Position numbers and translations under genes: made by a program. The notes below the pieces were generated by a model, which made no database searches, was not told the origin of the DNA, and was given only the letters and a program-made list of their open reading frames with translations. From a virus, in the IMG/VR virus record IMGVR_UViG_3300033233_000036, positions 1 through 64,000 of that record: 64,000 bases of DNA. One strand, 5' to 3'. Numbering within the stretch: position 1 is the stretch's first letter; every line of letters begins with the position of its first letter. This document shows positions 1 to 64,000 of the stretch, piece by piece.

Positions 1-730
1 CTCTAAACCACCCAGAAGGTGCCACAACCTTCTTGCTATTTGATAACCATGCACCCCACCAGGAGAATGAAGAGTTAGCAATAATGTGTCCAGAGCACAA
101 TGTCATCAGGCACAGATCGACATAGTTTGTATTTCCTTCGGCAATCAAGAACCTATCATCAGAGAATAACTTCTGTTGATTACACCATTCTGGATCATCA
201 GAGAATACAAGAACTTCACTATCACCGAACTGATTCAATGCCTCTTCATAATAATCAAGTCCAAGTGCAGTATGATTTGGATTTGTAACATAGTCAGTTC
301 TACGAATATGAATCGCAATAGGATCACTCTCAAATTGAGACATCATCTCTTTGCAAGGTTCCAAAATCTCATCCCGAAACTCAAAGTCTTTCAGTAACTC
401 ATCACGAATGTGCTTAAAGTATTTCTCTGTTTGAAAGTATCCTTGAATAGATACCCAATCGGGGCATTCATTAAAAAACTTCTCATTAAATGAAAAGGTT
501 CCTTCAAAAACTGTTGGCCTGTCAACATCAATAACCTGAACATTTAATTGAGTAGTAGAAGAAAGTTTGAATGCATTGAACAATTGATGATCAGTCCATT
601 CATTTTTATTTTGCGTGGGAGGAAAACAATATTCAAATCCACGATGTCTTGCAATACCTTTAAGTGAGGCAAATTGGAACATTTGATTTCCCAATCTACC
701 CATTTGCCCTAAAGCATTAAATCCAATCAT
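1..730 (-). CDS. alpha-1,2-fucosyltransferase (GT11 family), 3' end beyond window
   Basis: Transfers L-fucose from GDP-fucose to a glycan acceptor. The reading frame opens at 730 with an ATG that overlaps the stop of the upstream glycosyltransferase (ATGA) and stays open to the window edge (about 243 residues visible). The N-terminus has GRLGNQMFQFA, the hallmark of GT11 enzymes. The middle has IHIRRTDY, the H-x-R-R-x-D motif that binds GDP-fucose, and near the edge there is SSFSWWGAWLS, another conserved block. It is the last visible gene of an operon that also encodes Gmd and Fcl, which make its donor sugar. Family assignment is firm; acceptor and linkage are inferred from the family. Confidence 0.88.
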   Translation of the reverse strand, partial: MIGFNALGQMGRLGNQMFQFASLKGIARHRGFEYCFPPTQNKNEWTDHQLFNAFKLSSTTQLNVQVIDVDRPTVFEGTFSFNEKFFNECPDWVSIQGYFQTEKYFKHIRDELLKDFEFRDEILEPCKEMMSQFESDPIAIHIRRTDYVTNPNHTALGLDYYEEALNQFGDSEVLVFSDDPEWCNQQKLFSDDRFLIAEGNTNYVDLCLMTLCSGHIIANSSFSWWGAWLSNSKKVVAPSGWFR

Positions 731-1671
731 AACTTACTAATCAATTTTTCAATATTTGGAATGTAATAATTTTCTATAATATTATGCCATTCAAAGTTTT
801 TAGAGTACTCTAAAATTTCTTCTCTATGAGAAATTGAATACTCCCTGTTCTTAACTATGACACTTTCAATATACTCAATATCATCAATTCTCTTTTCTGG
901 AATTACATCGATAAACTCCATATTTAAATCCAAATTTGCTGTTGCAAATTCACTGATTACAATACCAAGTCCAGCAGCAAGTGCTTCCATTAATACAAGA
1001 GAATGTGCTTCACCATCACTTAATAATACCAGATTTCCATAATTTGTCAACTCCTCATGAAGAGTATCCTTATCCCATTCTCTAAGATAATTTTTATTTG
1101 TATTGAATCTAGAATCTGCAATATTGCCAGCATACCAAAGAGAATCAATAGATTGGAATAAATGTTGACGTTTACGATAATCTACTTTAGCCAAATAGAT
1201 ACTTCTATCGGAATACTTTGGAGAATCAGTTTTTTTAAATAGAGAAGAATTTACACCATTTGGATTGATGTATAATTTTTCTTCAGGAATTTCAGCAAAA
1301 AACTTATAAACTTTTTTAATGTTCTCGGACAGACAAAAGATATTTGGTTTGTAATCTTGAAAGAGTCTAAAGATATTTACATACCCATTCATCATATCCT
1401 GACGTTCAATGTATCCAAAGTGAGAAGTTATTGCACAAGGATACTGGATATATGGATAAAGAGTAATCCAATCATCATAATTGATATGAACAAAATCTGG
1501 TCTGAAATGATTCACACGTTGAATAATTTCATTTGGATTTGAAATGTTTATGATTTGAACTTTATGTCCCAACTTTTCCAATGAAAGTTTATAGTCCCAG
1601 ATTAAACTTTCGACTGCACCCCAACCTACTGGTGGAATTTGAGTTGCTGGTCCAATAATTGATATTCTCAT
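727..1671 (-). CDS. glycosyltransferase, GT4-like (GT-B fold)
   Basis: Probable nucleotide-sugar glycosyltransferase of the glycan operon. The N-terminus IIGPATQIPPVGWGAVE is the glycine-rich acceptor-domain loop seen in GT4-like enzymes. The C-terminal half has the donor-side pattern around SDGEAHSLVLMEALAAGLG (residues about 215-235), with the conserved Glu. It is clearly paralogous to the next gene upstream (1668-2627), with the same GWGAVE motif and a matching FIDVIPE block near the C-terminus. The genes overlap by ATGA at both ends. Length 314 aa is a little short for GT4. Donor and acceptor are unknown. Confidence 0.75.
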   Translation of the reverse strand: MRISIIGPATQIPPVGWGAVESLIWDYKLSLEKLGHKVQIINISNPNEIIQRVNHFRPDFVHINYDDWITLYPYIQYPCAITSHFGYIERQDMMNGYVNIFRLFQDYKPNIFCLSENIKKVYKFFAEIPEEKLYINPNGVNSSLFKKTDSPKYSDRSIYLAKVDYRKRQHLFQSIDSLWYAGNIADSRFNTNKNYLREWDKDTLHEELTNYGNLVLLSDGEAHSLVLMEALAAGLGIVISEFATANLDLNMEFIDVIPEKRIDDIEYIESVIVKNREYSISHREEILEYSKNFEWHNIIENYYIPNIEKLISKL

Positions 1672-2627
1672 AATAGTGATTGAAGTTTGGGGATATATTC
1701 AAATTCTAAAATATTAGCAAGTCCAAAAGTTTTAATTCCATAATCTCTAATATCATTCCTATTCTTTACAGAATATTCTTTATTTTTTTTCAGAACATCT
1801 TTAACATAAGAAAGATCTTCAATCTTATCTTCTGGAATTACATCAATAAAATCTAAACTTGTATCCAATTCCACAGATACTTGCTCAGAAACTACCACAC
1901 CCAATCCACAAATAAGTGACTCTTTAACAACCAGTGGGGTTGTGTTTTCAACAGAACTCAGAAGAGTAAAGTTAGAATACTTAGTGATTTCAGTATTTAA
2001 TTTTTCTCTCAACATTTCCCCTTTGTAGTTTGTTCTATTGATGAACTTTCCATACTCCATTCTACCAATAAAATCAACATTATCAAAATCTTGAATAAGG
2101 TATTGACGTTTTCTATCACAAATTTGAGAGAAAGAAAGTGTGCGATCATATGTTGCATTCTCATCAAATTGATAAGAGTCTGGAAGAACTCCTAACCTAC
2201 TCAACCAACAATGATTTTCATCGGCACCAAAACTCACAAAAGTATCAATATCGTTTTGAGTTGAAGAAAAAATATAAAAATCATCATTCTTAGTATAACT
2301 TTGTACTATCGGATTGTAGTTATCCCTTGCCCACATATCTGGACAATTGATGTATGGATAATGACTTGATACGATTAACTTACCAGAAATTGTATTTAAA
2401 ATTTCTGGGATAATGTCATGAAAGACATCATAATGAAGATGGACAATATCAAATTCTTCTTCCTTCAATTCTTTAATAATTTGAGATCTATCTGGAGTAT
2501 TAATGATTGATCCAGTATGTCCCAGTTCCCCAAGAACTGTTGCATAATCCCAAATCAACATTTCAACAGCACCCCATCCATCAGGAGGAATGGGCATAAT
2601 ACCAGGGCCAATAAATGCAATATTCAT
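1668..2627 (-). CDS. glycosyltransferase, GT4-like, paralog of the downstream gene
   Basis: 319 aa GT-B-type glycosyltransferase. The N-terminus FIGPGIMPIPPDGWGAVEM and the C-terminal segment with GLGVVVSEQVS and DFIDVIPEDKIEDL align with the neighbour at 727-1671, so the two look like a tandem duplication that has diverged. The stop overlaps the start of the downstream gene (ATGA). It probably adds consecutive sugars to the same glycan as its paralog; this is inference from the duplication and operon position. Confidence 0.72.
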   Translation of the reverse strand: MNIAFIGPGIMPIPPDGWGAVEMLIWDYATVLGELGHTGSIINTPDRSQIIKELKEEEFDIVHLHYDVFHDIIPEILNTISGKLIVSSHYPYINCPDMWARDNYNPIVQSYTKNDDFYIFSSTQNDIDTFVSFGADENHCWLSRLGVLPDSYQFDENATYDRTLSFSQICDRKRQYLIQDFDNVDFIGRMEYGKFINRTNYKGEMLREKLNTEITKYSNFTLLSSVENTTPLVVKESLICGLGVVVSEQVSVELDTSLDFIDVIPEDKIEDLSYVKDVLKKNKEYSVKNRNDIRDYGIKTFGLANILEFEYIPKLQSLL

Positions 2628-2636
2628 TTAATTATC

Positions 2637-3446
2637 TTAAGAAAGTTCTGTAAACATATCCATATGCTTACCATTATATCTCCTATATTCGACAAATAGT
2701 TCTGGTTTTGTCTTCAAGAGATATCCTAGTGCAGTTTGTTCGGTATTCACAAGTCCATTATTAATCATTTTATTAATGAGTATATCACCAATTTCACAAT
2801 TTATTTTTTTAACTGCCTCAAGTTCTCCACCAAAAAAAGATCCACAGGTAAATGCTCGAGCATCCCATAAGTATTCTTCTGTTAAGATTTCGGCATTTAC
2901 TAAATCTTGATAGTAATCCATATTCATTTGGAGTAGGAACTTTTCACCCATTTGATCCAATGCATCCAAAGATTCCTGACTTGGAAAATTATTGTTTGTA
3001 TCAAATCCTTCAAAATGTCGAGAAGCACCAGCATCAATCCAGAAAAAATATTTACTATCAAATGGGTTGAGTTCTATTGCCTGATCCAACCATTTAAATT
3101 TTGAATATTGAACCACATTATACATTGGATGATGACACTCAATTCTTTCGGGAGCACCTATTTTACTTTGATATTCATTGGAAGAAATTATTTTTTGAAT
3201 TTCATCCTTTAAGTAGTAATAAGGAATTTCTGAAACAGTATGCGTAATTATTTTTGTTGGATACTCTCTTCTTTTTTCGATAAACTCAACTAAATCATCT
3301 TCACAAAAAACAATCATAGGAGTCTTGAGTTGAAGAGTTTTTTCAAACCACTTCAAATAATCATCCCAAGATCTACCATCATTACCATTCATTCTTTCCC
3401 TTTCAATATTAAAAAGAGAAGTCACTAAACAAAATTTATTTTCCAT
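2637..3446 (-). CDS. HtrL/YibB-like protein (putative glycan enzyme)
   Basis: 270 aa from the ATG giving MENKFCLVTSLFNI; an in-frame ATG four codons upstream (3458) is also possible. The opening LVTSLFNIER, the block SWDDYLKWFEKTLQLKTPMI, the segment FFWIDAGASRHF and a late TCGSFFGG motif match the HtrL/YibB family, which occurs in LPS core and capsule loci and is thought to be a GT-A-like glycosyltransferase. FWIDAG may play the part of a DxD-type metal site. Biochemical function in the family is poorly defined. The family call is from motif recognition only. Confidence 0.7.
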   Translation of the reverse strand: MENKFCLVTSLFNIERERMNGNDGRSWDDYLKWFEKTLQLKTPMIVFCEDDLVEFIEKRREYPTKIITHTVSEIPYYYLKDEIQKIISSNEYQSKIGAPERIECHHPMYNVVQYSKFKWLDQAIELNPFDSKYFFWIDAGASRHFEGFDTNNNFPSQESLDALDQMGEKFLLQMNMDYYQDLVNAEILTEEYLWDARAFTCGSFFGGELEAVKKINCEIGDILINKMINNGLVNTEQTALGYLLKTKPELFVEYRRYNGKHMDMFTELS

Positions 3447-3474
3447 TGTATTGATCATAATATTAGGTAAATTA

Positions 3475-5025
3475 TCAGAATTTAGAAATAATTACCGATG
3501 GAAGTGTATTTTCACATTTGATTCTTTCAATCAAATCATTATCAAATTCTGATGGATCAATCCACCAATCTTCGAATGCAAATTCTTTTCCTTCGTATCC
3601 AGGTTGTTCAACATAAACATTTGAGCAAACTAGAAGATATCCATGAGAATTAAGAATACCTCTCTGAGGTTCTCTATACTTATCACCATAAAGATATCCA
3701 TCGTGCTCAATAGTAATTACTTTAAATCTATATTCATCCAAAGGTAAAATTCTAAGAACATCTAAACTTAGAGTATCAACATCTAGAGAAAGATAATCTA
3801 TACTTTTTGGAAATTCATATTCCTCAAATTGTTTTCTATAATCAACTTCCAAAGCATTCTCATTTAGATGAACTCCATTTTTTCTACTAGAATAACTTTC
3901 ATTATATAAACCATCAAGTTCTACACTAATTGATGTCCAATCATCGTTCTGAAAATAATAACTATTATTTGAAGTGATTGAATGATGGCTACCAATATCT
4001 ACACAATAACCATTTTTTTTAAACTTTAAAATATTTGCAACAAATTGATCTTGTTTTGCATCAGAATTAAATTGTGTCATAATAACTTCGGTTGTTTTTT
4101 CTATAATTTGTTCTAAGATATCTATAAACTTTTCATTCGTCCATAAATTATACTTTTCTTCTAAGGGAGCAAATCCATTTTCAATAATTGATGGTAGAGA
4201 ATTATGCTCCACACAAATGGATGGTTGAACATCCCAAATGTGAGAAAACATATTGCTTTCACAGATTGCTAATGGTCTTTTAACTGAAAGTGCATAATCT
4301 ATTGTAGAAGAAATACCATTATAATAATTATCTGGATACTTTTCATAAAAAAATATATTTAAATCATTCTTATAAAGAAAGTTTAGCATTTCTTCGTCAG
4401 TCAAAAAATCATGAGTCATATTTAATTTAATATTATCATGAGTGATTGCATTTAGACAATCCTGTTTAATTGAATCAATCGTATCCATATTTGGAGAATA
4501 ATGAGATTCTGTTAAATGCAAATTAATTTGAACCTTCCGATCAGGAAATTGCTCATTGACAATTTTACAAATATCATCAATATACTTACATTTAAACCCA
4601 AATCCAAAAGATCCTATATGTAAAGTATCGTCATCCTGTTCTATTTTAGGTGACTGGTAATCAAATAAAGGTCTTGCTAAGGCAAAATTCCTACCATCTA
4701 CATGTGGATGATATGGATTTTGATGCAAATAATAATCAAATCCATCGTAGTGTGAGTTATGAACAATTGTGTATTGTTTTACACCTTGATCCCTACATGT
4801 CTGAATTATTCTACCACTTAACCATGGCATAGTCCCAGCAAGATAATTATAAATTACTGCTTTCGGTTTATGAATTTCATATAGTTTAGAAAATTCTTCT
4901 TCAGAATCTACTTCATAATACATGAAATTATATTTTTCAGATTTGGATGCAATACTTCCAAATCTTTTTCCATACTGATAAACTCCACAATTTTGTACGG
5001 AGTGATTGATAATAAAGACATTCAT
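3475..5025 (-). CDS. glycosyltransferase-like / FkbM-type methyltransferase fusion
   Basis: 516 aa, two parts. Residues about 1-330 resemble a GT-B glycosyltransferase (N-terminus VFIINHSVQNCGVYQYGKR; a late segment with ISSTIDYALSVKRPLAICE). Residues about 335-500 resemble an FkbM-type SAM methyltransferase: GYCVDIGSHHS is the SAM-binding motif I, followed by ISVELDG and by IDYLSLDVDTLSLDVL, the usual FkbM core. FkbM proteins O-methylate sugars, so the protein may add a sugar and cap it by methylation. It starts 6 bases after the upstream gene's stop. The fusion is read through without any frame break. Substrate unknown. Confidence 0.68.
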   Translation of the reverse strand: MNVFIINHSVQNCGVYQYGKRFGSIASKSEKYNFMYYEVDSEEEFSKLYEIHKPKAVIYNYLAGTMPWLSGRIIQTCRDQGVKQYTIVHNSHYDGFDYYLHQNPYHPHVDGRNFALARPLFDYQSPKIEQDDDTLHIGSFGFGFKCKYIDDICKIVNEQFPDRKVQINLHLTESHYSPNMDTIDSIKQDCLNAITHDNIKLNMTHDFLTDEEMLNFLYKNDLNIFFYEKYPDNYYNGISSTIDYALSVKRPLAICESNMFSHIWDVQPSICVEHNSLPSIIENGFAPLEEKYNLWTNEKFIDILEQIIEKTTEVIMTQFNSDAKQDQFVANILKFKKNGYCVDIGSHHSITSNNSYYFQNDDWTSISVELDGLYNESYSSRKNGVHLNENALEVDYRKQFEEYEFPKSIDYLSLDVDTLSLDVLRILPLDEYRFKVITIEHDGYLYGDKYREPQRGILNSHGYLLVCSNVYVEQPGYEGKEFAFEDWWIDPSEFDNDLIERIKCENTLPSVIISKF

Positions 5026-5031
5026 AGCATT

Positions 5032-5805
5032 TTATATTTCTTTGAAAAATGGAAATTTGATTTCAACATCACTATAGTATTTTTTATAATGATGAACTAA
5101 TTTTTTATTATTTGTTTGCCAATCAATGTCACTATTACATTCAGTAAAATCAACATTTAAGTGTTCTCTTTCCCCTATAAGGGCAAATAACATTGGTATA
5201 ATTATATCATGAGCATAGAAAGCATACCATGATTTAGTAAATTTTTGTAGCAGATTGGGAATGGAAATAAATTTATCATAAGCTTTAAGGAAAGTTTCAA
5301 CTTTAAATATTCCAGGTGTTGCTCCCCATTCATCTATAACTATAGAATCTTCAATCTGTTGCAATATTTTTTTTGTTGATGATGGAACTCCCCGATTTCT
5401 TAAAGAACCAAGAAGATTAATGTTTGATGGTATATTTAATTCACCTCTTATCAATACATCTGGATCCATTAATAACAAATATTCACTCTGAGAATATTCA
5501 ATAGTTTGATGTACTCTACTTAGAAAAGTTAAAAGTGCATCTTGAATTTTTAATTGAAATTCTGGAAGTAAGTAAACATCAGAGATAGTGTTTTGATAAT
5601 AAAAACTCATCGTGTCTTTATCATTTTTTATTTTTATATTGCAATCATCTTTAAGTAAAAAACTATAATCTTTATTACTCTCGTTGAAAATATAAATTTT
5701 ATTTTCTGGATAAAATTTTCTTAATTCTTGTATTGCAAATACAACTGCTTCGACTTCATCAAAGCAACTCATCATAATACCAATATTTGTTATGTTAGTT
5801 GTCAT
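5032..5805 (-). CDS. GT-A type glycosyltransferase
   Basis: 257 aa. The N-terminus has NIGIMMSCFDEVEAVVFAIQ, typical of the nucleotide-binding start of GT-A enzymes. YLLLMDPDVLIRGEL (near residue 115) supplies a D-x-D metal-binding motif. A later WGATPGIFKVETF segment resembles the acceptor-side region of such enzymes. It overlaps the start of the downstream frame closely and overlaps the upstream gene by ATGA, so it belongs to the glycan operon. Donor sugar not predictable from sequence. Confidence 0.68.
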   Translation of the reverse strand: MTTNITNIGIMMSCFDEVEAVVFAIQELRKFYPENKIYIFNESNKDYSFLLKDDCNIKIKNDKDTMSFYYQNTISDVYLLPEFQLKIQDALLTFLSRVHQTIEYSQSEYLLLMDPDVLIRGELNIPSNINLLGSLRNRGVPSSTKKILQQIEDSIVIDEWGATPGIFKVETFLKAYDKFISIPNLLQKFTKSWYAFYAHDIIIPMLFALIGEREHLNVDFTECNSDIDWQTNNKKLVHHYKKYYSDVEIKFPFFKEI

Positions 5806-6767
5806 AGAATTGATAACAAAGTGTTTACTCGATTTATGTATGTATGGTTCTCCTGAACAAACTTCATCCCATCAGATATTAACTTATAATTGTTTTTATT
5901 CTTCATACCGTTATAAAATAACTCTTCAGTATTTTCATTGTAAATACAATTTCCTTCAAGTTCTTCATATACTGCTTTTGAATTTGTCAATCCTAAATGT
6001 CCATAACTAATATTTTTAAATACTCTACAAGTTAACAATTCTTGTTTTAAATGTTCTGATCCACGAATATCAATACCTAAGAGTGATTTTTGTGTATTGA
6101 CAATTACATCACACATAGACACAGGATTTTGCCAAGGATCATTAGGAATAAATTTGATTTGATTATCACCACATGCTTTTAAGAATGGTTGCCAATTAGA
6201 ATAATTTTCACATATTCCATGAGAAGAGATAGTTCCAAAGAAATAAATTGCATTTTCCCTCTCCAAATAAATGTCTTCTTCTTCAAATTCATCGGGGAGA
6301 AGATTTGTTGCCCAAGCAATGTATACCTTATCATAATCATTCATTTCGTAATCGACATAATCATTTTTAACTTTAACTTTTTCAAGAGTTTTGGGAACAA
6401 AATAACAAGCAGGTCCAATTTTAGTTGCGGTATTTTTGTTTAGGGAGTATTCTTGAATATGATCCTTAAAGTTAACTGCAGACATTCTTACATCAATATA
6501 TCTACCAGCTTCTTGATATTTAATTGGTGATGGACAGTACATAATTAAATAACAACTTGTGTCATTTATAGGAATTTTTTTATCTGCAAATCCTTCACCA
6601 ATAAACAGGCAATTTGTGTAATCAAAGTCTTCTGGATAATCTTCATCATGAAACCAATGAACATCATATCCCATACTTTTAAATGCCCTATAATATGCTT
6701 CATGAACATATGAATGGGTATGAGAATATAATGGATGTCCCCAAATGATTACTTTAGAATACTTCAT
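5802..6767 (-). CDS. putative glycosyltransferase (GT-B-like)
   Basis: 321 aa. I do not recognise a named family. The opening VIIWGHPLYSHTHSYVHEAYYRAFKSMG and the paired Rossmann-like halves fit a GT-B fold. A C-terminal segment with CDVIVNTQKSLLGIDIRGSEHLKQELLTCR resembles the donor domain, and the arrangement of a glycan operon member between fcl and another glycosyltransferase supports it. ATGA overlaps join it to both neighbours. It could also be a glycan-modifying protein without transferase activity. Confidence 0.5.
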   Translation of the reverse strand: MKYSKVIIWGHPLYSHTHSYVHEAYYRAFKSMGYDVHWFHDEDYPEDFDYTNCLFIGEGFADKKIPINDTSCYLIMYCPSPIKYQEAGRYIDVRMSAVNFKDHIQEYSLNKNTATKIGPACYFVPKTLEKVKVKNDYVDYEMNDYDKVYIAWATNLLPDEFEEEDIYLERENAIYFFGTISSHGICENYSNWQPFLKACGDNQIKFIPNDPWQNPVSMCDVIVNTQKSLLGIDIRGSEHLKQELLTCRVFKNISYGHLGLTNSKAVYEELEGNCIYNENTEELFYNGMKNKNNYKLISDGMKFVQENHTYINRVNTLLSIL

Positions 6768-7699
6768 TTAGAACTATCATAATAACTATTTTCAATGAAC
6801 CATTGATAGGTTTTCTTTAATCCTTGATGAAGATTATGCTTTGGTTTCCACCCAAGTTCAGTCATTTTAGAATAATCCAGAGGACGATTGGGAGTTCCAT
6901 TTGGACGGGTTGTGTCCCATTCAATGTTCCCAGTATATCCTACAATACCAGCAATTGTCTTTGCAAGATTTTCAATAGTTACGTTTTCACCAGAACCAAC
7001 ATTAATCAGTTCAGCATTTTCATAATGTTCCATTGCAAATAAACAAGCATCTGCAAGATCATCAGAATAAAGAAACTCTCTCATAGGAGTTCCATCACCC
7101 CAGAAAGTAACAGATTTACCATCCGAATTATTGAATTTTGTCATCATTGATGGAATGACATGTCCATTTTCTGGATGAAAATTATCACCAATACCATAAA
7201 GATTTGAAGGCATCAATGAAACAGATTTAAATCCATATTGTTTATGATAATCCTGAAGCATCTTAATGCCAGATATTTTTGCAACTGCATAAGCATCGTT
7301 TGTCGGTTCAAGATATCCAGTCAATAAAGATTCTTCTTTAACTGGAACTTCTGCATACTTAGGATAGATACAAACAGATCCCAAAAACAGAAATTTTTTT
7401 ACATTATACTTCCAAGAATAATGAATCAAATTTGATTGAATCTGAATATTTTCGTAAATAAACTCACCAGAATAATGATCATTAGCAAAGATTCCACCAA
7501 CACGAGCAGCAGCATCAAAAACATAATCAATATTTTCAGAATCAAAAAACTCTTCAACTTCTTTTTGATTAAGAAGATCAACCTCAGATCTACTTCTGGT
7601 TATAATATTTGTATAACCTCTTTCATAAAGTGTTCTCACAATTGATGATCCAACTAATCCACGATGTCCAGCAACAAAAATTTTAGAATCTTTATTCAT
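6764..7699 (-). CDS. fcl: GDP-L-fucose synthase
   Basis: Converts GDP-4-keto-6-deoxymannose to GDP-L-fucose (epimerase/reductase, NADPH). Residues about 5-17 carry VAGHRGLVGSSIV, the Rossmann dinucleotide motif of Fcl/WcaG. The catalytic Tyr-Lys is in AYAVAKISG (about 137-145), and LGSVCIYP supplies the catalytic Ser. Length 311 aa is normal. The ATG at 7699 is chosen; a GTG six bases upstream is possible. It overlaps the next gene by ATGA. Together with Gmd in the same operon it completes synthesis of GDP-fucose from GDP-mannose. Confidence 0.93.
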   Translation of the reverse strand: MNKDSKIFVAGHRGLVGSSIVRTLYERGYTNIITRSRSEVDLLNQKEVEEFFDSENIDYVFDAAARVGGIFANDHYSGEFIYENIQIQSNLIHYSWKYNVKKFLFLGSVCIYPKYAEVPVKEESLLTGYLEPTNDAYAVAKISGIKMLQDYHKQYGFKSVSLMPSNLYGIGDNFHPENGHVIPSMMTKFNNSDGKSVTFWGDGTPMREFLYSDDLADACLFAMEHYENAELINVGSGENVTIENLAKTIAGIVGYTGNIEWDTTRPNGTPNRPLDYSKMTELGWKPKHNLHQGLKKTYQWFIENSYYDSSK

Positions 7700-7701
7700 T
7701 A

Positions 7702-8940
7702 TCACACAGTAATAAGTTCGGGTTTAGGGAGAGGGAATAGTAATTTTTTACCTTTAAATTTTTCGTTATTTACAAAGAAATTTCTAAAGTGCCAAGGAAG
7801 AATAACAAAAACATCATACTCAGCAAGAACACTATCTTCGTCTTTAATTGGAATCCAAGTTCCTGGAGTAAATGATCCATCTTTATCTGGATTTACATCA
7901 CCAACAACCAGAATATCTTCTGGGGTAATTTCCCATGTTTGAAGTGTTACATTTCCTTTAGTGCTGGCACCAAGAGCAGCAACCTTAAGTCCATCTTTTT
8001 TACAATCCTCAATAATTTTCCAAAATTCAGATTTGCATCCATCAACTCTATCAGAAAACTTTTTCCAAGGTTCAGTAGTATCAAGTTTAAGATCCAATTC
8101 TTCTTGAAGAAGATCATTTAACATTTGAGTACATTCATCATATTTGCTATTTTTATTAGCAACCATCATAGAAATACTTCCACCATTTACATCATTAAAT
8201 TCAAATTGAATAATTTTGAATCCAGATTGATCCATAATATGTTTTAACTGTCTCATGCCATAATATGAAAGATGCTCATGACATACTGTATCAAAAGAAT
8301 TCACTCTCAACATTTCTGGCATATAACTTTGTTCTAGAACCCAGACTCCATTTTCTGGATCAAGAACACTATTGACTTCTCTTGCAAACTGACAAGGATC
8401 TTCCAAGTCATAGAACATTGAGAATGATGTAACTAGTTTGGCTTTCTGTTCTTGGAAATAAGACTTATAAAGTTTTTCAGAAAAGAAGTCTGCAACATAA
8501 TCAACATGTGGTTGAAAATATTTGCTAAACTTTTTAGAAGTTGGATCAATACTTAAAAGTTTTAGATTTGTGGGAAAAAATCCAAGAAATGTTCCATCAT
8601 TCCCAGCAATATCAATAACTATATCCCTATCATTTAGGTTTACAAATTCTACAATCTTTTCATACTTAGATTGAAGATGTTTTACCATACCACCATTCAA
8701 TCCAGAACGATATCCATATTCAGATCCATACATGGTAGGAAGATCAAATGTATGTTCTAATTGCACATGCCCACATCCACCTGTAGTTTCATCACATTTT
8801 ACAAGTTTAAGTGGGCCTTTATACATATCCAGATCAACTTCCTTAGGAAAAATACCAGAAAGATATTGATTACCCAAATCAAGAACTGTAATCAAATTTT
8901 GATTATTACAAACTCTGCATTTTTCAATTTTATAAAACAT
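7702..8940 (-). CDS. class I SAM-dependent C-methyltransferase (NDP-hexose type)
   Basis: 412 aa from the ATG at 8940, one base after the gmd stop. The N-terminus has CRVCNNQN and a second cysteine pair around GGCGHVQLEHTFD, the zinc-binding domain of sugar C-methyltransferases. VIDIAGNDGTFLGFF is the SAM-binding motif. HEHLSYY is the conserved His block. The C-terminal domain with AALGASTKGNVTLQ and DVNPDKDG is typical of NDP-hexose C-methyltransferases. It probably methylates a nucleotide-linked keto-sugar, perhaps the Gmd product, to give a branched or modified deoxysugar. The specific substrate is inference. Confidence 0.82.
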   Translation of the reverse strand: MFYKIEKCRVCNNQNLITVLDLGNQYLSGIFPKEVDLDMYKGPLKLVKCDETTGGCGHVQLEHTFDLPTMYGSEYGYRSGLNGGMVKHLQSKYEKIVEFVNLNDRDIVIDIAGNDGTFLGFFPTNLKLLSIDPTSKKFSKYFQPHVDYVADFFSEKLYKSYFQEQKAKLVTSFSMFYDLEDPCQFAREVNSVLDPENGVWVLEQSYMPEMLRVNSFDTVCHEHLSYYGMRQLKHIMDQSGFKIIQFEFNDVNGGSISMMVANKNSKYDECTQMLNDLLQEELDLKLDTTEPWKKFSDRVDGCKSEFWKIIEDCKKDGLKVAALGASTKGNVTLQTWEITPEDILVVGDVNPDKDGSFTPGTWIPIKDEDSVLAEYDVFVILPWHFRNFFVNNEKFKGKKLLFPLPKPELITV

Positions 8941-8941
8941 A

Positions 8942-9943
8942 CTATTGTCCATAAACACACATATCCTCAACTAATTGTTTAAAAGTAATTTTTGGTTCCC
9001 AACCAAGTTTCTCCTTTGCCTTTGAGGCATCACCCAACAAAGTCTCAACTTCAGCAGGACGAAAATATTTAGGATTAACTCGAATGACTTCTTTTTTAGT
9101 ATTCAAATCATATCCAATCTCATTCATACCTTCACCCATCCACGCAATCCTCATACCAAAATAAGGTGCTGCTTCATCAACAAAATCACGAACTGAGTAT
9201 TGAGTTCCAGTAGCAATCACATAATCATCTGGTTCCTCTTGTTGAAGCATTAACCACATTGCTTCTACGAAGTCCTTAGCATGTCCCCAATCACGTTTAG
9301 CATTAAGATTGCCAAGATACAAACAATCTTGAAGTCCTACAGAAATCTTAGAGAGTGCCTGAGTAATCTTACGAGTTACAAATGTCTCACCACGACGGGG
9401 AGACTCATGATTGAAAAGAATTCCAGAACTTGCATGTAATCCATAGGATTCTCTATAGTTTTTGGTAATCCAATATCCATAAACTTTAGCAACTCCATAA
9501 GGAGATCGAGGGTAGAAAGGTGTAGTTTCTTTCTGCGGAGTTTCTTGAACTTTACCAAACATTTCAGAAGTTGATGCTTGATAAATTCGAGTTTTATTTT
9601 CCATTCCAAGAATACGAACTGATTCTAGAATACGAAGAGTTCCCATAGCATCCACATCAGCAGTGTATTCAGGCATCTCAAAGGATACCTTAACGTGACT
9701 TTGAGCACCAAGATTATAAATCTCATTTGGTTGCACCAATTGAATAACTCTTACTATATTAGTAGAATCAGTAAGATCGCCGTAGTGAAGATTAAGACGA
9801 TCATAAATCCCATCAATTCTGTCAGTATTGATAAGGGAGGATCGTCTGATGATTCCGTGTACTTCATATCCTTTTTCTAAAAGCAATTCAGCAAGATAAG
9901 ATCCATCCTGCCCAGTAATACCAGTAATTAAAGCAATCTTCAC
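8942..9943 (-). CDS. gmd: GDP-mannose 4,6-dehydratase
   Basis: Converts GDP-D-mannose to GDP-4-keto-6-deoxy-D-mannose. The frame contains [18 protein letters not shown] (NADP Rossmann motif), [25 protein letters not shown] and the catalytic [15 protein letters not shown] (Y-x3-K). All are canonical for Gmd and the length fits. I prefer the GTG at 9943: it overlaps the upstream stop as GTGA, like the ATGA junctions along this operon, and makes the protein begin right at the Rossmann strand. An ATG at 9961 would add six residues. A TTGACA-N19-TATAAT promoter (9974-10004) precedes it. Confidence 0.93.
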
Positions 9944-10125
9944 AAATTTTCTTCCATCCATTGCATAGTTACAATTATATCATGTTTTGCTTGTTTTTTG
10001 TCAATTGCATTACCAGAATGCATTTGAAGATTTGGGTGATCACCATAAATTAAAACCCAATTCCATTGATTCATTCGTTCATTGAACCAAATATTTCTAG
10101 TTATTTTGTTAGGATCTAACTTCAT
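9940..10125 (-). CDS. small hypothetical protein
   Basis: 61 aa; family not recognised. It is hydrophilic with several Trp residues ([20 protein letters not shown]) and no membrane segment or signal. Its stop overlaps the preferred GTG start of gmd. Its own coding region contains the sigma70-type promoter for the glycan operon near the 3' end. It sits just downstream of tRNA-Gly and an AT-rich palindrome. Confidence 0.6.
9974..10004 (-). promoter_or_regulatory. sigma70-type promoter for the glycan operon
   Basis: On the minus strand TTGACA (9999-10004) and TATAAT (9974-9979) both match consensus, with a 19-base spacer. It lies inside the 3' end of the 61 aa gene and directly upstream of gmd. 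The long spacer is the only weakness. Confidence 0.65.
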
Positions 10126-10134
10126 TTTAAAAAA

Positions 10135-10154
10135 AAATTATTTTAAAATAATTT
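10135..10154 (-). terminator. AT-rich palindrome with T-run after tRNA-Gly
   Basis: A perfect 20-base palindrome of A and T (AAATTATTTTAAAATAATTT) followed on the minus strand by a run of T. It could end the tRNA-Gly transcript. A weak hairpin of this composition is only a tentative terminator. Confidence 0.35.
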
Positions 10155-10170
10155 ATAATAGATTATTTAA

Positions 10171-10242
10171 AGCGGCTGACTGGATTCGAACCAGCGACAT
10201 CCAACTTGGAAGGATGGCGTTCTACCACTGAACTACAACCGC
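10171..10242 (-). tRNA. tRNA-Gly (UCC)
   Basis: 72-nt cloverleaf with seven acceptor pairs (GCGGTTG/CAGCCGC, one G-U), a GGTTCGAATC T-arm and anticodon loop TTCCAAG giving UCC. Type I with a standard variable loop. Reads GGA/GGG. Confidence 0.93.
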
Positions 10243-10311
10243 ATATAGGCAGGTGCGGTATCTCCATTACTGGTTCCCATGCTCCTTTTACTTTACTTAC
10301 CTAATGTTTGT

Positions 10312-10380
10312 GAGAGTGGAAGGTTTCGCATCCTTCTACTGTATCCCTTGTCGGGGTGCCTTACTTTTGGCATCACTCTC
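10312..10380 (-). ncRNA. cloverleaf-like structured RNA, function unknown
   Basis: A 69-nt stretch that folds on paper into a four-way junction. The outer stem is GAGAGTG/CACTCTC (7 bp), the first hairpin TGCC/GGCA with an 8-nt loop, the second CCC/GGG, and the third GAAGG/CCTTC with an 8-nt loop abutting the outer stem. The topology and size are those of a tRNA, but there is no GTTC T-loop and the middle stem is short, so it is not a normal tRNA. It lies about 18 bases after the predicted start of a strong promoter (10405-10433) and upstream of tRNA-Gly. It may be a decayed tRNA, a leader or a separate small RNA. Confidence 0.4.
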
Positions 10381-10404
10381 AGCGTACTTCCTTCACACCA
10401 GAAA

Positions 10405-10433
10405 AGTATAAGACATAACGAGTATTATGTCAA
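10405..10433 (-). promoter_or_regulatory. sigma70-type promoter upstream of the cloverleaf RNA and tRNA-Gly
   Basis: TTGACA (10428-10433) and TATACT (10405-10410) with a 17-base spacer on the minus strand. The -35 overlaps the 3' end of tRNA-Thr. The spacer contains a small dyad GACATAA/TTATGTC. Six bases below the -10 begins GTGTGAAGGAAGT, which recurs at the same distance below the promoter at 13165-13193. Confidence 0.75.
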
Positions 10434-10504
10434 GCCCTCGACAAGATTTGAACTTGCGACCTGAGCTTTACAAAAGCCCTGCTCTACCACTGAGCTACAA
10501 AGGC
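10433..10504 (-). tRNA. tRNA-Thr (UGU)
   Basis: 72-nt type I cloverleaf. Acceptor GCCTTTG pairs with CGAGGGC (two G-U pairs), the T-arm has AGTTCAAATC and the anticodon loop TTTGTAA gives UGU, reading ACA/ACG. Two hundred bases of non-coding DNA lie upstream. Confidence 0.9.
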
Positions 10505-10718
10505 AAGGTGGGGGAAGTCAATCCCCCTTGCTGGCTCGCCACCAATTCTTTAACTGGAAATTGGAAACCAGGCGGCAGTATTCCCCACCCGCACCAATTG
10601 CTTTTGAGAAAAGCAATAAAACAACAGGGTCATAATTGACTCCACCAGTACTTTTAAAGTCTCTCCGTGACTGAAGGGGTTGCTCCCGACCAGGGTTTTT
10701 AAAGACTCTCCATGTCTA
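10505..10718. other. 214-bp non-coding stretch with hairpins and a near-repeat
   Basis: No convincing gene or tRNA. On the minus strand, GGAGAGTCTTTAAAAACC and GGAGAGACTTTAAAAGTA recur about 45 bases apart, each followed by CTGGT. Hairpins include ATTGCTTTT/AAAAGCAAT, GGGGG/CCCCC and CCAATT/AATTGG. It lies in the transcript of the two small genes upstream and may hold a processed or structured RNA. Confidence 0.4.
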
Positions 10719-10979
10719 TCAATCAGGACAAAGATAACGATAACAGTAAACACCATCAGGGTCTAACCATTTAGCGTATTCAATGTCTTCCATTGCAATT
10801 TCACATTGCATTTGATTGTCAAAATAATAAATGTCATACCAACGATCAGTATATTCATCTTTTTTTTGAAGACGATAATCAGGTTTACCATTGAGTTCAA
10901 TGATACCCTTTTGTACAAATCTATATCCTTCCCTTTCAAGAAGAACATCTACTTTTGTTTCCCGTTTAGTAGACATCAT
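10719..10979 (-). CDS. small hypothetical protein
   Basis: 86 aa, family not recognised. Soluble, mixed-charge, with an aromatic C-terminal half (RWYDIYYFDNQMQCEI, then YCYRYLCPD). Its ATG overlaps the stop of the upstream small gene (ATGA), so the two form an operon driven by the promoter at 11226-11254. The compact alpha/beta pattern would fit a small phage takeover protein, but no function can be assigned. Confidence 0.6.
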   Translation of the reverse strand: MMSTKRETKVDVLLEREGYRFVQKGIIELNGKPDYRLQKKDEYTDRWYDIYYFDNQMQCEIAMEDIEYAKWLDPDGVYCYRYLCPD

Positions 10980-11203
10980 ACCAAAACTCCACTATCAATA
11001 AGATCGGCTTCAAGACAATTCATGATAATTTCATAATCACCATTGACATCATTATAGAGTCGAACACCAAGATCTTTATAATAACGACAAAGTTTTTTAT
11101 AAAGTTTTGGATGTTGATAATCTAGATCAACTCCTTCTTCAATTGTTTGTTTCAAAACATCAAGATTTGAACGGAACTTAGAATAAAAATGTGTGCAAGA
11201 CAT
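10976..11203 (-). CDS. small hypothetical protein
   Basis: 75 aa, family not recognised. Begins MSCTHFYSKFRSNLDVLKQ and is mostly helical in appearance. First gene after a consensus sigma70-type promoter, so it is probably expressed early. Overlaps the downstream gene by ATGA. Confidence 0.6.
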   Translation of the reverse strand: MSCTHFYSKFRSNLDVLKQTIEEGVDLDYQHPKLYKKLCRYYKDLGVRLYNDVNGDYEIIMNCLEADLIDSGVLV

Positions 11204-11225
11204 TGTTTTTTGTGTTTACTCTGTA

Positions 11226-11254
11226 ATTATAGAATGGTAGGTTTGGTTTGTCAA
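11226..11254 (-). promoter_or_regulatory. sigma70-type promoter
   Basis: Perfect TTGACA (11249-11254) and TATAAT (11226-11231) with a 17-base spacer on the minus strand. It lies between tRNA-Met and the 75 aa gene, so it fires the two small genes and possibly tRNA-Thr beyond. Confidence 0.85.
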
Positions 11255-11279
11255 TAGGAACAGTTTCGGATCTGTCCCA

Positions 11280-11352
11280 TGCTCCTTGAGGGGATCGAAC
11301 CCACCTGAAACGAATTATGAGTTCGCCGCTTTCGCCAGATAGCTAAAGGAGC
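11280..11352 (-). tRNA. tRNA with CAU anticodon (Met, or Ile2 if modified)
   Basis: 73-nt type I tRNA. Acceptor GCTCCTT/AAGGAGC pairs fully and the anticodon loop CTCATAA gives CAU. The T-stem has one mismatch next to GGGTTCGATCCC. CAU can be elongator Met or the lysidine-type Ile reading AUA; the sequence alone does not decide. Confidence 0.85.
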
Positions 11353-11381
11353 ATTCGTTATTCGCAAATAGAGAATAACAA

Positions 11382-11469
11382 TACGAGTGCCTGGATTCGA
11401 ACCAGGTCAAAGCCGCTAATCTGGCGGAAAGAGTTTATAAGGCTCCTCTGACTACCAAGTCTCACTCGC
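11382..11469 (-). tRNA. type II tRNA, isotype unresolved
   Basis: 88 nt with a 7-bp acceptor (GCGAGTG/CACTCGT, one G-U), a canonical T-arm CCTGGTTCGAATCCAGG and a long variable arm (CCGC/GCGG). The anticodon arm is odd. Pairing AGGAG with CTCTT leaves a 9-nt loop CCTTATAAA. A 7-nt loop CTTATAA would give UAU (Ile AUA) with a C-A closing pair, and TTATAAA would give AUA in a Tyr-like loop with a broken stem. The long variable arm fits Leu, Ser or Tyr. It may be degenerate. Confidence 0.65.
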
Positions 11470-11475
11470 TTAACA

Positions 11476-11637
11476 TCATTTATTTTTAGTGATGTTATGT
11501 ATTCGTATCCATTCTCCTTCTATCTTAAATTCTAATACATCTCCGTCTTTCCATCCAGTTTCTTCTGAAACTTCTGCAGGAAATGGAAAGACGAGATCAC
11601 CATTTTCGTCTTCAATTAATTCTACTGTGTAATCCAT
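11476..11637 (-). CDS. small AbrB/MazE-like protein
   Basis: 53 aa. The pattern ELIEDENGDLVFPFPAEV, then GWKDGDVLEF, then a short C-terminal strand is that of the swapped-hairpin AbrB/MazE DNA-binding fold (strand, polar turn, 'P-x-E', 'GDxLEF'). Such proteins are antitoxins or transition regulators. The start codon overlaps the stop of the upstream Phd-like gene by one base (TGATG). No toxin gene is seen beside it. Family call from pattern only. Confidence 0.6.
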   Translation of the reverse strand: MDYTVELIEDENGDLVFPFPAEVSEETGWKDGDVLEFKIEGEWIRIHNITKNK

Positions 11638-11807
11638 CAGGGTGCTTCGTTGTTGTTCTCGAAATATTGTTGATAATAGTCATAAGGCATCAAGAGAAAC
11701 CTTTTATTATCTTCATCAGTTATATAGTAAGATTTTTTTTCTTGTTCAACTTTTTCAAATACTTCGTCAAAATTCTGTTGAAGTTGTTGCACTGTGATAG
11801 TTTCCAT
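11637..11807 (-). CDS. small Phd/YefM-like antitoxin-type protein
   Basis: 56 aa. METITVQQLQQNFDEVFEKV followed by YYITDEDNKRFLLMPYDYY follows the Phd/YefM layout: a strand, an 'xxLRxNF' helix, a short 'v-V-T-xNGxP-xVLM-x-Y-Y' segment. Phd/YefM proteins are DNA-binding antitoxins. No RelE/Doc toxin is adjacent; the next gene instead encodes an AbrB-like protein. A late-like CATAAATA box lies 14 bases upstream. Confidence 0.6.
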   Translation of the reverse strand: METITVQQLQQNFDEVFEKVEQEKKSYYITDEDNKRFLLMPYDYYQQYFENNNEAP

Positions 11808-11820
11808 AGAAGTTTGTCAA

Positions 11821-11828
11821 TATTTATG
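11821..11828 (-). promoter_or_regulatory. late-promoter-like box (CATAAATA)
   Basis: One mismatch from the T4-type late box TATAAATA, 14 bases upstream of the Phd-like gene. The short distance and mismatch make it tentative. Confidence 0.35.
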
Positions 11829-11831
11829 AAA

Positions 11832-11905
11832 TCGGAATGACAGGATTCGAACCTGCGACTTCTCGCTCCCAAAGCGAGTGCTCTACCAAACTGAGCTACA
11901 TTCCG
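11832..11905 (-). tRNA. tRNA-Pro (UGG)
   Basis: 74-nt type I cloverleaf with acceptor CGGAATG/CATTCCG, anticodon stem CTCGC/GCGAG and loop TTTGGGA giving UGG. Four bases separate it from tRNA-Ser. Confidence 0.95.
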
Positions 11906-11908
11906 TGG

Positions 11909-11994
11909 AGGAAGGTTAGGGATTCGAACCCTAGGAGGCTACAAACCTCAGTAGTTTTCAAGACTACCACCATCAACCACTCGGTCAACCTTCC
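11909..11994 (-). tRNA. tRNA-Ser (UGA)
   Basis: 86-nt type II tRNA. Acceptor GGAAGGT/ACCTTCC, anticodon stem GTAGT/ACTAC with loop CTTGAAA giving UGA, a long variable arm (GAGG/CCTC) and T-arm TAGGGTTCGAATCCCTA. Discriminator base reads T. Confidence 0.93.
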
Positions 11995-11995
11995 A

Positions 11996-12256
11996 TTACC
12001 TTATATCAACTGAATCTAAAAGATTTTTAGAAACTTTTCTATTCTTACGATCTTCTTGAAATTGAAGATCTTGAGAAGTGAGAACCGTTGATTTTTTATT
12101 TTCTTTTGTTGAGTTTAACATGACAATTTTGGATAAGTCAACAGCAGTAATAGTGTCTCCTTTAACCATTGTCATATTTTCACATCCACAACATTTACTT
12201 CTTGTTGGATGACTTGTCAACTCCATGTTGCAAGATTTGCATCTGACTATTAACAT
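11996..12256 (-). CDS. small zinc-ribbon-like protein
   Basis: 86 aa from the ATG giving MLIVRCKSCNMELTSHP; an upstream in-frame start would add nine residues. Cysteine pairs CKSC (about 6-9) and CCGC (about 22-25) could bind zinc. The rest is charged and probably flexible. Similar small proteins are common in T4-like cyanophages, but the function is unknown. It lies between tRNA-Val and tRNA-Ser. Confidence 0.7.
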   Translation of the reverse strand: MLIVRCKSCNMELTSHPTRSKCCGCENMTMVKGDTITAVDLSKIVMLNSTKENKKSTVLTSQDLQFQEDRKNRKVSKNLLDSVDIR

Positions 12257-12296
12257 TTTTATTAATCCATTGTAACCTCTCATATTTTATATATGA

Positions 12297-12368
12297 TGGG
12301 AAATATCGGATTCGAACCAATGACCGTCTGCGTGTAAAGCAGCTGCGCTACCGCTGCGCCAATCTCCC
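12297..12368 (-). tRNA. tRNA-Val (UAC)
   Basis: 72-nt type I tRNA with acceptor GGGAGAT/ATTTCCC (a G-U pair), anticodon stem CTGC/GCAG and loop TTTACAC giving UAC. T-arm has GGTTCGAATC. Confidence 0.92.
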
Positions 12369-12370
12369 AA

Positions 12371-12442
12371 CTCCCCCACCTCGATTCGAACGAGGAACCT
12401 TAGAGTTAACAGCTCTCTGCTCTGCCGTTGAGCTATAGGGGA
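12371..12442 (-). tRNA. tRNA-Asn (GUU)
   Basis: 72-nt type I tRNA. Acceptor TCCCCTA/TGGGGGA, anticodon loop CTGTTAA giving GUU, T-arm CCTCGTTCGAATCGAGG. Two bases from tRNA-Val. Confidence 0.93.
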
Positions 12443-12450
12443 ATGTGATA

Positions 12451-12621
12451 CTATTTTACCACAACTACAAGATTTGCACCAATCGCAGCCAGCCAAGTGT
12501 TAATGCGTTGTTGCAGAACTTCTTCTGTTGGATTATCAAAACCAACATCAAGATCCATAATAGTGTTGCGACTTTCACTATTACGGCACTGATAAGAAAG
12601 TCGATAAGTAATTTCTTCCAT
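12451..12621 (-). CDS. small hypothetical protein
   Basis: 56 aa from the ATG giving MEEITYRLSYQCRNSES; a start 13 codons upstream is less likely because it adds a sequence outside the compact domain and approaches tRNA-Arg. Contains NPTEEVLQQRINTWLAAIG, a probable helix, then LVVVVK. Resembles short conserved cyanophage proteins. No function known to me. Confidence 0.6.
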   Translation of the reverse strand: MEEITYRLSYQCRNSESRNTIMDLDVGFDNPTEEVLQQRINTWLAAIGANLVVVVK

Positions 12622-12660
12622 AATAAAATAATAAAGTAAATAATGGAGATTAATCTCCAA

Positions 12661-12734
12661 CGACTCAGGAGGGACTTGAACCCCCGGCCAACTGCTTAGA
12701 AGGCAGATGCTCTATCCAACTGAGCTACTGAGTC
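12661..12734 (-). tRNA. tRNA-Arg (UCU)
   Basis: 74-nt type I tRNA. Acceptor GACTCAG/CTGAGTC, anticodon loop CTTCTAA giving UCU (AGA/AGG), T-arm GGGGGTTCAAGTCCCTC. Its 5' end overlaps the stop codon of the upstream 89 aa gene by two bases. Confidence 0.94.
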
Positions 12735-13002
12735 AATCAACAGGAAGATCCTGAGGATTCTCTAATGATACATCAAAAATCATTGGATGGCAAAGCTCGT
12801 CAATCAAATAAAAAGATGACTTGTAGAGATCTTCAGGTTCCCAACGACGTTGTTCATCTGATTTTTTGATGATTTCAGAATCTTCCATCACAAAGTCTGG
12901 AAGTTCATCAAAAGTAAATGGAATATGATTGATAAAGTACATCAAAACAATTTCAGTTCCTTTGTTGTACCAGCAATATGCTTTTTCAATCTTATATCCC
13001 AT
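12733..13002 (-). CDS. small hypothetical protein
   Basis: 89 aa, not recognised. Acidic, with a hydrophobic stretch MYFINHIPFTFDELPDFVM and a Trp/Arg cluster QRRWEPEDLY. The stop overlaps the 5' end of tRNA-Arg. Flanked by tRNA-Leu upstream, so it is co-transcribed with tRNAs from the promoter at 13165-13193. Confidence 0.55.
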   Translation of the reverse strand: MGYKIEKAYCWYNKGTEIVLMYFINHIPFTFDELPDFVMEDSEIIKKSDEQRRWEPEDLYKSSFYLIDELCHPMIFDVSLENPQDLPVD

Positions 13003-13034
13003 ATTGCTTTCCCTTTTGCATATTTAGAAGGGAA

Positions 13035-13118
13035 TAGGAGAAGGGGGACTTGAACCCCCACGGGCATACGCCCAACAGATTTTAAGTCTGGTGTGTCTAC
13101 CGATTCCACCACCCTCCC
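13035..13118 (-). tRNA. tRNA-Leu (UAA)
   Basis: 84-nt type II tRNA. Acceptor GGGAGGG/TTCTCCT (three G-U pairs), anticodon stem CCAGA/TCTGT with loop CTTAAAA giving UAA, variable arm GGGC/GCCC and T-arm GGGGGTTCAAGTCCCCC. First gene after the promoter at 13165-13193. Confidence 0.94.
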
Positions 13119-13147
13119 AGAATGGAGAGGAAAATCCTCTCCAGCAC

Positions 13148-13185
13148 TTCCTTCACACAAGACTATAATACCCCATGTGAAGGAA
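13148..13185. promoter_or_regulatory. operator-like dyad straddling the tRNA promoter -10
   Basis: TTCCTTCACA (13148-13157) and TGTGAAGGAA (13176-13185) form a perfect 10-bp inverted repeat whose 18-base centre contains the -10 element of the promoter at 13165-13193. The placement suits a repressor site; a role as a 5' leader is the alternative, since one half is also the initial transcribed sequence. Confidence 0.45.
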
Positions 13186-13193
13186 CTTGTCAA
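13165..13193 (-). promoter_or_regulatory. sigma70-type promoter of the tRNA-Leu block
   Basis: TTGACA (13188-13193) and TATTAT (13165-13170), 17-base spacer, minus strand, between the tail-lysozyme gene and tRNA-Leu. The start of the transcript would be GTGTGAAGGAAGT, as at the promoter 10405-10433. Confidence 0.8.
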
Positions 13194-13201
13194 CTGTTAA
13201 A

Positions 13202-13840
13202 TCAGACTTCTACTTGAATCAGTTTAGAAGCATAATCATGGGCATATGATGTGCGAGCACCATGATGTCCCCAACCAATCCAACTGTACGCATAGTCCAT
13301 GTAAGAGTAGATGGATTTACCAGGAGTTTTCATCTTCTCCTCAATCCTCTTCCATTGAACTTCATTTGTTAGATAACGAAGTTGCGTTTGAAGTGATGAT
13401 GGAGAACCACCATACTTCTTAGCGAAATCACCCAATCCATGATAACGGTTGGCAGATGTCCATTGAATCAATCCATAACCGCCGTAGCAGTTTCTGTATG
13501 ACGTTATACTACCACCTTCACAAACACTAGATTGGAATGTTGATTCCTGTTTAATGTTGCCCATGATGGTAGCAAGGGCGTTTCTGTCTTTAATTCCAAT
13601 GTCTTGGAAGTAATCAAGAGCGTTTTGCTCTACATTTGAACACCCTTTACAAATTAGCCTTTTCTCTTTTGGTTTTTCGGGAGCAACCTCTCGGATTGCT
13701 GTCTTGGTATCAAACTCCTTAATAATAGAAAATAGTGGTAATCCACTCACTGGAGGAGGAGGAAATATACCAGGCAGTGTTGCCATGGGGGTTGTAACCG
13801 ATGCCAGAAGGGGCAGGGCTACTGTAAAGAAATTTTGCAT
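13202..13840 (-). CDS. phage tail-lysozyme-like peptidoglycan hydrolase
   Basis: 212 aa from the ATG giving MQNFFTVALPLLASV. Residues 1-16 are hydrophobic like a signal peptide or anchor, then a proline-rich stretch (IFPPPPVSGLPLF). Residues about 75-212 contain ALDYFQDIGIKDRNALATI, then GNIKQESTF, GYGLIQWTS and LRYLTNEV, the Phage_tail_lysozyme pattern in which the Glu in KQES is the likely catalytic residue. It would cut peptidoglycan during entry or lysis. A late-like AATAAATA box lies about 120 bases upstream. Exported hydrolase next to tRNAs is an unusual setting, but the domain is clear. Confidence 0.8.
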   Translation of the reverse strand: MQNFFTVALPLLASVTTPMATLPGIFPPPPVSGLPLFSIIKEFDTKTAIREVAPEKPKEKRLICKGCSNVEQNALDYFQDIGIKDRNALATIMGNIKQESTFQSSVCEGGSITSYRNCYGGYGLIQWTSANRYHGLGDFAKKYGGSPSSLQTQLRYLTNEVQWKRIEEKMKTPGKSIYSYMDYAYSWIGWGHHGARTSYAHDYASKLIQVEV

Positions 13841-13958
13841 TAACTCCGATAGAATTCGACATCCCAATAGAAAGGGGGTATACCAACCCTCTCGGGAGGC
13901 ACTTTCCTGGGCTCTAGGTTACATCTCAAAAACTTATAATTAAAACTGGATGTTTCAG

Positions 13959-13966
13959 TATTTATT
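13959..13966 (-). promoter_or_regulatory. late-promoter-like box (AATAAATA)
   Basis: One mismatch from TATAAATA, about 118 bases upstream of the tail-lysozyme gene. The intervening stretch has a small hairpin CCTC/GAGG and no other gene. Confidence 0.35.
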
Positions 13967-14209
13967 TTAAAGATCTGTTAGGACTTTTTTCAATAGTTCA
14001 ATTACAGGTTGATTGCGATTGTATTTTGTAATACCACCTTTTTTAAGAATTGGATTTCCATTTAAAGGAGCTGGTTCATATACTTCATATTCATAACTAT
14101 GACTACCAGCCAATCCTCTAGCAGTTGTATTCCAAATTCGAATTTCAGCAAGTGTTTTACTGTTGATAGTCATACCATGAGGTTCAAGTTCAACCTTTAC
14201 CCGAATCAT
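13967..14209 (-). CDS. small hypothetical protein
   Basis: 80 aa, not recognised. Beta-rich pattern: RVKVELEPHGMTINSKT, EIRIWNTTARGLAGSHSYEYEVYEP. Basic C-terminus ending in LLKKVLTDL. No membrane segment. Follows the nuclease gene by 26 bases in the same direction. Confidence 0.6.
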   Translation of the reverse strand: MIRVKVELEPHGMTINSKTLAEIRIWNTTARGLAGSHSYEYEVYEPAPLNGNPILKKGGITKYNRNQPVIELLKKVLTDL

Positions 14210-14235
14210 ATGTGTCCATTGAAAAAAACATCATA

Positions 14236-14592
14236 TCAGGTGTCTAGGAGACTTGGCAAGGCGTCTTTAAACAAGCTTATAAAATATTCTGCATCTACAA
14301 CCACTAGTGGTTTTTTATGGTTTTTTTTCATGATAACAATCGGTTCATACTTACCACAATTGGATTTAGCTTGTTCATAAGCTTCCCATACGTTGAGTTT
14401 CTCTACGTTCTTACACTCAATACTCATGGGAAACTTTTCTCTTGCAGATCTAGACATGATCAGATCTTCTCCGCCTGCACCCATAGAACGAGATTCAATA
14501 TCTTCAGGATGCACATCAAGCATTTCAATAAGCTTATCTCTAACCCACTTTTGAAGATTCCTCCCCTTCGCTTTTGCACTCTGAGTTTTCAT
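14236..14592 (-). CDS. PD-(D/E)XK nuclease-like protein
   Basis: 118 aa. Arrangement is a basic N-terminal helix (KAKGRNLQKWVRDKLIE), then SRSMGAGGEDLIMSRSA with Asp43, then MSIECKN with Glu59-x-Lys61. D-x(15)-E-C-K is the catalytic signature of the PD-(D/E)XK superfamily, and the size fits a stand-alone Holliday-junction-resolvase or restriction-like nuclease fold. Substrate unknown. The 5' end overlaps the 3' end of the next gene by 53 bases. Call rests on motif spacing only. Confidence 0.72.
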   Translation of the reverse strand: MKTQSAKAKGRNLQKWVRDKLIEMLDVHPEDIESRSMGAGGEDLIMSRSAREKFPMSIECKNVEKLNVWEAYEQAKSNCGKYEPIVIMKKNHKKPLVVVDAEYFISLFKDALPSLLDT

Positions 14593-14740
14593 TCTTTATA
14601 CCTTTCAACCTTTTCCAATCAGTCTTCATTGCTCCTAGAGCCCACGACTGACTCAAACTCTTAGGGCCATTCTCCAAGAGCTCTTGTTGATATTTAGTCA
14701 CTTTCTTTAACGAAAGGTATTCAGATTTCCAATCATCCAT
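14540..14740 (-). CDS. small hypothetical protein overlapping its neighbours
   Basis: 66 aa from the ATG giving MDDWKSEYLSLKKVTKYQQ. The start overlaps the end of the upstream gene by 8 bases, and its C-terminal 17 codons overlap the start of the nuclease gene. Charged, with SQSWALGAMKTDWKRLKG. The start choice is supported by the operon-style overlap. Whether the C-terminal overlap is real depends on the nuclease start. Confidence 0.5.
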   Translation of the reverse strand: MDDWKSEYLSLKKVTKYQQELLENGPKSLSQSWALGAMKTDWKRLKGIKNENSECKSEGEESSKVG

Positions 14741-15836
14741 AATGATAAGCAGGTTTGTTTGTTTTTTGAGGTAGTTTACCACTTCTAACACGGGTGCCAG
14801 AAGTCTCGCCGTATCCTTCAGGGTGTTTCCCTGGTTGAGATCCACCGATTGAATCAGATTTCATTTTACTACCTTTTTCAGTATAATGCAACTTGGCTTG
14901 CTTTTCTTTATCTTTTGTGATAACGGATTCCTGTCCGTGCTTGCGTCCCAACCTACGGGTTACTTTTCCAAATTTTCTTTTTGACATACTTTCTGGTTTG
15001 GATATCTGATAAGAAACTTCTCTACCTGTTCCCTCTCCAGAAGAATACTTATATTCACCAACTCCTTTCTTATATCCAATACCATGTTTCTGAAGTCCTT
15101 TCTCTAAAGACTTTCTTGATTCTCTATTCTTATTTTCATCAGATCCACGATCAGCAGAAATGTGTCCAGTCACTTGAGTCTTCGATTTCTGTAACATTCT
15201 TGCAGTGGGATTACCTTCTGCAATTAATAGAAAATCAACAAATGAAATTCTTCCTTCTCTAATTTTAGCCATTTGTACTCCTGTTTTTGGATTTCTTTCG
15301 CCCATACCAAGTTTCTGATAGATCCTACCTCTTTGTTCGGAACCTTCATTATCACTTCTTTTTCTCTTCTTACCTGAGGAACTGATGGCCGTGGGTGTAT
15401 TCGTCGCAATACCCTTTCTTGACTTGACTTCACCTGCAACATGTTTCAACCCCCGTACAAACGCTCTGGCACGTTGCCCAGGTTCTTTAATTTTCGACTT
15501 AGGGGAACCAACAGTAATGTCATGAACCTCGGTATCTTTCTTTGCACCAGTCTGATGCAATTGCGTTCTTAAGGCCTTAACGTTTGGTTTCTCACCTTCT
15601 TTATGTTTTTGTCTTGCAGTATGAGCAGCATAATCTCTAGGAGTTTTATGACTTCTTACCCATACAGGAACATCATCACCACTCTTCGTTACTTTTGGTT
15701 CTTCTACTGGACCTCTTTTACGAAATCCAGCTCTTGCAACATCTTTTCTTGCAGCACCTTCAGAACCAGGAATATTCATTGTTCCTGATTTTTTTTTCTT
15801 TGCGGTTTGCATTAAGATTCTTTCTACAAGAGTCAT
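14733..15836 (-). CDS. very basic late protein, probably virion-associated
   Basis: 367 aa, extremely rich in Lys, Arg, Ser and Gly with little hydrophobic core. A central segment REGRISFVDFLLIAEG looks like the short hydrophobic-acidic motif that starts many capsid-targeted cyanophage proteins, but here it is internal. N-terminus MTLVERILMQTAKKKKSG; C-terminus with GVGEYKYSSGEGTGREVSY and repeated KxxRRxGRKHG-type basic stretches. Two late-type boxes lie upstream. A DNA-binding internal head protein is a reasonable guess, not a finding. Family not recognised. Confidence 0.6.
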   Translation of the reverse strand: MTLVERILMQTAKKKKSGTMNIPGSEGAARKDVARAGFRKRGPVEEPKVTKSGDDVPVWVRSHKTPRDYAAHTARQKHKEGEKPNVKALRTQLHQTGAKKDTEVHDITVGSPKSKIKEPGQRARAFVRGLKHVAGEVKSRKGIATNTPTAISSSGKKRKRSDNEGSEQRGRIYQKLGMGERNPKTGVQMAKIREGRISFVDFLLIAEGNPTARMLQKSKTQVTGHISADRGSDENKNRESRKSLEKGLQKHGIGYKKGVGEYKYSSGEGTGREVSYQISKPESMSKRKFGKVTRRLGRKHGQESVITKDKEKQAKLHYTEKGSKMKSDSIGGSQPGKHPEGYGETSGTRVRSGKLPQKTNKPAYHYG

Positions 15837-15839
15837 CGA

Positions 15840-15867
15840 TATTTATTAAAGGCTCTAAGTATTTATA
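15840..15867 (-). promoter_or_regulatory. tandem late promoter boxes
   Basis: TATAAATA (15860-15867, exact) and AATAAATA (15840-15847) upstream of the basic protein that starts at 15836. The exact box is at the better distance for transcription start. Confidence 0.65.
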
Positions 15868-15911
15868 AGCTAGAGCATCCTTATGAACCCTTACAGAGTT
15901 ATTTTACACAT

Positions 15912-15935
15912 AAAAAAAGGGGGCGTCAAGCCCCC
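15912..15935 (-). terminator. rho-independent terminator after nrdB
   Basis: GGGGGC (15919-15924) pairs with GCCCCC (15930-15935) with a five-base loop, and seven T follow on the minus strand (15912-15918). Strong, placed 22 bases after the nrdB stop. Confidence 0.9.
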
Positions 15936-15956
15936 TTCCAATATTATTCAAAAATT

Positions 15957-17045
15957 TTAAAGTTTAAATCCAGCAAATGTATCGGAAGAAACATCTTGTT
16001 TGATTCCACCGACAATATATGATTCCACCTCAGTCTCCTGTGGCGCTACCTGCATCCCTTTAGAACTGATCCAATGTTCAGTCCATGGTAAAGGATTATT
16101 TTTAGATGAAACATCATACATCGGTTTAATACCAATCGCTTTCATACGACGATTAGCAACCCACTCAACATATTGTTGAAGAAGTTTATCATTCAAACCA
16201 ATCATAGAACCATCTTTGAACAAATATTCTGCCCAAAGTTTCTCTTCATCTACCGTTCTTTTAAACATTTCATAAACATATCCCTCTTCTTCTGCAGCAA
16301 TTTGCTGCATTTCTGGATCATCTCCTTCTTTCCATTTATTGATAATATTTTGTGTAATGACAAGATGCTGATTTTCGTCTCTGGCGATGAGAGAGATAAT
16401 TTTAGCGGATCCTTCCATAAGTTTGAGTTCACCAAACGCAAAGCTGCAAGCGAACGAGACATAGAATCTGATACCTTCGAGAATATTGACATTAGTAATT
16501 GCACGATAGAGTTTTCTTTTAATTTCTAATATTTCTTCTTTAGTGCCATAATTCTGTGATGAATTAATAAAATCATCATATGATTCAGTTACAGATTTAG
16601 CCCTACTAAGAATTCTCTCATCCCGAAGAATAGTATTAAATACATCTCCAGGATTTGAATAAACATTTTTGATAATATAAGTATAGGAACGTGAGTGTAT
16701 CATCTCCATAAACTCCCAGACTTTCATACACGCTTCCAGTTCTGGCAGTGAACAGTGTGGAGAAAATGCCATTCCAGGGCCTCTTCCCTGAACACTATCC
16801 AACATAATTTGATACTTCAAATTAGAAGTAAAGATGTGTTTCTGTTCTGGACGTAATGTATGATAATCAGCTCGATCCTTTTGAAGAGATACTTCTTCAG
16901 GCCTCCAAAAATAACCAAGTTGTTGTGTAGTTAGTTTTTCAAAGATTGGATATTTATATTCATCATATCTTTGTATTCCAAGAGGTTGTCCAAAAAACAT
17001 TGGTTGTTTTTTAAGATCAACTTCATCAGTATTAAATACAGTCAT
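15957..17045 (-). CDS. nrdB: ribonucleotide reductase class I, beta subunit
   Basis: 362 aa. Radical-generating subunit that pairs with NrdA to make dNTPs for phage replication. The start at 17045 gives MTVFNTDEVDLKKQPMFFG, matching T4 NrdB; a longer frame to 17096 would overlap nrdA by 20 bases. Iron-ligand context is visible in LPELEACMKVWEFMEMIHS, RDERILSRA and RDENQHLVITQNII. WRPEEVSLQKD and LKYQIMLDSVQGR also match. It follows nrdA closely and is closed by a strong terminator. Confidence 0.95.
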   Translation of the reverse strand: MTVFNTDEVDLKKQPMFFGQPLGIQRYDEYKYPIFEKLTTQQLGYFWRPEEVSLQKDRADYHTLRPEQKHIFTSNLKYQIMLDSVQGRGPGMAFSPHCSLPELEACMKVWEFMEMIHSRSYTYIIKNVYSNPGDVFNTILRDERILSRAKSVTESYDDFINSSQNYGTKEEILEIKRKLYRAITNVNILEGIRFYVSFACSFAFGELKLMEGSAKIISLIARDENQHLVITQNIINKWKEGDDPEMQQIAAEEEGYVYEMFKRTVDEEKLWAEYLFKDGSMIGLNDKLLQQYVEWVANRRMKAIGIKPMYDVSSKNNPLPWTEHWISSKGMQVAPQETEVESYIVGGIKQDVSSDTFAGFKL

Positions 17046-17076
17046 TCTATTCACATCATTTTTTTCCAATTTTACT

Positions 17077-19374
17077 TCAAATTTTACAGGATTCACAATC
17101 TTCTTCCTCCGAACTTAATACTTCTGAAACAAGGGTTTCTAATGATTTTTTCACATCTTCATAATTATCAGTCTTAATATCATATGTATTTTGATAATAA
17201 GATGTCTTCCAACCTAGTTTATAAGTAGTAAGAAGATCTTGAGCCATTACTGAGACTGGAACTTCATTGTCTGGATAGTTTTCTGGGTTGTATGACCAGT
17301 TTCCACTGATGGCTTGATCAAAGAACTTTTGCATAATGGCGACAATATTAATATAACCGATATTGTCAGGCATATCCCATAGAAGAGTATAATTGTTTTT
17401 GAGAGTTCCATATTGAGGTACAATTTGTTTGAGTGGGCCTTTTTTGGATTTTTTTACAGATAAGTATCCACGGGGAGGTTCAATTCCATTTGTAGCATTA
17501 GATACAACAGAACTACTCTCCGAAGGCATTTGTGCAGAAAGAGTTGAGTTTCTCAGTCCATGTTCTAAAATAGAAGCCCTAAGAGATTCCCAATCATAAA
17601 AATATGCAGGTGCTACAAGTCCATCAACATCCTTTTTGTAAGTATCGATAGGAAGAATACCATCAGAATACTTAGTACGATCAAAGTATCCACAACGTCC
17701 TTTTTCTTTGGCAAGTTCATTGGAAGATTTGAGTAGATAGTATTGGAATGCTTCTGACAAATCATGAACTAATTTCCAAGCACTTGGATCATCGTAATGT
17801 TCTCCATGTTTAGCAAGATAATGAGCCAATCCAATATAACCAACACCAAGAGATCTACGATTTTTAGTTGAAATCTCTGCAGCTTTAACTGGATATCCTT
17901 GATAATCAATCAATTCATCCAATGAACGAACAGAAAGATCACAAAGTTCTTCAAGATCATCTAGATTTTTAAGTTTTCCAACATTAATTGCAGAAAGAAT
18001 ACAAAGTGCAATCTCTCCATTTTCATCATCAATATGATTAAAAGGTTTTGTTGGAAGTGTAATCTCTTGACAAAGATTACTCATTTCAACCTTATCCTTA
18101 AAAGAAGAATGAGAATTACAATGATCGATATTCATAATGTAAATCCGACCCGTTTCTGCACGTTCTTTTAAAAGTGAAAGAATGAGTTCTTGAGCTCCGA
18201 TAGTTTTTCTTGGAATAGATGCATTTCGTTCTGCATCCACATAAAGGTTGTCAAATCTATCAGTGCCAAAAGCATCATACAAACCAGGAACATCATGTGG
18301 GGAGAAGAGTGTGATTTCTCCGTTTTGAATGAATCGTTCATAGAAGATCTTGCTGATTTGAATAGAATAATCTAACTTACGAACACGATTATCTTCGGTT
18401 CCTTTGTTGTTTTTAAGGACAAGAATGTCTTCTATCTCTTGGTGCCAGATCGGGAAGTGGACTGTCGCACTTCCTCCTCGTATGCCATTTTGCGTACAGC
18501 AACGGACAGTTGCTTCAAACTTTTTGAGAAATGGTATAACTCCAGTGTGAGCCACTTCACCCCCTCTAATTTTGCTGTTGAGAGAACGGATTCTACCTGC
18601 GTTGATACCGATTCCTGCCCTTTGAGCAACATAGCGACCAATAGCCATGTCACTGCTAAAGATGCTATCGAGGGAGTCATCAACATCAACAAGAACACAA
18701 GACGCAAATTGTCGAAGTGTTGTTCTAACTCCTGCCATGATAGGAGTTGGAATGTTGATTTTGTGTTTGCTGATTGCGTCATAATACCTCTTCACATATG
18801 AAAGTCTAGTTTCTTTAGAATATTCGGAAAAAATAACCATAGCAATAAGCATGTACATGAACTGTGGAGTTTCAAATACTTTTCCACTGCTACGATCCTG
18901 AACCAAATATTTATCAACTACTTGACGAAGCCCAGCATATGTGAATAAAAAATCACGATCATGATCTATATAATTATTCAGTTCTTCAAACTCAACATAA
19001 TTATATTTTTTGATTATTTCTGAATCATAAATTCCCTTATCAATTCCATCAAACACATGTTGTGAAAGGTTTGGAAGTTCCATCATCTTACCAAAGATTT
19101 GTTTGCGAACAGCAAACAACAAAAGTCTTGCAGCAACAAATTGATAGTTTGGATTATCCAAAGTGATGAGATCACTAGCAGCACGAATCAAAATTTCTTG
19201 TATTTCTGCAGTAGTAATTCCATCATAAAATTGAATTCCAGATTGCATCTCCACCTGAGATGCAGAAACTCCAGTCAAACCATCACATGCCATATCCACC
19301 ATGATATGCATTTTATCTAGATCTAGATGTTCGACAGTTCCTTTTCTTTTTTTTACTTTAATTCCGTTGCTCAT
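17077..19374 (-). CDS. nrdA: ribonucleotide reductase class I, alpha subunit
   Basis: 765 aa. Catalytic subunit reducing ribonucleotides. The ATG at 19374 overlaps the gp61 stop (ATGA) and is preferred over the ATG at 19386. An N-terminal ATP-cone-like region is followed by the core with CVLVDVDDSLDSI, the loop NLCQEITLPTKPF and LSAQMPSESSSVVSNATNG. It ends in DCESCKI, the C-terminal Cys pair that shuttles electrons. Arranged gp61-nrdA-nrdB. No intein or intron interrupts it. Confidence 0.96.
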   Translation of the reverse strand: MSNGIKVKKRKGTVEHLDLDKMHIMVDMACDGLTGVSASQVEMQSGIQFYDGITTAEIQEILIRAASDLITLDNPNYQFVAARLLLFAVRKQIFGKMMELPNLSQHVFDGIDKGIYDSEIIKKYNYVEFEELNNYIDHDRDFLFTYAGLRQVVDKYLVQDRSSGKVFETPQFMYMLIAMVIFSEYSKETRLSYVKRYYDAISKHKINIPTPIMAGVRTTLRQFASCVLVDVDDSLDSIFSSDMAIGRYVAQRAGIGINAGRIRSLNSKIRGGEVAHTGVIPFLKKFEATVRCCTQNGIRGGSATVHFPIWHQEIEDILVLKNNKGTEDNRVRKLDYSIQISKIFYERFIQNGEITLFSPHDVPGLYDAFGTDRFDNLYVDAERNASIPRKTIGAQELILSLLKERAETGRIYIMNIDHCNSHSSFKDKVEMSNLCQEITLPTKPFNHIDDENGEIALCILSAINVGKLKNLDDLEELCDLSVRSLDELIDYQGYPVKAAEISTKNRRSLGVGYIGLAHYLAKHGEHYDDPSAWKLVHDLSEAFQYYLLKSSNELAKEKGRCGYFDRTKYSDGILPIDTYKKDVDGLVAPAYFYDWESLRASILEHGLRNSTLSAQMPSESSSVVSNATNGIEPPRGYLSVKKSKKGPLKQIVPQYGTLKNNYTLLWDMPDNIGYINIVAIMQKFFDQAISGNWSYNPENYPDNEVPVSVMAQDLLTTYKLGWKTSYYQNTYDIKTDNYEDVKKSLETLVSEVLSSEEEDCESCKI

Positions 19375-20363
19375 ACTTTCTTCCATTCGGTGAATTTAAT
19401 TTTTGCTTCTAAACCAGAATATGTGTTACATTCTACCACACGTTGAACATCTCGTCCAGATAGTACCATATCATTAATATCTTTTTCTTTTATTGACGAT
19501 GGCCAAATAACAATTTTTTCTCCTTTGTTAATACAACTTTCATATCTTTTGATGATTTGGGAATTTCTTGGTTCGTTGTCATAAACAAATGTCCTACAAG
19601 GGTAAGATACATTATCAAGTACAACATCAGCCCCACACATCGCCAATCCGTTAGACAAGAAAAGAGAGTCAAATGGACCCTCTGTAATGTAAATATTTTC
19701 ATTAGGATTTATACGATCAAGTCCAAATAATTTAGGATATTCCTCATCCAAGATGGTGGTAATATAACGTAATTTTGAATTTTTATCCAAAGATCTTGCT
19801 TGATATCCGAAAACATTTCCTTCTTTTGTAATGAGTGGCAGGATGATTCTTGATTCTTTAAAGTCATTTGGAATATTTGACCAGCGATTGTAATCTTCTA
19901 CAAAATAAAACTTTGAGAAAAATTTCTCGGGTATTTGTCTGTCGATTAGATACTGTTTTGCTGGATGTCTAGTATTTAGATTCGAGATTTTATCCAAACC
20001 TTTAAAGTGTTCAAGTTCTTTAATTTTTTTAAAGATTGGTTTTGCAGTTTTAAATTCTGGAGAAGGTGTGACAGTACCTTTTCCTGTAATACCTTCTCTA
20101 TATCTCTCTAAAATATATTCCTTATAAAGAGGTTCATCTAAATCTTTTAAAAAGTAAGTAAAAGATCTAGTGACTCCACAATTGTGACACTTAAAGTTAT
20201 GATCGTTTTTATTTCTGTAAATATACCCTCTGGTTTTATTTTTATGTCGTTGAGAATCTCCACAATAAGGGCATCGAAAATTGTATAATCCGTCTTTCTT
20301 TTTTGCAAACTTATCCAATCGGGAAGATACTAACCCGATGTATTTGGAATCAATAAAACTCAT
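19371..20363 (-). CDS. gp61: DNA primase (T4 gp61-like)
   Basis: 330 aa. Makes RNA primers and works with the gp41 helicase. A zinc-ribbon starts the protein (FRCPYCGDS at about 30-37, then KCHNCG at 58-63). A TOPRIM core follows: IYITEGPFDSLFL and the acidic FVYDNEPRN. Length and order match T4 gp61. It overlaps nrdA by ATGA. Confidence 0.93.
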   Translation of the reverse strand: MSFIDSKYIGLVSSRLDKFAKKKDGLYNFRCPYCGDSQRHKNKTRGYIYRNKNDHNFKCHNCGVTRSFTYFLKDLDEPLYKEYILERYREGITGKGTVTPSPEFKTAKPIFKKIKELEHFKGLDKISNLNTRHPAKQYLIDRQIPEKFFSKFYFVEDYNRWSNIPNDFKESRIILPLITKEGNVFGYQARSLDKNSKLRYITTILDEEYPKLFGLDRINPNENIYITEGPFDSLFLSNGLAMCGADVVLDNVSYPCRTFVYDNEPRNSQIIKRYESCINKGEKIVIWPSSIKEKDINDMVLSGRDVQRVVECNTYSGLEAKIKFTEWKKV

Positions 20364-20376
20364 TACAAAAAGAATA

Positions 20377-20769
20377 CTACTTTGTTGTTTCTATCCTACC
20401 TGTATCTTGTGTCTGTGTCAAGATGTGAGTAACTAATCCTGAATTATTGATTGTAAAACTTACTGCTGCCAGAACTCCAATACCAACCCAAACTTTTTTT
20501 TCTAATCCTTGCAACTTTGATAATACCGCAGTATGATCCTTATCCATTTTATCTTTCAACTGATCCATTTTTGTAAAGAGTATATCTTCTATCTTTTCCC
20601 CATTATTAATTTTTTCTTCGTGAACTACAAGCATTTTAGTTACATTTGCATTTACTTCACTTATTTTTTCAATTGCACTCTCAATACGTTGCATCAACTG
20701 CTCACTTGTATGGATTTTCTCCTCAAGGATTGCAACCTTTGTTTCTATTGTTTGAGAGGGACTATACAT
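20377..20769 (-). CDS. coiled-coil protein with C-terminal membrane segment
   Basis: 130 aa from the ATG giving MYSPSQTIETKVAILEEKI; a start 12 codons upstream (20805) would overlap the previous gene and is less likely. Residues about 10-90 are heptad-like (LEEKIHTSEQLMQRIESAIEK and onward), and residues about 95-115 (VWVGIGVLAAVSFTINNSG) are hydrophobic. The shape resembles small XhlA/holin-accessory proteins, but homology is not shown. Confidence 0.6.
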   Translation of the reverse strand: MYSPSQTIETKVAILEEKIHTSEQLMQRIESAIEKISEVNANVTKMLVVHEEKINNGEKIEDILFTKMDQLKDKMDKDHTAVLSKLQGLEKKVWVGIGVLAAVSFTINNSGLVTHILTQTQDTGRIETTK

Positions 20770-20777
20770 TGAATTAA

Positions 20778-20975
20778 TTATTGTGAGGTATTTTTTCTCA
20801 TCCAAGGTTTACGAGATCCTTTCCCCAAATAAATTCTTTTTTTAATTCCTGGAGGTTGATCTGGAGGCAAACCAGCAATATTACCACTAGATGCATTATT
20901 TGTAGGAACAGAAGCAACTACTCCATCTTCATGCAAAGATCTAATTATATCAATAATTCTATCTAACTTACTCAT
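20778..20975 (-). CDS. small conserved cyanophage-type protein
   Basis: 65 aa: MSKLDRIIDIIRSLHEDGVV, then VPTNNASSGNIAGLPPDQP and a basic end with GKGSRKPWMRK. I recognise this layout from T4-like cyanophage genomes, where it has no assigned role. A basic tail after a Gly/Pro linker suggests contact with nucleic acid or virion. Overlaps the upstream gene by ATGA. Confidence 0.7.
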   Translation of the reverse strand: MSKLDRIIDIIRSLHEDGVVASVPTNNASSGNIAGLPPDQPPGIKKRIYLGKGSRKPWMRKNTSQ

Positions 20976-21346
20976 TGCAGTTGGTTAAGTTGTTCTAAAG
21001 AATATTTATCGCAAGGAATTTCTTGAAGGGCTGTTTTAGGGTATTCTGGAATACGATCCAAAAATACCAAAAAGCTTTTTAAAGTTGGCCACAATTCATC
21101 TTCCAATTTTAAAAATAAAAGAGGGATTGTAGCATCATTAAAAATATTAAACAAAGTAATTATATGATTAATGATAAGATGAATTTGCAAATCCCCAGTT
21201 TTTTTATATCGTTTTACCAATCTTTTAACATACTTAAATTTCTTCATATCATCGAAGAAATCTTCTTTTGTTGTAGACTGGGGATTATCGTAATATTTTA
21301 TTGCAAATAAAAGATAGTTATCTTCATTCAACTCATCAAATCTCAT
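20972..21346 (-). CDS. conserved hypothetical phage protein
   Basis: 124 aa from the ATG giving MRFDELNEDNYLLFAIKYY. All-helical appearance, with segments KFKYVKRLVKRYKK and LIINHIITLFNIFNDATIPLL. The second resembles a helical bundle found in conserved proteins next to structural genes of marine myoviruses. No function is known to me. Confidence 0.65.
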   Translation of the reverse strand: MRFDELNEDNYLLFAIKYYDNPQSTTKEDFFDDMKKFKYVKRLVKRYKKTGDLQIHLIINHIITLFNIFNDATIPLLFLKLEDELWPTLKSFLVFLDRIPEYPKTALQEIPCDKYSLEQLNQLQ

Positions 21347-21362
21347 AATCAATTAATTAATA

Positions 21363-21920
21363 TTAAGTGTTTCTAAAGAATGCATTATCTGATGCATCTC
21401 CAGGTGCAGTATATGAAGGAGTTCCAGTAGTAATACCCGAGAATGCAACTAAAGTTTCTGATTTAACTCTATAGTTTCCATGTTGATCGACATAGGTATG
21501 AATACCAACCCAACCAGCATGAGCAACTTTATACTTAGTAGTATAAGCAATACCAGCTTCAATTGTATCTACACCAAAAATAGCACTTGTTGGTTTAGTA
21601 GTAGTAACTCCAGTAACATTATGATTGTAATTGGAATCCTCAAGAGCAAAAATTGGAGAATTTGACATTGTGAATGCAACGCCAGAAATTGCAGCACCAC
21701 TCAAATATTGAGTTGTTGCAATTGAAATAACTCTTTCAGAAGTTATTCCAGAAACTAGTGCCTTACCAAAAGTTCCACCAACACCAATGGTGATTACAGT
21801 TCTAGTAGTAATTCCAGCTGATCTAAAGGATGTACCAGTACCTGTGATTGTTTCAGTTGCGTAATTGACAGTAATAGTTCCTGGTGAGTAAATTCCGTCT
21901 GCTGAACCCCAAAGAGCCAT
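21363..21920 (-). CDS. virion structural protein, beta-rich
   Basis: 185 aa starting MALWGSADGIYSPGTITVN. Rich in Gly, Thr, Ser and Ile with many short strands, and a Tyr/His-rich end (AHAGWVGIHTYVDQHGNYR). The MALWGS start and strand pattern recur in structural proteins of T4-like cyanophages, perhaps head or neck decoration. An exact late promoter box lies 33 bases upstream, which supports a virion role. Exact location in the particle is unknown. Confidence 0.7.
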   Translation of the reverse strand: MALWGSADGIYSPGTITVNYATETITGTGTSFRSAGITTRTVITIGVGGTFGKALVSGITSERVISIATTQYLSGAAISGVAFTMSNSPIFALEDSNYNHNVTGVTTTKPTSAIFGVDTIEAGIAYTTKYKVAHAGWVGIHTYVDQHGNYRVKSETLVAFSGITTGTPSYTAPGDASDNAFFRNT

Positions 21921-21952
21921 ATTCTTTACCTATAAAATTCTTTTTCTTATAA

Positions 21953-21960
21953 TATTTATA
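21953..21960 (-). promoter_or_regulatory. late promoter (TATAAATA)
   Basis: Exact T4-type late box 33 bases upstream of the structural gene that starts at 21920. Confidence 0.75.
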
Positions 21961-21963
21961 AAC

Positions 21964-21991
21964 AAAAGAGATCTCACTTTTGATCTCTTTT
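21964..21991. terminator. bidirectional hairpin terminator
   Basis: AAAAGAGATC (21964-21973) pairs perfectly with GATCTCTTTT (21982-21991) around an 8-base loop. On the minus strand it follows the 59 aa gene by 16 bases; the stem ends in T on the 3' side. Confidence 0.7.
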
Positions 21992-22006
21992 CACCATATA
22001 CAAAAG

Positions 22007-22186
22007 TTAAGGAGTTATATCCTTAGCACCCTTTGACTTCAAAGCATTTTGTGCTTGAATAAGAATGAGTGAAAGAATACCATTTGATTTTACCTTTGGA
22101 TTTGCTCCAAGTGCTTCTGAAATTGCAAACAATACTGTTGCGATAAGTGCTTGGTTAGCAATTGCCCATGCGATTACTGCCGACAT
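22007..22186 (-). CDS. small membrane protein, possible holin-like
   Basis: 59 aa: MSAVIAWAIANQALIATVLF is a hydrophobic N-terminal segment, then AISEALGANPKVKSNGILSL and a basic/polar C-terminus. One or two short membrane helices would fit. A late-type GATAAATA box lies upstream and a terminator follows, so it has its own late transcript. Too short to assign a family; holin is only one possibility. Confidence 0.65.
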   Translation of the reverse strand: MSAVIAWAIANQALIATVLFAISEALGANPKVKSNGILSLILIQAQNALKSKGAKDITP

Positions 22187-22213
22187 AATGACCTCGTGTG
22201 AAGGATCTTGTCT

Positions 22214-22221
22214 TATTTATC
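22214..22221 (-). promoter_or_regulatory. late-promoter-like box (GATAAATA)
   Basis: One mismatch from TATAAATA, 28 bases upstream of the 59 aa membrane protein and overlapping the end of the preceding gene. Confidence 0.45.
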
Positions 22222-22933
22222 AAACCAATTTTTTAGCTGCAACAAAACCAATTCCTCTAGATGGTTCACTTAATTTTGGTATTGGAAGTCTAAAATTTCC
22301 GCCAGAAGTTTTACCTCCACCCTTTTTACCACCACCGCCAGGAGGTTCAGTTATAGTTGGAATTTTGGTTTTAACTGGTTCTGGTAAATTTTGTGGAACT
22401 TTATTAGTTTTTGGTTTTGATTTGGATCCAACAATTACAGGTGCTTTTATTTTTGTTGGTACTGGTTTTGGAGTTGGCTTTGGAGCAGGAGCTGGTTTTG
22501 GTTTAGGAGATGGTTCTGGTTTTGGAGTTGGCTTTGGAGCAGGAGATGGTTTTGGTTTAGGAGATGGTTTTGGTTTAGGAGCTGGTTTTGGTTTTGGCGC
22601 AGGATGGGATGGAGGAGCAACTGGTTTTTGTCCAGGTCTATGTGGTTTTGTTGCAGGTTGAGTTCCAGGTTTAAATCCCTTAAGGGATTTAAACCGTTTA
22701 AATCCCTTATATAATGAAGTTGCTGCTCCAAGAGCAAGTGTAGCTCCTGCAGCTATTTCTGGTGCGTATACAACTCCTGCAGCTATTGCTGGTGGGATAA
22801 ATTCCAAAAGAGTTCCACCAAGTTCTTCTGCAAGAGGATCAAAATCTTCTTTTCTAGTTAACAATTTATTTTGTCTTTTTTTCTCAGCATCATTTTCTTT
22901 ACCTTCTTTGCCTTCTGGCTTTTGTTCAGGCAT
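22220..22933 (-). CDS. Pro/Lys-repeat protein with hydrophobic segment
   Basis: 237 aa. N-terminal 35 residues are charged, residues about 43-73 (FIPPAIAAGVVYAPEIAAG and on) are hydrophobic, then a basic KGFKRFKSLKGFKPG, then a long PKPKPxPKP repeat (about 100-165) like the rigid spacer of TonB-type proteins, then a Gly/Lys-rich end. This looks like a membrane anchor plus a spacer reaching through the periplasm or out of the virion. The basic triplet is encoded by a perfect palindrome. Family not recognised. Confidence 0.6.
   Translation of the reverse strand: MPEQKPEGKEGKENDAEKKRQNKLLTRKEDFDPLAEELGGTLLEFIPPAIAAGVVYAPEIAAGATLALGAATSLYKGFKRFKSLKGFKPGTQPATKPHRPGQKPVAPPSHPAPKPKPAPKPKPSPKPKPSPAPKPTPKPEPSPKPKPAPAPKPTPKPVPTKIKAPVIVGSKSKPKTNKVPQNLPEPVKTKIPTITEPPGGGGKKGGGKTSGGNFRLPIPKLSEPSRGIGFVAAKKLV
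22668..22695. repeat. 28-bp perfect palindrome inside a coding region
   Basis: GGTTTAAATCCCTT and its exact reverse complement abut with no loop, and a further copy of the AAATCCCTTA arm follows at 22699-22708. It encodes the basic KGFKRFKSLKGFKPG segment of the Pro/Lys protein. It could form a cruciform or mRNA hairpin. Confidence 0.85.
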
Positions 22934-22982
22934 TACATCACAATAAGGTGAAGATGGAAGAACCTTTTCTTCTAATTGCGAT

Positions 22983-23378
22983 TCAAAAAAAAAAATTTTC
23001 GAATTCGTCTCTCCAATTAGAATATCCTTCCTTTTGAATTGCCTTTCCTCTCACATCTCTACGATTTTTTAAATACTTATCAGACTTAGTATTTTTCTTA
23101 CCATCATTATCAATATCATCATCTTCTTTTCCAACTGGATCTAAAGCTTCAAAAACTCCAAACTCTTCAGTGAGTTTTGATCTCACCATTGTGGAAATTT
23201 TTGGACTTAAGGAATGACCGACAATATAATCTGAATAAGCTTTTTGAATGGGAATTCCTTCTCTTTTTGCAAGATTACGAATAGAGACTACAACTTGTCT
23301 TACTTGTTTAGAAGATTCTTCAGCCTCTTGGATAGAAGTTCTTAAATCTTCAAAAGACTGTTTCCAGATATTAGACAT
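22983..23378 (-). CDS. conserved late protein, possibly head-associated
   Basis: 131 aa. N-terminal half helical (IWKQSFEDLRTSIQEAEES). Then FGVFEALDPVGKEDDDIDNDG and KSDKYLKNRRDVRGKAIQ, a module of acidic DxDxDG plus a basic helix that I know from several T4-like cyanophage proteins. The DIDNDG run could bind calcium. An exact late promoter (23410-23417) precedes it. Function unknown. Confidence 0.65.
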   Translation of the reverse strand: MSNIWKQSFEDLRTSIQEAEESSKQVRQVVVSIRNLAKREGIPIQKAYSDYIVGHSLSPKISTMVRSKLTEEFGVFEALDPVGKEDDDIDNDGKKNTKSDKYLKNRRDVRGKAIQKEGYSNWRDEFENFFF

Positions 23379-23409
23379 TGTGATTCAAAAAATATTTTTA
23401 CTTTATTGT

Positions 23410-23417
23410 TATTTATA
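23410..23417 (-). promoter_or_regulatory. late promoter (TATAAATA)
   Basis: Exact late box 31 bases upstream of the gene at 22983-23378. Confidence 0.72.
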
Positions 23418-23418
23418 A

Positions 23419-24495
23419 TTAATTTACTTCAGAAACATCAGTTATCCAAGATCTGAACATAATTCCTTCAGTTGTCAAACAAATCAAATGATTCGCACCA
23501 GAACGAATAATTCTGCCCACTAATCCAGTATGCATATTTTCTATCAATTTACCAACTGAGAAAATTTTCTTTGCAATAAAATTCTCACGAAGAGATTGTT
23601 GATCGAGTCTAGGTGCAATTTCCCAAAGTTCATATGATTCCTTCTTAGTTTTCTTCGAAGATTTACTCATCGATTGTTGAATCTGTGAAAAGAGTTGTTT
23701 AGTTTTCTTCTCATCCATAGCCTTAGGCATTCCTTTCATAAAGGATTCAAAATCATTTGAAAGTGCAGCAGCTCTAAGTTTAGAAGCAGACATTCCACTT
23801 ACATCATTTGAATCAGGATCTCTTTCTCCAGCAGAGAGAACATTGATATTTTGGAAATCATAAAGTTTTCCATTATAATTATTTGCAAGTTTTTCAAACT
23901 CTGGAAGACGATCTGATCCAACTACAATATTTACTCCAGAATATCCTTGTTCATTAGCAGATTTTAGAACATCAAAAATTGATTTTGCACTTGCATCATT
24001 TTGAATATGATCGGCATGATCAGGAAACATTTGTTTCATGAATCCAATTTTAGTATCAGGATCCAATGGATTCTTTTTAGGATCATGAGATCTTGATGGA
24101 TAAATTACATAATCACCATCTTTAGCAACATTTGCAACTTTCTTTAAAAGTTTCTCATGTCCTGCAGTTGGAGGATTAAATCTTCCAAATGCAATTGTAA
24201 GAGTTCCTAGATCTTTTGATTGTTCTTGTTCGGCAGCAGCACGATCTTGTTGCATTTGTGCTGACTGTTGTGCAAGAGCATTAAGTTGTCCCTGAGGATC
24301 AATCTGTTGTTGAGCTTGATGTTGAGGCCCTGCACCTTGTCCAAATATTTTTAACTGACCCTTTACAGTCTTTGCAACTAATTTCCCTTTTGTATCGTAC
24401 CAATCGCCATGACCATCTCCCTGAAGCCCCATCTGTTTGGCTCTGGTGGAAGCGGTTGTTTCGGCTTCTGAAAGAAATTGTAAAAATGTTTTCAT
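23419..24495 (-). CDS. cytidylyltransferase-like nucleotidyltransferase with capsid-targeting-type N-terminus
   Basis: 358 aa in three parts. Residues 1-12 (MKTFLQFLSEAE) resemble the short N-terminal capsid-targeting peptide that the T4-type prohead protease removes. Residues about 97-270 carry FGRFNPPTAGHEKLL (HxGH-type nucleotide-binding) and GMSASKLRAAA (the 'ISxTxxR'-type end motif), the NMN-adenylyltransferase/cytidylyltransferase fold. Residues about 300-358 form a small domain (LRENFIAKKIFSVGKLIEN, then GLVGRIIRSGANHLICLT) that looks like a KOW/Sm-type barrel. It overlaps the ligase-like gene by ATGA. Substrate unknown. Confidence 0.8.
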   Translation of the reverse strand: MKTFLQFLSEAETTASTRAKQMGLQGDGHGDWYDTKGKLVAKTVKGQLKIFGQGAGPQHQAQQQIDPQGQLNALAQQSAQMQQDRAAAEQEQSKDLGTLTIAFGRFNPPTAGHEKLLKKVANVAKDGDYVIYPSRSHDPKKNPLDPDTKIGFMKQMFPDHADHIQNDASAKSIFDVLKSANEQGYSGVNIVVGSDRLPEFEKLANNYNGKLYDFQNINVLSAGERDPDSNDVSGMSASKLRAAALSNDFESFMKGMPKAMDEKKTKQLFSQIQQSMSKSSKKTKKESYELWEIAPRLDQQSLRENFIAKKIFSVGKLIENMHTGLVGRIIRSGANHLICLTTEGIMFRSWITDVSEVN

Positions 24496-25670
24496 CCTTT
24501 ATCCCAACTTTTTGCGGCGGTAAAATTAGCTCTGCTAAACTCCAAACGATCTACAAGTTTTAAAGCTCTTCCAGACTTGATTGCAACAAATCCTTCAGGA
24601 GCAGTTACACGATAACCATCTTCTGTCTTAAGGAAAGTTCCAAAAGTATTTACAGATGATAGTTTTTTGATAATGAAATCTTTCGCCTTGATTAGATTGA
24701 AGTAGGAAGCAATAGTAAAGTAAATTGGATTTTTATTTACTTTAATAAAATTCAAACCACTATCTTTAATCTTTTTATATTTATCTTGTGCAGATTTTGT
24801 TTTTTTTGTTGAAATTTCTTTATCTATTAATTGGGAAAAATATACAGCAAAACCTTGAATAGTATCATTTACTGATCCAAACTTAATACCAGATCTAATA
24901 TAGGAATTGAAAAATTGTTTAAACAATGCATGAAAAGAAAATTTATCTTGCGTGTTCAAAACACTTAAAAATGTAGATGCTTGTTTTAGAGATCCTTCTG
25001 CACGATTGATAAGAGTACCATATGCATTACGTTCTTGCATTGTAAAATTTGCAGCACCACTTGCATTTGAAAATTCAGCAGATGCAACAAATACATCATC
25101 ATCTCCAGGAACTTTTGCACCAAATCTTGCAGTCATGGTTTGGAGAGAAGATCCAACATAGGTTGTATGAAATACAATACCCATTTTTGATTTTTCAATT
25201 TTATCCCCAATCTCTGATTTTTTGGGAACCGCATAAGTAATCGTATTGGGAGTAAAATGCCAAACTTGTTTACCAGAAATCATCCCAATATACCTATCAT
25301 TCGTAAACAGAAGATCTCCCTGAACAACTCCACGAATACCAAGTTTTGAAAGATAACGATAAGAAGTTTTTAGTTTTTCATTCAATCCTCCAGAAGGATA
25401 CAAAGAATCTACATCAGACTCTGAGTAACAAATTTTAGGAGTTGTTTTATTAAATACAGATTTAGTTCCAACAAAGAACTTACCATTTTCAGGATCAGTT
25501 CCACAAATTACTGCAGGAGCACCATCCCACTTAGTAGTGATTTTCATTCCAGAATCACCCTCAGACAACATCTTACCAAGAGATTTTAAAAAAGCAATTG
25601 CATCTTTTCCACCCTGAGTTCCATTGTTCAGGATGTTGTCTTCCAGGTGTTCGAGGTGGGTGTTTTTCAT
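24492..25670 (-). CDS. DUF6267-type, ATP-dependent ligase-like nucleotidyltransferase
   Basis: 392 aa. Residues 43-54 (KITTKWDGAPAV) contain K-x-D-G, the adenylation motif I of DNA/RNA ligases and capping enzymes. GVVQGDLLF (about 114-122) fits motif III, MGIVFHTTY (about 163-171) motif IV, and the C-terminal EGFVAIKSGRALKLVDR fits the 'EGxV/KLV' motifs. I recall this family as DUF6267 in T4-like cyanophages. The order of motifs is unusual (a second EGFV near the end), so enzymatic function is inferred, not certain. It sits between an unknown gene and the NMNAT-like gene, joined by overlaps. Confidence 0.72.
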   Translation of the reverse strand: MKNTHLEHLEDNILNNGTQGGKDAIAFLKSLGKMLSEGDSGMKITTKWDGAPAVICGTDPENGKFFVGTKSVFNKTTPKICYSESDVDSLYPSGGLNEKLKTSYRYLSKLGIRGVVQGDLLFTNDRYIGMISGKQVWHFTPNTITYAVPKKSEIGDKIEKSKMGIVFHTTYVGSSLQTMTARFGAKVPGDDDVFVASAEFSNASGAANFTMQERNAYGTLINRAEGSLKQASTFLSVLNTQDKFSFHALFKQFFNSYIRSGIKFGSVNDTIQGFAVYFSQLIDKEISTKKTKSAQDKYKKIKDSGLNFIKVNKNPIYFTIASYFNLIKAKDFIIKKLSSVNTFGTFLKTEDGYRVTAPEGFVAIKSGRALKLVDRLEFSRANFTAAKSWDKG

Positions 25671-25671
25671 A

Positions 25672-26385
25672 TTAGAATTCTACCACAATGGCATTGGCTG
25701 GTGGCTTGGTGACTGTGACAATTCTTCGACCGGTATCCCCCCTGCTAGGTGACTTACCTAGAATTAAAGGATATCCAAATTTATCTTTTGATTTTGTATC
25801 AAACGGTTGATCAGTTCTTCTCTTTCTTAACCTTAAATATAAATCATGAGTTTTAGCATATTTTTTTGCACCATGAAACTTACCATTCAATACTAAATTA
25901 TTTCCATTTTTTGTTCCTCTTACATCCATGGGCCCAATGTACATATAGTCAATAGGGCCTCCCATAGACGCATTTCCAACAACAATAAGTTCTTTTAAAC
26001 TATCACTAACTTTTCCATATACATCTGGAATTTGATCACCATCTTTAAATCCACGACTAGTCAATTCCTGTAATGCTTTATTTAAGAACTTGCCACTAAA
26101 TCCAGGAACTGCAAGTTCAAGTCCAGCTAATCCACCACCAGCAATACTAGGAGCACTTGTTCCTTTATTTGAAATATTTACCTTTCCTTTTTTTGTTGTG
26201 ATGATAACATCAGTATATGGTTCAGTTCCTGCAGAAGATCTACCTCCAAATTTTTCAGCTCTAATAACATCTCTAATTGTTACTTCGCCAGATAAAATAT
26301 TGAATGGTTTTCCAGTAAGTGCATGATGGTTATTAATGGCATCAATTACACCTACTTCCTGTCTTTCTGAAATTACTCCTGCCAT
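25672..26385 (-). CDS. conserved hypothetical protein next to the ligase-like gene
   Basis: 237 aa. Family not firmly recognised. The segment EPYTDVIITTKKGKVNISN (residues about 55-73) has the Asp-loop-strand-Lys pattern of a restriction-endonuclease-like fold, but the second acidic residue is missing, so a nuclease call is weak. The glycine-rich SIAGGGLAGLELAVPGFSG follows. One base separates it from the ligase-like gene. Its start codon lies against a terminator hairpin that ends mazG. Confidence 0.5.
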   Translation of the reverse strand: MAGVISERQEVGVIDAINNHHALTGKPFNILSGEVTIRDVIRAEKFGGRSSAGTEPYTDVIITTKKGKVNISNKGTSAPSIAGGGLAGLELAVPGFSGKFLNKALQELTSRGFKDGDQIPDVYGKVSDSLKELIVVGNASMGGPIDYMYIGPMDVRGTKNGNNLVLNGKFHGAKKYAKTHDLYLRLRKRRTDQPFDTKSKDKFGYPLILGKSPSRGDTGRRIVTVTKPPANAIVVEF

Positions 26386-26392
26386 AAAAAAT

Positions 26393-26421
26393 CCCCTCTT
26401 TCTAGTATTTAGAAAGAGGGG
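26393..26421. terminator. hairpin terminator after mazG
   Basis: CCCCTCTTTCT (26393-26403) pairs perfectly with AGAAAGAGGGG (26411-26421) around AGTATTT, and six T follow on the minus strand. The T-run reaches the ATG of the next gene, so some read-through is needed for its expression. Confidence 0.85.
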
Positions 26422-26430
26422 AAGATGAAA

Positions 26431-26838
26431 TTAAATATCTCCTTCCTTACGATTTTCAGAACGATAAACATCAAATGCACCTTCAGGATAACGAGCACTT
26501 AATTTGAGATAATTGCGTTCCATTACATCTTCAAAAGAAACATCAAGTGCCATGCACGCTTGTGCAGCATACCACAGAATATCACCGAGTTCAACTTTTA
26601 AATGTTCAACATTATCATCATTATAAGGTTTACCTTGTAAAAATACTTTCTTTACAATTTCAGTAAACTCACCTGACTCTGCACTCATACCAAATGCAGC
26701 TGTCATCAAACGAGAAACATCAGCATCTTGAGTTTCCAATTCAGTCAAACGAGAAATCAATTGTGTAAAATCACTACTTGCAGGACTTGTAGTTTGACGT
26801 ACAAATTCAATATACTTATTAGGTTCAATAGTTGCCAT
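26431..26838 (-). CDS. mazG: MazG-like nucleotide pyrophosphohydrolase
   Basis: 135 aa. Hydrolyses NTPs or alarmones to monophosphates. Single MazG domain with metal-binding ESGEFTEIVKK (about 54-64) and ELGDILWYAAQ (about 87-97), the E-x2-E / E-x2-D pattern. A stand-alone single-domain MazG is usual in T4-like cyanophages, where it was proposed to act on host stringent-response nucleotides or the nucleotide pool. Two bases from gp41. Confidence 0.92.
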   Translation of the reverse strand: MATIEPNKYIEFVRQTTSPASSDFTQLISRLTELETQDADVSRLMTAAFGMSAESGEFTEIVKKVFLQGKPYNDDNVEHLKVELGDILWYAAQACMALDVSFEDVMERNYLKLSARYPEGAFDVYRSENRKEGDI

Positions 26839-26840
26839 AT

Positions 26841-28211
26841 TTAAAATTTAAATCCCTCAAATGTTTTTTTAGGTTTATCATTGTAATTATACTCCTCATC
26901 CTGTCCACTGTCAATAATGTCTCTTTGAGCAGATTGATCAACATCAAATAATTTCATTTTAGCACGATCAATTCCAATTACAAATCTCTTATTCATAGTC
27001 GGATCATTATATCTATTTTTTAATTGTTTTACCATAATTTGCCCAAGACTTTCTAGTTCTTCGGAACTAATAAGGGCAAACATAAGATCAGCAGTAGCAG
27101 GGAGTCCAAAAGATTCTGAAGTATCAGTAAGATCAACATCAGAATTACCGAAACCACTCCTAGTAGTTTGAGTAGCAGACATGATGGGGACGTTGTGTTC
27201 AACAGCCAACCCTCTAAGTTCCTCAGCAATTGACTTAACATAAGTATAAGAATTCACTGCAGTTCCTTTATATCTAGAAGATGCACAGATATTCAAATAA
27301 TCAATAAAGATGATATCTGGTTTAAAAGATTTCTTAAGTGATAATTCATTAAGAAGAGATTTAAAATGTCCAGAATGTGCCGAAGCAGTTGGGTACTCTT
27401 TGATCAAAAGTTTACCTTGAGTCTTTTTAGAAAGTTTCTCAATACGATTTTGATAATTATCTTCAGATATATTTGTCAAATCTTGAATATTAATATTTAA
27501 AAGATTTGCATCAATACGTTCTGCAATTTTTTCTTCAGACATCTCCAAAGTAATGTACAAAACATTCTTACCTTGCAGTAAACAAGCACTAGCAACGTGA
27601 CACATGAAGAGAGACTTACCCACACCAGTGCCTGCAAGAGCAATATTAAGAGTTTTATTAGGAATCCCACCTTTTGTAATTTTGTTGAAGAACTCCAAAT
27701 CAAAAGGAATTTTTGCCTCGGTTCTGTGATAAAAGTCATAACGTTCCTTATAATCTTCTATGTAATCGTGTCCAATATTATGATCAAATGATACAGAAAG
27801 TGCATCACTAAGAATACTTGGAATCGAATCACGATTTTTTTTATTATCGTTATCATCTACAAGTTGAACAGATTCCATGAGTGCAAGATAAATTGCACGA
27901 TCACGACACCACTTTTCAGTTGTATTTACCAACCATTCAAAGTTTGATTCATTATCCTCAAAAGACTCAACAATTTGTGTTGATTCTTTAAGATCCAAAT
28001 CAGATAAATCAGTTCGATTATCTAATTCAATATTGAGAATTTCTTTTGTTGCCATATTTCCATACTTGACAACAAACTTACCAATTTCATCATAAATTAC
28101 TTTTTCCTTTTTATCTCCAAAATATTCTGGTTTAATAAAAGGAAGAACTTTTCTACAAAATTTCTCATTATAAATCAAATTTGAGAGGATTGTAGTTTCA
28201 ATTCGTTCCAT
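26841..28211 (-). CDS. gp41: replicative DNA helicase (T4 gp41-like)
   Basis: 456 aa, DnaB family. Unwinds the fork for gp43 and stimulates gp61. Walker [12 protein letters not shown] at 191-201, Walker B FIDYLNI near 298, and a C-terminal basic segment. N-terminal domain as in T4 gp41. It overlaps uvsX by 14 bases. Confidence 0.96.
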
Positions 28212-29205
28212 AAGAGAATTCAGAATGTGCGATTTCTTCCAGTTTAGCCATTATATCATCAGTAAAATATTCTTGTGGATTTTTTAGAATCTCTTTACCA
28301 TAGATTTTTTTTCCATTAATCTCGTAACGTCCAGCAACGTTCTTCCAGAGTCCTCCAATTTCTCCAAGCTCAAGTAAACCATAGTACCTATCCAAGCCAC
28401 GCTCATCATAATACAGACGTACTTCAACATCTTGATTCTCCTTACTTAAACGTGATTTTTGAGTTTTGCATTTGATAATATTACCAATTACATCTGTTCC
28501 ATCCTTCTCCTTCTTTTTGGAAAGATAGATGATAGAAGATGCTGCATACTTAAGACCACTACCACCACCCATTTCCTTCATTGGAACATAAGAACCAATA
28601 ACATCATAAGTGTGATTAGTTACAATCATTGGAATGTTTGCTTGTCCCAACTTCAAAGTAAGCATACGGAATGCACCCTTGATAAGTTGAGATTTAGTCA
28701 TGTCCCTAACTTCTTTATCATTCAGAGCATCATTGATCTCTTTACTGGTTGAAAGCATACCAAGAGAATCCAGAACAAACATGCAAGGATTGCGATCTCC
28801 TTCTGGTTTCTTCATATACAGATCAACTGCCTTCAGTGCCTTACCACGAAACTCTTCAACTGTAACCACATTAACCACCACGACTCTAGTTGTGTCAATG
28901 CCTCTGCTCTCCAGTAGGGATCGGGTGATTGCAGCTTCAGTATCAAAATACAAACAGTATCCAGTAGAATTATTATCAAGAAAATTCTTAACCACAGCCA
29001 AGCTAAAGAAAGTTTTTCCTGTAGAACTTTCACCTGCGATTGCAGTAATCTTGTTACCAGATACACCACCAAAGATACTCCCAGATACAAGAGCATTAAA
29101 TATGTACGAACCTGTGTCCACATAAGTTTCAGTTTCAACAATATCTGCTGCCAGTTGTGTGTATTCTCCACCAATTTCTTTTACAATATCTTTTAAAAAG
29201 TCCAT
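28198..29205 (-). CDS. uvsX: RecA-like recombinase UvsX
   Basis: 335 aa. Forms filaments for strand exchange and recombination-dependent replication. Walker [10 protein letters not shown] at 57-65, Walker [11 protein letters not shown] near 140, and [14 protein letters not shown] loop. Order gp43-uvsX-gp41 as in cyanophages. A TATAAT hexamer lies 23 bases upstream of the ATG without a good -35. Confidence 0.96.
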
Positions 29206-29248
29206 TAATTTTTTTCTCCAATAATAAAATTATACCATATCTTGATCA

Positions 29249-31831
29249 CTAAGAAAAGAAATCTTCCAAACTACCTCGTTTTTCAGACTTCCAACCAATA
29301 CAATCAAGAATTACTTTAAGGGGTTCAAGAAAACTCTTTTCAAATTGTAAATCATAGTCAACATAAGATTCAATATTCAATTCCCTAGGAAAATCTTGAA
29401 TGAATGAAATTACATTTTCTTGAATAATATTTGGTTTTTTCAAATAACAAAATTTAATTTTTTCACCATTATTAATCGATGCATATTTATTTGATAACTT
29501 ATTCTCTTTAATATAATGATTGAAGAGAATGGCTCCCCTTACATGAATAGGAGTTCCTTTAAGATACAAAGTTGCAGTTGATCTCCATTTATTGATGTTA
29601 TTTACTGAACGAGGAAAGGAAACTTCTTCTGGGGGAAGTTTTTTGAAAGTCATCCTAAAATTGTCAATAAATTTAATCACATCATCTTCAGAACCAGTCA
29701 TAATTAGATTCAATGCTTCCTTAATCTTTTTACGACAAGGTGCAGGAGTAGATGTTTTGATTGCTTCAATACCCATCATCTTAAGTTTGGGTTCAGAATA
29801 TCTAACACCCTCACTATCCCAAACGTTAAGAATATAACGTTTCTTGGCAGTCCAGATTCCACGATCAGCAATATTCTCTCGTTTCATCTGCATCTTCTGA
29901 TCGTATGCATTTACATAGTCTGCCAGTTCTTGGTAGCAACCTTCAATATACTTTTCAAGTTCCATGTTACACAATTTATCAAGGAACGTGACAACACTTT
30001 CATTAGTTTTCTCTCTTCCCTGGTATACACTTTCAACCAAAGGGCCCATATTAAGATAAATGGAATCAGTATCTGAAGCAATAACATAATCAACATCCTT
30101 TGTCTTAAGAATTTTATTAAAATATTCATTCATTTTAGTCTCAATCCAACGAATTGAGACTTGCCCAGAAAGAGTAATTGCTTCTGCATTTGCAAGTTTA
30201 TAATACCTAAAGTACTGATTTCCAATCGCACCATAAGCAGAGTTCAATTGAATCTTGCGAGCTAACTGAATATTATTACAACGAGCAATCTCTTTCTCCA
30301 AATCTTTAGTTGGAGTCTTTTCATACTGTTGTTTTGCAATAATCATTTTCTTCTTATAGATGGTTCGTTCATCATAGATCTTTTCCATCAGTTTAGGAAG
30401 CATACCTTTTACCCTACGATAAAGTGCTCCATTTGCAGTCATAGTAAGATTCACCTTTTCTAAAGGTGTTAGATCCAACTCTTGATTGAGAAGTTTATCT
30501 ACACTTACTTTTGTAGAAAGTTCTTTTACTTTTTTAAGTGATTTTAGTTCATCATCATTTTCACCACTACTTTCCAATTCTGCAATACGACTATTAAGTT
30601 CATCTTTTTCAACAAGTGTTTCAGGACTTATACTGTATTGCATAATCAAGTGAGGATACAGTGAGTTAAGGTCAAAGTTCACCACCCAATCATACTTACC
30701 AGGAATTGGTTCCTTTACATAAGCACCAGCATACTTTTCATCCTTAGAAGAATTCTCTTTAGGTGGAATTACAATATTTTGTTTTTTGAGATAATTGTAG
30801 ATAATAGTATCCCACATGCGAACCTGATAGAAAACATCAGTGAAGTTTACTTTGGCATCATAAGCCATAGTGATTGCAAGTTCAATCAACTTCATCTTAT
30901 CCTCCATCATGTCAACAATTTGAACATCCTGGATGTTATATTCAACAAATTTTTGCCAGTCTTTTGTATAAAATTCCTTAAAGGTTTCATACTCTGAGTG
31001 ATCGAGTTTCTTTTGTCCTAATTCAACTTCTCCAATATAGTCAAGTTTGTATGATTCTCGGTTTGTATATGTAAACCTTTTATAGAGATCAAGATAATCC
31101 AGAACAGTAATGCCACCAATGTCATAAACAGTATGAGTTCTACCTGCAATAGTTATTTCAGAATTAGTTAAAAGTCTCCATGGAGAAAGACATTTTGCAT
31201 ACTTAGATCCAAGAACACGATCCAAACGTCCAGCAAGATATGGAATGTCATAAAAAGAACAGTTCCAACCAGTAATAACTTCTGGAGTATTATTTTCCCA
31301 GTAATTCAAGAATTTGCGAAGAAGTTCTTCCTCTCCAGCACAGTGAATATATTTCACATTTTCTTGTTTGTTATTAAAAGGTTTAACTCCCCAAGTGACA
31401 ATATCCTTGGTAGAATAATCCTGAAGGGTAATGGTGAGCATTTCTTCTGCACACTCTTCTACGCTAGGAAATCCATTTTCTGATGCAACTTCAATATCAA
31501 TTGTTACGAGTTTGATTTTTTTAATGTCAAACTTAATTTCATCTTCAGGATACTTGTCAGAAATATACTGGTAAACATATCTATTATTGCCGTAAACAGA
31601 AAAATTTTCTACATTTTCATATTTTTTATAAAACTCACGACAATCTCTAACAGATCCAGGTTTAATAGGATCCACATAGACACCATCTAGAGTACGATAG
31701 TTTGTTTTATTTTTTGAAGGCAAAAAAAGAGTCGGGGAATAGTCCTCACGATCAATGAAATGTTGTCCATTTTCATATCCACGAACGAGAAACTGATCTC
31801 CGACAAGTTGAACATTAGTATAAAATCGCAA
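29249..31831 (-). CDS. gp43: family B DNA polymerase (T4 gp43-like)
   Basis: 860 aa. Replicative polymerase with proofreading. Exo I TIDIEVAS at 110-117, Exo II NCSFYDIPYLAGR near 190-202, Exo III YNIQDVQIVD near 298-307. Polymerase motif A DLNSLYPHLI at 387-396, motif B QLNSAYGAIGNQY near 528-540, motif C ASDTDSIYL at 585-593. C-terminus SLEDFFS fits the sliding-clamp-binding tail. Continuous; no intron or intein, in contrast to some T4-like phages. Confidence 0.97.
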   Translation of the reverse strand: MRFYTNVQLVGDQFLVRGYENGQHFIDREDYSPTLFLPSKNKTNYRTLDGVYVDPIKPGSVRDCREFYKKYENVENFSVYGNNRYVYQYISDKYPEDEIKFDIKKIKLVTIDIEVASENGFPSVEECAEEMLTITLQDYSTKDIVTWGVKPFNNKQENVKYIHCAGEEELLRKFLNYWENNTPEVITGWNCSFYDIPYLAGRLDRVLGSKYAKCLSPWRLLTNSEITIAGRTHTVYDIGGITVLDYLDLYKRFTYTNRESYKLDYIGEVELGQKKLDHSEYETFKEFYTKDWQKFVEYNIQDVQIVDMMEDKMKLIELAITMAYDAKVNFTDVFYQVRMWDTIIYNYLKKQNIVIPPKENSSKDEKYAGAYVKEPIPGKYDWVVNFDLNSLYPHLIMQYSISPETLVEKDELNSRIAELESSGENDDELKSLKKVKELSTKVSVDKLLNQELDLTPLEKVNLTMTANGALYRRVKGMLPKLMEKIYDERTIYKKKMIIAKQQYEKTPTKDLEKEIARCNNIQLARKIQLNSAYGAIGNQYFRYYKLANAEAITLSGQVSIRWIETKMNEYFNKILKTKDVDYVIASDTDSIYLNMGPLVESVYQGREKTNESVVTFLDKLCNMELEKYIEGCYQELADYVNAYDQKMQMKRENIADRGIWTAKKRYILNVWDSEGVRYSEPKLKMMGIEAIKTSTPAPCRKKIKEALNLIMTGSEDDVIKFIDNFRMTFKKLPPEEVSFPRSVNNINKWRSTATLYLKGTPIHVRGAILFNHYIKENKLSNKYASINNGEKIKFCYLKKPNIIQENVISFIQDFPRELNIESYVDYDLQFEKSFLEPLKVILDCIGWKSEKRGSLEDFFS

Positions 31832-31834
31832 GGT

Positions 31835-32107
31835 TCACTCCGTAACTTTCAAGTACTTTTCCACAATTTCTGGTTTGGGATTTACAATTGTAACAATATA
31901 TTCAGAAAAAATCATCATTTCTTCATCATCTGTAATATTACACCAAGGAGTAAGATTGAATTCATCATCAATCAAATATGGCTTTGTAAGTTTACAATTT
32001 GGCATGTTGAGTTCATACTCAACTTCAATTTCTTCAATATGACTAACTACCCATTTCTGATTCTTCAACAACAGACACTTCACTGAGTTCAATTTCTTCT
32101 CCTCCAT
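31835..32107 (-). CDS. Sm-like fold protein, paralog 1
   Basis: 90 aa. Strand pattern VKCLLLKNQKWVVSHIEE, then KLTKPYLID, then LTPWCNITDDEEMMIFSEY and a C-terminal helix fits a small Sm/Lsm-like barrel. The 5' end overlaps the second paralog by 65 bases and it starts within it. A third relative is at 47088-47489. Such proteins are conserved beside gp43 in T4-like cyanophages without a known role. Confidence 0.6.
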   Translation of the reverse strand: MEEKKLNSVKCLLLKNQKWVVSHIEEIEVEYELNMPNCKLTKPYLIDDEFNLTPWCNITDDEEMMIFSEYIVTIVNPKPEIVEKYLKVTE

Positions 32108-32429
32108 TTTGATTTTTTCCTACACGATTTAAATAAGATTCTTCAACTGTTTCAAGTGGATCGTAAAAAGTTACTACCCAATCATAAGGAACTAAAATTT
32201 TCTTTTCCTTAGAAAGAGTCAACCAAGGCATAAATTTAATTTTTGCCCTACTCACACCATCTTCGTCATCAGTATCAACTACTTCATATTTTTCAACAAT
32301 AACTTGATACGGATCTTGAAATTGATAACCAATAAAATTTTCTTGATCTTGATCGTTTTTATTAAACGCCTCTTTGATATCAGAAATAATTTCTTCGCCA
32401 GATTTCAACAATGCTACTTTGATAGTCAT
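32043..32429 (-). CDS. Sm-like fold protein, paralog 2
   Basis: 128 aa. IKVALLKSGEEIISDIKEA, then YQFQDPYQVIVEKYEV, then FMPWLTLSKEKKILVPYDWVVT: the same barrel-like pattern with 'GEEIIxD' and 'PW' landmarks as the paralogs. The C-terminus is acidic. It overlaps the nucleotidyltransferase gene by 50 bases at its 5' end. A nucleic-acid-binding regulator is a reasonable guess. Confidence 0.6.
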   Translation of the reverse strand: MTIKVALLKSGEEIISDIKEAFNKNDQDQENFIGYQFQDPYQVIVEKYEVVDTDDEDGVSRAKIKFMPWLTLSKEKKILVPYDWVVTFYDPLETVEESYLNRVGKNQNGGEEIELSEVSVVEESEMGS

Positions 32430-33147
32430 AACTTTCTAATGATAAACTTTTGTCTTCGATTGATCTTGTATAATCAGATAACTTTTTAAGATATCCATTA
32501 TTTCTCAATTCTTTAAATACTAAGTTCTCAATTGAGAACTCTCCACCTTTACGAATTGCAGCGGATCGCATATTACGAAGTTTTTCTTTAAGTTTTTTGA
32601 ACTCTTCGAGATCATCAGACTTATTAGAAATTAAAAAATTGATTTTCTTCATCATATCATGAGTCTTAGATTTTAGCAAGGCTCTGTCAATTTCTTTATT
32701 CAATTTTTTGGGGGCAACTATCCATTCATCTTTTTTAATAGAATAAACCCCCTGATTTGATGGACGAGGAGTTCCTTCCTCTTCGGCATATAATTCTACA
32801 TCATGTCCATAAATTGTGATGTTATGTGTTAAAGCCCACAATTGTTTTTTATCTTTTAGATAATCATCCAAAAGATCTGGACAATCTGGAAGTGCATCCC
32901 TATCAATCACAATATGCAAATCAATATCAGAAAATTCAGTGTAATTATAATTTGCATTACCACCAACAAAAATCATATCCTTGATTGCATTGTTAGGAAT
33001 ATTAGCAAACTTAGCCCATTCTTGTCCAATACGAATTAACCTAAGTTTAACCTCAGATTTCAGTTTATTATTTGCCCAAAATTTAGAATTTAAATCTTGA
33101 TGATATTTAAAAGTAAGTTTTTTATCTACAAATTCTTCAAGATTCAT
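32380..33147 (-). CDS. minimal nucleotidyltransferase (pol-beta superfamily)
   Basis: 255 aa. GGNANYNYTEFSDIDLHIV (residues 62-80) is the hG[GS]x(9-13)Dh[DE]h signature with a third acidic strand partner later (GHDVELYAEEEG). Basic helical C-terminus. Members transfer nucleotides to nucleic acids, antibiotics or proteins. MNT-type antitoxins and AbiEii toxins are relatives. Substrate unknown. It overlaps both neighbours. Confidence 0.75.
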   Translation of the reverse strand: MNLEEFVDKKLTFKYHQDLNSKFWANNKLKSEVKLRLIRIGQEWAKFANIPNNAIKDMIFVGGNANYNYTEFSDIDLHIVIDRDALPDCPDLLDDYLKDKKQLWALTHNITIYGHDVELYAEEEGTPRPSNQGVYSIKKDEWIVAPKKLNKEIDRALLKSKTHDMMKKINFLISNKSDDLEEFKKLKEKLRNMRSAAIRKGGEFSIENLVFKELRNNGYLKKLSDYTRSIEDKSLSLESYDYQSSIVEIWRRNYF

Positions 33148-33998
33148 TCAGAATTTCCTCCACTTGATCCACCAGAACTAGATGCAGTAATCTTTTGCTT
33201 ATTAGTTTTAGCAAGTGAAAATCCAGTGGGAGAAGTTGTTGATGAAACACTTGATTGAGCAGCCATTGGTGCAGTAGAAGCACCAAAACCATTGCGAGAA
33301 GGAGTTGATTTTCCTGCTTCTACACCTGCCTTAATTGCACCTTCTTCACCCTTACCTGCTGCTCTTGCTGCTTGTGCTGCTCTCAATTCCGCACCAGTTG
33401 CTGCTCTTCTTTGGAAGGTTGTTCCACCTGCTGTAGTTCCCGTAGGAACTGCTGGTTTTGTAGGTGCTGATGTAGTCGATGTACTTGGACTGGTTACTTT
33501 TACATTTAAATTTGGTTTTCCAGCTGGAAGAGTATATCTTGAAGGTTTTCTAGAATTTCTATCCATCACATCCGCTTGTACTGGTGATGGAAGTTTTTTT
33601 GCTGGTGGTGCCGAAGATCTAGAAGTTCCTGGGGCTCCAGTTAAACTTCCAGCAGCTCTTGCTGCTCTAACTAAATCTAAAGATTTTTTTTCAGAAGGAC
33701 TCAATTGAGAATCTGGAACTGGTGTGCCAGCAGTTGTTGATTTTGATGCGTTTGCTTTAACAGCGCTGTTATATCTATTTACAGCATTTGGGCCAAGATT
33801 ACTTGCAGACGCAGGTTTAAAACTGGACTTATCTCCAGGTTTCATATATCCAGGTTGTCCATTCTTTTTAGCAACAACTAATCCCCTTTTTTGCCTTTCT
33901 TTATCCCAGGAATTAGCAGCAGTTGCTTTTAAATCTTCCCAATATCCTTCAGAATAAATTTTTTCGTAAGCTTCTGTTAATTTATTAGTATCTGACAT
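33144..33998 (-). CDS. low-complexity late protein
   Basis: 284 aa. Begins MSDTNKLTEAYEKIYSEGYW, like several cyanophage head proteins, then long Ser/Thr/Ala/Pro/Gly-rich stretches (TSPSTSTTSAPTKPAVPTG and more). No domain visible. An exact late promoter at 34019-34026 supports a virion role. The composition is antisense to a long spurious frame, which explains the open plus-strand frame there. Confidence 0.6.
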   Translation of the reverse strand: MSDTNKLTEAYEKIYSEGYWEDLKATAANSWDKERQKRGLVVAKKNGQPGYMKPGDKSSFKPASASNLGPNAVNRYNSAVKANASKSTTAGTPVPDSQLSPSEKKSLDLVRAARAAGSLTGAPGTSRSSAPPAKKLPSPVQADVMDRNSRKPSRYTLPAGKPNLNVKVTSPSTSTTSAPTKPAVPTGTTAGGTTFQRRAATGAELRAAQAARAAGKGEEGAIKAGVEAGKSTPSRNGFGASTAPMAAQSSVSSTTSPTGFSLAKTNKQKITASSSGGSSGGNSE

Positions 33999-34018
33999 CG
34001 AATTAATACTTTTTTCTT

Positions 34019-34026
34019 TATTTATA
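34019..34026 (-). promoter_or_regulatory. late promoter (TATAAATA)
   Basis: Exact late box 20 bases upstream of the gene at 33144-33998. It overlaps the T-run of the hsp20 terminator. Confidence 0.75.
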
Positions 34027-34050
34027 AAAAAATGGGGAGTTAACTCCCCA
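34026..34050 (-). terminator. terminator after hsp20
   Basis: Perfect palindrome TGGGGAGTTAACTCCCCA (34033-34050) followed on the minus strand by seven T. Confidence 0.9.
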
Positions 34051-34056
34051 CATATG

Positions 34057-34527
34057 TCATTCAGTTAAAAGTTGTTTATCAGTAACTAATCCAGAAATTG
34101 AATATACTTTTTTCTTTTGATGTTCTGGAATTATCTTTACAAGTTTGACTATTAAAAGTCCATTGTCATAAGATACTTCTCTAACTTCAACATCATCAGA
34201 AAGATTGCGACTCCAAGTAAATGCTCTCTTAGCTAAACCTTTATGTAAATATGTTTTATCTTCAGATTCAGATTTTTTAGAAGTAATACTTAGAACATTT
34301 CTTTCTGTAGAAATTTCAACGTCTTCTGGTTTATATCCAGCTAGAGCAAATTCTAATCTGAATTCTGTTTCAGATTCTTTGATGTAATTGTATGGAGGAT
34401 AACTTGATTGAGGTTCTTGAAGTGTAGCGAATCTTTGAACCCATTCATCCATTCCAATTCCCCATCGTGTAGTATCAGATAAAAGTTTATCGATATCGTT
34501 GATTGAATATTTGAGAGTTGTGTGCAT
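34057..34527 (-). CDS. hsp20: small heat shock protein (Hsp20 / alpha-crystallin)
   Basis: 156 aa chaperone that holds unfolding proteins. The alpha-crystallin domain spans about residues 48-140: ESETEFRLEFALAGYKPED, LSITSKKSE and the C-terminal NGLLIVKL block, with GLAKRAFTW in the middle. Near-universal in T4-like cyanophages at this site between gp43 and RegA. Strong SD AAAGGAG six bases before the ATG. Has its own terminator, so it is a single-gene transcript. Confidence 0.95.
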   Translation of the reverse strand: MHTTLKYSINDIDKLLSDTTRWGIGMDEWVQRFATLQEPQSSYPPYNYIKESETEFRLEFALAGYKPEDVEISTERNVLSITSKKSESEDKTYLHKGLAKRAFTWSRNLSDDVEVREVSYDNGLLIVKLVKIIPEHQKKKVYSISGLVTDKQLLTE

Positions 34528-34601
34528 TTTAGATCTCCTTTAAAAGCGAGAGGATAATATCAAACCCGAAGCATTTGACATTATTATTTAATCACAAACA
34601 T

Positions 34602-34636
34602 AAAAAAGAGGAAAGGGTAAAACCCGATCCTCTTTT
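34602..34636 (-). terminator. terminator after regA
   Basis: AAAAGAGGA/TCCTCTTTT stem with an inner GGGT/ACCC helix, followed by T on the minus strand. It is about 50 bases after the regA stop; the gap holds a GTAG/CTAC dyad. Confidence 0.75.
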
Positions 34637-34684
34637 GGGTATGTTCCGAACTTGTAGAGACGCACGAAAGTCGCTACAATTTAT

Positions 34685-35119
34685 TTATTCTTCTTCCACC
34701 CTTTTCTTTTTACCAATATTATATTTGGTTTCAAGAATCCATTCTCCTTTATCTTTAAAAGCAAGAACTTTAATTTGATTGAGTGGTGCAAGATCAGAAA
34801 TTTTTTCAACATTAGGAACTTTTACAAGTCCCCAATCTGCAACCAATTGAATAATACGGTTACGTCTTTGAACATCATTTACAGTAAGATTAGCATATTT
34901 GCCATCCAAAGCAAATAGTTCTTTGAAATGAACAATATAATATCTACCTTGTTTATGAAGAATATGACAAGATTGATATAATTTTTTTTCTTTACGGGAT
35001 GCAACACCAATACGAGTAAGTGTTTCACGAACTTTCAGAAAATCATCTGGTTCATCTAAAATAACTTCCACCATTTGATCTGGTGTCCACTTAACTTCAG
35101 CTTCAATAACAACGCTCAT
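34685..35119 (-). CDS. regA: translational repressor RegA
   Basis: 144 aa. Binds the initiation regions of early mRNAs and blocks translation. Core matches T4 RegA: EPDDFLKVRETLTRIGVAS, LYQSCHILHKQGRYYIVHF, and VADWGLVKV. About 20 residues longer at the N-terminus and Lys/Glu-rich at the C-terminus. It sits below gp62 as in T4 and joins it by ATGA. Confidence 0.95.
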   Translation of the reverse strand: MSVVIEAEVKWTPDQMVEVILDEPDDFLKVRETLTRIGVASRKEKKLYQSCHILHKQGRYYIVHFKELFALDGKYANLTVNDVQRRNRIIQLVADWGLVKVPNVEKISDLAPLNQIKVLAFKDKGEWILETKYNIGKKKRVEEE

Positions 35120-35493
35120 CTTTTTCCTCCAATATCAAGTTTTTGTTTGATACAATCTAGTTGTTCTTTATTTAGGATTCTCAAAGCTTGTTGGGCTTTT
35201 TCTGTACTATAACCATAGTAAGATTTAACTGCATCAAGATCTTTAATTTTATCCTTTCGAAGCCAGGGAGAGAATCTCTTCCTTTTTCTGATAATATTTA
35301 TAAAAAAATCATATTGTAAACGATTTGATAGTAATGAATACTTATTCATCTCATTTGCATACATGATAGTATCAATAAAACTAGAAAGACATCGATTAAT
35401 AATATAAGGAGAATATTCTTTCTCATTACCATCTTCCATAATATATTCTTTTGTATGGTTAATTGAATTTAACCAATCTTTCAATTCAGTCAT
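35116..35493 (-). CDS. gp62: clamp loader small subunit (gp62-like)
   Basis: 125 aa. Partner of gp44 in loading the gp45 clamp. Begins MTELKDWLNSINHTKEYI, with FSPWLRKDKIKDLDAVKSYYGYS as the most conserved part; this matches cyanophage gp62, which is shorter than T4's. ATGA overlaps at both ends place it between RegA and a 47 aa gene. Confidence 0.9.
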   Translation of the reverse strand: MTELKDWLNSINHTKEYIMEDGNEKEYSPYIINRCLSSFIDTIMYANEMNKYSLLSNRLQYDFFINIIRKRKRFSPWLRKDKIKDLDAVKSYYGYSTEKAQQALRILNKEQLDCIKQKLDIGGKR

Positions 35494-35633
35494 TTAAATA
35501 CAGCGGTGACACTAACAACTTTAGCACCAGGATTTCTGGCTAATGCAACATCTTTTGCATCTTGATAATCTCTGGCAATCACTTCTTCTTTAAAGACAGT
35601 TCCCGCCTTGAATAAAGTTACTTCACATTTCAT
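35490..35633 (-). CDS. small conserved phage protein
   Basis: 47 aa: MKCEVTLFKAGTVFKEEVIA, then DYQDAKDVALARNPGAKVV. The second half has an 'RDYQDAKxxALARNPGA' run that I know from cyanophage genomes near gp62. Beta-alpha-beta-like, no known function. It is linked to both neighbours by ATGA overlaps. Confidence 0.75.
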   Translation of the reverse strand: MKCEVTLFKAGTVFKEEVIARDYQDAKDVALARNPGAKVVSVTAVFK

Positions 35634-36763
35634 CGGATAATATCAATCTCCATATCTTTAGTCCATACTTCAAGTTCAGTTCTAAGTCTACCTTCAGACT
35701 TTAAAGATTCATAACGAGTAGAAGCTTTGTTCTTCCACCAGTTAATTAGATTTTCACTATGAAATTTATCAAAATTCTGGGAATTTTTAATCAAGATATC
35801 AGTCTCCCCATTTATAACTTCTCTTACGTTTGAAAAACCATAGTCAGACATATAGAACCTCTTCTTCTGAGTCAAATCCTTTGCCGATTGAATTGAAGAG
35901 TTGAAACTTGAAAGTTTGTCTGATAGTTGTGGATATTCCTTTAAAGATGCACGAATAATTGATATCATTTTCTGTTGGATCTTCAGTTTCCGACTAGAAG
36001 CATCTTCTTTGACAAGAAGTTTATCTCCATTACGAGACTTAAACCACTTATTTAAATCCCCAAAAACAGAATCATGAATCAACGGAGTGAAATCACTTTC
36101 AGTCAATCCACGATACCTCATATAAGGTTTTAACCCATCATACTGAGATGATGACTTGGTTGATCCATAAAGAGATGTTGTTTCAAACAAACAAATATCT
36201 GCATCGTATTTTGCATTAAGTTGTTCCCTAGCTTCATGAGAAGAACAAAGAAGTGCAAGTAGTTTACCTCCCAAATAGTTAAATCCGAAAGGTTGAGTAG
36301 GAACAATAATGAATCCCATGATTGCATGTCGGTTAAACCGAGTTAAATCTGGCACCGATCCAAGCCAATCATTTCTAGGTTTAGAATTAATTGTAGGAGA
36401 ACCAAATCGAATAAAACCAACAATCTTTTTACTGTTAGTTTCCATGACAATCCATTTCAATGACTTACCAGGAATACTATTCTCAATTGCATGAGAAGTT
36501 GTTACCTGCAATCTTTCATTGAAGAACTCATTTGTAAATCCACCCTTCTCCCCAGCACAGTAGATCTTAAAATTCATCTCACTTGGATGCATATCAAAAT
36601 TACAGAACATATCATCTTCTGGGCCCAATCCCAGAAGAGATGTCATTCCTTTAACACGATCTAGTTTGATATTACGAAGATATTCATCAATTCTCCCCAA
36701 GTTGGAAAAATAATCAATAAATTTATCTGCAGCATAAATTGCATCAAGTGTATCTAAAATCAT
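35630..36763 (-). CDS. DUF4338/DruA-like protein in the clamp-loader operon
   Basis: 377 aa. Residues about 112-225 show KIVGFIRFGSP, RFNRHAIMGFIIVPTQPFG, then LLALLCSSHEARE, ICLFETTSLYG and GLKPYMRYRGLTES. This layout (a GNAT-like fold with 'RFLIhP' and 'ETxxxxG' landmarks) resembles DUF4338, the domain of DruA of the Druantia defence systems, and I place it there with moderate confidence. The C-terminal 140 residues are charged and helical. It is not a standard member of the gp44-gp62 operon. ATGA overlaps link it to both neighbours. Another GNAT-like modifying enzyme is the main alternative. Confidence 0.55.
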   Translation of the reverse strand: MILDTLDAIYAADKFIDYFSNLGRIDEYLRNIKLDRVKGMTSLLGLGPEDDMFCNFDMHPSEMNFKIYCAGEKGGFTNEFFNERLQVTTSHAIENSIPGKSLKWIVMETNSKKIVGFIRFGSPTINSKPRNDWLGSVPDLTRFNRHAIMGFIIVPTQPFGFNYLGGKLLALLCSSHEAREQLNAKYDADICLFETTSLYGSTKSSSQYDGLKPYMRYRGLTESDFTPLIHDSVFGDLNKWFKSRNGDKLLVKEDASSRKLKIQQKMISIIRASLKEYPQLSDKLSSFNSSIQSAKDLTQKKRFYMSDYGFSNVREVINGETDILIKNSQNFDKFHSENLINWWKNKASTRYESLKSEGRLRTELEVWTKDMEIDIIR

Positions 36764-37335
36764 ACAAAATGTTTATCCAATATTCCATAGTTTACCATAA
36801 TTTCTGATGAATATGAATTTGGATTCCTACCCTTTCCATCTACTTCCATATTCATAAGTGGAGATTTATCAAATTTTCTTTGATACTGATAGATCTCATA
36901 ATGTTCTCTACTGATCAACCAAGATTTCAAACAATGATCAGGATCTTCTTTTGGTGGACAAATAAAACCAACCCATAATGAAATTCCAGTAAGAGTTCCA
37001 TTTAATACATCATCTCCAAATCCATATTTTTCTGTAAAGAGTTTATATTTTTTTTCTTCGTTTACAACTGGTACTCCAGTAGTCAAAGGTTTGTGATGTT
37101 GAGTCATTCTCTTATGAAGATGAGTTCTCAACTTGCCTTTATGTCCATTTTGTTTGTCATAGTAAAATCCACCAGATTGGCCAATATAAACACAACCTTC
37201 AAAATCGGATGGACAATCAGATGACTTTGGCATCATATTATTCCAAACAAAACCATAGACAGCACCTCGCATCCCAATAATATCAGCAAGTTTATGATAT
37301 TCTGTAAAACGGATCCAATGAACGTAAGGTATCAT
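36760..37335 (-). CDS. GIY-YIG-like domain protein
   Basis: 191 aa. RGAVYGFVW (about 23-31) and CVYIGQSGG (about 48-56) form the two strands of a GIY-YIG nuclease core, followed by LRTHLHKRMTQHH with the usual Arg and His. A conserved Glu could be in SREHYEIYQ. The domain is clear but the active residues are not all certain. It lies between gp44 and the DruA-like gene and overlaps both by ATGA. Either a homing-type nuclease in the operon strand or the nuclease half of a two-gene module. Confidence 0.65.
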   Translation of the reverse strand: MIPYVHWIRFTEYHKLADIIGMRGAVYGFVWNNMMPKSSDCPSDFEGCVYIGQSGGFYYDKQNGHKGKLRTHLHKRMTQHHKPLTTGVPVVNEEKKYKLFTEKYGFGDDVLNGTLTGISLWVGFICPPKEDPDHCLKSWLISREHYEIYQYQRKFDKSPLMNMEVDGKGRNPNSYSSEIMVNYGILDKHFV

Positions 37336-38285
37336 TTGAATTCACACTCCATCATAATTTCTGTCAGTGCTGCTAGGAGGTTAATTTCTTGATCAACCAC
37401 GAACGCAATTTGGTATTGATACTTAGCAATAATAAGAACGGCAGCGGGGATAGTTGCGGGTGAAAGACAAGTATAACAGGCGTCATAAATCCTGCGAAGA
37501 ATGACAGAAGAATCGTTGTCCAAGTTGGCAACCACCCACTTTCGGACTTCAGTAAAGTTTTTATCTTTGAGGTAATTGATGAGATCATTTATTGCAATGT
37601 CTGAGAAAGATGCAAGAATTCCCGAGTCAATCTCCCCTCCCACTGCATATCTTTGACATTCATTGAGAACACGCCTCCAGTCTGGAAAGTGTTTGTTGAT
37701 AATCTCAGCGAGAACCTTCTGATCATATTTAACACCTTCGAGATCCAAGATATTTTGAAGTCGTTGGAAAAAACTTCCTGCAATTTGAACTTTTTCCTTT
37801 CCTTTGATTGAGAAGTCAATGACAGCACATCGGGAGTGGAGTGGTTCAATAATTTTGTTTTTATAGTTACAAGTGAAGATGAATCTACAGTTGTTATAAA
37901 ACGTCTCAATATTAGCCCGTAGAAGGAGTTGAACATCATTCGTTGTGTTGTCAGCTTCATCAATGATGATGACTTTATGTTTACCAAGTCCTTGAAGTGA
38001 TACGGTCGAAGCAAAGTTCTTTGCATGGTTCCGTACCGTGTCCAGAAATCGTCCTTCGTCAGACCCGTTGATGACATAACTATCTACTCCCAATTCATTG
38101 CATAGTGCCTTAGCAACTGTTGTTTTACCAATACCAGGAGGCCCAGAAAGTAGGAGATTTGGAATATTCCCCTTTTCTACAAACTCTTTTAAACTTTTCT
38201 TAATACTATCAGGAAGAATACAATCATCAATTTTATGAGGACGATATTTCTCCGTCCAAATAAAGTCGGTTCTGTCTGTTTTCAT
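37332..38285 (-). CDS. gp44: clamp loader AAA+ subunit (gp44-like)
   Basis: 317 aa from the ATG giving MKTDRTDFIWTEKYRPHKI. ATPase that opens the gp45 ring. Walker A GPPGIGKT at 48-55, Walker B IIIDEAD near 107-113, Arg-finger region LHSRCAVID. The frame is open further upstream, but this start aligns with family members. It ends with an ATGA overlap into the GIY-YIG gene. Its start is 35 bases from the divergent homing endonuclease. Confidence 0.95.
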   Translation of the reverse strand: MKTDRTDFIWTEKYRPHKIDDCILPDSIKKSLKEFVEKGNIPNLLLSGPPGIGKTTVAKALCNELGVDSYVINGSDEGRFLDTVRNHAKNFASTVSLQGLGKHKVIIIDEADNTTNDVQLLLRANIETFYNNCRFIFTCNYKNKIIEPLHSRCAVIDFSIKGKEKVQIAGSFFQRLQNILDLEGVKYDQKVLAEIINKHFPDWRRVLNECQRYAVGGEIDSGILASFSDIAINDLINYLKDKNFTEVRKWVVANLDNDSSVILRRIYDACYTCLSPATIPAAVLIIAKYQYQIAFVVDQEINLLAALTEIMMECEFK

Positions 38286-38319
38286 TGTATAAATAATCAA
38301 GGGACGATACTTTTCAACT

Positions 38320-38892
38320 ATGCTTATATACAAGATAGTCAATCAGATTAATGGTGATTTTTATATTGGAAAAACAACCAAACCAAAAGAAGTTAGATTA
38401 AAAGAGCATTTTTATAGTTCTTCTTATAACTCACAAACTCACCTCCATAGAGCCATAAGGAAATATGGAGAAACAAATTTTATCATAGATGAAATTGAAA
38501 ATCTATTACCAGAAGATATGTTAGATGAAAGAGAAATATATTGGATTGAAAAGTTAAATCCTTCATACAATATGACTGCTGGCGGAGAAGGTGGAAAAAC
38601 ACATCATTCACCAAATTTTATCAAAGCAATGAAAGAATATCACAACAAGAAACCAAAAGAAGAATATGCTACTTATGGTATGAAGGGGAAAAAATTTCCA
38701 GAAGAATCAAAGAAAAAAGTTAGCAAAGCAAATTCATATCCAATTGTTTGTGAGGGAAAGGAATTTTTATCAATTAAAGCAGCAGAAGAGTATTATAAAA
38801 ATTTAGGAACACCAAAATCAGTTAGAAAAAGAATTGATAACCCCAAACACACTGATTGGTATAGAATTAGGAGTAAAAGAAATTACGCATAA
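38320..38892 (+). CDS. GIY-YIG homing endonuclease (Seg-like)
   Basis: 190 aa; the only plus-strand gene in the window. LIYKIVNQINGDFYIGKTT (2-20) is a textbook GIY-YIG start, followed by RLKEHF with the catalytic Arg, the HLHRAIRKYGETNF block, and LDEREIYWIEKL with the conserved Glu. Then a short zinc/NUMOD-type region (PIVCEGKEFLSIKAAEEYY), a modular DNA-binding helix. Inserted between gp45 and gp44, opposite in strand, as free-standing homing genes often are. Confidence 0.9.
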   Translation: MLIYKIVNQINGDFYIGKTTKPKEVRLKEHFYSSSYNSQTHLHRAIRKYGETNFIIDEIENLLPEDMLDEREIYWIEKLNPSYNMTAGGEGGKTHHSPNFIKAMKEYHNKKPKEEYATYGMKGKKFPEESKKKVSKANSYPIVCEGKEFLSIKAAEEYYKNLGTPKSVRKRIDNPKHTDWYRIRSKRNYA

Positions 38893-38906
38893 TAAAATAA
38901 AATTAA

Positions 38907-39572
38907 TCAACCAAAAGTGGAATCGGGTTCAAGTGCAATGTGATAAGTCACATTCATTTGAGAATTAACAAAACGAGAAATGTTGGACTTGGAAATTACA
39001 ACTTCATATTTTCCAGGAATGATCTTAATATTTTCAACCTTAAAGTTCATTGTGAAAGTATCACTAGTTTCACCAACTTCAATTGAATATTCATTAGAAG
39101 TTTCATTCTTGCGATCACGAACAACAAGATAAATGGTAGAACCATTTCCAATTGCAGAAAGATCTGGAACTTGATATACTGCTGCAGCTTTCAAAAGTTG
39201 ATTAAGTTGATTTGAATCAAGTTCAAAACAAACATCTTCACTAGGAAGAGTCAGTTCTTTATCGGGTGGACTGATAATTACATTTGGATCTGAATAATAA
39301 TATTTGGTACGACGAGAACCTTCTTTAATTACAGCATAAGATTCTGGACTGAAATCAACTTCAGCATTTTGGTGCAAGGACAATCCATTCAAAAATTGGT
39401 TCAAATCATAGATACCAAATTCCTTAGGAAACTCTTCATCAATTTCAGCTGATGCAAGAATATTCTTCATCACCGAAATAGTACGCAGTTGAGTTCCCTG
39501 TTTAAACAATAGAGATTGATTAATGGAAGAAAAATTTTTAAGAACAGAAATAGTTTTTTCGGAGAGTTTCAT
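38907..39572 (-). CDS. gp45: sliding clamp (gp45-like)
   Basis: 221 aa from the ATG giving MKLSEKTISVLKNFSSINQ. Trimeric DNA ring that tethers gp43 and also helps late transcription. IYDLNQFLNGLSLH and the C-terminal domain with PDLSAIGNGSTIYLVV match cyanophage gp45. Usually directly followed by gp44; here a homing gene separates them. Confidence 0.93.
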   Translation of the reverse strand: MKLSEKTISVLKNFSSINQSLLFKQGTQLRTISVMKNILASAEIDEEFPKEFGIYDLNQFLNGLSLHQNAEVDFSPESYAVIKEGSRRTKYYYSDPNVIISPPDKELTLPSEDVCFELDSNQLNQLLKAAAVYQVPDLSAIGNGSTIYLVVRDRKNETSNEYSIEVGETSDTFTMNFKVENIKIIPGKYEVVISKSNISRFVNSQMNVTYHIALEPDSTFG

Positions 39573-39589
39573 AATTTGGGGTTTAAGTT

Positions 39590-39964
39590 TCACTTGTTTT
39601 CAACAAGGTTGAGATGATTGATCAAAAGAATAGTATAGTGCAAAACTTTAAACAAGTCAGCACGGGGAGTTCCTTTGCTGTCATAACGATCAGTGTACTT
39701 GGTAATGTTGCCAGCACAGAAACCCTCACGACGATTGTGTTTAATCTTATCAAGGGTTTGTTCTGTTCCACCACCAGTCCTATCAACATAATGCTGACTA
39801 TAAGTGCCAGAAATATATTGTTCAAGTTGTTTCAGGATTTTATCTTCGTTGTATTTCCAGAAACCATTAGCATTTGTGTTTTCGTTCATAGTGACAGGAG
39901 TTTTTTCAATTACAATTTTATCTTCACTATCAAGAGACATAGTGAATCGATTATATTCATCCAT
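39590..39964 (-). CDS. DUF3310-type protein
   Basis: 124 aa. The C-terminal half EGFCAGNITKYTDRYDSKG and LFKVLHYTILLINHL match DUF3310 (SaV-like), found in many phages and suspected of nucleotide metabolism or kinase-linked roles. The N-terminus is variable. First gene below the consensus promoter at 39996-40024 and directly upstream of gp45, so it is expressed early with the replisome. Confidence 0.78.
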   Translation of the reverse strand: MDEYNRFTMSLDSEDKIVIEKTPVTMNENTNANGFWKYNEDKILKQLEQYISGTYSQHYVDRTGGGTEQTLDKIKHNRREGFCAGNITKYTDRYDSKGTPRADLFKVLHYTILLINHLNLVENK

Positions 39965-39995
39965 AATAAGGAAAAGTCATAATTAACCTTTCCCA

Positions 39996-40024
39996 ATTAT
40001 ATCAAAATTCGGGGTTGTTGTCAA
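39996..40024 (-). promoter_or_regulatory. sigma70-type promoter of the DUF3310-gp45 unit
   Basis: Perfect TTGACA (40019-40024), 17-base spacer, perfect TATAAT (39996-40001) on the minus strand. The -35 is inside the end of the CobS-like gene. Confidence 0.88.
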
Positions 40025-41084
40025 CTTCTTCCTGATCAACCGTTGCATCAATTTTATCATACAACTCCAGAAAAGAAGTTTTAGTTTCATCGTCAAAACG
40101 ATTTACACAAACTTGAATTGCTTTCATACGTTTGCCAAAAATCAAAAAAGCTCGAATGATGTGAGTCAGACGACGAGTTGAAATTACTTCATCAATACCA
40201 CCATCCTTAAAGGTTTTTCGAATAATGTCTGCCCATGCAGAAAGTTTTTCACAGAATTCCAAATCATTTTTACCAAGAGATATCATAAGTTTCTCAAGAA
40301 TTTTTTGTTCGATTTTGCAACTAGGATATTCTTGTTCAAAAGTAAGAGCAAACCTTTCCAAGAAAGCTTCATTCAATACATTAGTACCAATAAACCTTCC
40401 ATCATCAGAACCTTTACCTTTAGTATTTGCAGTAGCAACAATAGTAAATCCTGATTTTGGTTTTACATATTTGCCAATTTTTTTAAGGAAGATTCCATTT
40501 CCTTCTAGGATGGATTGGAGGCAAAGGATTTTATTAGATGCAAGATCCACTTCATCGAGAAGTAGGACAGCGCCACGTTCCAGTGCTTCGATGACTGGCC
40601 CATTGTGCCACACTGTTTCGCCATTAACAAGGCGGAAACCCCCAATAAGATCATCCTCATCGGTTTCGATTGTAATATTGACACGAATCAATTCACGTTT
40701 AAGTTGAGCACAAGCTTGTTCAACACTAAATGTTTTTCCATTACCAGACAAGCCAGTGATGAAGACAGGATAGAAAATACCAGAAGAAAGAATCTTCTTA
40801 ACATCACTGAAATTACCAAAGCTGACGAAGTTATCATCTTTTTCGGGAATAAGATTTTGTTGAATAATAGGATCCACAGCAGGAGAGTGATATACTTGTT
40901 CCAATTTTTCTTGAATTGTAAGATTCCAAACTCCACGAGAAACTTTAAATTGTTCGATTTTCTTAGTAATAGTCAAATAAGAAATACCTTTTTCGGAAGA
41001 AAATTCACGAATATTTTCAGAAGTTACATTAGTGCCAAAACGATCTTGAAGATCTGAAATTTCAAAATTCGACTTGCGAGACAT
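40002..41084 (-). CDS. cobS: CobS-like MoxR-type AAA+ ATPase
   Basis: 360 aa. Walker A GLSGNGKT at 111-118, Walker B LLLDEVD at 174-180, sensor-type VATANTKGKG, and STRRLTHIIRAF near the end. It is the well known 'CobS' of T4-like cyanophages. With the downstream-located partner it forms a MoxR-ATPase/VWA pair, so a protein-remodelling or maturation role is at least as likely as cobalt insertion. A TATAAT lies upstream without a clear -35. Confidence 0.88.
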   Translation of the reverse strand: MSRKSNFEISDLQDRFGTNVTSENIREFSSEKGISYLTITKKIEQFKVSRGVWNLTIQEKLEQVYHSPAVDPIIQQNLIPEKDDNFVSFGNFSDVKKILSSGIFYPVFITGLSGNGKTFSVEQACAQLKRELIRVNITIETDEDDLIGGFRLVNGETVWHNGPVIEALERGAVLLLDEVDLASNKILCLQSILEGNGIFLKKIGKYVKPKSGFTIVATANTKGKGSDDGRFIGTNVLNEAFLERFALTFEQEYPSCKIEQKILEKLMISLGKNDLEFCEKLSAWADIIRKTFKDGGIDEVISTRRLTHIIRAFLIFGKRMKAIQVCVNRFDDETKTSFLELYDKIDATVDQEEVDNNPEF

Positions 41085-41162
41085 AATTAGTTTTGTTTGT
41101 ATGAATTAATTATACCCCACAAAGAGATGCAGGGCATTTAAGATGGACAGTTTTAAAAGTGG

Positions 41163-43289
41163 TTAAGCTACAAGAGAAGCAAAAGATGAAAGTATTTTTT
41201 TATTAGTAGATTTGTTTTTTAACATTTTTCGAAAAGCTTTACCAATTTGAGCATTGGAAGATTCTTCATCAATTTCAAATTCTATATTGGAAGAAAGACT
41301 GTTTGAAGAGATAGCATAAAGTGCATCGTATCCAAAGTCATTAAATTCTGTGGATTTTTCTTTTCTCCATTTTTCAATAGATTTAGAAAGTTTGTTATCT
41401 TCGACAAGAAAATTTCGACGACAAAAAGAATTGAATTCATATCCAGAAAGAATACGAAATCCAATTAGATTTATTTCTGGAAAATTATGTTTAATATTTT
41501 CCAGAAGTATCGTAGTCATAGAATTTTGAATTGTATTCCAATCAAAGTTTCGATAAACATTTCCAGTTTTACGATCACGAAGAGCCGTAAGATTTGAACA
41601 ACGTTTATATCCCATATATGAACTATGTTTATCAAGTTTAATTTCAGTATCAAAAGCCATGGAATTTGCTTCTCCATCAGTCAGAAGAATAATATTTACT
41701 TTTTGAAGTTTATTTTGTTCTTTAAATTGAGGAATAATTTTATGAAGAGAAATAATTGATTCATTCAAAGGAGTGCCACTCAATTCAAGTCCAGAAGGAA
41801 TTCCATAATTGTCGTGACAGGAACGATCATTACGATAAGCAATTCTCCAAATATTTTGCAGATGATTTTCTATTTCACGAGAATTAGAACGAGAAGAAAA
41901 GAAATTGAGAAGATGGAAGTGTTCATTAATTGAAATCACTTTAGACTTACGATCATATTTTTCTAGAACTTCTTCACCAAGAAGACGATCAGAAAACTCA
42001 TAAGTAAAAGCATAAACTTCAAAAGGAATTTGAACTTTTTTGCAAAACCAAACAAGATTGAAAAGTTGTTTTACAGTGTCCAAAATATAATCAGACATAG
42101 AACCACTCCAATCTAAAAGAAAAATCAATCCATGATTTTTGCCATCAGGAACTACAGATACTTTACGAAATACGTCTTCATTATATTTGTAAGTATGAAG
42201 CTTACTAGTGTCAAGAACTCCAGTACGAGAAACAGCAGAACGAGAATAAGAATCTGCAGATTTTTTACACTCAAATTCTTTTACAAGATAATTAACTTCT
42301 TTTTGAGCAGAAGATTTATATTTTTTATATTCAGAATCAGAATTCTTAAATGGATTTTCCCAGTATTTTGGATCCCTATTTGAAAGATATGAATTCCAAA
42401 ATTTATCAATATGATCATGAAGATCTTTATGATCAATAATTACACGATCAATATGAATATTGGGAATTTCAATATAGGTAGTTTCATAAAAATTATTATT
42501 TTGATTTAGATCTTTAAGTTCATTATCAAAAGATCGTTGAGTTTTTGAAATATTTTCATCAATTTCTTCACTACCAATCCCATCATCATCAGAATCAGAA
42601 TCAATATTGGAAGTTGTTTTTTCAGATTGTTGAGATGAATAAGATTCATCATCACCTACATCACCCTCTCCAGACTCTTCCTGAGAGGTGCCAGAACCCG
42701 CCTGAGGCGTGCCAGAACCCTCTTGAGGTGTCTGAGTGATAATTTCTTTGTCCTTGATATATCCCATAATTTTACGGCATACATTCAAAACATCATCAAA
42801 AGTTTCTGCAGATTCAGTTAAATCTACAAATTTTTCTTCCTGATTCGAAAAAGGAACACGAGCATATGCACCAATTTTAAAATGAAGATTGATGCGATCA
42901 ATCAAAGAAAATGTTTCAAGATCATCATCTTCAATAGAGAAGAAGTCATCATCATTCAATTCATTATAACCTTTATAGAAAGACTTCGCTAGTCCAGGAT
43001 ATTTACGTTTCATCAACTTTTCAATGCGAGCATCTTCAATCACATTGACATAATCTTTAGGAATTTCACCAATAAAATCCCATTGATCTGGAGTATAAAG
43101 AGCATGTCCAACTTCATGTCCAACAAGCATGTCATAAACAGTTGGAGAAGCTTTGTCCCACAAAGGAAGAACAAGAACTCGATTCAATACATCAAAAGAT
43201 GCAGTAGAAACTTTTTTATGTTCCACCACAAGATTTTCAGTTGCGAGAAGACGAGCGAGACTACCTTTAACTTCGTGGTTGACAGACAT
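41163..43289 (-). CDS. cobT: CobT-like VWA-domain protein with HExxH
   Basis: 708 aa from the ATG giving MSVNHEVKGSLARLLATEN. Residues 58-62 are HEVGH, a zincin-type motif. Residues about 150-260 are acidic and Ser/Thr-rich. The VWA domain starts near 388 with FLLDWSGSMSD (MIDAS D-x-S-x-S) and has TDGEA near 540. Cyanophage homologues are called CobT or peptidase. A longer frame to 43334 overlaps a 49 aa gene and is rejected. Partner of the CobS-like ATPase. Confidence 0.85.
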   Translation of the reverse strand: MSVNHEVKGSLARLLATENLVVEHKKVSTASFDVLNRVLVLPLWDKASPTVYDMLVGHEVGHALYTPDQWDFIGEIPKDYVNVIEDARIEKLMKRKYPGLAKSFYKGYNELNDDDFFSIEDDDLETFSLIDRINLHFKIGAYARVPFSNQEEKFVDLTESAETFDDVLNVCRKIMGYIKDKEIITQTPQEGSGTPQAGSGTSQEESGEGDVGDDESYSSQQSEKTTSNIDSDSDDDGIGSEEIDENISKTQRSFDNELKDLNQNNNFYETTYIEIPNIHIDRVIIDHKDLHDHIDKFWNSYLSNRDPKYWENPFKNSDSEYKKYKSSAQKEVNYLVKEFECKKSADSYSRSAVSRTGVLDTSKLHTYKYNEDVFRKVSVVPDGKNHGLIFLLDWSGSMSDYILDTVKQLFNLVWFCKKVQIPFEVYAFTYEFSDRLLGEEVLEKYDRKSKVISINEHFHLLNFFSSRSNSREIENHLQNIWRIAYRNDRSCHDNYGIPSGLELSGTPLNESIISLHKIIPQFKEQNKLQKVNIILLTDGEANSMAFDTEIKLDKHSSYMGYKRCSNLTALRDRKTGNVYRNFDWNTIQNSMTTILLENIKHNFPEINLIGFRILSGYEFNSFCRRNFLVEDNKLSKSIEKWRKEKSTEFNDFGYDALYAISSNSLSSNIEFEIDEESSNAQIGKAFRKMLKNKSTNKKILSSFASLVA

Positions 43290-43308
43290 TAATTTTTTTT
43301 CGTATGCA

Positions 43309-43458
43309 TCAATAATACGACGAAACCGCCCCATTGGAGCGGTTCATGTGACGCTTTTTAAACTGGGACAATCGTTCTTTTGCCTGTCGCAGTGCTTGTG
43401 GTTTAAGTTTTCGTTTCTGATCTTTCTTGGAATGGTGGTATCGATTAGGGACTTGCAT
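43309..43458 (-). CDS. small basic protein
   Basis: 49 aa: MQVPNRYHHSKKDQKRKLKP, then LRQAKERLSQFKKRHMNRS. Strongly basic, probably helical, possibly nucleic-acid-binding. Between gp46 and the CobT-like gene, 14 bases below the gp46 stop. Not recognised; the intact frame and fit between neighbours support it. Confidence 0.5.
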   Translation of the reverse strand: MQVPNRYHHSKKDQKRKLKPQALRQAKERLSQFKKRHMNRSNGAVSSYY

Positions 43459-43472
43459 TGTTCTGGGATGTA

Positions 43473-45185
43473 TCAGGACACTATACGGGAAAAACCTTTG
43501 ACTTTTCCAAATTTTAACACATTTTCAAACTTATCGTTTAAATCAGACTTATGAGAAATCACAAATATATTAGCATCTTTAATGATGTAACGGATGATCT
43601 TCAGAAACTCATCAGTACCAAATCCATCAAGTGATGAATCAAATACTTCATCTAAAATCAATAGATTAGTATTTACTGAATTTTTAATTCTGGCAACCTC
43701 TCTCCAGGTAAACAATAATGACAAGTCAACTCTCATTTTTTCACCTTCAGAAAAAGATGCATAAGAAAAATTCTCATGAATGGGAGATTTAATTGTTTCA
43801 TTAAACTCGTCGTCCAATTGAAAGTTGATATAAAAATCCATCATTTGTAAATAACGATTTACTTGTTGATTAATCAACGGCAAATAGTTTTTAATAATTT
43901 TAGATTTGACTCCACCATCTTTAAGAAGATGAAAAATAAAATCATGATATTGAAAATTTTCTTTAGAATCTTTTAATTCTTTTTCAATTTTCTTCAATGA
44001 TGAATTGAATTGTTTTAGTTTATCAGTTTCTTCTGTTTTATTCTCCAATCCATGAGAAATTATTTGAACCTCATCTAAAATGTCTTTACAGACTTTTTGA
44101 TTATTTTTAATCTGATTTAAAGAAAGTTGAACTTCTTTAGTTTTTTCAAAAACATCTTTAGATAAATTATTAAATTTTTTCTCATCATCTAAAGTTTGTT
44201 GAATATGACTTTCAAGTTCTTCAATACCAGAAATCATTTCTGAAATTTTTTCATCATGTTCTGAAATTTTTGTTAATTTAACTTCATCAGAAATAATTTG
44301 ACTACAAGTTGGACAAGTTTCATTTTCAACAAAGAAATTTTTATCAGATTTCAAACGAGAAAGTTTGTTATCTAACTTCCCACGATATTCACTTAATTTT
44401 TTAGTTTTAGAAGATGAATTTACATAAGAACTCATATCCTCATTTAATTTTTCTATTTGCGAGTTGATGAGATTAACTTTAATATTTTCAGTTTCAATCT
44501 CATTTTCAAGTTCTTCAATCTTGTTGGATTTACGAGAAATTTCTGCTTTTCCTTTGGTTTCAATTTCATTGATAAAATTTCTTTGCATTTCAATTTTTTC
44601 TCGAATCATTTCTTTTTGTGATTCAAGAGTTCTAAGATTTTCATTAAATCCACGAATACGATCTTTAACAATTGTATTCATTGAAGAAAATACTTTAATA
44701 TCCAAAAGATCTTCAATTACTTCCCTGCGATGAGCTGCAGGAAGTTGCATAAAGGGAACAAAAGTAGAAGATCCAAGAACAACAATTTGAGTAAAAGATT
44801 TGTAATTTAATTTTAAAATATTTTGTTCTAGATTTTTTTGATCATCTTTTGCTTCCGAGCTTTGAGATAACATATTACCATTACGATATATCTCAAAGAT
44901 ATTTGGTTTCATACCACGACGAACCAACCATTCAGTAGAGGCTGTGGAAAACTCAATTTCTACAAGACAATCTTTTTCGTTTTGAGAATTTAAAAGTTGT
45001 GGTTTATTAATTTTACGAAATGGTTTATTAAATAAAACAAAAGTAAGAGCATCCAAAACAGTGCTTTTCCCAGCACCATTTGTACCAACAATCAAAGTCG
45101 TTGCATGATCGGTAAAATTGATCTCAGTAAATTGATTTCCAGTACTTAGGAAATTTTTCCACTTAATTTTTTTAAAACAAATCAT
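43473..45185 (-). CDS. gp46: recombination nuclease ATPase subunit (gp46-like, Rad50/SbcC)
   Basis: 570 aa. Works with gp47 in end processing and host DNA degradation. Walker A GTNGAGKST at 34-42, Q-loop region near 138, a coiled coil with zinc hook CPTC at 291-294, signature FSEGEKMRVD and Walker B LLILDEVFD near the end. Overlaps the DUF3110 gene by 14 bases. Confidence 0.96.
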   Translation of the reverse strand: MICFKKIKWKNFLSTGNQFTEINFTDHATTLIVGTNGAGKSTVLDALTFVLFNKPFRKINKPQLLNSQNEKDCLVEIEFSTASTEWLVRRGMKPNIFEIYRNGNMLSQSSEAKDDQKNLEQNILKLNYKSFTQIVVLGSSTFVPFMQLPAAHRREVIEDLLDIKVFSSMNTIVKDRIRGFNENLRTLESQKEMIREKIEMQRNFINEIETKGKAEISRKSNKIEELENEIETENIKVNLINSQIEKLNEDMSSYVNSSSKTKKLSEYRGKLDNKLSRLKSDKNFFVENETCPTCSQIISDEVKLTKISEHDEKISEMISGIEELESHIQQTLDDEKKFNNLSKDVFEKTKEVQLSLNQIKNNQKVCKDILDEVQIISHGLENKTEETDKLKQFNSSLKKIEKELKDSKENFQYHDFIFHLLKDGGVKSKIIKNYLPLINQQVNRYLQMMDFYINFQLDDEFNETIKSPIHENFSYASFSEGEKMRVDLSLLFTWREVARIKNSVNTNLLILDEVFDSSLDGFGTDEFLKIIRYIIKDANIFVISHKSDLNDKFENVLKFGKVKGFSRIVS

Positions 45186-45441
45186 TATCTCTGGGAGGTA
45201 TTACAAGATCATTTTCATCAATTATAACATAGTTGTATTTGTTTTCTTCGCAAATTTTAATAGTAGGTTCATCATCAACTTCAATTACAGTCAATTGGGG
45301 AAAGTCATCTGCTTCTAAAAGTCCTGCAAATCTTTCTGCATCATCTTCTTCCTTGAAAAGATAAAGAATTCTATCTCCTTCATCATTTTCAACAGCATAT
45401 AATCCTTCGTCTTCTCTACCATTTAATGCAAGAACAAACAT
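45172..45441 (-). CDS. DUF3110-type protein
   Basis: 89 aa: MFVLALNGREDEGLYAVEN, then YLFKEEDDAERFAGLLEA and a C-terminal PPRDN. This matches DUF3110, a family otherwise seen mainly in cyanobacteria and plastids. It lies between gp46 and gp47, where cyanophages carry a small gene. Role unknown; the position suggests a link to the nuclease complex. Confidence 0.8.
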   Translation of the reverse strand: MFVLALNGREDEGLYAVENDEGDRILYLFKEEDDAERFAGLLEADDFPQLTVIEVDDEPTIKICEENKYNYVIIDENDLVIPPRDNDLF

Positions 45442-46481
45442 TACTCTACTTCACATGATTCTTTATAAATTGATGAAATTAATTTTTTAATTACTGATTT
45501 ATTCAACGAAGATTCACTATCTTCAATATATCTATTTAATATAGAAATTGTATCTTCATTTTCAGAAGCTTCAAAATCAATATCAATATTTAGATCATAA
45601 TTTTCAATTACTTTAACTTCTAAAGTATTAATTTGATTTAATTTATCGATAAATTTTTCAAACTGTTTTTCATCAGTTTTTTTCTTAACAATAACTTTTA
45701 CAAATTTATTTTCATATTCTGAATAATTAAAAATTTGATGAGGAGTATCAGAATATTGAATTTTTTTATAAATCGTAAATGGATTATTGACTGGAGTATG
45801 AGTCAATGTTTCTGTGTCAAAGATATGAAATCCACGAGTATCATCCACATCATTCCAGTAGATTTCATAAGGATTTCCTAGATAATAAATTTTACCATCA
45901 TTACTACGGGTATGAAAATGTCCAGAAAATACTTTAGAAAATTTATTAAGGATTGATTTATCATCTCCATGATCCATAACAAATCCACGATAAGGAGAAA
46001 ATCCAGTAAGTTCCAAATGTCCCATTGCAATCTGAGCATTTGTTTTTGCGATTAACTGAAGTGTTTCATCTCTATTTTCAGAATTAATCCAAGGAATAAA
46101 CATAATTTTTAATCCACCAATAGACAATTCTGAAGGATTTCCAATTACGTTTACATTTTCATATTCACGAAGAAGTAAATCAACTCCACTTACATTATTG
46201 GTATTTTTATAATATGCAGTATGATTTCCAACAATTGTATAAACATTACATCCCATATTTTTGAGACGATCATAATAGTTTTCTTGAGCCCATTTCAAAG
46301 CCCAAAAATCAACTGACTTACGATTATCAAAGGTATCACCCATGTCAATGACTGTGGTAATACCTTGTTCTTCTAGAGTTGGAAAAAATACTTCATTATA
46401 AAATTTTAAAAAATAATCATGAAATACTTTAGATCCCTTTCTAGCACCAAAGTGTTGATCAGTCACAATTGCAATTTTCAT
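45441..46481 (-). CDS. gp47: recombination nuclease subunit (gp47-like, Mre11/SbcD)
   Basis: 346 aa metallophosphoesterase nuclease. Phosphodiesterase motifs in order: TDQHFGAR (7-14), DMGDTFDNR (about 46-54), VGNHTAYY (about 85-92), MGHLEL and SGHFHTRS. One-base junction with the DUF3110 gene and one base from gp55. Confidence 0.95.
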   Translation of the reverse strand: MKIAIVTDQHFGARKGSKVFHDYFLKFYNEVFFPTLEEQGITTVIDMGDTFDNRKSVDFWALKWAQENYYDRLKNMGCNVYTIVGNHTAYYKNTNNVSGVDLLLREYENVNVIGNPSELSIGGLKIMFIPWINSENRDETLQLIAKTNAQIAMGHLELTGFSPYRGFVMDHGDDKSILNKFSKVFSGHFHTRSNDGKIYYLGNPYEIYWNDVDDTRGFHIFDTETLTHTPVNNPFTIYKKIQYSDTPHQIFNYSEYENKFVKVIVKKKTDEKQFEKFIDKLNQINTLEVKVIENYDLNIDIDFEASENEDTISILNRYIEDSESSLNKSVIKKLISSIYKESCEVE

Positions 46482-46482
46482 A

Positions 46483-46980
46483 TCAATAATTATTGTAACG
46501 ATATTGAATATTATTTTTAATTGTATTTAAATCTGAGTCACTACTAGAAAGTATATTACCATCGGAACCAAATACTTCATCAAATCCACAATGATCTAAA
46601 AGTTTTGATTTAACTTCCAATTGTCTCTTCTCTTTAGCTATACGACGAAGAAACGCATAATAAATGACTTGAGTAAAATAGGCAAATGGATTGGAAGATT
46701 TTTCTGGATCAAAATTGTGAATGTACTGAACACAGTTTTCAATACCATCACATATCATATCTTCCCTAAACATGTAGTTAACAAAGTTAGGTTTGTATGA
46801 TAGGTGAGTTGCAATCTTTAAAAAGCACTCTCCAAGATAGTTGGTAATGCGTGGTTTTGGCAAATCATTTTCTTTTGCAACATTAACCTTACGTCTATAC
46901 TCAACAATTGCTTCCAAAAAATCTTTATTGTTTACATAATGTTCTGATACTTTTTTATGTCTTACCATTGTTAATGCCAT
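46483..46980 (-). CDS. gp55: late-transcription sigma factor (gp55-like)
   Basis: 165 aa. Directs host RNA polymerase to TATAAATA late promoters. NYLGECFLKIATHLSYKP, MFREDMICDGIENCVQYIHNF and NPFAYFTQVIYYAFLRRIAK match gp55; the last is the sigma region-2-like part that reads the -10 box. A second ATG at 46968 is possible. A consensus sigma70 promoter lies 30 bases upstream. Confidence 0.94.
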   Translation of the reverse strand: MALTMVRHKKVSEHYVNNKDFLEAIVEYRRKVNVAKENDLPKPRITNYLGECFLKIATHLSYKPNFVNYMFREDMICDGIENCVQYIHNFDPEKSSNPFAYFTQVIYYAFLRRIAKEKRQLEVKSKLLDHCGFDEVFGSDGNILSSSDSDLNTIKNNIQYRYNNY

Positions 46981-47009
46981 TACTCTAGGTTAACTCAATC
47001 ATGTACTGA

Positions 47010-47038
47010 ATTATAACACATTCTTATAAGCTTGACAA
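47010..47038 (-). promoter_or_regulatory. sigma70-type promoter of gp55
   Basis: TTGTCA (47033-47038), 17-base spacer, TATAAT (47010-47015), minus strand, 30 bases from the gp55 start. It lets the host sigma factor make the phage late sigma factor. Confidence 0.85.
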
Positions 47039-47087
47039 TACTTCAAAATATGAGTATGATAACTCTGTCAGGGTTCAAAGGTTAGCT

Positions 47088-47489
47088 TTAGCTTCCTTTA
47101 TATAGCTTCTCTAAGTTACTTTTAAACTCATCTAAACTTGATATGTATCCCATTTCTTTTGTAATCTTAGATTTAGATGCTTTATTTTTATTGTATCTTT
47201 CATTTTTAGATACAAATTTCTTATACATCATTAATATGTCATCATTCATAATTTCAGTCATGGTTAAAACTTTTTCCATATCTAAAAAAAATAAAGAATC
47301 GTCAGACATTTTAATCCAAGGTTCAAACTGAATTCCAGATATATTCATTCTGGATATATTAATTTCTTTAACTAAAACTGGAGATTCAACTAAAAGAACA
47401 ATACGATTGTGTTCATCAATCGGACAAACTTTTGCCATTATTTCTTCACCAGATATTAATTTTAAAGTTGCATAAAATTCTTCTTCCAT
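47088..47489 (-). CDS. Sm-like fold protein, paralog 3
   Basis: 133 aa. YATLKLISGEEIMAKVCPI, then RIVLLVESPVLVKEI, then FEPWIKMSDDSLFFLDMEKVLT: the same 'SGEEI' and 'PW' landmarks as the two proteins next to gp43. The C-terminal 50 residues are basic and helical. One base from uvsW. Function unknown; nucleic-acid binding is inferred from fold and place. Confidence 0.6.
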   Translation of the reverse strand: MEEEFYATLKLISGEEIMAKVCPIDEHNRIVLLVESPVLVKEINISRMNISGIQFEPWIKMSDDSLFFLDMEKVLTMTEIMNDDILMMYKKFVSKNERYNKNKASKSKITKEMGYISSLDEFKSNLEKLYKGS

Positions 47490-48956
47490 CTATTTTTTAA
47501 GTTTGATATTAATAATCGTGTAATTAAAATACTCTTCATTATAAGTTTTAATTCTTTCAGTTAAATGATTAAGAGTATAATTGCGAATTGAATTGTAACT
47601 TATATCATCAGCAATGTCATATAATACTGCTTTCTGTTTTTGATTAGATTTTCTTAAAACTCTACCAATCGATTGTAGATTTCTAATTCTAGATTTTGAT
47701 GGTGAAGCAAAAATTACATTATGAAGATTTTTGATATTAATACCTGTAGAAAAAGTTCCATATGATGCAATGATAATTGCGTTGGATTCTTGTTCCGTAA
47801 TTCTACGAACTTCTTCTCTATCTTCGGTATCAACTCCTCCATGAATGAAAAAAACCTTTTGATTTTTTTCCTTATCAGTATTTATAAGATCAAAAAGTAT
47901 TTGTCCATGAGATTCAACTCTCGAATAAAGAACTAAACTATTTCCTTTCAAATCCAATGTTAAATTTTTAATAAAATTATTTCTTTTTTCATTACTAATT
48001 AAATATTGAATTTCATCTTCATATTTTTCAAATTTTTGTCCTTCATGTTTTAAAAGTAAAATTTTAATATCAAGTTTTGATAGATGTCCTTTATCAATTA
48101 ATTCCTTGGTTTTAGTTACATTATAAGAAGGTCCGAATAAACCTTCTAAAACCCATTTATGAGTTTGAGTTCCATCTAAAGTTCCAGTAAATCCAAAACG
48201 ATGTTTGCAGTCTAAAAGTTTAGACATAATATCAACTAATGATTTTGATTTAAATTGATGTGCTTCATCTCCAATAACAACATCAAATTTATCAAACCAT
48301 TTTACTGGTTCCCGAAATATTGATTGCCAAGTTGTAATTACAACTGGTACGTTAATATCATATCTTTCTCTTCCAGAATAAATTTTGTGACAATGATTTT
48401 CTGCATCCCAACCATAGTCTTCAAAGTCTTTATACATCTGTTCCACCAGAGAAGTAGTGGGAACAATAATTAAAGTTGACAAATTCTTTTCTGTATAGTA
48501 TCTTGTGATTGCATAAATCATCAAAGATTTTCCAGATGCAGTTGGTGAAATTAGAAGTTTTCTCTTATAATGAAGAGCACTGTAAATTCCTTCAATTTGA
48601 TAATCTCTGGGTTCATGTCTAGAAATAGATTTTACATAATCTGAAACTCCTTCATGAGAAATCATTTCATTTATTTCAAATGGAACACCATAAAATTTGT
48701 TATCTACAAATTCATATGTGTATCCACTTTTTTCTGCAAATGTAACTAATTTATCTAATAATCCAACATATAATTCTTTTTTTGTTAAATTAAAAAGACG
48801 AATTTTTCCATCCCAATATTTTTTACGATATTGAGGCATAAATTTTGCCCCAGGAACATCAAATGTAAATCTATCTGAAAGTTCTTGTAAAATATATGGT
48901 TCGGATTCTATTTTAAGATATACTTCGTTTTTCTTTTCTATTATAATATTTTTCAT
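47490..48956 (-). CDS. uvsW: RNA-DNA / recombination helicase UvsW
   Basis: 488 aa, superfamily 2. Unwinds R-loops and branched DNA, switching replication from origin- to recombination-dependent mode. N-terminal domain with GAKFMPQYRKKYWDGKIRLF, Walker A SPTASGKSLM near 135, DEAH box GDEAHQF near 230, motif III TGTLDG, motif VI SIGRVLRKS. Placed with uvsY as usual. Confidence 0.95.
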   Translation of the reverse strand: MKNIIIEKKNEVYLKIESEPYILQELSDRFTFDVPGAKFMPQYRKKYWDGKIRLFNLTKKELYVGLLDKLVTFAEKSGYTYEFVDNKFYGVPFEINEMISHEGVSDYVKSISRHEPRDYQIEGIYSALHYKRKLLISPTASGKSLMIYAITRYYTEKNLSTLIIVPTTSLVEQMYKDFEDYGWDAENHCHKIYSGRERYDINVPVVITTWQSIFREPVKWFDKFDVVIGDEAHQFKSKSLVDIMSKLLDCKHRFGFTGTLDGTQTHKWVLEGLFGPSYNVTKTKELIDKGHLSKLDIKILLLKHEGQKFEKYEDEIQYLISNEKRNNFIKNLTLDLKGNSLVLYSRVESHGQILFDLINTDKEKNQKVFFIHGGVDTEDREEVRRITEQESNAIIIASYGTFSTGINIKNLHNVIFASPSKSRIRNLQSIGRVLRKSNQKQKAVLYDIADDISYNSIRNYTLNHLTERIKTYNEEYFNYTIINIKLKK

Positions 48957-48959
48957 TCA

Positions 48960-49391
48960 TTAACTAAATCCAGCTTGAAATTTATTCCAATCAATGGCAT
49001 TTTTGATTTGAAAAGTTCGATTACTAATAGTTTTAATAATCTCTTCTAAGTATTTAAGAGTTGTTTCATAATATTCATTTTTTAATTTAAGATGACAAAG
49101 TTTTTCATCAGCTTCAAGATAACGAGACATTGATTCCTTGTCTCTTACTTTGAATGGAAAAGGTTCTTCTGCATAAATTTCTGGTGAAGCTTTTCCATTA
49201 TAAAATTCATAACGATCTCTTTTAAGAGCATTGATGTCTTGTATACACTTCTTACTCAGAAGCATTGTATTATTATAAATTTTGTAATATTTTGAATGAA
49301 GTTGTGGAATTTTTAAAGATTCTAAATGTAGATTGTCTGGATCAATATTTGCATCTTCTTCCCACATTTTTTGAATTTCATCAAGAGTCAT
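48960..49391 (-). CDS. uvsY: recombination mediator UvsY
   Basis: 143 aa. Loads UvsX onto gp32-covered ssDNA. MTLDEIQKMWEEDANIDPDN, then LHSKYYKIYNNTMLLSKKC, DRYEFYNGKASPE and a C-terminal ISNRTFQIKNAIDWNKF match the family. Joined to the tube-fold gene by ATGA and three bases from uvsW. Confidence 0.92.
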   Translation of the reverse strand: MTLDEIQKMWEEDANIDPDNLHLESLKIPQLHSKYYKIYNNTMLLSKKCIQDINALKRDRYEFYNGKASPEIYAEEPFPFKVRDKESMSRYLEADEKLCHLKLKNEYYETTLKYLEEIIKTISNRTFQIKNAIDWNKFQAGFS

Positions 49392-49924
49392 AAACGATTT
49401 CCAAATTGATCAACAATATTGTAAATAGTATACTTGAAAGATACGTTGGCTGTAAAGTATGTATAATCTCTTTCTCTAGCGTCAAATTCTAGGGTTGTTA
49501 AATTGAATGGAAATACTCCATTAAATTTTATATCTGCTTGTGTTTTATAACTACTGTTTAATACTGATAGAGTTGCATTTGATAACTCTGGAAAATTTCG
49601 ATTCAATCTATCTGTAGAATATTGTGATTGATATTCTTGAAATTCTCCAATATTTTCTGGAAATCCTAATGCAGTCATCCAATTATGGATTTCCATATAG
49701 TTTTCTAAATTTTCATCAACAAGAAAACTAAGATTCAAATCTTCATAAACTAACATATCACCAGGGTGATCAATCATCTTTAAGTAATTTGGTTGAACTG
49801 CAACTCCCAAATTCATTCCTGGAATATTTGCTGAGTTGCAAAAAAAATCTACTTTTGGAGCATGTTCAAGTTTAAACTTGAATCCAATAGGAGACAAATA
49901 ATTTCTGTTTGATGGTTGAGACAT
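49388..49924 (-). CDS. tail protein with tube-like fold
   Basis: 178 aa. YLSPIGFKFKLEHAPKVDF, IPGMNLGVAVQ, then LNLSFLVDENLENYMEIHNW and FKYTIYNIVDQFG give the pattern of myovirus tube and tube-initiator proteins ('dPLTvtfrvDenfxNyxalxxW'). Position next to gp23 and its own late promoter support a tail role, perhaps completion or initiation. I cannot tell which T4 protein it matches (gp3, gp54 or another). Confidence 0.65.
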   Translation of the reverse strand: MSQPSNRNYLSPIGFKFKLEHAPKVDFFCNSANIPGMNLGVAVQPNYLKMIDHPGDMLVYEDLNLSFLVDENLENYMEIHNWMTALGFPENIGEFQEYQSQYSTDRLNRNFPELSNATLSVLNSSYKTQADIKFNGVFPFNLTTLEFDARERDYTYFTANVSFKYTIYNIVDQFGNRL

Positions 49925-49934
49925 AATAAGGTTT

Positions 49935-49942
49935 TATTTATA
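49935..49942 (-). promoter_or_regulatory. late promoter (TATAAATA)
   Basis: Exact late box 10 bases upstream of the tube-fold gene's ATG region; just after the gp23 terminator. Confidence 0.72.
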
Positions 49943-49949
49943 TTTAGAC

Positions 49950-49976
49950 AAAAAAAGAGGGGCTTTAGAGCCCCTC
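49950..49976 (-). terminator. terminator after gp23
   Basis: GAGGGGC (49957-49963) pairs with GCCCCTC (49970-49976), and six or seven T follow on the minus strand. It is 21 bases after the gp23 stop. Confidence 0.9.
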
Positions 49977-49996
49977 CAGAATTTTGTGAGAAAGAC

Positions 49997-51400
49997 TCAC
50001 ATGAGGTTCTTAACTTGAACTCTTCTGTAGTAACGGTTTGCGTTAGTTTTGAGTCTACCAAGTCCTTGTCCATCAGAAGCTGAACCTTCTGCAAATGGAT
50101 TAGCAACCATACCGTATCTGGTTTTGAATCCAATTTTTGGTTGGAAGTTATCTTGTCCAACTGCACGAACCATTTGAAGAGGAACGTATGGGCAGTAGAA
50201 TAATCCTGCGTCATAAGGATTTTGTCCCTTATAACCAATAACGTAGTACTGGTTAGCAGAAACGTTAGCTGAATAAGGATCGATATAAACTTTGTACTTA
50301 CCGTTAATAGTACCAGCAAAAGTATTACCAGTGTCATCAACACTAAGTCCAACGTTAAGTGCAGGGGTGTAATCAAGAACACCAGCCATGGTGAGTGCCG
50401 AAGCAACGTCAGCAGAACAGATGATCGTGTTACCCTTTCCTCTACGAGTTCTTTGTGCGATAGCGTTAGCATCTCTTTCGAGTTGGAAAAGAAGTCCTTT
50501 GAACTTCTCAACACTCCAACGTCCATTGGAGTCAACGTCTAAGTCAAAGATACCTGCAGTTGCAGTGTTTGTTTGAGCACCAGCTTCAGCGATGTTGTAA
50601 ATGGTTCTTACAACTTCACGGTTGATTTCAGCAAGAATCTCGGTTGAGAGAATGTTTGCTAATTCAGCTTCAGCATCAAGTCCATGGATTGCCTTGAGAT
50701 CTTGTGCAAGTTCTAATGAGTACTCAGCTTTGAGTGCTCTTGATTTTGCAGCAACAGTGACTTTCTCGATTGAGAATGCCATTTCTCCAAAAGCATTTCC
50801 AGCGCCGCCATCGCCAAGAGCTTCAGCAGCTCCTGTTGACATTGCTTGTCCTACGTTGTAGGTTCCAGCAGATACGTCGTTGAGAACTGAAGGGTTTGAA
50901 CCAGTTTGAGCAGCAGTTGTTGCAATACCAACAGAAGCTTGTGCAGTGTAATCACTTGCAGCAAGGTTTCCACCAGCATTTTGTCCAGAGAATCTTGAAT
51001 CTGCTTCGTTGAAGAAAGCTTCAGTTCCGCTGTTGTTGGTGTAACGAGTTCTCATTGCAAAAATGAGTCCCGTTGGGCCGTTCATTGGTTGAACACCGCA
51101 AATATCATATGCGATGAGTTGAGGCATTGAACGACGAATGAGGCTGATCAATACTGGATCGAAACCAGCAACAGGGCCCGCAGCAGCTGCAGTTCCATAA
51201 GTACCGCCACCGAAACCACCAGTTCCACCAGACATGGTTGGGCTAGCTTCTGAAAGGAAACCACGCTCTTCACGAAGGAAGCGCTCTTGGTTTTCTAAGA
51301 GTTGAGCTGTTACGGCTTTACGATGAGGATCTTTAATATCTTCTAGACCCTCACAATTGAGGAGTGGGCTCCACTTCTCTTGTAAGTTTTGGTTAAACAT
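49997..51400 (-). CDS. gp23: major capsid protein (gp23-like)
   Basis: 467 aa. HK97-fold shell protein. The N-terminus MFNQNLQEKWSPLLNCEGL is typical and its first part is likely removed by gp21. ISLIRRSMPQLIAYDICGVQPM, GLIFAMRTRYTN, and LAQDLKAIHGLDAEAELAN are conserved gp23 blocks. It lies directly below gp22. No late box immediately precedes it, so it is transcribed from the gp22 promoter or further up. Confidence 0.97.
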   Translation of the reverse strand: MFNQNLQEKWSPLLNCEGLEDIKDPHRKAVTAQLLENQERFLREERGFLSEASPTMSGGTGGFGGGTYGTAAAAGPVAGFDPVLISLIRRSMPQLIAYDICGVQPMNGPTGLIFAMRTRYTNNSGTEAFFNEADSRFSGQNAGGNLAASDYTAQASVGIATTAAQTGSNPSVLNDVSAGTYNVGQAMSTGAAEALGDGGAGNAFGEMAFSIEKVTVAAKSRALKAEYSLELAQDLKAIHGLDAEAELANILSTEILAEINREVVRTIYNIAEAGAQTNTATAGIFDLDVDSNGRWSVEKFKGLLFQLERDANAIAQRTRRGKGNTIICSADVASALTMAGVLDYTPALNVGLSVDDTGNTFAGTINGKYKVYIDPYSANVSANQYYVIGYKGQNPYDAGLFYCPYVPLQMVRAVGQDNFQPKIGFKTRYGMVANPFAEGSASDGQGLGRLKTNANRYYRRVQVKNLM

Positions 51401-51457
51401 TTAAGGGTTCTCCTTGTGTTGTTGATGTTTGATTTCGTTTGTTTAATGATTTAAAAA

Positions 51458-52636
51458 TCACTTATTAGAGTATTTTTGAATTGCTCTAAGATACGAATCC
51501 ATTGATTCCGAAATGGACTCAACAGATGTTCCAAGCATTTCTTCATCTCTTACATGAGAGACAGGATTCTTTGGAAAATATGACTCTCTAAGAGTCTCCA
51601 GTTTCTCACGATAGTTTTCTTCACTTACAAACTCAACACTTTCAGCAAGTCCAAAGAGTTTTTCTTTTTGAGTTTCTGCTAAGCCTCTAGCTACTTCATG
51701 GAAGATGCTATCGGAAACAGATTCACTAAGTCTTTGATTTAAGTGAACATTTCTTTCGATTTGTTCGTTGAGTTTAGACTCCATTTCATCTAATTTTTCT
51801 ACCATTTGCTCAAGAACATTATATTTCTCTTCAGGCATATCCACATAATTATCTTCAAAAAGGCCTTTTAAGCCAGTCATGAAGCTCTCAGCAATTTGAG
51901 ACTTCAATCCATTTTCAACTTGTAGAGAATTCTCTACAAGCCATTCTTCAGCAACGTATTCCAAGTAAGAATCAACTCTTTCTGTTAATTCTTCTTGAAT
52001 AACACTTACATTTTCTTGAAGTGCTCTTTCATATTTAGCAGCGATAATATCCGAGGCTTCTTGAACCTTGGATCTTACTGCTGCTTCAAAAATTGTTCTT
52101 GCTTTATCTCTAAATTCTTCGGAGAGATTTTCACCACCAAATAAAGCTTGAACATCTTCTTCTACATCTACTTCAATTTCATCTGAAATTTCTTCTTCTT
52201 CTTCAAAATCTTCTTCTTCATCATCAGAAGCTTCTTTCATTTTCTTTTTCTTTTTAGAAGAATTTTCTTCTTCTTCATCATCTTCCTCATCTTCATCTTC
52301 TTCATTTTCTTTAGCTGCTTCTAGAAGCTCTTCATCTTCATCGAATTCAATTTCTTCAGCTCTTGAAGCCTTAGAATTAACAATATCTCTTACTGTCTTC
52401 ATAGCGCCAGTATTCAACTTGGATGAGTCATCGGTAGATCTGTAGTTATCAGGAGTAGGCCCACCAAGATCTGTGATTGATTGTCCAGGAGTCGAACCAA
52501 CAAATGGATTCGAAACCATAGAATCTCCAGCTTGCGCTTTAGCGTTTACAGCAGTTTTAGATTGTTTTGCTGATTTAGTGGAAGCATACATTGGTGCTCC
52601 CTCTTCTTGCAAATTACTCATTGTTTTACTTGACAT
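51458..52636 (-). CDS. gp22: prohead core scaffold (gp22-like)
   Basis: 392 aa. Forms the internal scaffold and is cut to pieces by gp21. Ser/Thr-rich N-terminus, a very acidic middle (a run of Glu/Asp at about 95-165 interrupted by SSKKKKKMKEAS), then a long helical C-terminus. The composition is that of gp22. Late promoter at 52680-52687. Confidence 0.9.
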   Translation of the reverse strand: MSSKTMSNLQEEGAPMYASTKSAKQSKTAVNAKAQAGDSMVSNPFVGSTPGQSITDLGGPTPDNYRSTDDSSKLNTGAMKTVRDIVNSKASRAEEIEFDEDEELLEAAKENEEDEDEEDDEEEENSSKKKKKMKEASDDEEEDFEEEEEISDEIEVDVEEDVQALFGGENLSEEFRDKARTIFEAAVRSKVQEASDIIAAKYERALQENVSVIQEELTERVDSYLEYVAEEWLVENSLQVENGLKSQIAESFMTGLKGLFEDNYVDMPEEKYNVLEQMVEKLDEMESKLNEQIERNVHLNQRLSESVSDSIFHEVARGLAETQKEKLFGLAESVEFVSEENYREKLETLRESYFPKNPVSHVRDEEMLGTSVESISESMDSYLRAIQKYSNK

Positions 52637-52679
52637 TGATCTCTCCGAATAAAATAAGTATTTCCTTTATTCTAATATT

Positions 52680-52687
52680 TATTTATA
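52680..52687 (-). promoter_or_regulatory. late promoter (TATAAATA) of gp22-gp23
   Basis: Exact late box about 44 bases upstream of gp22. A second overlapping AATAAATA adjoins it. Confidence 0.78.
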
Positions 52688-52690
52688 AAT

Positions 52691-53335
52691 TTAAATATTT
52701 TCCAAATATCTATTAAATAAATTTAAAATCTTCTCTTCGCGAACACTCTTATCAATTGTAGGAGTGAGTGAGTTGAGACTATTTAGGGTTTTTTCAGCGA
52801 GAATGCCATTATTCCAAACCCATTCTTTTCCTTCCATAATTCCCTGAACAAAAGCATCAGGAGCAGAAGGATCTGCAACAATATCTGCAGCAGTTGATAA
52901 CATAAAATCATCAGCAACAACTTTGACACCACCTTGTTCAACTAGAGATCCAACACCTCTAGATGAAACGCCAAGTTTTACACCCTCATCTAAAAGATTT
53001 TTAGCAATCTTACCCATGGGAGTCTCAAGAATTTGAGCTTTACCCATGAAGTTTTTTCCTTCTGAATAAAGAGATATGATTTTATGTGAAACTCTATCTA
53101 AATTTACAGATGGCCCATCTGGATGTCCAAGTTCACCCAAAGCTCTACCAGCTTTTACATATTGTTCATTATATCTTTTAACTTCACGATCTAAAGTTTC
53201 ATAACGATACATTCTGCCATTGCGATTTTTTAAATCAGCTTGGAGAAAAATACCTTCAATATAAAGTCTTTTTTTTCCACCCACTTCTTCTGTTAGAATT
53301 TTAATATCTTCTATTTGTTCTGTGATGAGTTTCAT
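52691..53335 (-). CDS. gp21: prohead maturation protease (gp21-like)
   Basis: 214 aa serine protease that cleaves head proteins before packaging. LYIEGIFLQADLKNRNGRMY at the start, catalytic His in GELGHPDG (about 87-94) and Ser in LGVSSRGVGSL (about 136-146) match gp21/herpes-type proteases. Three bases below the Ig-like gene. Confidence 0.94.
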   Translation of the reverse strand: MKLITEQIEDIKILTEEVGGKKRLYIEGIFLQADLKNRNGRMYRYETLDREVKRYNEQYVKAGRALGELGHPDGPSVNLDRVSHKIISLYSEGKNFMGKAQILETPMGKIAKNLLDEGVKLGVSSRGVGSLVEQGGVKVVADDFMLSTAADIVADPSAPDAFVQGIMEGKEWVWNNGILAEKTLNSLNSLTPTIDKSVREEKILNLFNRYLENI

Positions 53336-53337
53336 AG

Positions 53338-53895
53338 TTATGATTGTGATGTTATTTGAATTTCTGTGATGTTTAATACACCAGATCCACCAGTTGCTCC
53401 AACAGAAGCATCTGCTAAAGCAGCTATTTTGGTAGCTCTTGCAGCAGTTGCATTAGTGACAGCAACACCAACAACTGGAGTACTATTGAAATCAATTGTG
53501 ACGGTGCTTTGTCCAGTACTGAAATTTTCAGAAACTGCCGTTACCACACTAAATGTAGTATTAATTCCTGAAGGATACCCATTTTCAATTATTAAACCAT
53601 CTCCAACAACAAAAGGATTTCCTAAATTTTCACCAAAAGTAATTACTGTGGAAGTTCCTGTTGTAATTCCAGAAATTTTTTGTCTTGCAACTCTTTCTTT
53701 AAGAACTTCAGATCTTCCTGCAGGAATCATAAATGATGCTATCGTTGGCACTGGACTTGTTCCAATAGCAATATGGCAGTCTCTATTTGGAGCTAATCTA
53801 AGATATCCACTCTTTAGGGCAATACCACTACTGGTAACTATTCCAGTCGTACTAATAGCAATTGTTGTTATGTCTTGTACGATTTTTAGAGCCAT
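53338..53895 (-). CDS. conserved virion protein, beta-rich
   Basis: 185 aa: MALKIVQDITTIAISTTGIV, then DCHIAIGTSPVPTIASFMI and many short Thr/Val/Ile strands. A surface or decoration protein is a reasonable guess from composition and its place between gp67-like and gp21. I know a similar gene in cyanophages at this site but no defined role. Start overlaps the upstream stop (TAATG). Confidence 0.6.
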   Translation of the reverse strand: MALKIVQDITTIAISTTGIVTSSGIALKSGYLRLAPNRDCHIAIGTSPVPTIASFMIPAGRSEVLKERVARQKISGITTGTSTVITFGENLGNPFVVGDGLIIENGYPSGINTTFSVVTAVSENFSTGQSTVTIDFNSTPVVGVAVTNATAARATKIAALADASVGATGGSGVLNITEIQITSQS

Positions 53896-54074
53896 TATTC
53901 CTCGAATTCTAGTGGTGAACTTCCAAACATGCTAGCTGCTACATAGGGTTTAATACCCTCAACTTTTTCAACTGATTTAGCAAAAAGCATTGATTTAATC
54001 GTATCGGAAATATCTGATGGTGATGCATCCGACATAATCATATTTACAAAATCATCTTCCATAAGTTTAGTCAT
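53895..54074 (-). CDS. small prohead-core protein (gp67-like)
   Basis: 59 aa: MTKLMEDDFVNMIMSDASPS, then DISDTIKSMLFAKSVEKVEG and an acidic tail. The helical 'DTIKSMLFAKSVEKVE' resembles the conserved part of T4 gp67, a core protein that sits between gp20 and gp21 in T4, which is also the place of this gene. Own late box at 54088-54095. Similarity is short, so the match is tentative. Confidence 0.6.
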   Translation of the reverse strand: MTKLMEDDFVNMIMSDASPSDISDTIKSMLFAKSVEKVEGIKPYVAASMFGSSPLEFEE

Positions 54075-54087
54075 GTAATCTAATATT

Positions 54088-54095
54088 TATTTATA
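54088..54095 (-). promoter_or_regulatory. late promoter (TATAAATA)
   Basis: Exact late box 14 bases upstream of the gp67-like gene; overlaps the end of gp20. Confidence 0.72.
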
Positions 54096-55791
54096 TTTGC
54101 CCACCTTTGGGCATTTTTGCTTTTGGTGCTTCTTTATCTGGAGGAGCTTCTGTTCCTGGATTTGGAACTTCCATATCTGTAGGAGTTTGTCCTAATACTT
54201 CTCCTTGTCCTGGAGGAACTTGATTATCCATATTCATAGGCATTCCAGTCATAGGATCAACTGGTGGTGGAATAATTCCAAGTTCTTTTTCTAAATCAAT
54301 TTGCATATCAATTTCAATAATTTCTTCATCAGTTTGACGGAGAACTTTTCTTCTTACATAATCTACTGAATAATATTTGCCAACATATGGTTCTACTTGA
54401 GAAAGAAGAGCAATTCTTTCATTCATCAATTCTGTTTCTTTAAGTTCTGCAAAATGATTATCATATAAGTAATCATATTGAATATGATCCCTCATATATT
54501 CCCAATCTTCTGGAGTTACAATATTCTTAAGAATTAATTGAGTCTTAAGCATATCGTGGAAGATTTGACTAAATCTCTTTCTCAATCTTCCAACAAATTT
54601 TGAAAACATAAGTTCATCACGAAGAATTTCGGAAGATTTTCCTAAATTAAATCCACCATCTCCACCAATTCTTGACTCGGGAACATTTAATGAACGATAT
54701 AATTTCTTTTGGAAATATTCAACATCAGTAAGTTCTCCTAAATTTTGCCCACCAGGAAGAGTAGTAATTTCGGTTCCTCTACCACCTTCTCTTCTTGGAA
54801 GCCAGAAATCCTCAAGCATGGATAAGTGTTTTTTATCATCTTTAATCTCGCCAGTATTAGCATCATAAACTAATTTATTTCTATAACGAGACATAACTTC
54901 ACGAAGATATTGTTCTGCCTTTACTTTAGGAAGATTACCTACGTCAATATAAAAAATTCTACGTTCTGGCGCACGAGATAGTCTATAAATTACAAGACTA
55001 TCTTCAATCATTCTAAGTTGATTGAGTGCTTTGATTGCTTTATGTAGATATGATAAAGTTGTTTGTTTATTACGATCTACAAGTCCAGATGTAACAAAAG
55101 TAATTGCATCTTTTGCAATTTTAATTCCTTTTCCATATGCACTTCCTGTTTGCATTCCACCTGATGCTTGTGGATTGTATAGAAAATATTCTTCAATATT
55201 TGGCGATTCGAAAATATTTAATTCTTTAGATGGATCTTGGTTAACATAAGTTAAATTGCCAGCATCATTTACATTTTTCTTTTTAAGTTCACGAATAAAC
55301 TTAATTTTTAATGCATCAATATATCGTACTTCTTTAATTCCTTCTTCTGGATGTTTTAAGTCAATAACTTTATGATAAAAAATTCTACCGTCTACATACC
55401 AATTTCTAAAAATTTCATGGGATTTTTTGTCAAAATCAAGTATCTCTTTAATATATTTAAATTCTTGTCTAATGATATTTTTAATATCGTCTCCAACATC
55501 TAAGTTTGAAAGTTCAATCTCTATAGGAGAATCATTTAGATCAGAAACAATTGCTTCATTTACTACATGTTCAATTGCAGTATCGCATTCTGGATGAAGA
55601 CACATTTCACGATATCTCTTTAAAAGATCGTATTCAGTTCTATAAACACCTTCAATATCTACATACTGTCCATAAAAACTACTAGCAACATAAAAATCAG
55701 ACCCATCCTCATTTGTTTTGGGGACGGGACTGATCGTAGTTGGAGATTTTATATCACCTTTTTGAATATTAAAACCGAACAACTTTGACAT
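54091..55791 (-). CDS. gp20: portal protein (gp20-like)
   Basis: 566 aa. Dodecameric vertex for DNA packaging and head initiation. DFYVASSFYGQYVDIEGVYR, LKRYREMCLHPECDTAIEHV, RNWYVDGRIFYHKVID, LPGGQNLGELTDVEYFQ and ESRIGGDGGFN are typical gp20 blocks. C-terminal Pro/Met-rich tail (PPVDPMTGMPMNMDN) is common in cyanophage portals. Confidence 0.96.
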   Translation of the reverse strand: MSKLFGFNIQKGDIKSPTTISPVPKTNEDGSDFYVASSFYGQYVDIEGVYRTEYDLLKRYREMCLHPECDTAIEHVVNEAIVSDLNDSPIEIELSNLDVGDDIKNIIRQEFKYIKEILDFDKKSHEIFRNWYVDGRIFYHKVIDLKHPEEGIKEVRYIDALKIKFIRELKKKNVNDAGNLTYVNQDPSKELNIFESPNIEEYFLYNPQASGGMQTGSAYGKGIKIAKDAITFVTSGLVDRNKQTTLSYLHKAIKALNQLRMIEDSLVIYRLSRAPERRIFYIDVGNLPKVKAEQYLREVMSRYRNKLVYDANTGEIKDDKKHLSMLEDFWLPRREGGRGTEITTLPGGQNLGELTDVEYFQKKLYRSLNVPESRIGGDGGFNLGKSSEILRDELMFSKFVGRLRKRFSQIFHDMLKTQLILKNIVTPEDWEYMRDHIQYDYLYDNHFAELKETELMNERIALLSQVEPYVGKYYSVDYVRRKVLRQTDEEIIEIDMQIDLEKELGIIPPPVDPMTGMPMNMDNQVPPGQGEVLGQTPTDMEVPNPGTEAPPDKEAPKAKMPKGGQI

Positions 55792-55830
55792 TATAATTTA
55801 AGTATTAAACCTACTGTTTTATTTAGGTTA

Positions 55831-56448
55831 TCACTGAAGATCCTTTCCACCATCAGCACCAGCTCTAAATGCTTCCCACCATTGAATTTGGAAAGTTACA
55901 TTGTATTCTTCAATAGAATCTGTGCTATCATAAGAAAGATCAATTGCACTTACTTCTGTTGGGAATGCACCATACATTTTATATGTTCTTAAAATAGGAA
56001 CATTACTTGAGGTATCTCCAACATCAAATGGAGCTCTTCCAAGTTGATGAACTATAATATCTTTTTGATATGTATTTGGATTAATATATCCAGAAGTATC
56101 TGAATGTTTGTTAATCCCATTCATCCATTTTTCAACCATTCTTCTGATTGCAAAATCAGTATCATTAATAACTGTAATTGTCCATGCATCAAATGTGCGA
56201 TCACCAGCAATATTTAAAACTCTTCCTCTAAAAGGAACAGGAATTGTTCCTAAAGTTGAAGCTGGTAAAGAAGCAGTTTTCACAAGCATTCTCAATTTAT
56301 CATTAAAATCACTAACTCCAGAAGGTACTGCAAATGAAGGAACTGGAATTACACATTCAAAAAGATTTGGTCTTGTGCCACCACCAGTAAGTTTTGACTT
56401 AAAGGAGTCTAATGTTCGATTTCTTAGTGGAATGTTCTGATTAGCCAT
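55831..56448 (-). CDS. gp19: tail tube protein (gp19-like)
   Basis: 205 aa. Stacks as hexamer rings inside the sheath. LFECVIPVPSF, ASLPASTLGTIPVPFRGR, DRTFDAWTITVINDTDFAIR and VTFQIQWWEAF are standard gp19 strands. Placed between gp18 and gp20. Confidence 0.95.
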   Translation of the reverse strand: MANQNIPLRNRTLDSFKSKLTGGGTRPNLFECVIPVPSFAVPSGVSDFNDKLRMLVKTASLPASTLGTIPVPFRGRVLNIAGDRTFDAWTITVINDTDFAIRRMVEKWMNGINKHSDTSGYINPNTYQKDIIVHQLGRAPFDVGDTSSNVPILRTYKMYGAFPTEVSAIDLSYDSTDSIEEYNVTFQIQWWEAFRAGADGGKDLQ

Positions 56449-56470
56449 TGTTTTTTATCTCCGTATAAGA

Positions 56471-58582
56471 TTAGAATCTACCAATTACTTCTTCAAAAGC
56501 AACACCAGTTCTGGTGGCTACAAAAGTCAATCCAATGAAGTTGATTGATCTAGCTGGTTTTACATAAATTTCTGCAACAAACTCATTACGATCAATCACA
56601 TCAGGAGTATTGTTTGTACCATTACAAACAAGTACGTATTCAGTAATACCTCTTTTTGATTGAATATCTCTCAAATATGGATCAACTTGAGAAGTAAATG
56701 AAGTTCTTGTAAACTCATCATTGAATTCAAAAAGGAAAGATTTTGCAATTCTTGAAATAGTATCTTCCATTTCTAAGAATAATCTCCTAACATTAATTCT
56801 ATTAAATGCAGATTCAAATGTTTGAGCAGTTTTATCTCCAAATAAAATTGTTCCAGATCCTGGTGAGTAAATAATTGGATTTACTCTTGAGATGTAAAGT
56901 CTATCTCTTTGTTCTTGATTTGGATTGTATGCAAGTTTAATTGCATTTCTCAATGTTCCTCTAAAAGAACCAGCTGGAGAATACCAACTATCTGCTTGTG
57001 TTGAAGTTCTAACCATCAATCCTGCAATGTCACCATTGCAAGGAATATATCTAAATTTATTTGTAAATCTATCAAAAATTTGTTTGTATCCAGAATCAAA
57101 TACTGCATAAGAACTTGAATCAATTCCATTAAAGAAATCAACAATTGATTGAGTTTGATCTTCAGAATCTGTAACTCCAACTACATCACCTTTAAATGGT
57201 GAAATTGTCACCATGCAATCTTTTCTAGTTTCTGCAATATCAATCAAATAATTTGCTTTTGCTTGTGTTTCAATTGCGGAATTTAAAGACGGCCCACAAA
57301 GAAGGAAATCAACACTTTGCTCTTCAGTATTTGAAATTTTATTATATGCACTTGTCAAACCTTCTAAAGTTGCTTGATATCCACCACCATTAGTATAATT
57401 TTGTCCACCAGTTAATATGAAAGTTTTATTTCCAATTACATTATAATAAAGTCCAGAAGAAGCATCTAATCCCCAGAGTCCATCAGAAAGATCTTGACTA
57501 GCTTTTGATCTAACTCCAGTTCTTGGAAATCCTGCATAAATGTAATCAGATTCATTTGCAATTAAATCTTTATAATATAATGATTTTGATGATAAAACAG
57601 CATTTTTAGATTTTGATACTGAAACAAATTTTTCTAAAATAGATCCAACAGTACCTGTTAGTTTTCCAGTATCATCTATGACTACGACATGGAATGAATC
57701 ATTATATGATCCTCTATTTTTTGTAAATGAACTAGAAACTGGTTTTTTTGCAATTGATTTCCAATAAACTCTTACATTATCAACATCTACTCTTTGTTGA
57801 TCATACCAATCAACAATTGTTTTTCCAGATGCTGTTCCTAAATCATAGGAAGATGCCCAGATAGTTCCATCTGTAGTTTTTACTTCGAAATTACTTCCCT
57901 GTTTATATTCAACAAATGTGGAAACTCCACTACCATTTGATGTATAAGTATTCCACTTGACATTTATTGAAGTTGAAGTTTTTGAAACTAATGTTCCTTC
58001 CAAAACCGTACCCGTATTCCAAGACGATGTTACACCTACTCCAATATTAACTCTAGAACCTGATAATTGACATGTAACCGCCATTCCAACAGTTAAACTT
58101 CCTGTCGATACAGTTCTAATTGTTTGATCTGCAAAGTCATCAATTACACATATCTTTAAATCATTTGCCCAAGTTCCTGGATTTTTAGATGCCCATTCCC
58201 AATCAACAGAATCTGATGCATTTTCTCTATAATCATCAAGATTTTTAATTTTTAAACTTATTGATGTTGTACTTCCAACACCAACATTTGAATTCTTCAA
58301 ATTACTATCATCGCATCTTATAACTTTTAAAGATCCGCCATATGAAAGAAAAGCTTCTGAAACATGATAATAATCACATTGATTATCTATATTTACTGGT
58401 TTTCCAAAAATATCAATTAATTGATTCTCATTTCTTACTAGTGTTGCTTCTTCTACTGATCCTTTTGCAAATGGAGCAGCAATAGCGCCAATATAAGGAC
58501 CAGCACCTAAAGTAGATCCTGTAGTTAAGTCAACTTCCCTTATGGTAATTCCTGGTGATACCAAACCGAGTCCTAAAGACAT
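56471..58582 (-). CDS. gp18: contractile tail sheath protein (gp18-like)
   Basis: 703 aa. MSLGLGLVSPGITIREVDLT is the classic start. GPYIGAIAAPFAKGSVEEA, the central variable insert with many Gly/Ser strands, and the C-terminal NVRRLFLEMEDTISRIAKSF and TPDVIDRNEFVAEIYVKPA are gp18 features. Late-like AATAAATA lies 38 bases upstream. Confidence 0.95.
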   Translation of the reverse strand: MSLGLGLVSPGITIREVDLTTGSTLGAGPYIGAIAAPFAKGSVEEATLVRNENQLIDIFGKPVNIDNQCDYYHVSEAFLSYGGSLKVIRCDDSNLKNSNVGVGSTTSISLKIKNLDDYRENASDSVDWEWASKNPGTWANDLKICVIDDFADQTIRTVSTGSLTVGMAVTCQLSGSRVNIGVGVTSSWNTGTVLEGTLVSKTSTSINVKWNTYTSNGSGVSTFVEYKQGSNFEVKTTDGTIWASSYDLGTASGKTIVDWYDQQRVDVDNVRVYWKSIAKKPVSSSFTKNRGSYNDSFHVVVIDDTGKLTGTVGSILEKFVSVSKSKNAVLSSKSLYYKDLIANESDYIYAGFPRTGVRSKASQDLSDGLWGLDASSGLYYNVIGNKTFILTGGQNYTNGGGYQATLEGLTSAYNKISNTEEQSVDFLLCGPSLNSAIETQAKANYLIDIAETRKDCMVTISPFKGDVVGVTDSEDQTQSIVDFFNGIDSSSYAVFDSGYKQIFDRFTNKFRYIPCNGDIAGLMVRTSTQADSWYSPAGSFRGTLRNAIKLAYNPNQEQRDRLYISRVNPIIYSPGSGTILFGDKTAQTFESAFNRINVRRLFLEMEDTISRIAKSFLFEFNDEFTRTSFTSQVDPYLRDIQSKRGITEYVLVCNGTNNTPDVIDRNEFVAEIYVKPARSINFIGLTFVATRTGVAFEEVIGRF

Positions 58583-58619
58583 GTTTATCTACCTCTGATA
58601 AAACATTTAATCTATAAGA

Positions 58620-58627
58620 TATTTATT
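58620..58627 (-). promoter_or_regulatory. late-promoter-like box (AATAAATA) of gp18
   Basis: One mismatch from TATAAATA, 38 bases above the gp18 ATG. Confidence 0.5.
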
Positions 58628-58669
58628 ATTTTGAATTTTTACATCGGGGAAACAATGTGTGAACAAGTT

Positions 58670-58900
58670 TTACCAGTCAGGATATTCCCATTCAATAATT
58701 TTGAATGAAGATTTTCTGGATTTTATAATTCTTTCAATGGTACATGATTTGCATTCATACGAATATGAAGAGGGGTAGACATTTCTATCTTTACGAGTGA
58801 TGTAAAAATCTGTAAGTAAATCCTTTTCTTTTTCACAAACCCTACACTTTCTGGTAGAAAATAATAAATGTTCTAATGAAAAATTTTCTTCAATATCCAT
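58670..58900 (-). CDS. short HNH-associated-type zinc-finger protein
   Basis: 76 aa. CRVCEKEKDLLTDFY and, 15 residues on, YECKSC form a four-Cys zinc site of the sort that precedes the HNH nuclease domain in many phage proteins. The HNH residues are missing, so it may be a remnant of a homing nuclease or an independent small protein. Start overlaps the gp17 stop (TAATG). It ends in WEYPDW. Confidence 0.6.
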   Translation of the reverse strand: MDIEENFSLEHLLFSTRKCRVCEKEKDLLTDFYITRKDRNVYPSSYSYECKSCTIERIIKSRKSSFKIIEWEYPDW

Positions 58901-60552
58901 TAGGTATATTCCCACATATATGCACGATCACCATATTCATCTAATTTCCAAACATCTCCAGAATCATCTACAAAACTACTTTCTTGATCATTTACTCCAT
59001 CTATAATAAATCCAAAAGGAGCCATGTCTTGTTCAATTTGATTTTTTTGTTCTTCATAAATTCTTTTACGAACATCATTTTCAGTCATCTCCTTAAAATA
59101 AGGTTGAACAACTAACCAAGAAAATATAACAAGACACATTGACAAGTCATCATTTGCACCTTCTTCTGCTTCAAATGATTGGTTTTTTTGAATAAAAGTT
59201 GTCAACTCTGAAATAATTTCATAATCATTAAAAATTAATTTATCATCTTCAACTAAAGTTTTTAAATTTGAACATCCAATTTTTTTTACTGTCTTGGACA
59301 TTTTTAATCCAAGTTGAGATTTATTTCCAGAAAAACCTTGTCCAACAATTTGTCCAGCACGTCCTCTCATTGCACACATAAGAATATGATCATATTCCAA
59401 ATCAAAATGTAGAATATTTGCTACTTGTTCTCCTATATCATTAATCTCTATAAGTACATAAGCTTTATTATAGGCTTTTGCAACATCTTCAATTATACTA
59501 GGAAAAAGCATAGGTTTAATTTGATTATTCCTATATTTTCCTACAACTTTCCATGGAAATTCTGTGATATCAAATATCACAAATGCTGAATAATCACTTT
59601 CAACTCCTCTTGCTACGTCAACAGTAATAATATAACTTCTATCTTCTATTGGTTCCTGATAAAGATCCAATCCTTTATTTGATTTGATTGGATCATCAAA
59701 AACCATTGATTTTAATTTTGATGAAGAAATTAACGTATCAGATGAACCTAGAAAATCACATTCAAATTCTTGTTGGAATTGTTGTGGTGAAGTATTTGCA
59801 ATCGTTTGCTCCTTCCATTTTGCGTCTCTACCAGGAACTTCACTCCAATGGACATCTGTGGGAATATATTCGTTTCTACCCCTCTCGGCGTCATGCCAGA
59901 GGCGGTAGAAGTGATTCATACCTTTAGGTGTAGATACAATGATAACTTTAGTTGTTTTACCCGATGAAATAGTTGGATATACTGAACTGAAGAAATCATC
60001 TGCAATATGATTTGGAATAAAAGCAAATTCATCAAGGAAAATGATGTTAAATGACATACCACGAACAGCAGATGCTGATGTGGATGCTGCAATAATTTTT
60101 GAACCATTTTCTAATTCTAAAGATGCTTTATTCCAAACCATTACACCTTGTTGCATCCATTTAGGAAGATTTTCATATGCAAGTTGCAATCTTCCTAATA
60201 GATCTTTTGCTGTTGAAGCTTTGTTAGCAAGAATACCTACGTTTACGTTAGCATTGAAAACGACATAATGTAATAAGTAAGATACGCAAGTAGTTGACTT
60301 ACCTGACTGTCGAGGCATCTTACAGATATTAAATCTGTTTTCGTGAAAATTCCTTACTAACTTTTCTTGGAATGGATAAATGCTAAAGGGAACCAAACCC
60401 TCATCCAATGAAACAATTTTTATATAATTTCTTGCAAAATAAACTGGATCATTTTTACATTTAAGGATTTCATTGACTTGTTCCTCACTAAATTCAATTG
60501 AAACATTTGCTTTCTTAAGGTTGGGATTACCTAAGTAGATGTTATCGGACAT
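58900..60552 (-). CDS. gp17: terminase large subunit (gp17-like)
   Basis: 550 aa packaging motor. Walker A MPRQSGKST at 79-87, Walker B IIFLDEFAF near 170-178, coupling motif VSTPKG near 207-212. Nuclease domain with VDVARGVESDYSAF (Asp at 312 and 320) and a later NDDLSMC. A late-like TATAAATT lies upstream. Intact. Confidence 0.97.
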   Translation of the reverse strand: MSDNIYLGNPNLKKANVSIEFSEEQVNEILKCKNDPVYFARNYIKIVSLDEGLVPFSIYPFQEKLVRNFHENRFNICKMPRQSGKSTTCVSYLLHYVVFNANVNVGILANKASTAKDLLGRLQLAYENLPKWMQQGVMVWNKASLELENGSKIIAASTSASAVRGMSFNIIFLDEFAFIPNHIADDFFSSVYPTISSGKTTKVIIVSTPKGMNHFYRLWHDAERGRNEYIPTDVHWSEVPGRDAKWKEQTIANTSPQQFQQEFECDFLGSSDTLISSSKLKSMVFDDPIKSNKGLDLYQEPIEDRSYIITVDVARGVESDYSAFVIFDITEFPWKVVGKYRNNQIKPMLFPSIIEDVAKAYNKAYVLIEINDIGEQVANILHFDLEYDHILMCAMRGRAGQIVGQGFSGNKSQLGLKMSKTVKKIGCSNLKTLVEDDKLIFNDYEIISELTTFIQKNQSFEAEEGANDDLSMCLVIFSWLVVQPYFKEMTENDVRKRIYEEQKNQIEQDMAPFGFIIDGVNDQESSFVDDSGDVWKLDEYGDRAYMWEYT

Positions 60553-60574
60553 AATTTTTATAAGTTCCTAATAT

Positions 60575-60582
60575 AATTTATA
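60575..60582 (-). promoter_or_regulatory. late-promoter-like box (TATAAATT) of gp17
   Basis: One mismatch from TATAAATA, 23 bases above the gp17 ATG. Confidence 0.5.
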
Positions 60583-60632
60583 GAAGTAATCATTACTATT
60601 TACAATAATTCTTTACAATCAAACCAAACTGG

Positions 60633-61679
60633 TTACACTGATACTACACTCACAATAACTGATGGTATTGCAGGAACAACCCCATTTGCAGATACTGCCT
60701 TTAATCTTATATGTGGATCAGTAGCACTCCACATAAGTTCATAATAATCATTTGCCTCAGATTGCACTACAAAATTCCAAGCAGCAACAATTTCTGAACT
60801 GGTTCCCTGAACTGCTAATTCTGTTGCACTATTTGAAACATCGATATTATTTTTTTTCAACCAAATATAAATGTGTGCGCCAGAACCTTGTGTTTTATCT
60901 ATCTGTAATGAAAATTGAATATTATAAACACCACTATTTGCAACAACAATATGAGAACTATTTGCTATTGATACCTGATTTGAAAGGTCCGTTGTGTTTA
61001 GTATAACTGGTTGATATGTATTGACGCCCACTACATTTTGTGTTGTGGTATCAAAGAAGTTACCATAGTATCCAGTAACAATACCAACAATGTTTTCTGA
61101 ATTAATAGTTACAAACTCAGACTTATTTGTAGTTGAGTTCCATTGTAAAAATTTTGAATTATAAACACCAGAATTTGTTGCAACACCTACAACATCATCC
61201 AAATATCTTAATTTAGTTTCACCACCTCCACCTAATGTGGAGAGTTGTTGTTGAATACGAGAAAGGAAAGTGCTGTAATGCTTTTGCAAATCATCAAGTG
61301 TTGCAAACTTTTGATCTAGTGGAGTAAGTGGATCATTTTGTTGTTTAACATTTGATGGTTCTGCAAGAAGTCCTAAAGACTTCTCAATTAAAGTTTCTTC
61401 TTCAATTAAAGTTTCTTCAGGTTCTAAAATTATTTCTTCTTCTAATTTTTCTATTATTTTTTCTTCTAGTTCTCCTGGTTCAGAATATAAGAAACTTTCA
61501 AATATTTTTGCTTGGTTTTCAACTATCTTTTTTTTATGTTTTTCTTCTTTTTTTAAATCGGAAAATTGTTCAAATAAATTATCTAATCCTAAATCTCCAA
61601 CTAAAGATTCAAACTCTTTTTTCTTTTTTGTTTTTTCTTCAGAAATTAATTTAAAGAAATCGGATAATTCATTTGACAT
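60633..61679 (-). CDS. structural protein with C1q/TNF-like C-terminal domain
   Basis: 348 aa. N-terminal 130 residues are charged and helical (SNELSDFFKLISEEKTKKKK, then Glu-rich LEEKIIEKLEEEIILEPEE). After a Gly-rich hinge, residues about 150-348 are beta-rich: VGVATNSGVYNSKF, then NSGVYNIQFSLQIDKTQGS and HIYIWLKKNNIDVSNS, which look like a C1q/TNF-type fibre-head or adhesin fold. Sits between gp17 and the DUF6321-type gene. Likely a virion surface protein or short fibre. Confidence 0.65.
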   Translation of the reverse strand: MSNELSDFFKLISEEKTKKKKEFESLVGDLGLDNLFEQFSDLKKEEKHKKKIVENQAKIFESFLYSEPGELEEKIIEKLEEEIILEPEETLIEEETLIEKSLGLLAEPSNVKQQNDPLTPLDQKFATLDDLQKHYSTFLSRIQQQLSTLGGGGETKLRYLDDVVGVATNSGVYNSKFLQWNSTTNKSEFVTINSENIVGIVTGYYGNFFDTTTQNVVGVNTYQPVILNTTDLSNQVSIANSSHIVVANSGVYNIQFSLQIDKTQGSGAHIYIWLKKNNIDVSNSATELAVQGTSSEIVAAWNFVVQSEANDYYELMWSATDPHIRLKAVSANGVVPAIPSVIVSVVSV

Positions 61680-61680
61680 A

Positions 61681-61917
61681 TTAACAATTCCATGCTCTCA
61701 ATGATTTATTAATTCTTGAATCGGGATCCCGTGCAGTTTTTGCCGAGGTTAGTTTATCTTTCATACCTTTCATACGAGAGCAAAATGATGCCCTGCGTGG
61801 ATTTCCAACTTTTTTTGAAGGTGATTTTAAATCACTACCAGGATTTTCTTTTTCGTAACTGCGACGGCCCTTTTCATTCAGTCCGCCGCTTGGTGCTTTC
61901 CCGCTTTTCTTTGCCAA
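61681..61917 (-). CDS. DUF6321-type protein
   Basis: 78 aa: SGKAPSGGLNEKGRRSYEKE, then NPRRASFCSRMKGMKDKLT and an end DPDSRINKSLRAWNC. I recognise this sequence type (DUF6321) from T4-like cyanophages, in which it often lies beside or within virion proteins. Basic, probably nucleic-acid- or head-associated. It overlaps the 3' end of the next gene by 40 bases. Confidence 0.75.
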   Translation of the reverse strand: MAKKSGKAPSGGLNEKGRRSYEKENPGSDLKSPSKKVGNPRRASFCSRMKGMKDKLTSAKTARDPDSRINKSLRAWNC

Positions 61918-63668
61918 GCAGCAACCTCTTCTATTGTTGGTTTTTTTGTAACTTCAGTTTCTCCAATTACTCCAATATTGAGAAGATAATTCTTTCTTCT
62001 TTTTTCTTTATCTGGATCAAAAACAATTGCAAGAGATTCATCTACAAAATTTTCTTTTACTGATTTTGCTTGCGGTGTTGACTGCCCTTTACGATTTGTA
62101 TTAGTTCTATCAGTACCTCTCCATCCTTGGACTTGAGATGCAGTCGCTTCACCTTTTCTTGGGCCTCTAGTCTTTAGTATAGTAATCTTTGGACTTTCTA
62201 ATTTTGAAGTTGATTTTTTTGGTTTTGTTCTTTCTGAAGAGCTTCTAAGTGTTTTTACACCACCTCTATCTTCTTTGTATCTACCAAGAACTGCTTCTTC
62301 AATTTCATTTTCTTCTCTTGCAAGAACCATTGGTTTAGTTGGATCAATTCTTGAAGGCATATATGCATTTAATAATGCACCTGGATATACTTTATTGATT
62401 GCACTTTCAACTTCTTTTCTGGATGGAATTGTGGGAGTTGAGAAGAAGATTTGAAGTTTATAAGTTGATCCGTGCCAGGTTAAAATAATTGTATAAGTTC
62501 TTCCATATTGTTGAATCTTATCAATATTTTCTTTGACACAGTTAGGAACCATTCTCTTTACTTTTTTCTTCATACCAACTTGTTTATATCCAACCCAGCA
62601 AGCTTCAGAAACTTCTTCTTCACTTGACATATAATCTGCTGCAGTATCAATAAAGTCTGCTGCTCTGGTAATCTTTGATTGAACCCAAGCAGGAATCTGC
62701 TGATCACTTTTTTTAATTTTACTTCTTAAAATATTAATTGATCTTTCAATTTGATCAAATTCAACTCTTGACATATATCCTTCTTCATCTTTCTTCTTTC
62801 CAGAAGCAATTTCCTTATGATCCTCTGGAAAAAACTCTTCAGACTTATTACCCCAGTTCTTAGCACCTTTTTGACGACACTTGACAAGTGCTCCAGATGC
62901 ATATGCACTAGGCCAAACATCATAACGAGCCTTTACCTTATTATAACAGGCGTCTTTTTTACCACTACCTTTACTCTTTGCGTCTGTTCCTTCTTGCATT
63001 TTCTTTTTTCCTTGACAATGAGCTCTTTGAGAAAATCCTTTAGGATTATCACAATCTATAGATCTTTTATATTTATCACTCCAACCTTCCTTAACATCAG
63101 TTGAGACGTATGTTGGTTTTGCAGCTCCTGACTTTAATTGTTGTCCAGGATCTGCTGATTTCTTTCTTCTCGATGCAGATAATCTTTCTGACTTTGTCAT
63201 ACTTGTTCTTTTTGATGAAGAGACACACTTTGGCGTTCCTTCTCCTGATTCATCACTTGCACAGGTTCCACCAGTCACTACATTTACCCAACCAGGCTTT
63301 CCATCCTTAGATCTCGATCCTTTGAACCACTGATGAAGATTACCCTCCTTTACTTGTTCTACTTTTTTCAAACGAGTGTAGTAATCTGGTTTTTCATCAA
63401 CATGTTGGAGTGCAGTGATTCTTGCACCCGACTTACTTGTAGTATGTTCACCTTCAACTTTGGTGCCCATCTTCACCTGTTTCGCGATTGTATCTGAAGA
63501 AACCTTATGTTTCTTTGCAATCTCTTCAGGTGACTTATATGGTTTGACTGGGCCCTTAGGATCTCTTTCTTCTTTCATAGAACAGTCATCAATTCCATGT
63601 TTAGGGCACATTTTACCTTTTGGTGTCTTATTGCATTTAGCTGGCGTACACCCACAATGTTCTAACAT
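61878..63668 (-). CDS. multi-module Cys-rich protein, probably virion-associated
   Basis: 596 aa patchwork. CGCTPAKCNKTPKGKMCPKH (Cys-rich start); a DUF5872-type GSRSKDGKPGWVNVVTGGTC with TKSERLSASRRKK; CDNPKGFSQRAHCQGKKK; DACYNKVKARYDVWPSAYAS ending CRQKGAKNWGN; EVSEACWVGYKQVGMKKK with PNCVKEN; and a C-terminal part with FDPDKEKRRKNYLL. These short modules occur shuffled in T4-like cyanophage proteins and in large eukaryotic-virus proteins. Late-like box upstream. Role unknown; internal head protein is my guess. Confidence 0.65.
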   Translation of the reverse strand: MLEHCGCTPAKCNKTPKGKMCPKHGIDDCSMKEERDPKGPVKPYKSPEEIAKKHKVSSDTIAKQVKMGTKVEGEHTTSKSGARITALQHVDEKPDYYTRLKKVEQVKEGNLHQWFKGSRSKDGKPGWVNVVTGGTCASDESGEGTPKCVSSSKRTSMTKSERLSASRRKKSADPGQQLKSGAAKPTYVSTDVKEGWSDKYKRSIDCDNPKGFSQRAHCQGKKKMQEGTDAKSKGSGKKDACYNKVKARYDVWPSAYASGALVKCRQKGAKNWGNKSEEFFPEDHKEIASGKKKDEEGYMSRVEFDQIERSINILRSKIKKSDQQIPAWVQSKITRAADFIDTAADYMSSEEEVSEACWVGYKQVGMKKKVKRMVPNCVKENIDKIQQYGRTYTIILTWHGSTYKLQIFFSTPTIPSRKEVESAINKVYPGALLNAYMPSRIDPTKPMVLAREENEIEEAVLGRYKEDRGGVKTLRSSSERTKPKKSTSKLESPKITILKTRGPRKGEATASQVQGWRGTDRTNTNRKGQSTPQAKSVKENFVDESLAIVFDPDKEKRRKNYLLNIGVIGETEVTKKPTIEEVAAWQRKAGKHQAAD

Positions 63669-63691
63669 TTAAATTAAAAAACCTGTAATGT

Positions 63692-63699
63692 TATTTATG
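63692..63699 (-). promoter_or_regulatory. late-promoter-like box (CATAAATA)
   Basis: One mismatch from TATAAATA, 24 bases above the 596 aa gene. Confidence 0.45.
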
Positions 63700-64000
63700 A
63701 TTTCTTATCAGTTGTATTACTCTGCTGCTTGATCGTCTTAAGAAGATCAGCGGTGGAACCAACATACAATGCATTTGTGACATTATTGGGGCCTTGATAC
63801 TTATTATCAAGATCTTTCATATTCTTATGAAGATTCATCAACTTATCAGTCACATCTCCTAAATTTTTAATCAATTGTCCAGCAACTTCATAAGCTCTTG
63901 GATGTTGGGAATTTTCTGCAACATCTAAAATACCATCAACAGCCATTTGTCCTTTTTCAATTAAATTGTAAAGTTGTCCCCTTGTGTATTCATAATCATC
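63695..64000 (-). CDS. gp16: terminase small subunit (gp16-like), 5' end beyond window
   Basis: The frame is open from the right edge for 101 residues. DDYEYTRGQLYNLIEKGQ, then GILDVAENSQHPRAYEVAGQ and LIKNLGDVTDKLMNLHK match the cyanophage gp16 central region, which helps gp17 recognise DNA ends. Followed by the multi-module protein, structural protein and gp17. Confidence 0.82.
   Translation of the reverse strand, partial: DDYEYTRGQLYNLIEKGQMAVDGILDVAENSQHPRAYEVAGQLIKNLGDVTDKLMNLHKNMKDLDNKYQGPNNVTNALYVGSTADLLKTIKQQSNTTDKKS

Follow-up and report, generated by a model that had tools for sequence, protein, structure and literature searches.

At two separate operon sites in T4-like marine phages, a gene for a DruA-like (DUF4338) protein and genes for DNA methyltransferases replace each other repeatedly, for which the simplest reason is that the two kinds of protein share one job. 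At the locus considered here, the DruA-like gene lies within the clamp-loader operon of a T4-like cyanophage, beside a gene for a GIY-YIG-like protein. Our best explanation, which we hold to be evenly balanced between right and wrong, is that the DruA-like GNAT protein would modify phage DNA bases in place of a methyltransferase and that the GIY-YIG-like protein would cut DNA lacking the mark, the two forming a cassette that resembles a restriction-modification (R-M) system.

Genes of the clamp-loader operon

The DNA analyzed (the window) is a 64 kb stretch of a 68 kb IMG/VR virus fragment. The order of genes on its minus strand is gp45, gp44, the 191 aa gene, the 377 aa gene, a 47 aa gene, gp62 and regA, with the following features:

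37332..38285, minus strand: gp44, clamp-loader large subunit (phrog_168, E 1.9e-134), the upstream border of the slot
36760..37335, minus strand: GIY-YIG-like nuclease (P0003), 191 aa, predicted to be of restriction type from motif order and predicted topology
35630..36763, minus strand: DruA-like (DUF4338) GNAT-fold protein (P0002), 377 aa, predicted to modify DNA (PF14236, phrog_19197)
35490..35633, minus strand: 47 aa protein of phrog_685 (E 3e-30), with ATGA overlaps on both sides
35116..35493, minus strand: gp62, clamp-loader small subunit (PF16790, E 6.9e-12), the downstream border of the slot
34685..35119, minus strand: regA translational repressor (PF01818, E 3.4e-43), the next gene of the operon
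38320..38892, plus strand: Seg-like canonical GIY-YIG homing gene (PF01541, E 6e-8, and homing PHROGs), between gp45 and gp44

Both accessory genes are real and intact, and all junctions from gp44 through the 191 aa, 377 aa, 47 aa and gp62 genes to regA are 4-base ATGA overlaps, which confirms the placement of the two genes as operon members in an earlier, sequence-only reading of the window. That reading had also taken the overlaps as a special sign of translational coupling, but the ORF list holds ATGA overlaps at no fewer than 8 further junctions of the window, and since this style is common there, the overlaps are a sign of operon membership and not of any special coupling. The 191 aa and 377 aa genes had been correctly named as accessory genes between gp44 and gp62, though the third, of 47 aa, had been missed, and the premise that gp44 and gp62 are usually neighbors fails in cyanophages, where just 6 of 67 complete spacers hold nothing or almost nothing. 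The dN/dS ratio is ~0.09 for the 191 aa gene and 0.04–0.06 for the 377 aa gene, values that indicate strong purifying selection and therefore that both encode maintained proteins. No Dam or C5-methyltransferase gene was found elsewhere in the 64 kb window. A relative of the plus-strand homing gene is located directly before gp44 in two other loci (L131 and L227).

Sequence and predicted fold of the DruA-like protein

The DruA profile PF14236 matches the 377 aa protein with an E value of 1.2e-10 and 41.5 bits, above the curated cut-off of 27, in a partial alignment of residues 96–197 with positions 78–180 of the 297-position profile, and phrog_19197 covers the full length of the protein (E 1.3e-189). 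These profile matches establish the 377 aa protein as a genuine relative of DUF4338/DruA proteins, and its AlphaFold model (mean pLDDT 86) has a predicted GNAT-like fold. DUF4338 has been named a GNAT domain (PMC10853773). Conserved positions of the 377 aa protein include N162 and G165/G166. In the PDB, the top structural matches of the model are nearly all GNAT acyltransferases, with a best probability of 0.99 at E values of only 0.002–0.1, and in BFVD the model matches Mom of Salmonella phage FSL SP-031 (E 1.2e-3, probability 1.00, target TM 0.53); at the level of sequence, no link to Mom was found. A sequence search of solved structures gave no relative for either the 377 aa or the 191 aa protein. 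The DruA-like and GNAT assignments of the earlier reading therefore stand, with a family match above cut-off and a GNAT-like fold in the model. Folds of the DruA-like kind occur in giant viruses too, as the best BFVD matches are uncharacterized proteins of such viruses (Faunusvirus, E 1e-15; Yasminevirus; Dasosvirus).

A DruA-like gene is present in 31 phage records, nearly all of them of Synechococcus phages, and its usual place is between gp44 and gp62, whereas Pelagibacter phage HTVC008M has it after gp43. The isolates with the gene that can be grown on laboratory strains of Synechococcus include S-PRM1, S-SM2, S-SSM7, S-T4 and S-SCSM2R. Family members are annotated as "putative cytoplasmic protein" or "methylcarbamoylase mom". 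One locus (L178) has two nearby DruA-like genes, at 1457–2584 and 2621–3997, the second encoding a 458 aa protein of the Pelagibacter phage Mosig type. The Phold paper reports DruA-like proteins in six Synechococcus phages including S-PRM1 (PMC12774648); these belong to the same family as the 377 aa protein, and the S-PRM1 copy, 63% identical, is found at the same locus. Unlike the present analysis, the accessible text of that report gives no function, nuclease partner or methyltransferase exchange.

Exchange of the DruA-like gene with DNA methyltransferases

In a bias-free sample of loci chosen by gp44 alone, the 67 complete gp44–gp62 spacers contain Dam in 42 cases, a DruA-like gene in 14, neither in 11 and both in none, so that a modification gene is present in 84% of spacers. 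The probability of finding no spacer with both under independence is 4.6e-8, a figure that overstates independence because the sample includes related phages. The full set of 183 complete spacers collected gives the same pattern, with 123 containing a DruA-like gene, 44 Dam, 16 neither and none both. Since the samples include related phages, a count of switches on a tree is sturdier than the P values, and on a gp44 tree of 102 non-redundant proteins there are at least 11 switches between Dam and the DruA-like gene; four gp44 clusters (≥95% identity) mix Dam phages with DruA phages. Dam of T4-like cyanophages (PF02086) thus shares with the DruA-like gene the operon slot directly before gp62, each being the last gene, or the last save the 47 aa gene, in nearly all spacers, and the two are mutually exclusive, although unrelated in fold and chemistry. 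Several cyanophage Dam genes (D12, N6-adenine) bear the annotation of a cytosine-specific methyltransferase.

In a different T4-like group, sampled through gp43 as the anchor, the gp43–uvsX region contains a DruA-like gene in 10 cases, a C5-methyltransferase in 22 and Dam in 5, and a DruA-like gene never occurs together with a methyltransferase (P 8e-6, a significance inflated by kinship among the phages). Complete genomes with a DruA-like gene contain Dam in 1 of 13 cases and a C5-methyltransferase in 0 of 13. With ~460 cyano-, pelagi- and marine-phage records carrying this gp44 as the reference, Dam is found in 421 records of phage isolates and the DruA-like gene in 31. The exchange also suggests, for nearly all T4-like cyanophages, a single DNA-modification gene per phage, in most cases sited in the replication operon: usually Dam, otherwise the DruA-like gene.

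One could instead suppose that the targets of the DruA-like GNAT are host proteins, for example RNA polymerase, which it would acylate, and that the exchange with Dam reflects only a crowded insertion hotspot. GNAT substrates are many, the PDB matches of the model are generic GNAT proteins, several unrelated small genes share the spacers, and the Rac GNAT of phiKMV-like phages is reported to acylate RNA polymerase (PMC7824862). However, the DruA-like gene has zero co-occurrence with methyltransferases at two sites, whereas both it and Dam occur freely alongside further genes of the spacers, p98 among them; 12 of the 13 complete DruA-like genomes have no Dam at all, inside the slot or outside it; and the structural match is to Mom. 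We therefore consider protein acylation rather improbable. Base modification by the DruA-like protein is suggested by three features in combination: its exchange with methyltransferases, its GNAT fold and its structural likeness to Mom. No statement of the biochemical role of DruA appears in the literature we found, and the way the DruA-like gene and DNA methyltransferase genes repeatedly stand in for one another at two sites offers a testable hypothesis, namely that the DruA domain modifies DNA bases.

Motif and predicted topology of the 191 aa protein

The 191 aa protein is called GIY-YIG from its motif and predicted topology, which is short of proven homology. Residues Y27, Y50, G52, R76, H80, E144 and N162 are invariant in 24 relatives and follow the GIY-YIG order (Y50-I-G52 in this protein). 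In the model (pLDDT 86.5), the predicted order is strand (GIY), strand (YIG), helix (R and H), helix, strand, helix (E), and the β-β-α-α-β-α order is that of the GIY-YIG topology. The six catalytic residues of the type II enzyme R.Eco29kI are Y49, Y76, R104, H108, E142 and N154 (PMC1952068), and the residues of the 191 aa protein occur in the same order, including R-x3-H, with an Arg-to-His spacing of four in both. Among the matches listed by Foldseek in the PDB, R.Eco29kI (3mx4) is alone in having a TM score above 0.2, at rank 39 with an E value of 3.7 and TMq of 0.33. Pfam, PHROGs, NCBIfam and PADLOC returned no GIY-YIG assignment for the protein, and none of the 24 family members has a Pfam GIY-YIG match. 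An hhalign comparison of the nuclease with Eco29kI relatives or with homing GIY-YIG enzymes was not significant, in a setting where the control comparison of the Eco29kI-relative and homing GIY-YIG profiles gave E 0.0014; this missing profile link argues against the cassette. No bacterial relatives of the nuclease were found in the genome contigs or plasmids searched. The GIY-YIG-like label given by the earlier reading is thus borne out by motif and predicted topology and not by profile and fold searches.

The R.Eco29kI/M.Eco29kI system is a useful comparator for gene order as well, as the eco29kI R and M genes overlap on pECO29, just as the nuclease and putative modification genes do here. 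It differs in that the putative modifier at the present locus is a DruA-like GNAT protein in place of a methyltransferase, and in that the profile similarity of the nucleases is not significant.

Known and putative modification genes adjoining the GIY-YIG gene

Of 44 loci containing the GIY-YIG gene and enough flanking DNA to be informative, 39 have it adjoining exactly one modification gene, as would be expected of a type II R-M nuclease gene. The partner is DruA-like in 29, Dam in 9 and a C5-methyltransferase in 1, never two together, so that 10 loci have a true methyltransferase. Pfam places the methyltransferases clearly in their families (PF02086, E 1e-29 to 1e-32; PF00145, E 4e-55). The pairs often have a 4-base overlap and occur in either order at several genome sites. 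In addition to gp44-GIY-DruA-gp62 in the window, the arrangements are gp43-DruA-GIY-uvsX (L118, L119, L121), gp43-GIY-DruA (L120), DruA-GIY at another site (L128), gp43-GIY-Dam (L122–L125), Dam-GIY (L133), gp43-GIY-C5-methyltransferase (L127) and gp44-GIY-Dam-gp62 (L129, L131, L230). As it adjoins whichever modification enzyme is present, the GIY-YIG-like protein looks like the restriction half of a system, although within the gp44–gp62 spacer such a neighbor is partly explained by location, given the share of spacers that hold a modification gene. The remaining 5 informative loci have no recognized modification gene near. In two loci (L117:679-2535 and L126), 2OG-Fe(II) oxygenase-like genes come after the GIY-YIG gene, in the place of a methyltransferase or DruA-like gene.

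The adjacency does not amount to a fixed pair. Only 1 of 13 complete DruA-like genomes (S-SCSM2R) has the nuclease gene, and it is found in 1 of 67 gp44-anchored spacers. Its absence extends to the closest DruA-like relatives (90–94% identical; DSL-LC02 and metagenome contigs), among them DSL-LC02, the closest relative, whose DruA-like gene is 93% identical; in nearly all of these, gp44 overlaps the DruA-like gene directly. A strict pair hypothesis was rejected, and with it the earlier claim that the two genes travel as one unit, since most DruA-like genes are without the nuclease and the nuclease also pairs with Dam and C5-methyltransferases. Independent scattering of the two genes is likewise not what we found, as away from the slot, at gp43–uvsX and other sites, they remain side by side, in either order. 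Since a GIY-YIG neighbor is missing from the majority of DruA-like and Dam genes, modification would in most cases be an orphan function.

An important consideration is whether the 191 aa protein is instead a free-standing homing endonuclease in an accessory slot, unrelated to the DruA-like gene, which may then modify DNA by itself. The slot admits many nuclease folds: next to DruA-like genes and Dam, spacers take in Endonuclease VII (PF02945) and PD-(D/E)XK-like nucleases as well as HNH-like nucleases and a LAGLIDADG-like one (both of these kinds recognized solely by sequence motifs), and some of these are probably homing genes. A canonical Seg-like GIY-YIG homing gene is next door at 38320–38892, and close relatives differ in whether the nuclease gene is present at the gp44–DruA junction, the gene being precisely absent where gp44 overlaps the DruA-like gene. 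Yet the 191 aa gene has the orientation of the operon and frame overlaps on both sides, unlike its plus-strand homing neighbor; the protein has no recognizable extra DNA-binding domain; its dN/dS is low; and its family adjoins a modification gene at other genome sites too, in either order. A first view of it as a mere homing gene was weakened by these Dam, C5-methyltransferase and DruA-like neighbors, and we now regard the homing explanation as unlikely, if still a serious contender.

Alternatively, the same chemistry could serve the breakdown of the host chromosome for nucleotide recycling, with rivals not the target. T4 endonuclease II (DenA), a GIY-YIG enzyme, spares modified phage DNA, and at the present locus the operon shared with replication genes, the GIY-YIG fold and a mark that would shield the phage genome are all consistent with recycling. 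Against this purpose, the nuclease is rare in the group even though nucleotides are needed by all these phages, and we give it only a small chance of being correct.

Proposed function and relation to known systems

In the R-M-like explanation that we prefer, the DruA-like GNAT-fold enzyme would mark bases of phage DNA as it replicates, in the way that Mom marks adenine, by adding an acyl-type or related group, and would thereby do the job of the Dam or C5 methyltransferase of most related phages. The 191 aa GIY-YIG nuclease, of restriction type, would cut DNA without the mark, whether host chromosome, rival phage DNA or both, and the marked phage genome would be spared. The position of the pair in the clamp-loader operon would let modification be co-expressed with replication. 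As most DruA-like and Dam phages have no such nuclease, the mark would also need a use of its own, of which protection from host restriction may be an example. In this scheme we infer that the DruA-like protein modifies bases, that the nuclease cuts and that the mark protects; direct support exists for the predicted folds, for the repeated gene exchange at two sites and for the position of the nuclease gene next to a single modification gene. A DNA-modification or exclusion module had been among the guesses of the sequence-only reading and agrees with this scheme.

A close functional analogy is with Mom of phage Mu and the Mom-REase fusions of jumbo phages, which are predicted to protect phage DNA and to attack host or superinfecting DNA (PMC7824862). 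The likeness is that DNA modification by a GNAT-fold protein is combined with a nuclease whose predicted target is unmodified DNA; here, by contrast, a GNAT protein of the DUF4338 family goes with a GIY-YIG-like nuclease that has a gene of its own, and the pair is in the clamp-loader operon. Cyanophages are already known to carry DruA-like genes and Dam, and combinations of Mom with a nuclease are known as well. An earlier judgment that the module was not described so far therefore misses the DruA-like proteins of Synechococcus phages (PMC12774648). For the repeated exchange of DruA-like genes with Dam or C5-methyltransferase genes, no earlier description was found in the literature searched. 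The same search found no description of a GIY-YIG partner common to the three.

With Druantia type I (DruA–E), the locus has the DUF4338 domain in common and differs from it in operon, length and slot, with no DruB–E in the window. It is highly improbable that the gene is a phage-borne Druantia fragment that excludes other phages. PADLOC DruA gives partial matches to the 377 aa protein (E 1.5e-6), and similarity to the DruA fold has been reported for S-PRM1 (PMC12774648); but the window contains no second Druantia gene, its largest ORF being gp43 at 860 aa, and the gene is part of a replication operon and substitutes for a methyltransferase. Membership in Druantia was rejected, as the large DruE helicase is absent from the window and the neighbors are replication genes, and the link to Druantia defense drawn in the earlier reading reduces to domain homology. 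A wider hypothesis, possible though somewhat doubtful, is that DruA-type (DUF4338) proteins are base-modifying acyltransferases that in T4-like marine phages replace Dam and C5-methyltransferases and form R-M cassettes with a non-methyl mark and interchangeable nucleases (GIY-YIG, PD-(D/E)XK-like and others), in which case the same base-modifying activity could underlie DruA of Druantia defense.

Other gene families near the modification genes

Six loci (L222, L253, L257, L258, L263 and L266) contain genes of 172–189 aa with no Pfam match and a "..VDNLYYESKGK.." stretch, directly upstream of Dam in five and of a DruA-like gene in one. This family is possibly another restriction-type nuclease common to both modifiers. 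A family of 191–206 aa (L110, L235, L246, L256 and L276) is immediately upstream of the DruA-like gene in 5 of 5 cases, all in gp44–gp62 spacers. Finally, downstream of gp43 in seven loci (L331, L332, L343, L344, L349, L351 and L363) are cassettes of a ParB/DGQHR-like protein, a PP-loop ATPase (~281 aa, with the motif "LSGGVDS") and a C5-methyltransferase, which by their sequences look like a further DNA-modification module.
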